This document shows, in pieces, positions 1 to 23,437 of a stretch of DNA of 23,437 nucleotides (position 1 is its first letter; each line of letters begins with the position of its first letter). Below the pieces are notes generated by a model. That model did no database searches. It saw only the letters and a list, made by a program, of their open reading frames with translations, and was not told the DNA's origin. The stretch spans positions 1 to 23,437 of IMG/VR virus record IMGVR_UViG_3300046007_012096; one strand, 5' to 3'. The position numbers were made by a program, and so were the translations under genes. This stretch comes from a virus.

Positions 1-1
1 G

Positions 2-823
2 GGCCGGCGAAACGGTCTTCAAGTACTTGTTCACGTCCTCCGCGCGCGTCGGGAACAGCTTCTCGCTCGGAGACTTGTCCGCCATGAACGTCTTGACGGC
101 AGCGACCAGCTTCGGATCGCTGACCTTGCGATCCCACGCAACGCCGCTCTTGCCGGGAAACGTGAACTGAAGCGACCCGTCCGGGTTCTCCTTCACGTGT
201 TCTCGTCGCATCGTGGTGGCGCCGACAGAGCCCGTGAACTTCTCCGCGCCGCTGCCTCCGATGCGCATCGTCGTGTCATCGACCAGCTTCATGACCGTCG
301 CCGCAGCGCGCTTCTTGGGATCGGACGACTTCAGATCCTTCGCGATGTTGTCTTGGATCGTGCCGTAGTGCTTTTGCATCTGCTCGATGCGCTTGAACTT
401 ACGATCCGCCGACTGCTGCTGATGCGCCTCGTTGTACATGTACTTGTCAACGACGCGCCCCTTGATGTTCTTGTACGTCACGACCGCCGTGAGCGTCTTC
501 GATTGCGGGAACTCCTTCACGCTCTGAATCGTCGACGCGTCCACGCCCATGTACGACTGACGACCAGTCTTCGGATTCTTCGGCAGCTCCGCGAGCAACT
601 GATCGCGCGTCTTCACCACCGCCGCACCGTGCTTGCCAGTCGTCTGCTCTTTTTCGGCAGGCGCGGGTTGCGCGGCTTGAGCGACGCTGTGTTTGCTCAT
701 GTCTGCCTTCGGATGCGCTCGCAAGTAGCTTTGCAGCGCCTGCTGCGACGCAAACTCCCTTTTGCCGGATCGGCCCATGCCGCTCGCCGCTCGTGCCCAG
801 GTGATCAACGCTGACTGTCGCAT
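2..823 (-). CDS. DNA topoisomerase IB, partial (C-terminus outside window)
   Basis: I translated this strand by hand from the ATG at 823, which follows a GAGAGGG ribosome site. It stays open for 274 codons and runs off the left edge. Residues 110-165 match the N-terminal beta domain of poxvirus/bacterial-type topoisomerase IB: a K-x-x-x-G-R-x-x-x-x-Y core, then R-K-F-x-R-I and an acidic-Leu end. Residues 172-274 match the start of the catalytic domain: L-V-D-D-T-x-x-R-I-G with the expected catalytic Arg at 187, G-A-T-T-M-R-R-E-H-V at 201-210, and P-G-K-S-G with the catalytic Lys at 225. The other catalytic residues (second Arg, His, Tyr) would lie beyond the edge. Family members relax supercoils through a 3'-phosphotyrosine link. 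Residues 20-46 (a short F-x-S-x-x-x-L-x-x-Y-L-x-x-H-P segment) precede the enzyme and may be a phage-specific tag. It follows the coat gene on the same strand, an odd place for a topoisomerase. Confidence 0.8.
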   Translation of the reverse strand, partial: MRQSALITWARAASGMGRSGKREFASQQALQSYLRAHPKADMSKHSVAQAAQPAPAEKEQTTGKHGAAVVKTRDQLLAELPKNPKTGRQSYMGVDASTIQSVKEFPQSKTLTAVVTYKNIKGRVVDKYMYNEAHQQQSADRKFKRIEQMQKHYGTIQDNIAKDLKSSDPKKRAAATVMKLVDDTTMRIGGSGAEKFTGSVGATTMRREHVKENPDGSLQFTFPGKSGVAWDRKVSDPKLVAAVKTFMADKSPSEKLFPTRAEDVNKYLKTVSPA

Positions 824-841
824 CACTACCCTCTCAAAAGT

Positions 842-904
842 GCAGGGTCGCCGAGATGCGTTCCGAGGGGGGGGGGCACTCGGGGAAGGTAACGACGACC
901 CTGC
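842..904. other. Nested inverted repeat enclosing a run of ten G
   Basis: A perfect 9-bp inverted repeat (GCAGGGTCG at 842-850, CGACCCTGC at 896-904) encloses a second 5-bp dyad (CCGAG at 863-867, CTCGG at 879-883). The apex holds ten consecutive G at 867-876. It lies between the coat gene terminator and the topoisomerase start. Read on the minus strand, the outer stem is followed by ACTTTTG, so it could act as a second terminator or shape the topoisomerase leader. The function is unknown. Confidence 0.5.
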
Positions 905-930
905 GTCGCCATGAATAGCACGACTACAAA

Positions 931-964
931 CGAAAAGAGCGAGCCCCTTGCGAGGCTCGCCCTT
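931..964 (-). terminator. Intrinsic terminator after the coat protein gene
   Basis: A perfect 7-bp stem (GCGAGCC at 939-945, GGCTCGC at 954-960) with an 8-nt loop is followed, on the minus strand, by TCTTTTCG. It begins about 20 nt beyond the coat protein stop codon, where a rho-independent terminator would be expected. The T-tract is short, so read-through into the topoisomerase gene is possible. Confidence 0.65.
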
Positions 965-979
965 CTCACGCTGCGTCGA

Positions 980-1537
980 TCAGAGCGCGTGCTCGATCAC
1001 GACCGCGCGCTTGAAGCGCTCCGGGCCAGTGCCCGAGGTGATGTCGCTCGGGACCGGGAACGACGTGCTGATCTGCCACGTCGCCGCCACGGTGTCCTGG
1101 AGACGGTTCAGCGGCGCGCGGAGGATCAGGTCGATGCGCTCCGTCTGCACGTTGATGCCGCCGTTTACGATGTCGAACTCGCCCATCTTGCCGGTGATGC
1201 CAGCCTCAGAGACGAAGTTCGTGCCAGGGAGCCATTTCTCGTAGAGCGCGCCACGGCCAGTGATGAGGATGCGGCCGACGTTGACGCCCGCGCCGTTGAC
1301 GACTTCGGCGCCGATGTCCTCGCCGTAGAGCGAGTTCGCGCCCGTCGCGATGAGCGTACCCACGTTGTTACGATCCGGCGACTCGGTGTTCATGAAGAAC
1401 ATGATGCCGGCGATCGTCCCAATGAAGCCCTCGTGGTAGATATGGTAATCCGGGAGGGCGGTGTTGAGACGCTGGAACGCCGGGTCGGTGAAGACCTGCG
1501 CGTTGCCGTCGGGGCTGATGTGCGCGTGGTAGTAGCC
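980..1537 (-). CDS. Major capsid protein, C-terminal part (after frameshift)
   Basis: This frame continues the coat protein after the frame change near 1537 and ends at the stop at 980, giving about 185 residues. It opens with G-Y-Y-H-A-H and then contains I-Y-H-E-G-F-I-G-T-I-A-G-I-M-F-F-M-N-T-E-S. That pattern (a G-x-I-G-x-I-x-G hydrophobic strand ending in N-T/E) recalls the P-domain region of N4-gp56/P22-like coat proteins. The first ATG in this frame is at 1402, but the protein-like sequence plainly extends upstream to 1537, so a start at 1402 would give only a fragment. Joined to the upstream part, the product is about 451 residues, a reasonable size for a coat protein with an insertion domain. 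The capsid role is inferred from position after the scaffold and from overall pattern; the exact family is less sure. Confidence 0.75.
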   Translation of the reverse strand, partial: GYYHAHISPDGNAQVFTDPAFQRLNTALPDYHIYHEGFIGTIAGIMFFMNTESPDRNNVGTLIATGANSLYGEDIGAEVVNGAGVNVGRILITGRGALYEKWLPGTNFVSEAGITGKMGEFDIVNGGINVQTERIDLILRAPLNRLQDTVAATWQISTSFPVPSDITSGTGPERFKRAVVIEHAL

Positions 1538-2334
1538 TTGTTGACGGCGTTGATCGCGTCCTGAAGGGTGAACACATCACCCGCGTTGAGCGCGTCGACC
1601 GAGATGCCGCCACCCGAGCGGATCACGAGCGGAGCCGCCGACGAGATGACCGGAGCGCGGTTCGCAACACCGGCGCCGCCGAGAGCCGCGCTGAGCTGGA
1701 GGGTGCCGGGGCCATCGGGATCGTCCGGGTTGTCCGGGGTAAAGCCGATGACGTTGCGGGTGCCGGTGATACCCGAGATCGTCACCGTGAGCGGGGTCGC
1801 CGGCGAAACCGGAACCGGACGCACCGTCGACGACGGGATGACGACCGTGGTGAAGCCGTTGAGAGCCGCAACGCGGATCGTCGTGTCGCCCGCAACGCCC
1901 GCCGCGATGGTGAGCGTCTGGCCCGAGAGGTACGCCTTGAACAGCGAGTTACGCGGGATGCGGTTGAGCGACTGGCCAGCCTGGAGGCCAAGCTGGTGGA
2001 TGTTGCGGAGGAACAGGTTCGACGAAGCGGTCGCGCTCGTCGGCATGTTCGTGTCGATGGTGCCGCTGAAGCGGTTGAGCACCGCGGTCCACTGCTCGTA
2101 GTTCACCGCCTGCGGGCTCGGGTCGGTGCCCGGCTGGAGCGGCTTCGTCACGGGCGCGAGAAGGCCCGGACGCGACATGAACAGCTCGTTGCCGGTGTTC
2201 GCAGGCCACTCTTCGACGAGCGCTTCCTGGCGATACTGGAGCGCCGGGAAGAGGCCATCGTGGAACGCACGCTCAAGCAGACCTTCCTGCACGAGCTTCA
2301 CAACGCTGGGGGGAATACCAAGAACGAGAGGCAT
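1390..2334 (-). CDS. Major capsid protein, N-terminal part (frameshifted)
   Basis: The ATG at 2334 follows a clear AGGAG site and the gene comes directly after the scaffold, the usual place for the coat protein. Residues 1-140 are helical in character (for example L-F-L-R-N-I-H-Q-L-G-L-Q-A-G). Residues 140-250 are rich in Thr, Val, Gly and Pro and look like an inserted beta domain. Codon 266 is the last that looks genuine. After it the frame encodes a Ser/Thr/Arg/Pro-rich run ending at 1390, typical of out-of-frame GC-rich DNA, while the -1 frame carries good protein. One missing G at 1536-1537 (AAGGC for AAGGGC) would restore one 451-residue protein. It could be a sequencing or assembly indel, a real lesion, or ribosomal frameshifting yielding 314- and 451-residue forms. 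No classic slippery heptamer is present. Confidence 0.8.
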   Translation of the reverse strand: MPLVLGIPPSVVKLVQEGLLERAFHDGLFPALQYRQEALVEEWPANTGNELFMSRPGLLAPVTKPLQPGTDPSPQAVNYEQWTAVLNRFSGTIDTNMPTSATASSNLFLRNIHQLGLQAGQSLNRIPRNSLFKAYLSGQTLTIAAGVAGDTTIRVAALNGFTTVVIPSSTVRPVPVSPATPLTVTISGITGTRNVIGFTPDNPDDPDGPGTLQLSAALGGAGVANRAPVISSAAPLVIRSGGGISVDALNAGDVFTLQDAINAVNKATTTRTSAPTATRRSSPTRRSSVSTPPSRITISTTRASLGRSPASCSS

Positions 2335-2346
2335 TGATCTTTCTCC

Positions 2347-2362
2347 TGACTGACTGACTGAC
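2347..2362. repeat. Four tandem TGAC tetranucleotides upstream of the coat gene
   Basis: TGAC is repeated four times without interruption, directly upstream of the AGGAG ribosome site of the coat protein gene (CAGT units when read on the coding strand). The rest of the 2335-2455 gap shows no gene. The copy number could vary by slippage and change the leader of the most heavily translated virion gene, but no function is shown. Confidence 0.6.
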
Positions 2363-2455
2363 CTTGTGTCGTCTTATCTCTGCCCGTCGCTTGAAACCGC
2401 TGTTGACCGCCAGCGTAGCGTGAGCGTCGGTGTCGAGATCATCGACGTTAGAACA

Positions 2456-3283
2456 TCACCAAGTGTAACCGCGTCGCTTCGCTTCTGCTCGCGCTTCTTC
2501 GCGCGTCATGCTGTTCGGCTGACCCGGCTTGAACGTCTTGCTCGGCGTCGCGTTCACCGAAGAGGTGCCCGGTCGCTGAGGACGCGGCGGCGGCGTAGGC
2601 GCGCTCGCGATTTTCTTCTCGATCTTACGCGCGTTCGGCGACGCGGCGAACGCTGGCTTCTTCGCGACATAGCTCGCGAACCAACGGCTCACGTCTTTCT
2701 CCGTCCAGCGCGCAACTTCGCGCGGATCGGCGTTCGCAACTTCACGCGCGAAGGCGATCGACGCCTCCTCCATGTACATCGGGTTGACATGGCGCGACGC
2801 GACGCGCTCGACGAAGGACTGCTGATCGCGAACCACTTCGCGCTCGCGCATCTGCGCGACTTCCGTGCGGAACTGCTCGGCCTCACGACGCGCACGTTGC
2901 GCCTCGTACTTGGCGCGCTGCACTTCGTTCATGCGAGCGACGCGCGCCTCTTCGGCCTGCTTCTCCAGCTCCTCGGCGCGAGCGAGACGCTGCTTGATAC
3001 TATCAACGTCGTCGGTGCCGAACGCATCCTTGAACGCGCTCGTCTTCGCGCGCTTGATGCGTTCGTTGAAGTCCTGCTGCGAGAGCGAGAGCTTCGTTGC
3101 GCGCTTGGCCGTCTTGGGCTCCGCCGCCTGTGCGGTCGCCGGTTCGGCCTTCTTCGTCGCAAACGACTCGCCCGTGGCAGTACCAACGGCAGTCGTGACG
3201 GGCGCGGTGCCCGTCGTGGAAACAGATGCGGTCACGGGCGTCCCCGTGACCTCGGTGGTGGTGGCTTGATCCATACCGTTCAT
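2456..3283 (-). CDS. Capsid scaffolding protein
   Basis: A 275-residue, highly charged protein encoded just before the coat gene, where phage scaffolds sit. Residues 1-60 are a low-complexity Thr/Ala/Val-rich stretch. Residues 92-155 form a long Glu/Arg/Gln-rich region with heptad character, a likely coiled coil. Residues 210-260 are Pro/Ser-rich. The last 15 residues (R-E-E-A-R-A-E-A-K-R-R-G-Y-T-W) form a basic helix-like tail, consistent with coat binding in scaffolds. Scaffolds direct procapsid assembly and leave before or during packaging. The first ATG (3283) has GGAG upstream at a long spacing; an ATG three codons later is possible. The call rests on position and composition rather than on a sequence motif. 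Confidence 0.75.
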   Translation of the reverse strand: MNGMDQATTTEVTGTPVTASVSTTGTAPVTTAVGTATGESFATKKAEPATAQAAEPKTAKRATKLSLSQQDFNERIKRAKTSAFKDAFGTDDVDSIKQRLARAEELEKQAEEARVARMNEVQRAKYEAQRARREAEQFRTEVAQMREREVVRDQQSFVERVASRHVNPMYMEEASIAFAREVANADPREVARWTEKDVSRWFASYVAKKPAFAASPNARKIEKKIASAPTPPPRPQRPGTSSVNATPSKTFKPGQPNSMTREEARAEAKRRGYTW

Positions 3284-3312
3284 GTGCGAGGTTACTCCCT
3301 TACCTCAGTTGA

Positions 3313-3984
3313 TCAGACGAAGTTGCTCGTGGAAGCGAGCAGAGCCGCGACGTCGACCGTCGACGACACAAGCAGGCGAACCGTCGCGCTGGTGACGGCG
3401 TCGGCGCCAGCAAAGACGACCGTGGTTTTCGCCGCGTTGAGAGCGGCTTCGCCAGCCGCCGCCGCCGCGCCGGGAAGATCAACGATCTTCGCGCCAACGG
3501 AGCCGCCGGTAACCGCAGTCGCGGAAAGGAGCGTGCACGCACCAACCGACGTCACGTTGGTCGGGAGCGTGAGCACGTTCGCAGTAACCGTGCCCGTCAC
3601 CTCAACGATGTCGCCCTTCTCAGGCACGAACACGACGTCAAGGTCGGTCCACGCGTCCGCGGCAGCGGTCACGACACGCCCGTTCGGGGCGACCGCGATC
3701 TGACCGGCGACGGGAAGCGTGCCGTAGGCGACAACCGACAAAACGCCGGGAGTGCCCGCACCAGCGCGCGCCGAAGCGTAGAGCACCGCCGCCGCCGGGG
3801 TGTCCGCGTCCTGCTCGGACACAACACGCGCACCCGCGAGGTTGCCCGTGCTGGTCGCGGTGGCGCTCGTGCGAAGCGTCGTCGGCAGCGACGCGACGAT
3901 GTCGCCGAAGGCGAGGGTGCGAAGCTGGTCCGCGAGCGTGTTGAGGTCCGCGCGGTTGAGAGATTGCTTGATCGTTTCCGACAT
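3313..3984 (-). CDS. Putative capsid decoration or head-associated protein
   Basis: A 223-residue protein with good AGGAG upstream of the ATG at 3984. After a short helical start (residues 1-35) it is almost entirely Ala, Val, Thr and Gly with alternating hydrophobic positions, so mainly beta. Residues 115-150 carry a V-F-V-P-E-K-G-D-I-V-E-V-T-G-T-V pattern seen in many phage beta-sandwich proteins. There is no enzyme motif. It lies one gene upstream of the scaffold, where decoration or head-fiber proteins are often found. Decoration is inferred from location and composition only; the family is not recognised. Confidence 0.5.
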   Translation of the reverse strand: MSETIKQSLNRADLNTLADQLRTLAFGDIVASLPTTLRTSATATSTGNLAGARVVSEQDADTPAAAVLYASARAGAGTPGVLSVVAYGTLPVAGQIAVAPNGRVVTAAADAWTDLDVVFVPEKGDIVEVTGTVTANVLTLPTNVTSVGACTLLSATAVTGGSVGAKIVDLPGAAAAAGEAALNAAKTTVVFAGADAVTSATVRLLVSSTVDVAALLASTSNFV

Positions 3985-3996
3985 GACTGAGAACTC

Positions 3997-4419
3997 CTAC
4001 TGACCCGTGATGAGGTACTCGATGGTTGCAGAACCCTGCGCCTCCAGCAACACCAGCAACGAGGATTGCGGGAACTCGCAGATAAAAAGGCCCTGCACAT
4101 AGACTTGGCGCACGAGCGCCGGTCCGCTCGGGTTGAGCGGATCAACCTGCGACAAGCGCAAGAGCACCTGCGAATCACTTCGCAGGTAGAGCGTGTCGCC
4201 TCGCTGCACCGTGTCGGTGGGGCCAACGCCAGTGAGCGTTGCCCACGTCGGCGGCACCGTCGCGAGGCGTCGCGTCAGCACGCCCGACGCCGCCGAGAAC
4301 GGCTTCGGCGACGGCGTCGTAGCGAGCTGCGTCGTGAACATCGCTTGCGGAAAGCCGAACGCGGCGCCGACCGTGACTGGTCCGCCGATTACGGTTCCGC
4401 TGATGGCAAGCTGGCCCAT
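3997..4419 (-). CDS. Hypothetical virion-operon protein, beta-rich
   Basis: A 140-residue protein with no recognised family. The start is Gly/Thr/Val-rich, and the second half alternates hydrophobic and polar residues (D-T-L-Y-L-R-S-D-S-Q-V-L-L-R-L, then F-P-Q-S-S-L-L-V-L-L-E), suggesting a small beta domain. It lies between the 120-residue protein and the 223-residue putative decoration protein, 6 and 12 nt from its neighbours, so it belongs to the same transcript. The ribosome site is weak and translation is probably coupled to the upstream gene. A head-surface or head-completion role is possible but not shown. Confidence 0.55.
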   Translation of the reverse strand: MGQLAISGTVIGGPVTVGAAFGFPQAMFTTQLATTPSPKPFSAASGVLTRRLATVPPTWATLTGVGPTDTVQRGDTLYLRSDSQVLLRLSQVDPLNPSGPALVRQVYVQGLFICEFPQSSLLVLLEAQGSATIEYLITGQ

Positions 4420-4425
4420 GATGGA

Positions 4426-4788
4426 TCAGAGCTTGAACGGCTTGCGGCTGTCGCCGATGGAACCGGCGCCGACCATTTCCTTGCGCGGGCCGCTGGTGAC
4501 GTCCGCGAGGGGAATGAGCTGCCCCTTGTCCTTGATCGCCGACTGCGCGTTGATGTCGCAGTTCGGACCGGACTTCTGCTTCGCAACAGTCGCGCGCGTG
4601 AAGTCGGTCGGCTTCGCACCCGCCGGGGAGTTGCCCGAGGGGTTCGTGAGGAAGTTGTTGCCGTTCTTGCCGGGGTTCGCGCCCGCCGTCGAGTTAGCCA
4701 TCGTCGATGCTCCTGTGTTCGTGCCTTTTCCGGAACCGTTGCCAAAGGGCGAGGTCTTGCCATCGCCCGGCGTCTTCGCTTCAGCCAT
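4426..4788 (-). CDS. Hypothetical small Gly/Asn/Lys-rich protein with PFKL end
   Basis: A 120-residue protein, probably largely unstructured: the first 60 residues are mostly Gly, Asn, Ser, Thr, Pro and Lys. A single Cys sits near residue 82. It ends in R-K-P-F-K-L, almost the same peptide as at the start (K-P-F-K-L) and end (V-P-F-K-F-R) of the next upstream gene's product. The ATG at 4788 has TGAGG upstream at good spacing, and the gene is 9 nt from its neighbour. No family recognised. The shared end peptide suggests both proteins bind the same virion partner. Confidence 0.55.
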   Translation of the reverse strand: MAEAKTPGDGKTSPFGNGSGKGTNTGASTMANSTAGANPGKNGNNFLTNPSGNSPAGAKPTDFTRATVAKQKSGPNCDINAQSAIKDKGQLIPLADVTSGPRKEMVGAGSIGDSRKPFKL

Positions 4789-4797
4789 CGTATTACC

Positions 4798-5103
4798 TCA
4801 TCGGAACTTGAAGGGGACTTTGTTCGCGTCGTTGAACGGTTCCGCCTTCGGCCACGGAAGCGCATCCGGGTATACAGGCGCGGGCGCCGTTGCGCCAGGA
4901 CCAGCGACGTTCTTCGGCTTGCCTTCTCCGACCATTCGATCGGGAACGCGGAGTGCGCGAAGAGCCTCGTTGTTCGTCACGCCCTTCTCGGCAGGGTAAT
5001 CCTTCACGACCTCGCCGGGAAGCGAGGCACGCAAGAAACGACCGCCGCTATCACGCGCTGGTCCGGTACCACTGCTGCCACTGAGCTTGAACGGCTTCGC
5101 CAT
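4798..5103 (-). CDS. Hypothetical small protein bracketed by PFK motifs
   Basis: I place the start at the ATG at 5103 because it has a GGAGG site at ideal spacing. A longer reading from 5238 would run into the MuF gene. The 101-residue product starts M-A-K-P-F-K-L-S-G-S-S-G and ends N-K-V-P-F-K-F-R. The middle is Pro/Gly/Ala-rich with one short helical stretch (N-N-E-A-L-R-A-L-R-V). No family recognised. It directly follows the MuF head protein and precedes another short protein ending in the same motif, so both are probably virion accessory or assembly factors. Confidence 0.55.
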   Translation of the reverse strand: MAKPFKLSGSSGTGPARDSGGRFLRASLPGEVVKDYPAEKGVTNNEALRALRVPDRMVGEGKPKNVAGPGATAPAPVYPDALPWPKAEPFNDANKVPFKFR

Positions 5104-5153
5104 CGTTGCCTCCGCGCGTACCGTAGCGCGCGATTGCAAGACGACGCAAGCAA

Positions 5154-6185
5154 TCAGCCGCGACCGAATCGTTTCAGGTCGATCGTCGTCATCTTCGGAC
5201 GCGGCGGCGGTGCGCCCTTTCGACGATCTCGCTGCCACGCAGCGACCACTTCCGCATCGCTACGCCACGTCAGTTCGTTAGGAATCGGCCACGAAATGCG
5301 ATGCGGCACCACGACCTCACGGTCGTTCGGACGGTTCGCCGGATGCTGATAGAACCCGCCTGCCCACTGGAACGCCTCGTCAGGTCGCCGGATCTGGCCG
5401 TGGACTTGATAGCTGTCCCACCCTGTCCGGTTGTCGAACGTCGCGCTCAGGATCTTCGTCATGTCGCCAAGCTCGTCGTCGGCTTCGCGGATCGTCTCCC
5501 ATCCCGCGCGATTGTAAGCGGTCATCGTCTCAGTGCGGATGATGCGCTCCGCCCAGAAACGCGGCGCTCCTTGCAGGAACGGCGAGTTGTCGATCAGTTC
5601 TTGGCGCACGTCGCCCCACGGTTTCCCCGTGATCATGCCCTTGCGAAGCGTGTCTTCAAAGACACCGATCGTCTCCATCGAGTATCGCGAGAGCACGCCG
5701 CCTTCTGCGTTCATGCGCGGCGCGACTTCCGCCGTGTCTGGATCCGCCATCACGTCTTCGATCTGCGTCTCGGTGGACGCGAGTCGCCGCAGCACTGACG
5801 CGTTCGTGCCGGACACTGCTTCCGTGAGCACGCTTGCCTCTCGCAAGCCGAGCGGTCGGCCCATGAACGCACGATTCGCATCTTCCATGTAATCGAAGAC
5901 GTTGCTTGCTGCGACTTCAGCCGCTTCTCCCGCCATCCCGAGCGTCGTCCTTCCAACGCTGCGCGATAGCGTCGTCATCACGTCTTCGAGCTGACGAAGC
6001 GTCGCTCGCATTTCTTGGATCGACGTCGGCGTCGTGCTGCTCGTTGAGATGCTTGAAGCGATGCGCGCACGCAACTCGTCAGCCGCGTCCTTCATCATGC
6101 GCTCGACTTCGCGCTTACCAACACGATCGGCAAGCGCGAACGCTTGCCGTCGGTTGATCAACATCGCCTGTGCGAGTCGCTTCAC
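5154..6185 (-). CDS. MuF/SPP1 gp7-type minor head protein
   Basis: A 343-residue head morphogenesis protein of the Mu gpF/SPP1 gp7 group, minor capsid proteins near the portal that can enter the host with the DNA. The N-terminal 200 residues are helical. The C-terminal domain holds the family pattern: R-T-E-T-M-T-A-Y-N at 217-225, D-S-Y-Q-V-H-G at 257-263, and G-G-F-Y-Q-H-P-A-N-R-P-N-D-R-E at 276-290. The start is a GTG at 6185 that overlaps the portal stop by 4 nt (GTGA), with an AAGGGG site upstream. An internal ATG at 6164 is the alternative. Its place just after the portal is the classic gene order. No toxin or other extra domain is visible at the C-terminus. Confidence 0.85.
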   Translation of the reverse strand: MKRLAQAMLINRRQAFALADRVGKREVERMMKDAADELRARIASSISTSSTTPTSIQEMRATLRQLEDVMTTLSRSVGRTTLGMAGEAAEVAASNVFDYMEDANRAFMGRPLGLREASVLTEAVSGTNASVLRRLASTETQIEDVMADPDTAEVAPRMNAEGGVLSRYSMETIGVFEDTLRKGMITGKPWGDVRQELIDNSPFLQGAPRFWAERIIRTETMTAYNRAGWETIREADDELGDMTKILSATFDNRTGWDSYQVHGQIRRPDEAFQWAGGFYQHPANRPNDREVVVPHRISWPIPNELTWRSDAEVVAAWQRDRRKGAPPPRPKMTTIDLKRFGRG

Positions 6186-8101
6186 GCGAGCCCCTTCAGT
6201 CGCCGATACTCTTCAAGCGTGAGGTCGCCATCCTCGCCTTCGAGTAGCGGTTCTCCCAACATCGCACGAACCTCGTTCACGCGCAGCACCTTCGCTCCCG
6301 CCTTGCGCGGCTCTGCGCCCGGCGGAAGCTCATCCTCAGCACCCACACGACCGCCCATTCCGCCTTTGATGCCGAAGCCTGCCCCCTCTGGCGAGGCGCC
6401 ATTGTCGCCGCCCGGCGGTGCTCCGGCCATGTCGCCACCGAACATCGACGACTGCTGCGCCTCCTTGTCCTTCTGCTCGCGCTTGATGCGATCCCATTCC
6501 GCGCGCGGGTCGATGCGAACGACGCGCGAAGCGAGATCCGCGCCGCTCTCCTGCGAAAGAAGCCCACCGGCAACGAGCTGAGAAAGCGTAGTCGCGGTCT
6601 GCTGCTGATCCTGCGCAGTCGGCAAGAAGTAGTCGCCCCAGTCGAAGGTGATGCGATTGCTGTGCCCTGGGTTCTGCTCGACAAAGGCATCCTCCTTCTC
6701 GCCAGTCGGATTTCCCGTCTCATCGAGCACGTCTTGTCGTTCGAGCCGCGGAGGGAGATCGAGCACGTACTGCTCCTCAACAATCTCTCCGTTCTCGCTC
6801 TCGCGAATTACCGGGTTCGCGTTCGCGTTGCGCGACGACTTGAGCATCTGCGTAAGCAAGTCGAGCAAGCCGCGCTCGTACTGCTCGCGGAGGATGTCCG
6901 CCTTGCCGAGCATCGGCGCGTAGACGACCTTCAACGCCACCGAGGATGTACCCGCCGCGCCAATCTGGTTCGGGTCGGGCACGACGCACTGCGCGACTTC
7001 GAGAGTGCTCTCGCGCATCTTCGAGAACAACTGCGTACCGACCTGAACGCTGGAGCCTTGCAACTCCATGTAGTGCGCATCGCCAGACTGCCCAACGACA
7101 AGCGCGTTGTCGGTGCCCTTTCGCAAGCCCGTGCGCTCGATGATGTCGGGATCGAGCTTGAGCACGAGCGTCGGGTCGAGGTTCAGCGTCGTGCCGCGAA
7201 TGAGCGTGCTGTGCAGCAAGTCGATCGAGTCGAAGTTCTCGTAGAGGCCTTCGTAGTCGGCGTTGCCGTCGATGCTCTCAGGATTCTCCGTCGGGAGGTT
7301 CTGAATCCACACGAAGTGGCAGAAACCGTCGTTGTGAACGTGAGAGGCTTCCTCGTCGATCTGCCACTCTGGATCGACCGCCTGATCGAAGCGCACTTCC
7401 TTGTAAGTGATGTCCGCCTGCTTGGTCCAGTCACGACGGAACCAGTACCAGTTGGTGAGGAACTTCTGCTTCTGTGGATCCCACTCGTTGCGACTGAACT
7501 TGTAGATCTCGATGACGTGCGCCGGGACGAGGCGGTCGATGTCTTCCCACTCGTGGATGTAGATCGACCGCGGTTGGTGCGCCTGCACAACCGGCTTCCC
7601 CATGTAAAAACGCCATGAGAGCCCGACGCTACCTGTAGAGCCGCCGATCGTTCGCGCACGGATCATCAGCGTGCGCAGCCCGCTCTCGTCCACTAGCGCG
7701 CGGACGAACTCTTCGGCATCGCTATCGCCAGGAACACGGATCGTCGGCCAACGCTGATAGCCGAACACGAGATTGGTGAACGAGTCGACGATAACGCGAG
7801 CGAGGCGATACGGGGCGCTCGGTCGTCGGGAGCGAAGCGGTACGTACCAATCGGTTTGAACACTCGCGAGGTTGGGCTGTCCAAGGAGCGGGTTCCCTTC
7901 CGGAATCGCGCGACCGTCGAAGTCGTGCTTCTTGAAGTCGTGCTGCGTGCAGGAATAGTACGTCGCCTTCCGATCAAGCAGCTTGTAACGATCGGAGTCG
8001 ATCAGCGTACGCGCGCGGAAGTCCGGTCCGAGGGTCGTGTTGTCAATCCCGAACGACGAACCGATCACCAAGTTCGCGCCCATCTGCATCACGTTGCTCA
8101 T
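6182..8101 (-). CDS. Portal protein
   Basis: A 639-residue portal of the SPP1 gp6-like type, the twelve-subunit ring through which DNA enters and leaves the head. The first 150 residues contain the expected pattern P-Y-R-L-A-R-V-I-V-D-S-F-T-N-L-V-F-G, found near the N-terminus of many portals. The middle has wing-type strand patterns, and residues 400-470 hold a long helical stem/crown-like region. The last 100 residues are Gly/Pro/acidic-rich and end in a Leu/Glu-rich motif (L-L-E-G-E-D-G-D-L-T-L-E-E-Y), common at portal C-termini. The length is at the upper end for such portals. It overlaps both neighbours by 4 nt, so translation is coupled. Identity is also supported by the MuF gene next to it. 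Confidence 0.88.
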   Translation of the reverse strand: MSNVMQMGANLVIGSSFGIDNTTLGPDFRARTLIDSDRYKLLDRKATYYSCTQHDFKKHDFDGRAIPEGNPLLGQPNLASVQTDWYVPLRSRRPSAPYRLARVIVDSFTNLVFGYQRWPTIRVPGDSDAEEFVRALVDESGLRTLMIRARTIGGSTGSVGLSWRFYMGKPVVQAHQPRSIYIHEWEDIDRLVPAHVIEIYKFSRNEWDPQKQKFLTNWYWFRRDWTKQADITYKEVRFDQAVDPEWQIDEEASHVHNDGFCHFVWIQNLPTENPESIDGNADYEGLYENFDSIDLLHSTLIRGTTLNLDPTLVLKLDPDIIERTGLRKGTDNALVVGQSGDAHYMELQGSSVQVGTQLFSKMRESTLEVAQCVVPDPNQIGAAGTSSVALKVVYAPMLGKADILREQYERGLLDLLTQMLKSSRNANANPVIRESENGEIVEEQYVLDLPPRLERQDVLDETGNPTGEKEDAFVEQNPGHSNRITFDWGDYFLPTAQDQQQTATTLSQLVAGGLLSQESGADLASRVVRIDPRAEWDRIKREQKDKEAQQSSMFGGDMAGAPPGGDNGASPEGAGFGIKGGMGGRVGAEDELPPGAEPRKAGAKVLRVNEVRAMLGEPLLEGEDGDLTLEEYRRLKGLA

Positions 8102-8349
8102 GCGTTCCTCTTTCGCGCCTGCTCTGCCCTAGCCCTCGCGCTACCCGCGAGCGGCGCCGCCTCCTTCTCCATAACGCGCGGCGCGGGAGGCGTGTACATC
8201 ATCACGCAAGATTCCTGCGTCAAAGGCGACTGCGGAGGCGTCGGGAACGCCTCCGTCTCGTCGACTTCCTTCTCAGTCTGCGACGCCAAAAACTTCAGCA
8301 ATCGCTTCGTGAGCCACGTCGCGGCGCGAACTTTCAGCGAACGAATCAC
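8098..8349 (-). CDS. Hypothetical small basic protein before portal
   Basis: An 83-residue protein with ATGA overlaps at both ends: its start overlaps the previous stop and its stop overlaps the portal start. Residues 2-24 form a strongly basic amphipathic stretch (K-V-R-A-A-T-W-L-T-K-R-L-L-K-F-L). The middle is acidic and Pro-rich, and the end is Ala/Arg-rich. No family recognised. The tight coupling argues that it is really translated; membrane or DNA contact by the N-terminal helix is only a guess. Confidence 0.55.
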   Translation of the reverse strand: MIRSLKVRAATWLTKRLLKFLASQTEKEVDETEAFPTPPQSPLTQESCVMMYTPPAPRVMEKEAAPLAGSARARAEQARKRNA

Positions 8350-8681
8350 GACGGAACAACGCTCACGTCAGCCTGAGTGTCCGCCGCCGGCGCCTGCACA
8401 CGCGCCGCCGTAAGCGCGCGAATGCGTTCCTGCTCCGCCTGCCACGCCGAAATCACGTCCGCCCCCCACGCGATGTCGGCGTACGAACGAACGCCCCACT
8501 TGTCCGCGCCCGCCCAGTCGCCAGGGTTAAGCACGACGCGATGCAGACCGGCGTTCGGCTCCACCAGCATCTCGTCCGCGCCGTTCTTCACCCACTTCTG
8601 CACGCGGCTGCGCACATTGATCGTCTTCCAGGTCTGCTCAACTTCGACGCGGTCAAGCGCGTACTTCATCACGACTTCCAT
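8346..8681 (-). CDS. Hypothetical protein
   Basis: I chose the ATG at 8681, which has GAGGG upstream and lies just past the fiber stop at 8689. A reading from 8702 would overlap the fiber gene without a better site. The 111-residue product has a beta-like start, then W-V-K-N-G-A-D-E-M-L-V-E-P-N-A-G-L-H-R-V, and an Ala/Gln-rich helical second half. No family recognised. It overlaps the next gene by 4 nt. Location between fiber and portal suggests a virion or assembly role. Confidence 0.55.
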   Translation of the reverse strand: MEVVMKYALDRVEVEQTWKTINVRSRVQKWVKNGADEMLVEPNAGLHRVVLNPGDWAGADKWGVRSYADIAWGADVISAWQAEQERIRALTAARVQAPAADTQADVSVVPS

Positions 8682-8688
8682 GGTGCCC

Positions 8689-10680
8689 TCACGTTGCTGC
8701 AAAGTAGGTGATTGATGCGCTGATCACGCTGTTGTTCGCCTGAATGTTTGGTCCAGGCGTGACGTCGACCGCGCCGCCGTGATCGTACCAAACGAGCTGA
8801 ATTGACGATCCGCCGTTGTAGAGAGTGCCCGCGAACCCAGCCAACTTGTTGCCGAAGCCGGTGCCCAAGTAGATATCGATCGGAACCGTGAGCCCGGACG
8901 TACCGCATCCGCTGTCGACCGGGTACGGGAGGCCCGTGATGTCGACGCCTTGCGGCGTGTTAACGATCGCGCCGACGGCGATCGAAAAGCACACGGTGAC
9001 TTCGCGCCCTTTCTTCGTGTAGACCGCTTCGGTGTCCGCGTTAACGATCGCGATCGACGCACCCGCGCCCGTAACCGTAAAGCCCGGCGTCCACGTTCCC
9101 TCTTCGTAGTCGTCGAACAGCTCCGACGTTCCAAGATTCGGCGTGACGCTGAAGTCAACGCCGTAGCCCGCCGTGCCGACCTTGAAGTTGGCCGTGAGCG
9201 GCGTGATGTTTAGCGCCTCGACGTAGAGTTCGCTTCCGTCGCGCCAGACATGACCGGTGACCGGAACTGCCGGAGCGACGCCCGTCTCAAAGAACATCGA
9301 ACCATGCGTCGCCGTCGACGGGCCAACGTGCACGTTGGCGCGCGGGTTCGGCTCGTACATGCCGAACGCCGACGTTCCCTGGTAGTAGTTCGCGCACGTC
9401 GGATCTTCCTGCGCGACGCCGATGCGCGCGTTGCTCGTGATCAACGCGCCGTTCTGCTCGATCCGAAGCCCGAAGTAATCCGTGATCGTCCCGCTACCAG
9501 CTGACACGACGCGCACGCCCACGACGGTTCCCGCAGTACCGTTCGATACCGATGTGCGGAACAAACCTCCGTACATTGATCCGACGTTGTGACCTGTGCG
9601 CGGGTTTGCCACCGACGCGTCGATGCCAATTAGCGTGCCCGTCGACGCTGACACGATCGCAGAACCGGTGATCTGCGCGGCTGTCAAAATGCCCACATAC
9701 GTCGACGTCGTCGAAAGATCCGCCGCGTACGAACGCGCCGCGACCGAGTACATGCCGTAAACGGTGTAGTTCGATCCCGCTTGCGATGCCGTCGCTCGCG
9801 GAACCGAATACATACCGATCGTGGACCAACTTCCCGCGATCGCGCTCCCGTCGAATGCCTGGTTCAACGACATTCCGACCGTGAGTTCTAACGGCGTCGC
9901 GATTGAGTACGACGTCAGCGCGCCGATAGAAAGACCAGTCGTAATACGCGCCCGCAACGCGTTCGCATACTCAACGACCGTTCCCGATGGCACACCGATA
10001 AACGCGCACCCCGCCGTGTCGAACGAGCCGCGTGGAGACGACGTGCCCGCACCAACACTTAGCGCCGACGTAAACTCCGCCGACGTTCCAACCGTGTCAG
10101 CGATTTTGATGATCGTGTACTGAAAGTTCGCGCCGGGACCGATCGTAGCAGCCGAAAGCACTTCGCCAGCCACGTAGTTGATGCCGCGCTTGCGCAAGAA
10201 CACAGTGATGACCGACGTGCCAAAGACCACGATGTCGGCCGTGGCACCCGTACCGCTTCCGCCAGTAAGAGGAACGTTGATGTAATTGCCGTTCGTGTAT
10301 CCAACGCCGCTGTTGGTCAACGAACCCGCGTCGATCGCACCGCCAATACGCGAGATCGGGCTATCCGTCAGCGCCGTCGGGCTGCTCCACATCGGGATAA
10401 CATCCGTTGTGCCGCCGCCTCCAATTCCGCCGCCTCCGCCCGCAGCGAGCCATCGTCCTGGGTTGCCGACGAGAATGTCGTTAGGCTTGATCACCGTCGT
10501 GCCGTTATCGACCGCCAGCGACGCCGTATCGAAGGCGAACGTCCCGAGGCCCGTCACGGTCGCCGTGATGCCTTGGCCGAACATCGCCGAGGGAGCAACT
10601 GCGCGCAGGCCCGCAGCGGTCGCTACGCCAGAAATAAGCGGTCGTGCGACCGCGCCCGCCGGAAGACTCAGGTAGCTCAT
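8689..10680 (-). CDS. Fiber or receptor-binding protein
   Basis: A 663-residue Gly/Thr/Ser/Ala-rich protein with fiber traits. Residues 1-80 look like a short attachment domain. Residues 81-90 are a glycine hinge (G-G-G-G-G-I-G-G-G-G). Residues 100-520 are repetitive beta-type sequence with several G-M-Y-S-V and G-x-x-x-G elements. The segment D-D-Y-E-E-G-T-W-T-P at 523-532, followed by a Y-T-K-K-G-R-E-V-T-V strand at 562-571, is a pattern very common near the C-terminus of phage tail fibers and spikes. The role is probably host-surface recognition. It lies between the terminase and portal blocks, not with tail genes, so a head fiber is an alternative. The ATG at 10680 has an AGGA site. No lyase or hydrolase motif is visible. 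Confidence 0.72.
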   Translation of the reverse strand: MSYLSLPAGAVARPLISGVATAAGLRAVAPSAMFGQGITATVTGLGTFAFDTASLAVDNGTTVIKPNDILVGNPGRWLAAGGGGGIGGGGTTDVIPMWSSPTALTDSPISRIGGAIDAGSLTNSGVGYTNGNYINVPLTGGSGTGATADIVVFGTSVITVFLRKRGINYVAGEVLSAATIGPGANFQYTIIKIADTVGTSAEFTSALSVGAGTSSPRGSFDTAGCAFIGVPSGTVVEYANALRARITTGLSIGALTSYSIATPLELTVGMSLNQAFDGSAIAGSWSTIGMYSVPRATASQAGSNYTVYGMYSVAARSYAADLSTTSTYVGILTAAQITGSAIVSASTGTLIGIDASVANPRTGHNVGSMYGGLFRTSVSNGTAGTVVGVRVVSAGSGTITDYFGLRIEQNGALITSNARIGVAQEDPTCANYYQGTSAFGMYEPNPRANVHVGPSTATHGSMFFETGVAPAVPVTGHVWRDGSELYVEALNITPLTANFKVGTAGYGVDFSVTPNLGTSELFDDYEEGTWTPGFTVTGAGASIAIVNADTEAVYTKKGREVTVCFSIAVGAIVNTPQGVDITGLPYPVDSGCGTSGLTVPIDIYLGTGFGNKLAGFAGTLYNGGSSIQLVWYDHGGAVDVTPGPNIQANNSVISASITYFAAT

Positions 10681-10691
10681 GGTCGTCGATC

Positions 10692-10925
10692 CTAGCCCGC
10701 CTGCTGGAGTACCGCGAGCGCCTGCGTCAGCACGAAGGTCAGCTTCGGCTCGAAGTCGCTATTCTCCGGGAAAACGATGCCGCCGGTCAGATTGTTGAGC
10801 GTTCCCTTCGGTCGCCCGAACCACTGGATCGACCGCGACACGGTCGGCAGCGTCGTCCAAATGATCTGCACCGTGAAGTTCGGCGCGATCGTCACACATG
10901 CGGCGTAGAGCTGAGCCTGAGTCAT
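10692..10925 (-). CDS. Hypothetical small protein before fiber gene
   Basis: A 77-residue protein ending 11 nt before the fiber start. It has a hydrophobic N-terminal half (A-P-N-F-T-V-Q-I-I-W-T-T-L-P-T-V) and a helical end (L-T-F-V-L-T-Q-A-L-A-V-L-Q-Q-A-G). AGGG lies upstream of the ATG at 10925. No family recognised. Position and spacing suggest it is co-translated with the fiber, perhaps as an assembly helper. Confidence 0.5.
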   Translation of the reverse strand: MTQAQLYAACVTIAPNFTVQIIWTTLPTVSRSIQWFGRPKGTLNNLTGGIVFPENSDFEPKLTFVLTQALAVLQQAG

Positions 10926-10949
10926 GGCGCAACCCTACCCCCTTCCGCG

Positions 10950-11234
10950 TCACGCCGCACGCTTGCGACGAGCCCTCGCCACCGCCGCTCGTCGCTCGTG
11001 CCGATTGCCCTTCGCGCCTTGGAAGAACGGCGACGTGCCCTTCTTCCGAACCACCGCCCAATTCTTCCCGCACACGTCGCAGCCGTAGAGCGTGCTCGTC
11101 CGCAGCGCCTCAACGACCTGCACGGCGTGCTCCGGTCCGAAGTCCTGCGGCCCGAGCATGAGCGGCGTCGGCGCGCCGCAGTAGGGGCACGCCTCACTCG
11201 CCTTCGCCTGACCACCACCGATCATCACGTTCAT
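10950..11234 (-). CDS. Small zinc-ribbon protein
   Basis: Starting at the ATG at 11234, which overlaps the upstream stop (ATGA) and has AAGGGG before it, the product is 94 residues. Two CxxC knuckles (Cys 16/19 in C-P-Y-C-G and Cys 52/55 in C-D-V-C-G) are about 33 residues apart, a typical zinc-ribbon layout. The last 25 residues are very Arg/Lys-rich, so nucleic acid binding is plausible. The reading frame extends upstream to 11429 but that part overlaps the previous gene and looks like shadow sequence. Exact function unknown. Confidence 0.6.
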   Translation of the reverse strand: MNVMIGGGQAKASEACPYCGAPTPLMLGPQDFGPEHAVQVVEALRTSTLYGCDVCGKNWAVVRKKGTSPFFQGAKGNRHERRAAVARARRKRAA

Positions 11235-11650
11235 TCGTCCAGCCCCTTCCTCGGCACGTATCCGAACACGTCCGCGTGTAGATGCTGCACCGCGAACTTC
11301 TGTATGTGCGACTGAACGTGCCCGCTCGCGCACGTTGTCTGCCACTCCTGCCCGCAGTTGCGGCATCCCATCGTGACCTTCTGCGGCTCCGGCATCCCCG
11401 TATCTGGATCGATGACGCGCGCCGTCCACTTGCCCCAGACGTGTTCATAGCGAGCCGGGGCTCGCCACTCGGTCCAGGTGCTCCGGATCTGCGCATCACG
11501 CGCGCGGTACTCCGCGAGTACCGCGTCGTTCGCCGCCGCCGTCAGCGTCTCCTGCGAAACGCTTGCATCATCGCGCGCCTTCTCGCGCGCGAGCGCCAGA
11601 TACCTCGCTCGCGCATCGCGCGCCTCGGTCCAAAGCGCGATCAAGTCCAT
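11231..11650 (-). CDS. Hypothetical Cys/His-rich protein, possible zinc binder
   Basis: The 139-residue product from the ATG at 11650 has GGAG eight bases upstream; a GTG at 11653 is possible. Residues 1-60 are a charged helix rich in Ala, Arg and Glu. Residues 96-125 hold C-R-N-C-G, a further Cys at 107, and several His (111, 115, 123, 125), which could form a zinc site. It overlaps both neighbours at start and stop codons. No family recognised. Two adjacent small Cys-rich proteins in a virion operon are unusual. Confidence 0.55.
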   Translation of the reverse strand: MDLIALWTEARDARARYLALAREKARDDASVSQETLTAAANDAVLAEYRARDAQIRSTWTEWRAPARYEHVWGKWTARVIDPDTGMPEPQKVTMGCRNCGQEWQTTCASGHVQSHIQKFAVQHLHADVFGYVPRKGLDE

Positions 11651-11916
11651 CACGGGTTCTCCGTCTCGTAGATTAGGAGCTGCGCCCGCTGAGCTACTTC
11701 TTCAAGTGGATAACTGCGCAGCACCGCTTCGCGTAGAGCGTCGAACAACTTCTTCGACACAAGCATCTCGCCCTCCGGGATCGCCTGCTTGATCGCCTGC
11801 TTCAGCAACTCGTTCTCCTTCGCAATCGCCGCGTTCTGCGTCGTGAGTTGCTGAAGCGCCTCAGCATAGGCGGAGACGACCGAGACGATGGCGTTGTTGA
11901 ATGTCGTAGGTGTCAT
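11650..11916 (-). CDS. Hypothetical small coiled-coil protein
   Basis: An 88-residue protein from the ATG at 11916, which overlaps the upstream stop (ATGA) and has GAGGA before it. Residues 14-45 form a heptad-like helix (A-L-Q-Q-L-T-T-Q-N-A-A-I-A-K-E-N-E-L-L-K), a probable coiled coil. The second half is another charged helix. It follows the lytic enzyme gene; a lysis accessory or assembly role is possible, but there is no membrane segment to support a holin or spanin. Confidence 0.5.
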   Translation of the reverse strand: MTPTTFNNAIVSVVSAYAEALQQLTTQNAAIAKENELLKQAIKQAIPEGEMLVSKKLFDALREAVLRSYPLEEVAQRAQLLIYETENP

Positions 11917-12512
11917 GGGTTCCTCGCCAGCTTCAATGACGCACTCGGTACGAATCTTCGCGAGCGCGCCTGATTCCACCGCGCGGTTGCGACAGGTTCC
12001 GGTCGACAGCGGCCGACCGTGTAGGCGCTGATAAGCGTCGCGCCCTTCGCCCCCTTGCCCGCGCACCACATCATCGAATCACGAAGTAGAGCGAGCCCCG
12101 CAGACAGACACTTCCTTCGATCCGCGATCAAGTCCGCCCCCTTCCATCGCTTTGCGACCGGATCGTGCGTTCGTACGAAGCCTTGTCGCGCGCGAACCTG
12201 CATGATGCAGTAGCTCTGCCCGTGGTCGCCGATGCCACCGGGAAGCCCATGATCGATGTCGTACCGGAAGCCGCTGCTCTCAGCGTTCGCCGTCACCATC
12301 ACGAGCGCCAACGTCTCCTGTCGCGTCATGCCCGGCAGCGGCTCTGCTGCCTCGACGACCGCGACCATATCCTCGGCAATCTCCTGCACACGCGCGGTGT
12401 ATTCCGCCTCCGTCTCGTACTTCTTCACACGTTGCGAAGTCGGCGCAAGGGCAAGTAGCATCGCCAACGTCCAGGTAGTCAGTGGTTCCATGCGCGCGAC
12501 TATGACGCGCAC
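11913..12512 (-). CDS. Lytic transglycosylase-like peptidoglycan hydrolase
   Basis: A protein of up to 199 residues with the SLT/lysozyme-like pattern. A-N-A-E-S-S-G-F at 75-82 holds the likely catalytic Glu 78. G-D-H-G-Q-S-Y-C-I-M-Q-V at 95-106 is the Gly-rich strand usually ending in Q-[IV], and S-A-Y-T-V-G-R-C at 162-169 fits the later S/A-x-Y-x-x-G element. Such enzymes cut the glycan strand of peptidoglycan. Residues 8-24 are hydrophobic after Arg residues, so a signal peptide or signal-anchor is possible. The start is uncertain: GTG at 12512 gives a positively charged n-region, ATG at 12491 gives a shorter form. It may act at entry as a virion protein or at lysis; its place among structural genes leaves both open. 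Confidence 0.68.
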   Translation of the reverse strand: MRVIVARMEPLTTWTLAMLLALAPTSQRVKKYETEAEYTARVQEIAEDMVAVVEAAEPLPGMTRQETLALVMVTANAESSGFRYDIDHGLPGGIGDHGQSYCIMQVRARQGFVRTHDPVAKRWKGADLIADRRKCLSAGLALLRDSMMWCAGKGAKGATLISAYTVGRCRPEPVATARWNQARSRRFVPSASLKLARNP

Positions 12513-12553
12513 GGATCCAAAATCCTACCTTGACTGCGTCGACCCGTCGTGCA

Positions 12554-13084
12554 TCAGGCGCTTTGGCTGATAGCGAACCACGCCACGCGCGCGCCCGTCA
12601 TCATGCCGTAAAGCTGCACCGCGATGTATGCGTCGCCTGGGATCGTCGCCTTGGCGGCGCCGTACACCGTCCATCCGCCCTGCGCGTCTTCCTCGCCGAG
12701 CTTATCAAGCACGACGGGCGACGTGATGGGCGCGATGCCGCACGCGAGCGAGTGAAGCTGCGCCGTGTCGCTCGCGATGCGAAGCGAGCCCTCAATGTGC
12801 GGGGCGAACGGGACGATCCGCGCCGCCCAGTGAAGCGTCGGGAAGTCAGGATGCGCGTGGAGCGCGAGCGCGCAGCCGCGCGAGGACTGCATCTGCGCGA
12901 AATGCTCGCCGTCGCCGTAGCAACGCTTCGCCCATCCGGCGAACGCGGAGCGAGGAATCAGATCCGGCTCGACCGGTAGGATCACGACACCGCGCGACTT
13001 CGCGACGGCGACTGCGTTGCCCGTGAGAACCTTGCCCTCCGGCAGCTTCCCTACCGGGTCGTGGATGACGACGAAATCTTTCAT
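12554..13084 (-). CDS. Hypothetical protein downstream of terminase
   Basis: A 176-residue protein with GGAGG upstream of the ATG at 13084 and 23 nt after the terminase. It mixes short strands with Gly/Ala/Pro-rich loops (for example L-H-W-A-A-R-I-V-P-F-A, and a final A-Y-I-A-V-Q-L-Y-G-M-M-T-G-A-R-V-A-W-F-A-I). This suggests a compact beta-sandwich. No catalytic motif and no family recognised. Its position suggests a packaging accessory or virion component; it lacks the features of a small terminase subunit. Confidence 0.55.
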   Translation of the reverse strand: MKDFVVIHDPVGKLPEGKVLTGNAVAVAKSRGVVILPVEPDLIPRSAFAGWAKRCYGDGEHFAQMQSSRGCALALHAHPDFPTLHWAARIVPFAPHIEGSLRIASDTAQLHSLACGIAPITSPVVLDKLGEEDAQGGWTVYGAAKATIPGDAYIAVQLYGMMTGARVAWFAISQSA

Positions 13085-13107
13085 GTGCGGAACCTCCGTC
13101 GCCGACG

Positions 13108-14760
13108 CTACCGCGACATGAAGCTGCTGACAAAGTTTCCGACGTTGTGTTCCCGACGCGCAACACCAGCAGACAATCCCATGTCGCGCGCCTGTTCACG
13201 CGCGAGCCAGCAAGACATGAGGACGTCGCCGACGTGAGCGCCTGGAATGTAGTACACACACTCGTCGATCCATCGCTGAACGGATGGGTGGCATCGCCCT
13301 CCGTTGTCGCACGGGATGCACCACGCGCCGTTCTGGAACTCGATGAACAGACCTTCCACGCCGAACTCCGGGTGCGCCTTCGACCGTCCCGTCGCGTGTG
13401 GCTTGATTGGGATGCTTGCGTTCTGAGCGCGTGCGAACTGAACGATGTAGTCCTGTGCAGCGTTGTTCTCGACGCGCACGATCGACTTGTACGCCTGCGC
13501 CTTCGTGATGAGTTTGCGAACGATCGTCGGCGCATCCCATTGGCCGAACTCAACATCGAGCACGACGCGTCGTCCGTCCTGAAGTTGCTCGAACGTGAAG
13601 ATGCTCGTGAGGTCGTACTGAGCGCCCTTCCCGACCGCGAGGTCAACACCCGTCACGGTGATGTTCGCACCGTTGTAGGTGGATACGAGCGACATACCGC
13701 GCCCGTTCTCTTTGCAGCGCTCGATCCACTCGACCTTGCACCGCGCCGTTGATTCGTCGCGACAGATGCACAAGTAGAGCTGATTGAAGCGGTGCGGCAA
13801 GTGCGTCGTACGAAGCTCCTCGATGTGCTCAGGCGAGTAACGCGCTGGCCAGAGCGGCACCGTTTCCTGGATCACTTCGCCGCGCGCGTTCCTCGGCTCG
13901 TTGTGCGCCGCGAGACGGTAGATCTCGCCCGGTCGTGCGCTGGGTACGATGTCCTCGCTATCGAAGTCGTCGCAGTTCGCGAGCGTGATGTTGCCATCGA
14001 CCGCCATCGTGAGCGTCGGCCATCCCGCGGCTTCCAGCTTGTAGGTGAGGTCTTCCGGGTGCCATGGCGTGTTCGTGACGACGATGCGCCCGTTGTGCGG
14101 ATCGATACGCGAAAGGACCGACGAGTCGAACCAGTCGTGCACCTTCTGCAATCCCGACTGCGTGCTTGTGTTCTCGCGATCCAAGATGTCGTCGACCACG
14201 ATCCACGACAAACGAGCGCCCGCGATCGCGCCGTCGATGCCTACGCCGATGAGCGATGCGTCACGGATGCCGGGTGGGCGGTCAATGGTGATCTCGCTCT
14301 GGGTCCACGAGTCAGTCTTTCTCGTCGACTTCTTGAGATTCGGGAACACTAGGCGCAGCTCGGCGCTCAACTCGATCGTGTCGCGAACCATGCTGAGCGG
14401 TTTCGTCGCCTGCGACTGCGTCGCCGAAACGATCGCGCCTCGTGACGAAGGGTTCAGGCCCATGAAGAACATCGTGAGCGCTGCCATCGTGAACGTCTTC
14501 GACGTGCCGACCGGCATCCGGATCACGCACCTCGGGTACTTCAACACGAAGTCGAAGAGCACTCGTTGATGCGGCGCGCAGTCGAGTTCTTCACGCGTCG
14601 TCTCGTGTCGCATCACCGTCGCGAAGAAGACCTTCGGGTCGACGCGCGATCGCTCGACGCGCTCAAGCAAGTTGGTCGCGAGGTCTTCCATCTCGCGAAC
14701 GCTTCTCGCGTCCAGGTTATTTCCTGCGATTACCTGCTGAAGTCGCTCACCGCTGATCAT
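13108..14760 (-). CDS. terL: Terminase large subunit
   Basis: The packaging motor: an N-terminal ATPase that pumps DNA through the portal and a C-terminal RNase H-fold nuclease that cuts concatemers. I place the start at the ATG at 14760, which has GGAG at ideal spacing; a GTG at 14847 would add 29 residues without a good site. The product is 550 residues. Walker A is R-M-P-V-G-T-S-K-T (81-89), a shifted form with Lys late in the loop. Walker B is W-I-V-V-D-D (186-191). The coupling motif is T-N-T-P-W-H (229-234). Nuclease acidic residues fit G-V-D-L-A-V-G (Asp 373), R-V-E-N-N (Glu 431) and H-V-G-D-V (Asp 512). It is the first gene of the minus-strand operon. No small terminase is recognised in the window. 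Confidence 0.92.
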   Translation of the reverse strand: MISGERLQQVIAGNNLDARSVREMEDLATNLLERVERSRVDPKVFFATVMRHETTREELDCAPHQRVLFDFVLKYPRCVIRMPVGTSKTFTMAALTMFFMGLNPSSRGAIVSATQSQATKPLSMVRDTIELSAELRLVFPNLKKSTRKTDSWTQSEITIDRPPGIRDASLIGVGIDGAIAGARLSWIVVDDILDRENTSTQSGLQKVHDWFDSSVLSRIDPHNGRIVVTNTPWHPEDLTYKLEAAGWPTLTMAVDGNITLANCDDFDSEDIVPSARPGEIYRLAAHNEPRNARGEVIQETVPLWPARYSPEHIEELRTTHLPHRFNQLYLCICRDESTARCKVEWIERCKENGRGMSLVSTYNGANITVTGVDLAVGKGAQYDLTSIFTFEQLQDGRRVVLDVEFGQWDAPTIVRKLITKAQAYKSIVRVENNAAQDYIVQFARAQNASIPIKPHATGRSKAHPEFGVEGLFIEFQNGAWCIPCDNGGRCHPSVQRWIDECVYYIPGAHVGDVLMSCWLAREQARDMGLSAGVARREHNVGNFVSSFMSR

Positions 14761-14934
14761 CCGGCTCTCCAACGCGTCATGCAAGCATGGTGAAGCGAAA
14801 ATAGTTGCCTGCAAATTTGCTCGGTGTCCGAGAAAAGTGTCTGGCACGCGAAATTAGTGATGGTGTGCACGATTGCTGTGCACTAATCCTCTGTCTGCGG
14901 GTGAAAGCACCCCAAAGCAAACACTGAGGAAAAC
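14761..14934. promoter_or_regulatory. Divergent control region between terL and the amidoligase
   Basis: These 174 nt separate two diverging operons and are richer in A/T than the surroundings. They hold several dyads: CATGC-AA-GCATG (14778-14789), the palindrome GCAAATTTGC (14811-14820), CTCGG-TGT-CCGAG (14820-14832), and ATTAGTG-N21-CACTAAT (14853-14887), inside which GTGCAC occurs twice (14865-14870 and 14878-14883). A small hairpin, GGGTG-AAAG-CACCC, lies at 14899-14912. GAGG at 14926-14929 serves the amidoligase ATG. The layout is what one expects of operators controlling two opposed promoters. I cannot assign -35/-10 boxes with confidence. Confidence 0.5.
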
Positions 14935-15825
14935 ATGACCCCCTCCGCTCTCGCCAAGTGCACCGACCGCGTCAACAACCTCACCTTCGGCGTCGAAATC
15001 GAGTGCACGGGCGTTTCCCGCGAAACGCTCGTCCACGCAATCGTCAGCGGCACCGGCGGCACGCGCGTCAACTACACCGACACGGTCGCGCTGGCCGATG
15101 GTCGCAAGTGGAAGGTCGTCAGCGACGGTAGCATCCGCGGTGCGCACGGCTACAACGGTGGCGAGGTGGTCAGCCCCATCCTGCGTGGCGACCAGGACCT
15201 CGCCATGCTCCGCGCGGTTGTGCGCGCCATCCGCGAAGCTGGCGCGATCAGCGACGCCGCCTACCAGTGCGGCATCCACGTTCACATCGGCGCCAAGCAC
15301 CTCGCGCCGAAGGCCCTCGGTCGCCTCGCCGCGCAAGTCGAAAGCGCCGACAGCTTCATCCGCACGGCGGTCAGCGTCTCCTCCGCCCGCGAAAACTGGT
15401 GCCGCAAGCTCAACAAGGACACCGCGCTCCACCTCGCGCGCCAGACCACGCACACCGGCATCGCCCGCGCTTGGTACGGCTCCACCCGCGAGGCCAACGC
15501 CGCCGTCGACTACCACTACCACTCCAGCCGCTACGTCGGCCTCAACCTCCACTCGTTCTTCTACGCCGGTCGCGGCACCGTCGAGTTCCGCTACTTCAAC
15601 GGCACGCTCAACGACCAGCGCATCGCCGACTACGTCGTGTTCTGCCGCTGGATGGTTGCCCGCGCCGAGTACTGCGCCAGCTTCGGCCTGGAGCGCGCCG
15701 CTCAAACGCGCCGCGAGGCTTCCGCGTACCTCGTCGCCCTCGGCTTCAAGGACCGCGAGTTCAACGCGCGCTTCGTCGACAACTTCCCCCAGTCCGCGCC
15801 CGTCGCCGCCGCCGCTGCGGCGTGA
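14935..15825 (+). CDS. Amidoligase (glutamine synthetase-like COOH-NH2 ligase)
   Basis: A 296-residue member of the Amidoligase_2 type, glutamine-synthetase-fold enzymes that use ATP to join a carboxylate to an amine. Motifs in order: F-G-V-E-I-E-C (18-24, metal/ATP Glu 21 and 23), W-K-V-V-S-D-G-S (59-66), G-G-E-V-V-S-P-I-L (75-83), G-I-H-V-H-I-G (113-119, with the two His typical of the family), R-Y-V-G-L-N-L-H-S (199-207) and G-T-V-E-F-R-Y-F-N-G (214-223). All core motifs look intact. The ATG follows GAGG. The end is an Ala-rich tail. Family members are often paired with GGCT-fold proteins, as here. The substrate is unknown; candidates are peptides, peptidoglycan precursors or a small molecule. 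Confidence 0.9.
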   Translation: MTPSALAKCTDRVNNLTFGVEIECTGVSRETLVHAIVSGTGGTRVNYTDTVALADGRKWKVVSDGSIRGAHGYNGGEVVSPILRGDQDLAMLRAVVRAIREAGAISDAAYQCGIHVHIGAKHLAPKALGRLAAQVESADSFIRTAVSVSSARENWCRKLNKDTALHLARQTTHTGIARAWYGSTREANAAVDYHYHSSRYVGLNLHSFFYAGRGTVEFRYFNGTLNDQRIADYVVFCRWMVARAEYCASFGLERAAQTRREASAYLVALGFKDREFNARFVDNFPQSAPVAAAAAA

Positions 15826-15834
15826 TTCCCACGC

Positions 15835-15860
15835 GCGAGGCGCCCATGGGGGCGCCTCGC
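15835..15860 (+). terminator. Strong hairpin between amidoligase and first GGCT gene
   Basis: A perfect 10-bp stem (GCGAGGCGCC at 15835-15844, GGCGCCTCGC at 15851-15860), extendable by one more C-G pair over a 4-nt loop. It lies right after the amidoligase stop. There is no T-tract behind it, so it may be a partial terminator, a 3'-end stabiliser or an mRNA processing site that lowers expression of the downstream genes relative to the amidoligase. Confidence 0.5.
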
Positions 15861-15897
15861 CTTCCCCGTCACGTCCTTGCCCCTTCCCGGAGCCCGC

Positions 15898-16362
15898 ATG
15901 TCCAACGAGTTCGTGTTCGCCTACGGTTCCAACCTCATCAGCGCCCAGATGGAGCGCCGCTGCCCCTCCGCCCGCGAGATCGGCATCGCACGCCTCGCCG
16001 GTCACCGCTTCGCGTTCACCGGCTACTCGCCGACCTGGAACGGCGCGGTTGCCACCGTCATCGGCGACCGCAACGACTACGTCGATGGCGTCGTGTACAG
16101 CATCACGCCCGCCGACCTCACTCGCCTCGACGGCTTCGAGGGCGTGCCCTTCTCGTACACGCGGCGCAAAGTGCACGTCCGCATCGCACGCCGCGCGATC
16201 TTCGCATGGGTGTACATCAAGGCGCACACGCACGACGCCATCCCATCCCCCGCGTACTTCGCCGCTTGCATCGCCGGTCGCGCTTCGCGCGGCATCGACT
16301 ACGAACCGGTCATCGACGCCATGACCATCGCAACCAACGGGCACTCGCCTCTTCCATTCTAG
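15898..16362 (+). CDS. Gamma-glutamylcyclotransferase-like protein (YGSN type)
   Basis: A 154-residue GGCT-fold protein. F-A-Y-G-S-N-L at 7-13 is the substrate-cradling loop, and D-G-F-E-G-V-P-F-S-Y at 78-87 holds the expected catalytic Glu at 81. Enzymes of this fold turn gamma-glutamyl amines or peptides into 5-oxoproline plus the free amine. The start at 15898 is chosen because GGAG lies six bases upstream; the frame is open further up but lacks a site there. It follows the amidoligase after a hairpin. With the ligase it suggests a make-and-cleave pair for a gamma-glutamyl amide bond. Substrate unknown. Confidence 0.85.
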   Translation: MSNEFVFAYGSNLISAQMERRCPSAREIGIARLAGHRFAFTGYSPTWNGAVATVIGDRNDYVDGVVYSITPADLTRLDGFEGVPFSYTRRKVHVRIARRAIFAWVYIKAHTHDAIPSPAYFAACIAGRASRGIDYEPVIDAMTIATNGHSPLPF

Positions 16363-16409
16363 CGTCGCTCGCTTCGGCGGCGCGTCATTCAGTTCACACG
16401 GAGCCAATC

Positions 16410-16832
16410 ATGCCGAACAACCGATCCATCACCATCAACGACACCACCTTCACCTGCAATCACGACCCCTCCGCCGCGCACGAAGTGCGGTGGCGCTGGA
16501 CCGCTACCGGCCCATGGGCCAACCTCGCCCCCGACGTCGCCTTCGCATCGTTCGGCAAGGCGCGCGCCGCCCTCTACGCCAACATCGCCGGTGGCGAAGG
16601 GCAACGTCGGCGCGTCGTCATCGCCAAGACCGTGGCCGACGCGGTCAACTTGGCGCAGACCGCCGAGTCACGCGGCATCATCCTCGAAAAGTTCAGCGAG
16701 CGCGCGTTCCGCGCCGTTGGCCACGACCACGTCTTCATCGCCATCGCCAACGAGATCGAAGCGCTCGGCGGCAAACAGAACGTGCGCAGCGCGGAGCGCA
16801 TCCGCAAGATCATCAACGGAGCAGCACAATGA
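16410..16832 (+). CDS. Hypothetical protein of the amidoligase operon
   Basis: A 140-residue protein with GGAG seven bases before the ATG at 16410. Its end overlaps the next start (ATGA). The first 50 residues look beta-type with W-R-W-T-A-T-G-P-W. The rest is helical and charged, with A-D-A-V-N-L-A-Q-T-A and a final helix R-S-A-E-R-I-R-K-I-I-N-G-A-A-Q. No family recognised and no catalytic motif seen. Translational coupling to the second GGCT gene suggests a shared task, perhaps as a partner or target of the ligase. Confidence 0.6.
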   Translation: MPNNRSITINDTTFTCNHDPSAAHEVRWRWTATGPWANLAPDVAFASFGKARAALYANIAGGEGQRRRVVIAKTVADAVNLAQTAESRGIILEKFSERAFRAVGHDHVFIAIANEIEALGGKQNVRSAERIRKIINGAAQ

Positions 16833-17266
16833 GCCAACTCGTTTTCGTCTACGGCACCCTCCTCAGCGGTTGCGGCAATCACCGCCTCCTCGCCCACAGC
16901 GACGTCATCGCGCACGGTCCCGCGACGTGCTCCGGCCTCACGATGTTCGTCACACACGGCGGCTTCCCGTACTGCACCGCGGAAGCGCACCCTGGTTGGA
17001 AGCACGTCGCCGTTCAGGGCGAGGTCTACGAGGTCAACGACCACCGCCTCGAACACCTCGACGCCCTCGAAGGTGTGCCCTTCCACTACCAACGCACCGC
17101 GCACACCGTCAACTTGCTCAACAGCACCGAGCGCACCGCTTGGGTCTACACCGTGCGCAACATCCCGCCGACTGCGCGGCCCATCGGCCACTCGTGGCAC
17201 CAGTGGCGCGCACACCACGATCAGGACTTCTTCGCGCGCTACATCGACGAGGTGCGAGGGGCATGA
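16829..17266 (+). CDS. Gamma-glutamylcyclotransferase/AIG2-like protein (YGTL type)
   Basis: A 145-residue GGCT-fold protein of the other main motif class. F-V-Y-G-T-L at 6-11 is the cradle loop, and D-A-L-E-G-V-P-F-H-Y at 78-87 carries Glu 81, exactly where the first GGCT protein has it. The start is an ATG overlapping the previous stop, and the stop overlaps the next start (ATGA). Proteins of this type include gamma-glutamylamine cyclotransferases. The two GGCT proteins share the E-G-V-P-F-x-Y core but differ elsewhere, so they look like separate specificities rather than a recent duplication. Confidence 0.85.
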   Translation: MSQLVFVYGTLLSGCGNHRLLAHSDVIAHGPATCSGLTMFVTHGGFPYCTAEAHPGWKHVAVQGEVYEVNDHRLEHLDALEGVPFHYQRTAHTVNLLNSTERTAWVYTVRNIPPTARPIGHSWHQWRAHHDQDFFARYIDEVRGA

Positions 17267-17367
17267 TCCTCACCATCGGCATCCTCCCCCTCGCCGTCCT
17301 GGTCGCCGTCTCGTACGTCGCCGGGACGGCGTTCCACAACTTCGTCAACCCAAAGGACGCACCATGA
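17263..17367 (+). CDS. 34-residue single-pass membrane peptide
   Basis: A 34-codon frame with ATGA overlaps at both ends, which is good evidence that it is real. The peptide opens M-I-L-T-I-G-I-L-P-L and stays hydrophobic to about residue 23 (one membrane span), then has a short polar tail F-H-N-F-V-N-P-K-D-A-P. No family recognised. It may anchor or regulate the neighbouring enzymes at the inner membrane, or act as a small toxin-like peptide; neither is shown. Confidence 0.65.
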   Translation: MILTIGILPLAVLVAVSYVAGTAFHNFVNPKDAP

Positions 17368-18023
17368 GCAAAGCCGTCATCTACGTCCGCGTCAGCACCG
17401 ACCAGCAAGTGCGCGACGGCGTCGGGCTCGCGGCGCAAGAAGAACGCTGTCGCATGGTGTGCGCCGCGCGTGGCCTGGAAGTCCTCGACGTGTTCGCAGA
17501 AGAAGGCGTCAGCGGGCGCCGCGAGTTGAACGCCCGCCCGAAGCTCAAAGCAGCAATCGATCTCGCTCAAGCAAGCGGTGCGGTTCTCGTATCGTACAGC
17601 GTGAGCCGCATCGCGCGTCGCCAACGCATCCTGTGGAACCTCCTCGACCCCGAAGGCGGTGTGCGCCTGCGGTTCGTATCGGCCACAGAACCCTTCGACA
17701 CGTCAACGCCGATGGGACGCGCCATGATGGGCATGATTGGAGTGTGGTCGCAGCTCGAAGCCGACCTCGTCGGCGAGCGCACCCGCGACGCGCTCAGTCA
17801 CATTCGCGCGAGCGGTCGCAAACTCGGGCCACCGACCGCCGCGCAGAAGGTTCCAGAATCGGCGAAGCGCATCGTCGCCCTTCGCAAGAAGGGGCACTCT
17901 CTTCGCGACATCTGCGACATCCTGAACCGCGAAGGTGTTCCCACCGCGCGCGGTGGGAAGTGGTGGCCTCGCGTCGTGAACGCGACCCTCGCGCAACTGG
18001 ATGGCGCAAAGTCCGCCAAGTAA
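17364..18023 (+). CDS. Small serine recombinase (resolvase/invertase type)
   Basis: A 219-residue serine recombinase. The N-terminal catalytic domain has Y-V-R-V-S-T-D-Q-Q with nucleophile Ser 11 and Arg 9, the G-V-S-G region at 48-51, S-V-S-R-I-A-R-R at 79-86 with the active-site Arg pair, and T-P-M-G-R-A-M-M-G-M-I-G at 115-126 opening the long E-helix. Residues 167-210 form a helix-turn-helix DNA-binding domain ending in A-R-G-G-K-W-W-P. The size fits resolvases and invertases, not the large serine integrases. It is the last gene of the overlapping chain, reached by an ATGA overlap. Possible jobs are dimer resolution, inversion or regulation; no recombination sites were identified with confidence. 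Confidence 0.88.
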   Translation: MSKAVIYVRVSTDQQVRDGVGLAAQEERCRMVCAARGLEVLDVFAEEGVSGRRELNARPKLKAAIDLAQASGAVLVSYSVSRIARRQRILWNLLDPEGGVRLRFVSATEPFDTSTPMGRAMMGMIGVWSQLEADLVGERTRDALSHIRASGRKLGPPTAAQKVPESAKRIVALRKKGHSLRDICDILNREGVPTARGGKWWPRVVNATLAQLDGAKSAK

Positions 18024-18037
18024 TGTAAGCTGTACCA

Positions 18038-18088
18038 GCCGAGTGCGGCGCGCGTACCTCACCTACGCCCGTCGTACTCGGCTTTCTC
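18038..18088 (+). terminator. Probable terminator hairpin after the recombinase gene
   Basis: A perfect 7-bp outer stem (GCCGAGT at 18038-18044, ACTCGGC at 18076-18082) can enclose an inner GCGTA/TACGC stem and is followed by TTTCTC. It begins 14 nt after the recombinase stop. A weak intrinsic terminator is the simplest reading. A recombination site for the adjacent serine recombinase is an alternative, since such sites are often dyads next to the gene. Confidence 0.5.
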
Positions 18089-18113
18089 GCGTCATAGGCG
18101 CGCAAGGAGCACC

Positions 18114-18611
18114 ATGAACATCTTCGTACTCGACCCTGACCCCGCGCGTGCTGCGCACTACCTGTGCGACAAGCACGTCGTCAAGATGGCGCTGGAAACC
18201 GCGCAGCTTCTTTGCACAGCACTCGCACTGCGCGGTGCCACCGACCTTCCGTATCGGCCTACGCATCGCCACCATCCGTGCACGCTTTGGACCGCCACGT
18301 CGCGTCCCAACTTCGACTGGCTCGTCGAGCACGGCCAATCCATCTGCCGCGAGTACCGCTTGCGCTACAACGGTCGCGAGCACGCTTCGCAGCGCATCAT
18401 CGACGGCATGATGTGGCAGTTGGACTGGCTCCCCAGTGGACCCGCGACGCCTTTCGCACAGGCGATGCCAGATCAGTATCGCACCGCCGACGACGCCGTC
18501 GCCGCGTACCGCGCCTACTACATCGGCGAAAAAGCACGCTTCGCGAAGTGGCGCCTCCCCGCGAAGCCTCCCGCGTGGTGGCCGTCAGACCTTGCGGCCA
18601 AGCTGAACTAG
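18114..18611 (+). CDS. Conserved phage protein, DNA glycosylase-like by recall
   Basis: A 165-residue protein with AAGGAG before the ATG at 18114. It matches a pattern I remember from many phage genomes: start M-N-I-F-x-L-D-x-D-P, then C-D-K-H-V-V-K-M-A-L-E-T-A-Q-L-L at 18-33, T-H-R-H-H-P-C-T-L-W at 50-59, E-Y-R-L-R-Y at 80-85, and Y-R-A-Y-Y-I-G-E-K at 132-140. Such proteins are often labelled pyrimidine dimer DNA glycosylase-like, but I cannot verify that and the similarity to T4 DenV is not obvious. The conserved His, Lys and Glu suggest an enzyme. Its last 27 nt overlap the end of the radical SAM gene on the other strand. Confidence 0.7.
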   Translation: MNIFVLDPDPARAAHYLCDKHVVKMALETAQLLCTALALRGATDLPYRPTHRHHPCTLWTATSRPNFDWLVEHGQSICREYRLRYNGREHASQRIIDGMMWQLDWLPSGPATPFAQAMPDQYRTADDAVAAYRAYYIGEKARFAKWRLPAKPPAWWPSDLAAKLN

Positions 18612-19547
18612 ACGCCCGCGCCCCGCGCTCTGCGCTTCCACGTCGCGCACCTTCGCCCGCTGCTCATCCGTGAGCGGCGGGTATTTTTGTAGGAGCCCCA
18701 CGCGCATCCCGCTCGATGCGTCGCACACTTTGCACGCGCCGAAGGAGCGGTCCTTGTTCTGCAAGTGTGCGCGCGCAGCCTCCATCGCTTCGCCGTACCA
18801 GATGTCGCGGAGCGAGGTCTTCGCTGCGGTGCCTGCAACGTAGTCGCCGACCCAGTCCTCGCAGCACAGACGAACCTCACCGTTCCAGGTCACGCTCATC
18901 TCGCGGAACGGCTTCGTGCACGTCTTCTTCAGCGGCTCGCTCGGCACCGCCATCCCCGGCACCGAACCGCTGTGATTGTGGAGCTTGCGCGAGGAGTGCT
19001 CGCCGTCGCGTGCGCCGATGTCGTCCATCAAGCACACGAAGCGGCGGTACTTGCCGCGATGGTTGCCGTACGGGCTCCAGCCCTCTTTCACGAGGTCGTC
19101 GTAGAAGTCGCGCACCGTGATGTTCTGCAACGTCGCGGCCTCTGCACGCAGCGCGTCGCGCTCAGGGTAGTACGTGTCCATCAGCACGAAGTCGATGCCC
19201 GCGTCGAAGATGCGGTCCAGCCGCTCCTGCATCTTCTTCATCAGCACCTTCCCGTTCGTCGTCAGCATCAACTGCGCCTTCGGGAGAAGTGCGCGGAAGA
19301 TGCCGAAGATGCGGACGTGCGAAGGGTTCTGCAGAGGCTCGCCGTGCATCGCGAACTCGATGCGCGCGTTCGGGTTCAAGTCGACGATGTCCTGCGCCAC
19401 CTTCGCAGCAAGATCCTCCGTCATGTACTTGTAGTTGCCGGGCTTGTCGCGGATGGCGTTGATGCCACAGAACGAGCAGATGCGATTGCATCCCTCCGTC
19501 AACTCAACTTGGAAGCACCACGGATGGTGAGGTTGCAGAATGTTCAT
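18585..19547 (-). CDS. Radical SAM/SPASM enzyme of the DNA-modification cassette
   Basis: A 320-residue radical SAM protein. C-N-R-I-C-S-F-C (20-27) is the CxxxCxxC site for the 4Fe-4S cluster that cleaves S-adenosylmethionine. H-G-E-P (68-71) matches the usual G-E-P SAM-contact element. The C-terminal part has SPASM-type cysteines for auxiliary clusters: Cys 210, Cys 228/229 (C-C-E-D-W) and Cys 272/275 (C-K-V-C-D). Such enzymes do radical chemistry on peptides, sugars or nucleotides. The start overlaps the TAGT-type gene by 4 nt and GAGGG lies upstream. It is the last gene in the TET cassette, so it may act on the modified base or its sugar. It could instead modify a peptide; the substrate is unproven. 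Confidence 0.88.
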   Translation of the reverse strand: MNILQPHHPWCFQVELTEGCNRICSFCGINAIRDKPGNYKYMTEDLAAKVAQDIVDLNPNARIEFAMHGEPLQNPSHVRIFGIFRALLPKAQLMLTTNGKVLMKKMQERLDRIFDAGIDFVLMDTYYPERDALRAEAATLQNITVRDFYDDLVKEGWSPYGNHRGKYRRFVCLMDDIGARDGEHSSRKLHNHSGSVPGMAVPSEPLKKTCTKPFREMSVTWNGEVRLCCEDWVGDYVAGTAAKTSLRDIWYGEAMEAARAHLQNKDRSFGACKVCDASSGMRVGLLQKYPPLTDEQRAKVRDVEAQSAGRGRLVQLGRKV

Positions 19548-20281
19548 CGCTTCGCCCTCGGCATCTTGAGTAGCACTTCGTTCGGTCGTCGGGGATTGTC
19601 CACCACGAACTGAGGCCAGCGCGCCTTCAACAACGCGATGTTCTCCTGCTCCAGTGCAGGCGTCCGCACCGCCACCGCGCCGCCCGCGTTGGTCCGGTGC
19701 TGGAAGGTCAGCAGCACGTCGTCGCGGCGCGCTACCACGCCGTAGCGCATCAGGTGCTGGAGCGTGTAGTCGTAGTCTTCCTTCAGCGTCATCGTCTCGT
19801 CGAACCGCAACGAACAGCCGCGCTCGATCAGGAGGAAGTCGCCCACGATGAAGGCGCTTGGGTGCACCGGCTTATCGACGTTCGCGTAGAACGGATTGTT
19901 GGTCGGCGCGGCACCGCCCAACTTCGCGCCGACTTGCGACATGCCCTTCTGGATCAACGACACGACGTGCCAGAAGTCCGCGTTCTCCGCGACCACCTTC
20001 TTCTCGCCGTGCACCGCGACTTGGATGCGCGTCAGGTCGTCGCTCATCTGCAAGCACGTTGCGCCGTGTGCCTGCGCAGCGTCGATCGCAGCGTTGCGAC
20101 TGCGGCACAGCCCGCCCGACTCCACGACGTGCTTCGCACCTGCTGCGCGGTACGCATCGCCTTCGCCTTCGCCAACGAACCACGTCGCATCGCCAATCTG
20201 CTCGGTCATCTTCGCAACGTTCGTTGCTCGCAGATGGCTGAACACCGCAACGTAGATTCCACCCAGGTCATCGCGGAGCAT
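19544..20281 (-). CDS. TET-associated-type glycosyltransferase (GT-A)
   Basis: A 245-residue protein fitting the TET-associated glycosyltransferase group by recalled pattern. G-G-L-C-R-S-R-N-A-A-I-D (56-67) is followed by M-S-D-D-L (79-83), the likely metal/nucleotide-sugar DxD-type site. Later come G-G-A-A-P-T-N-N-P-F (122-131), F-I-V-G-D-F (144-149), R-F-D-E-T-M-T-L-K-E-D-Y-D-Y-T (159-173) and a final A-G-G (199-201). In other phages such proteins are encoded next to TET/JBP dioxygenases and are thought to glycosylate 5-hydroxymethylcytosine in DNA. The ATG at 20281 has an unusually strong GGAGGTGAT site and lies inside the end of the previous gene (14-nt overlap). The sugar donor cannot be told from the sequence. 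Confidence 0.82.
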   Translation of the reverse strand: MLRDDLGGIYVAVFSHLRATNVAKMTEQIGDATWFVGEGEGDAYRAAGAKHVVESGGLCRSRNAAIDAAQAHGATCLQMSDDLTRIQVAVHGEKKVVAENADFWHVVSLIQKGMSQVGAKLGGAAPTNNPFYANVDKPVHPSAFIVGDFLLIERGCSLRFDETMTLKEDYDYTLQHLMRYGVVARRDDVLLTFQHRTNAGGAVAVRTPALEQENIALLKARWPQFVVDNPRRPNEVLLKMPRAKR

Positions 20282-21275
20282 TCATCACCTCCAAGTAGAG
20301 CTTCACCACCTCTGGCGAGTGCGCCTCCATGATGCGGCGCCCTCCCTCGACAACGTGCGCGAACGAATCCACCGGTCGCCGCAGCACTTCCACCAACTCG
20401 GCAGCGTTCTGCACCATCACGCACGAGTCACCATCTCGCACTTCGTCTTCTTGCCCCGTCGCCCACGCGCTGTTCAACACCAGCGGGACGCCCGCGTTCC
20501 ACGCCTCGAAGAACGTGTACTGCGTTCCACCACCGTCGCCCGCAATCTGCGTCAGGTCGACCGCGAAGCGCGCTCCCGCGAACATGCGCGTCGCCTGCCC
20601 GAACTTGTCTGGGAACTCCCCGTGGTACCACTTGCGCCAATCGGGATGAAGCTGGCGAAGCTGGTGGAACTCGTAGATGCGGTTCATCTCACCGTACAGG
20701 TGAACCGCCTTGCCTTCTTTCGCCAGCGTCTCGTTCGCTTCGATGATGTAGTGCGTGCGCTTGCGGAAATCGATGCGGGCCAACGCGAGCCCGTGCATGA
20801 TCTTCGGGATGCGCGGCGGTGCCGTCGGCATGAAGGGATGCGGCAAGTAGAGCGCATCGATGTCGCGCTCGGCCAAGCCAACGACGTTCGCCTTGCGAAT
20901 CACCAACGGTCGATAGCGCAAGCGGCGCATCAGGTTCAGCTCGTCGTCGTGGAACTCCGCAGGGTCGTGGACCACCATCGGGACGCCCAGCTCGATGAGC
21001 GGGATCGCTTGGTCGCCACACTTGTTCCAGAAGCAGTAGACGATGATGGACGTCTCGGCGCGCGCGATCTCGTACGCGTGCTCCTGCGAGCAGGTCCACA
21101 GTTGGATGCCGTACGGAAAAGACGAAGCCCGTGGCTCGGGCGCTTTACCGATGCGCCAGAGCACGGGCTCGTAACCCAGCTTCTCGAAGGACTTGTAGAG
21201 GTGGACTGTGAACGACGTGCAGCCGCCGAGTTGCGTGCTCGGGACCAAGAAGAACAGGTTGACGCGCTTGCTCAC
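20268..21275 (-). CDS. GT-B-like glycosyltransferase of the TET cassette
   Basis: A 335-residue protein with the outline of a GT-B enzyme. The N-terminal Rossmann-like start (V-N-L-F-F-L-V-P-S-T-Q-L-G-G-C-T-S-F) has the glycine loop at 17-18. The C-terminal half ends with D-G-G-G-T-Q-Y-T-F-F-E-A-W-N-A-G-V-P-L-V (247-266), which matches the donor-binding E-x-W/x-x-G-x-P motif of GT4-like enzymes. The GTG start at 21275 overlaps the dioxygenase stop by 4 nt (GTGA), with GAAGGG just upstream. A second glycosyltransferase beside the TAGT-type one suggests two successive sugars, or sugars on two positions. Donor and acceptor are unknown. Confidence 0.78.
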   Translation of the reverse strand: MSKRVNLFFLVPSTQLGGCTSFTVHLYKSFEKLGYEPVLWRIGKAPEPRASSFPYGIQLWTCSQEHAYEIARAETSIIVYCFWNKCGDQAIPLIELGVPMVVHDPAEFHDDELNLMRRLRYRPLVIRKANVVGLAERDIDALYLPHPFMPTAPPRIPKIMHGLALARIDFRKRTHYIIEANETLAKEGKAVHLYGEMNRIYEFHQLRQLHPDWRKWYHGEFPDKFGQATRMFAGARFAVDLTQIAGDGGGTQYTFFEAWNAGVPLVLNSAWATGQEDEVRDGDSCVMVQNAAELVEVLRRPVDSFAHVVEGGRRIMEAHSPEVVKLYLEVMNAPR

Positions 21276-22198
21276 CCTTCGTCTTCTACATCCTCATCGT
21301 CGTCCATGGGAACGGTGATCTGCTTGTCGCGCAAGAGGCGAAGCTGCTCCTCGACGGGCAGGCACTTCTTCATCTTCTCGCGCATGTAGTACACAACCGT
21401 GATGCGCTCGGCGTCGTCGGTGATCGGCACCATCGGCGTGACGCCGTGCCAGTCGTGTGAGTTGAACATCAGCAGGTCGCCGTTCTGCATCTCGACGCCG
21501 ACCTTGTACTCCGGGAACACGAGCCATCCCCCGGTGAACTGCCCTCGCCGAACCATGCCGATGACGCCGATGCCGTCCTTGTAGTCACCGCGATCGGTGT
21601 GCGTCGCAGCCGGTGCCACGTTGTTGTTGACCGTGAGCGTGGTGAAGGGTCCGCCTTCGATCAGGTACTCGGGCGGGCACTTGGCGCACGCCTCCATCTG
21701 CTTGGCGTACCGCTTCGGCGCAGCGGCCTTCATCACCTCGGCGGTGCGTCGCACCATCGGCAGGAGCGTCGCCCACTCGGCGGGGAACTTGCCGGTGAAC
21801 ATCGTCTCCCGACAGAAGGGGAAGCGCCCCCCTTGGCGGTCGAAGTAGCCAACGATGGCGCTGGCCACGAGGTGGATCTTGCCTTCGGCGGTGCGCGTCC
21901 TGCTACTCTTGCTGGACGTGCCGTCTTCCGCCATGGCGTACTGACGCGTCGCGCCAGCGTAGGCCCCTCGGTTGTCGGTCTTGTACTTCCGCAACTCGTG
22001 GAGCGCCGGGTACGCCAAGTCGATCACCTCTTCGCTGATGGCTCGCTTGCGGAACATGACGAGAGGGTCGCCGTTCGGCTTGTAGACATCGCAGTCGCCG
22101 TCAAGCCGAAGCGTCACTTCGGCTTCTGTCACCATCCGCCCGCGAAGGGCCTCGCCGTTACTGACGCGCGAGCGAAGCTGCACGACCGGTACGGACAC
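21272..22198 (-). CDS. TET/JBP-family 2-oxoglutarate/Fe(II) dioxygenase
   Basis: A 308-residue dioxygenase of the TET/JBP type, which oxidises the methyl group of 5-methylcytosine (TET) or thymine (JBP) in DNA. The family order is present: G-Y-F-D-R-Q-G-G (117-124) and F-C-R-E-T-M-F-T (128-135), then F-T-T-L-T-V-N-N-N (185-193), the iron-binding H-T-D (His 200, Asp 202) followed by R-G-D, G-G-W-L-V-F-P-E-Y (223-231), N-G-D-L-L-M-F (239-245), distal His 251 in D-W-H-G, and Arg 265 in E-R-I-T-V-V-Y-Y for 2-oxoglutarate. All catalytic residues are intact. The GTG start has a near-perfect GGAGGTGAT site; the gene overlaps the end of the ParB-like gene by 41 nt. The glycosyltransferase neighbours make 5-methylcytosine the more likely substrate. 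Confidence 0.88.
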   Translation of the reverse strand: MSVPVVQLRSRVSNGEALRGRMVTEAEVTLRLDGDCDVYKPNGDPLVMFRKRAISEEVIDLAYPALHELRKYKTDNRGAYAGATRQYAMAEDGTSSKSSRTRTAEGKIHLVASAIVGYFDRQGGRFPFCRETMFTGKFPAEWATLLPMVRRTAEVMKAAAPKRYAKQMEACAKCPPEYLIEGGPFTTLTVNNNVAPAATHTDRGDYKDGIGVIGMVRRGQFTGGWLVFPEYKVGVEMQNGDLLMFNSHDWHGVTPMVPITDDAERITVVYYMREKMKKCLPVEEQLRLLRDKQITVPMDDDEDVEDEG

Positions 22199-22859
22199 GG
22201 CGCATCACCTCCAGCACGATCTCACTGACAGAGCGGGCGTTCACGGAAGCCCCGAACTCATCCATCATCTGCACGAACTCCTCGTGCTGCTCCTTGTCGA
22301 AGAAGAGCTGCACCATGCGAATGTGAGGCGTGCTGAGCGTTGGCGTTCCAACGGGCGCTGCCTCCAACGGCGGACGCGCATCAGCGACGTAGCCGTCAAG
22401 CTCCTCGGCTTCGACCGCCATGTAACGCATCAAGTCGTCTTGCGCGATGCCAAGCTCCAGCCCGAGATCAGGAGCCTCAAGCTCCAACTGAATGTCGCGC
22501 ACCAGCGCCGCCAGCAAGTCGTCTTGGAACTTGCCGCGCTTGCTGTTCATCTTCACGGTCAGCGCCTTCGCCTGCGCTTCCGTCAGGTTCTCCAGGAACA
22601 CCATCGGCCCCTTCTTGAACCCCAACTCGCGCGCCACCGTCCATCGGTGCTCGCCGTCGATGATCAGGTTCTTCTTCTCGCCGCTCGCGTCGGTGCCCCA
22701 AATCAGCAGCGCCTGACTGCTCAGCCATCCGTCGGTCTGCAATCCGGTCTTCAGCGCATCGCGCTCAAAGGCCGTCATGCGGTTCGGGTTCCACGGGTTC
22801 GCCGCCACTCCCTCCAACGTCTTCAACTCCACCTTGCCCACAATCTTCGCTTCGCTCAT
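22158..22859 (-). CDS. ParB/Srx-fold protein heading the modification cassette
   Basis: A 233-residue protein. I chose the ATG at 22859 because GAGGAGG lies just upstream; the frame is open to 22886. Residues 11-80 form a ParB/sulfiredoxin-like domain: N-P-W-N-P-N-R-M (21-28), then L-I-I-D-G-E-H-R-W-T-V-A-R-E-L-G (65-80), the conserved D/G-E-H-R loop that binds CTP or ATP in ParB-type proteins. The rest is charged and helical, without the usual HTH and dimer domains of a chromosome-segregation ParB. It is the first gene of the five-gene chain and its end overlaps the TET-like gene. ParB-like proteins occur in other phage DNA-modification loci; target choice or a nucleotide-dependent switch is a possible role. 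Confidence 0.82.
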   Translation of the reverse strand: MSEAKIVGKVELKTLEGVAANPWNPNRMTAFERDALKTGLQTDGWLSSQALLIWGTDASGEKKNLIIDGEHRWTVARELGFKKGPMVFLENLTEAQAKALTVKMNSKRGKFQDDLLAALVRDIQLELEAPDLGLELGIAQDDLMRYMAVEAEELDGYVADARPPLEAAPVGTPTLSTPHIRMVQLFFDKEQHEEFVQMMDEFGASVNARSVSEIVLEVMRRVRTGRAASLARQ

Positions 22860-23437
22860 CGTGACCTCCTCGCGATTCACTCGCACTCTGCCTCGCGCTC
22901 CTCGCGCACGTCAAGTCGCACGCGCCCACTCGCACCCTCTGCACGCGCACGCAAGTCCTTCGCGCCCCCGCTGACTGCATCCTGCACGCGTCAGCCGATG
23001 CGAAGTCGCTGAGGGCAACTTTGTAAAATTTCCCACGGTCGCTTCTGGCCACCCCAGTCCATCAGGCCCCCCTTGAAACCCCCCTCACCCCCCCTGCGTC
23101 GGCGCGGCTTCGGCCTGGGCTCTGGGCGGTCGCGCCAGCGCCCTCCAGCGTCGCGCCAGCGTGACCACGGGGTCGGCTCGGGGGGCGCGGTGCTGAGCCC
23201 CTGACCAATCGCGCTAACGGCTCGCCAGGGGCGCCCGTGGTCCCTAACGCCCGTTTAGAGCCACGGGCACACCGGCGACGCCGAACGCGCCATCGCGCGG
23301 AGGCCCCTAGGTGCCTCACCAGCGCGATTCCGCCCCTAGGGGCACCAGCGCCACGTCGGGCGCCCGAAACGCGCGCCAAGGGGCCAAAGCGGCGCGGCAA
23401 TCCTGGCCAACGCACGCGCCGTGCCTTCTGCGTTTTT
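22860..23437. other. Non-coding repeat-rich region upstream of the cassette
   Basis: I see no convincing gene in these 578 nt. Frames that stay open are Arg/Ala/Gly-rich shadows. An A/T-rich island (23019-23033) in C/G-rich DNA could carry the cassette's promoter, but no good -35/-10 pair is seen. Beyond about 23060 come a 12-bp direct repeat (23128-23139 and 23149-23160), five CCAGCG copies between 23134 and 23350, a GCCCGTGG/CCACGGGC dyad (23233-23240 and 23261-23268), and two related GCCCCTAGG elements (23303 and 23332; the second a 12-bp palindrome). A 6-bp stem followed by T residues closes the window (23409-23437). This could be an origin, packaging site or regulatory hub. Confidence 0.5.

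What the first reader, a model, noticed from the sequence alone, without database searches (positions are those of the whole stretch)
2..823. Topoisomerase IB encoded behind the capsid gene
Catalytic Arg and Lys motifs are present and the gene follows the coat gene, far from any replication gene visible here. Residues 20-46 resemble a short segment I recall from other phage virion-associated proteins, so the enzyme may be packaged and injected to manage supercoiling during ejection or early infection.
Basis: partly seen in the sequence, partly recalled or inferred. Interest (0 to 1): 0.65.

Follow-up and report, generated by a model that had tools for sequence, protein, structure and literature searches.

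The report
Topoisomerase behind a swappable phage tag
A DNA-relaxing enzyme gene next to a phage's coat-protein gene begins with a small conserved tag that many phages attach to unrelated enzymes, and in a near-twin phage the same tag at the same place carries a different enzyme, so the tag is probably an address label that loads chosen proteins into the virus particle for delivery into bacteria.

Summary
In detail: window 823..2 (minus strand) is the start of a real type IB topoisomerase gene directly downstream of the major capsid gene. The contig edge cuts it. Arg187 and Lys225 are present. A complete relative (G001, 49% identical) has the remaining active-site residues, with Asn in place of His as in the Deinococcus enzyme.

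The remembered short segment is the real find. Residues 23-47 are a compact beta-alpha-beta microdomain, F-x-[ST]-x2-A-x3-Y-[LM]-x2-HP-x-A-[DN]-x3-H-x-V, recurrent in uncultured tailed phages. It occurs once or a few times per genome, usually N-terminal, on unrelated cargo: TopoIB, RelA/SpoT, ADP-ribosyltransferase, 2H phosphoesterase, DnaJ, pentapeptide repeats.

In the nearest relative (capsid protein 97-99% identical) DNA homology runs from the capsid gene through the leader and stops at the last tag codon. Beyond it the window encodes TopoIB and the relative RelA/SpoT. TopoIB is fused to this tag in three architectures. The tag is nearly absent from 257 Gb of cellular genomes and had no Pfam or literature hit.

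Best reading: a sorting module that loads accessory enzymes into virions. Packaging is inferred; no proteomics exists, and in huge phages tag genes do not cluster near the capsid gene.

The parts
2..823 (-). Gene for a tagged type IB topoisomerase, 3' end cut by the contig edge (274 aa visible)
   Evidence: ORF from ATG 823, SD-like GAGAGGG upstream; Pfam PF01028 E=4.4e-28; complete 49% identical homologue in L041
758..823 (-). Leader, residues 1-22 (MRQSALITWARAASGMGRSGKR), shared with tagged proteins of other cargo in the same phage group
   Evidence: Alignment of six leaders; DNA homology to L085
683..757 (-). Tag microdomain, residues 23-47 (EFASQQALQSYLRAHPKADMSKHSV)
   Evidence: Pattern scans with controls; AF2 beta-alpha-beta
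425..682 (-). Linker and TopoIB N-terminal part; DNA homology to the RelA/SpoT-carrying relative ends at 682
   Evidence: blastn boundary; homologous residues 50-74 of L041 disordered in AF2
8..424 (-). TopoIB catalytic core as far as visible (Arg 263-265, Lys 149-151)
   Evidence: Pfam residues 134-272
824..964 (-). Intergenic region between capsid gene and tagged gene, with a hairpin followed by a T-run (939-960 on the + strand) and a C10 tract (G run from 867 on the + strand); conserved in L085
   Evidence: the automatic terminator scan did not call it
980..2334 (-). Major capsid protein gene, frame broken in the window by a 34-nt deletion near 1537 relative to L085; relatives have one open frame
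   Evidence: phrog_1357 for both halves

Best explanation
The gene encodes an accessory, particle-loaded type IB topoisomerase. Its first 47 residues are a modular sorting element: a flexible leader and a roughly 25-residue beta-alpha-beta tag, followed by a flexible linker and the enzyme. The tag is proposed to bind a component of the assembling head or neck (scaffold, inner capsid surface or portal), so that whatever is fused to it enters the virion and is ejected with the DNA. The place behind the capsid gene is an exchangeable cargo slot: TopoIB here, a RelA/SpoT alarmone-synthetase-like domain in the closest relative. The delivered TopoIB would relax the incoming genome without ATP before other topoisomerases act, helping circularisation or early transcription. 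SHOWN: TopoIB identity; the tag as a real, recurrent, essentially virus-specific module; its use on many cargos; the cargo swap at the tag boundary; the location in the head-neck block in this phage group. INFERRED: virion loading, binding partner, ejection, and the role in infection.
For: DNA homology with the nearest relative ends at the last tag codon and the cargo behind it differs, TopoIB against RelA/SpoT. TopoIB is joined to the tag in three architectures: N-terminal tag (window, L041), tag upstream inside a giant polyvalent protein (L033), C-terminal tag (L183). Other recognised cargo matches the repertoire of injected polyvalent proteins: RelA/SpoT, ADP-ribosyltransferase, 2H phosphoesterase. 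In the window's group all five tagged genes of four contigs lie in the head-neck block within about 3 kb of the capsid gene, and L089 lacks the gene, so it is accessory. The tag is essentially viral: 1 genuine copy in 257 Gb of cell genomes against more than 70 stretches in IMG/VR. It is an independent small fold on flexible linkers and is mostly N-terminal (58 of 71 within 60 aa, 21.6 expected).
Against: No virion proteomics. In 28 huge-phage contigs tagged genes are not concentrated near the capsid gene (6 of 44 within 10 kb, 4.7 expected, P=0.32). Huge relatives phage G, Tunturi_5 and LR745208 lack the tag. Most tagged proteins have no recognised domain, so the effector-like repertoire rests on a minority. 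TopoIB of phage Motura sits among non-virion genes without the tag. No binding partner was identified.
Confidence: 0.55

Rival explanations
1. The tag is a docking module for something other than the virion, for example a membrane, a phage compartment or a common host protein, and tagged enzymes are made and used inside the infected cell.
For: Tagged genes scatter over huge genomes. A recurrent tagged protein family has long hydrophobic stretches (sequences).
Against: In the window's group the tagged genes sit only in the head-neck block. The recognised cargos are host-directed effector types, not replication enzymes.
Confidence: 0.25
2. Ordinary phage replication or repair TopoIB that happens to lie behind the capsid gene; the N-terminal segment is a passive domain without a targeting role.
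For: Jumbo phages encode TopoIB listed among replication and repair functions (PMC7824862); the Motura gene lies near an ssDNA-binding protein gene.
Against: The same leader and tag precede RelA/SpoT at the same place and other unrelated domains elsewhere. Independent tag fusions to TopoIB in different architectures.
Confidence: 0.12
3. The tag is a metal- or nucleic-acid-binding microdomain (H-x3-[DN]-x3-H) that serves the enzymes directly, for example holding them on DNA.
For: H-x3-D-x3-H spacing; the last His is kept even where not selected for.
Against: D13 varies to N or K; cargos have unrelated chemistry; the module is set apart by disordered linkers.
Confidence: 0.06

Closest known systems
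Type IB topoisomerases (PF01028): Deinococcus TopoIB (2f4q), Caldiarchaeum Top1 (6z01), human Top1; phage TopoIBs of Achromobacter phage Motura and Xanthomonas phage PhiXhv-15
   Same: Catalytic core, Arg and Lys motifs; full active-site set in the L041 homologue; fold match
   Different: Carries the N-terminal tag and linker; encoded behind the capsid gene; only 24-34% identical to phage TopoIBs in the isolate collection
T4 capsid targeting sequence of internal proteins IPI-III (PMC9026906)
   Same: In effect, a short mostly N-terminal element shared by otherwise different proteins; T4 internal proteins and Alt are packaged and act in host take-over
   Different: The T4 signal is about 10 residues, N-terminal and removed by the prohead protease; this tag is about 25 residues with a predicted fold, can be internal, repeated or C-terminal, and no cleavage is known. 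Works like it at most; not a member
Polyvalent proteins of phages and conjugative elements (PMC5512222)
   Same: Overlapping cargo (RelA/SpoT, ADP-ribosyltransferase, 2H phosphoesterase); L033 is itself a multi-domain polyvalent protein containing the tag and TopoIB
   Different: The window protein is a single-enzyme fusion; that paper's text names no topoisomerase domain and no targeting signal
Poxvirus topoisomerase IB
   Same: A viral TopoIB; from general knowledge it is carried in the virion core and aids early transcription (listed as H6R, late gene, PMC11980589)
   Different: No such tag is known; eukaryotic virus; analogy only

Membership tests
Type IB topoisomerase | Match to the catalytic-core profile | tested here: met
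   PF01028 E=4.4e-28, cut-off 23.7 bits, score 98.6
Type IB topoisomerase | First catalytic Arg and catalytic Lys | tested here: met
   R187, K225
Type IB topoisomerase | Second Arg, His (or Asn) and the Tyr nucleophile | tested here: inconclusive
   Beyond the contig end in the window; present in the 49% identical L041 homologue as R (KDFRTH), N (LNNTP), Y (KKYINP)
Type IB topoisomerase | ATP-independent relaxation activity | not testable with these tools
   Needs an assay
T4-type capsid targeting sequence | About 10-residue N-terminal propeptide removed by the prohead protease | tested here: not met
   The tag is about 25 residues and may be internal or C-terminal; cleavage itself not testable here
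T4-type capsid targeting sequence | Directs fused proteins into the head | not testable with these tools
   No proteomics; context only
Polyvalent proteins (Iyer 2017) | Two or more effector domains in one chain | tested here: not met
   One recognised domain in the visible part of the window protein; met by tagged relatives L033 and L183
Known tag or domain family | Residues 23-47 match a described family | tested here: not met
   No Pfam family shared by the tagged proteins; NCBIfam best E=0.017; weak overlap with a 41-position PHROG of unknown function, phrog_5432, 15 of 75 members, best E=2.7e-4

The most novel reading that the evidence does not exclude
A previously undescribed viral sorting code: a 25-residue beta-alpha-beta microdomain that uncultured and huge tailed phages fuse to interchangeable enzymes (TopoIB, RelA/SpoT, ADP-ribosyltransferases and others) to load them into virions and deliver them on infection, with a cargo-exchange slot behind the capsid gene in the window's phage group.
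Probability: 0.5. Interest if true: 0.85.

Novelty: new variant of a known kind. Interest (0 to 1): 0.7.

Why it matters
If the tag is a virion-loading signal, finding it in a phage genome predicts which unannotated proteins are delivered into the host, which would turn part of the unknown genes of huge phages into a testable effector list. A particle-borne phage TopoIB would parallel the poxvirus enzyme. Even if it is not a loading signal, a virus-specific module shared by unrelated enzymes, with cargo exchange at its DNA boundary, is unexplained and directly testable.

Tried and rejected
Similarity of the N-terminus to an integrase of Escherichia phage Cyrano: E about 3-4, internal match, chance. 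A C-terminal motif of the Xanthomonas phage TopoIB as a variant of the tag: found in only one protein of that genome, not supported. Tag genes clustering near the capsid gene in huge phages: tested, not supported. PHROG tallies of huge-phage neighbours against control stretches: only suggestive. PDB, NCBIfam and phrog_5432 matches to the tag: weak and short, treated as chance or unresolved. The first version of the second DNA pattern was out of frame by one base; it is used only as a negative control. Contractile-sheath marker PF04984: absent in all 34 tag-bearing large contigs, uninformative. Literature strings for the motif: none found. PaBG structural-proteome paper: the passages found do not name TopoIB as a virion protein.

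Full report
CHECK OF THE OBSERVATION. The window is a whole 23,437-base IMG/VR virus record, so the gene cannot be read further. On the minus strand an ORF with ATG at 823, preceded by GAGAGGG, runs off the contig at base 2. Pfam gives Topoisom_I at E=4.4e-28 for residues 134-272 and a PDB sequence search gives only TopoIBs. R187 and K225 are the first catalytic Arg and the Lys. The remaining catalytic residues are outside the window. The 49% identical homologue in contig G001 (L041) has them: KDFRTH, LNNTP and KKYINP. It aligns with Deinococcus TopoIB, which has the same Asn, and its AF2 model matches TopoIB structures. The gene lies directly behind the major capsid gene, in a block with terminase, portal, MuF-like and other head genes.

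THE REMEMBERED SEGMENT. Residues 23-47 proved to be the key. A degenerate DNA pattern for A-x3-Y-x3-HP-x-AD-x2-[KN]-H found 76 stretches in IMG/VR, and they encode the extended motif in open frames. Positions the pattern did not fix are strongly conserved: F or H, then S/T/N before, L/M inside, V/I after. A second pattern that left D13, H17 and V19 free found 72 stretches; of 19 newly listed copies 18 keep H17 and V19, the other looking like a chance hit. The same pattern shifted by one base, run by mistake, found 7. The first pattern in 257 Gb of bacterial and archaeal genomes found 15 hits, of which one carries the extended motif, on a 17.6 kb contig of a metagenome-assembled genome. The tag is therefore essentially viral. 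It was not found in 50,697 isolate phage records by tblastn at E<=10, although low-complexity masking of lysine-rich queries could hide copies. It has no Pfam model, and its peptide strings are in no held paper.

ANATOMY. AF2 of the G001 protein shows the tag as strand-helix-strand (22-24, 27-36, 45-47; pLDDT about 75-82) between disordered residues 1-20 and 50-74, ahead of a well-folded TopoIB. A separate prediction of the tag alone with 75 sequences gives the same elements. The first tag lies within 60 residues of the assumed N-terminus in 58 of 71 proteins, against 21.6 expected for uniform placement, but it can be internal, repeated or C-terminal.

CARGO. Pfam on 71 tagged proteins found TopoIB (3), RelA_SpoT, poly(A)/CCA nucleotidyltransferase, 2H phosphoesterase, two ADP-ribosyltransferase families, DnaJ and pentapeptide repeats. 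Later scans added HAD+TopoIB with a C-terminal tag (L183) and weak Zeta-toxin-like and RelA-like matches, and by eye a recurrent protein with long hydrophobic stretches. This overlaps the repertoire described for polyvalent proteins injected by phages (PMC5512222); that paper's text names no targeting signal. Most tagged proteins have no recognised domain.

CARGO SWAP. The closest relative, G002/L085 (capsid protein 97-99%, portal 94%), has at the same place a protein with the same leader and tag but a RelA_SpoT domain (E=2.2e-16). Nucleotide homology runs without a break through the capsid gene, the intergenic region with its hairpin, and the leader and tag, and stops at window base 682, next to the last tag codon. 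A second tagged protein and a C39-like peptidase follow in L085. G001 has the tagged TopoIB after the capsid, C39-like and head-completion genes. L002/L003 (contigs G004, G005) have a tagged low-complexity protein in the same block, ahead of neck and sheath-like genes. L089 lacks a tagged gene there, so the slot is accessory.

HUGE PHAGES. Of 34 large tag-bearing contigs, 29 carry one capsid family, phrog_2522, related to Bacillus phage G, Tunturi_5 and LR745208. The window's group matches a different capsid profile, phrog_1357, so the tag spans at least two phage lineages. In the huge phages tag genes are not concentrated near the capsid gene. This is a real limit on the packaging argument. 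Phage G, Tunturi_5 and LR745208 themselves gave no tag match.

MECHANISM. The most economical account is a sorting module that takes accessory enzymes into the particle, like the T4 capsid targeting sequence in effect (PMC9026906) but not a member of it, since length and position differ. The delivered TopoIB would relax the incoming genome. Shown: enzyme identity, the tag family, the cargo swap, and position in this group. Inferred: loading, partner, ejection, role.

NOVELTY AND LIMITS. TopoIBs in jumbo phages are known (PMC7824862). The tag, its multi-cargo use and the DNA-level swap at its boundary were not found described in the libraries searched. Much published work is outside those libraries, and the functional claim rests on context only.

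Noticed in passing
window near 1537 (capsid gene, minus strand): The capsid gene is frame-broken by a 34-nt deletion relative to L085; all relatives have one open frame. Either an assembly error or a real defect.
   Followed up: partly
window 867-876 (+ strand G run, 44 nt upstream of the tagged gene): Homopolymer tract of 10 in the window against 7 in L085 in front of the tagged gene; could be assembly noise or a length-variable tract.
   Followed up: no
L085 18500-19351: Second tagged protein whose N-terminus ([38 protein letters not shown]), followed by two C-x2-C pairs, resembles the start of the C39-like peptidase gene of L084 (19764-20597): possibly another recurring N-terminal module.
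   Followed up: no
L033 2324-8245: Polyvalent protein of about 2000 aa with nucleotidyltransferase, intein/LAGLIDADG, 2H phosphoesterase, tag and TopoIB; comparable giant proteins with TopoIB in L155 and L156.
   Followed up: partly
L084 4144-6912: Terminase large subunit gene split by about 1 kb of inserted sequence (residues up to 463 and from 436), perhaps an intron or intein.
   Followed up: no
window 18585-22886: Radical-SAM-like, glycosyltransferase-like, tgt-like (phrog_24024, phrog_6059) and ParB-like genes in a row; may be a DNA modification set.
   Followed up: no
window 14935-16362 (+ strand): An amidoligase-like gene (phrog_2443, E=6e-53) and a following ORF in the same frame lie opposite to the virion genes.
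   Followed up: no
L169-L175 tagged proteins: Many tagged proteins of huge phages also carry a repeated stretch like LIKLAHxxPELRxxLLPLL near one or both ends, perhaps a second terminal module.
   Followed up: no
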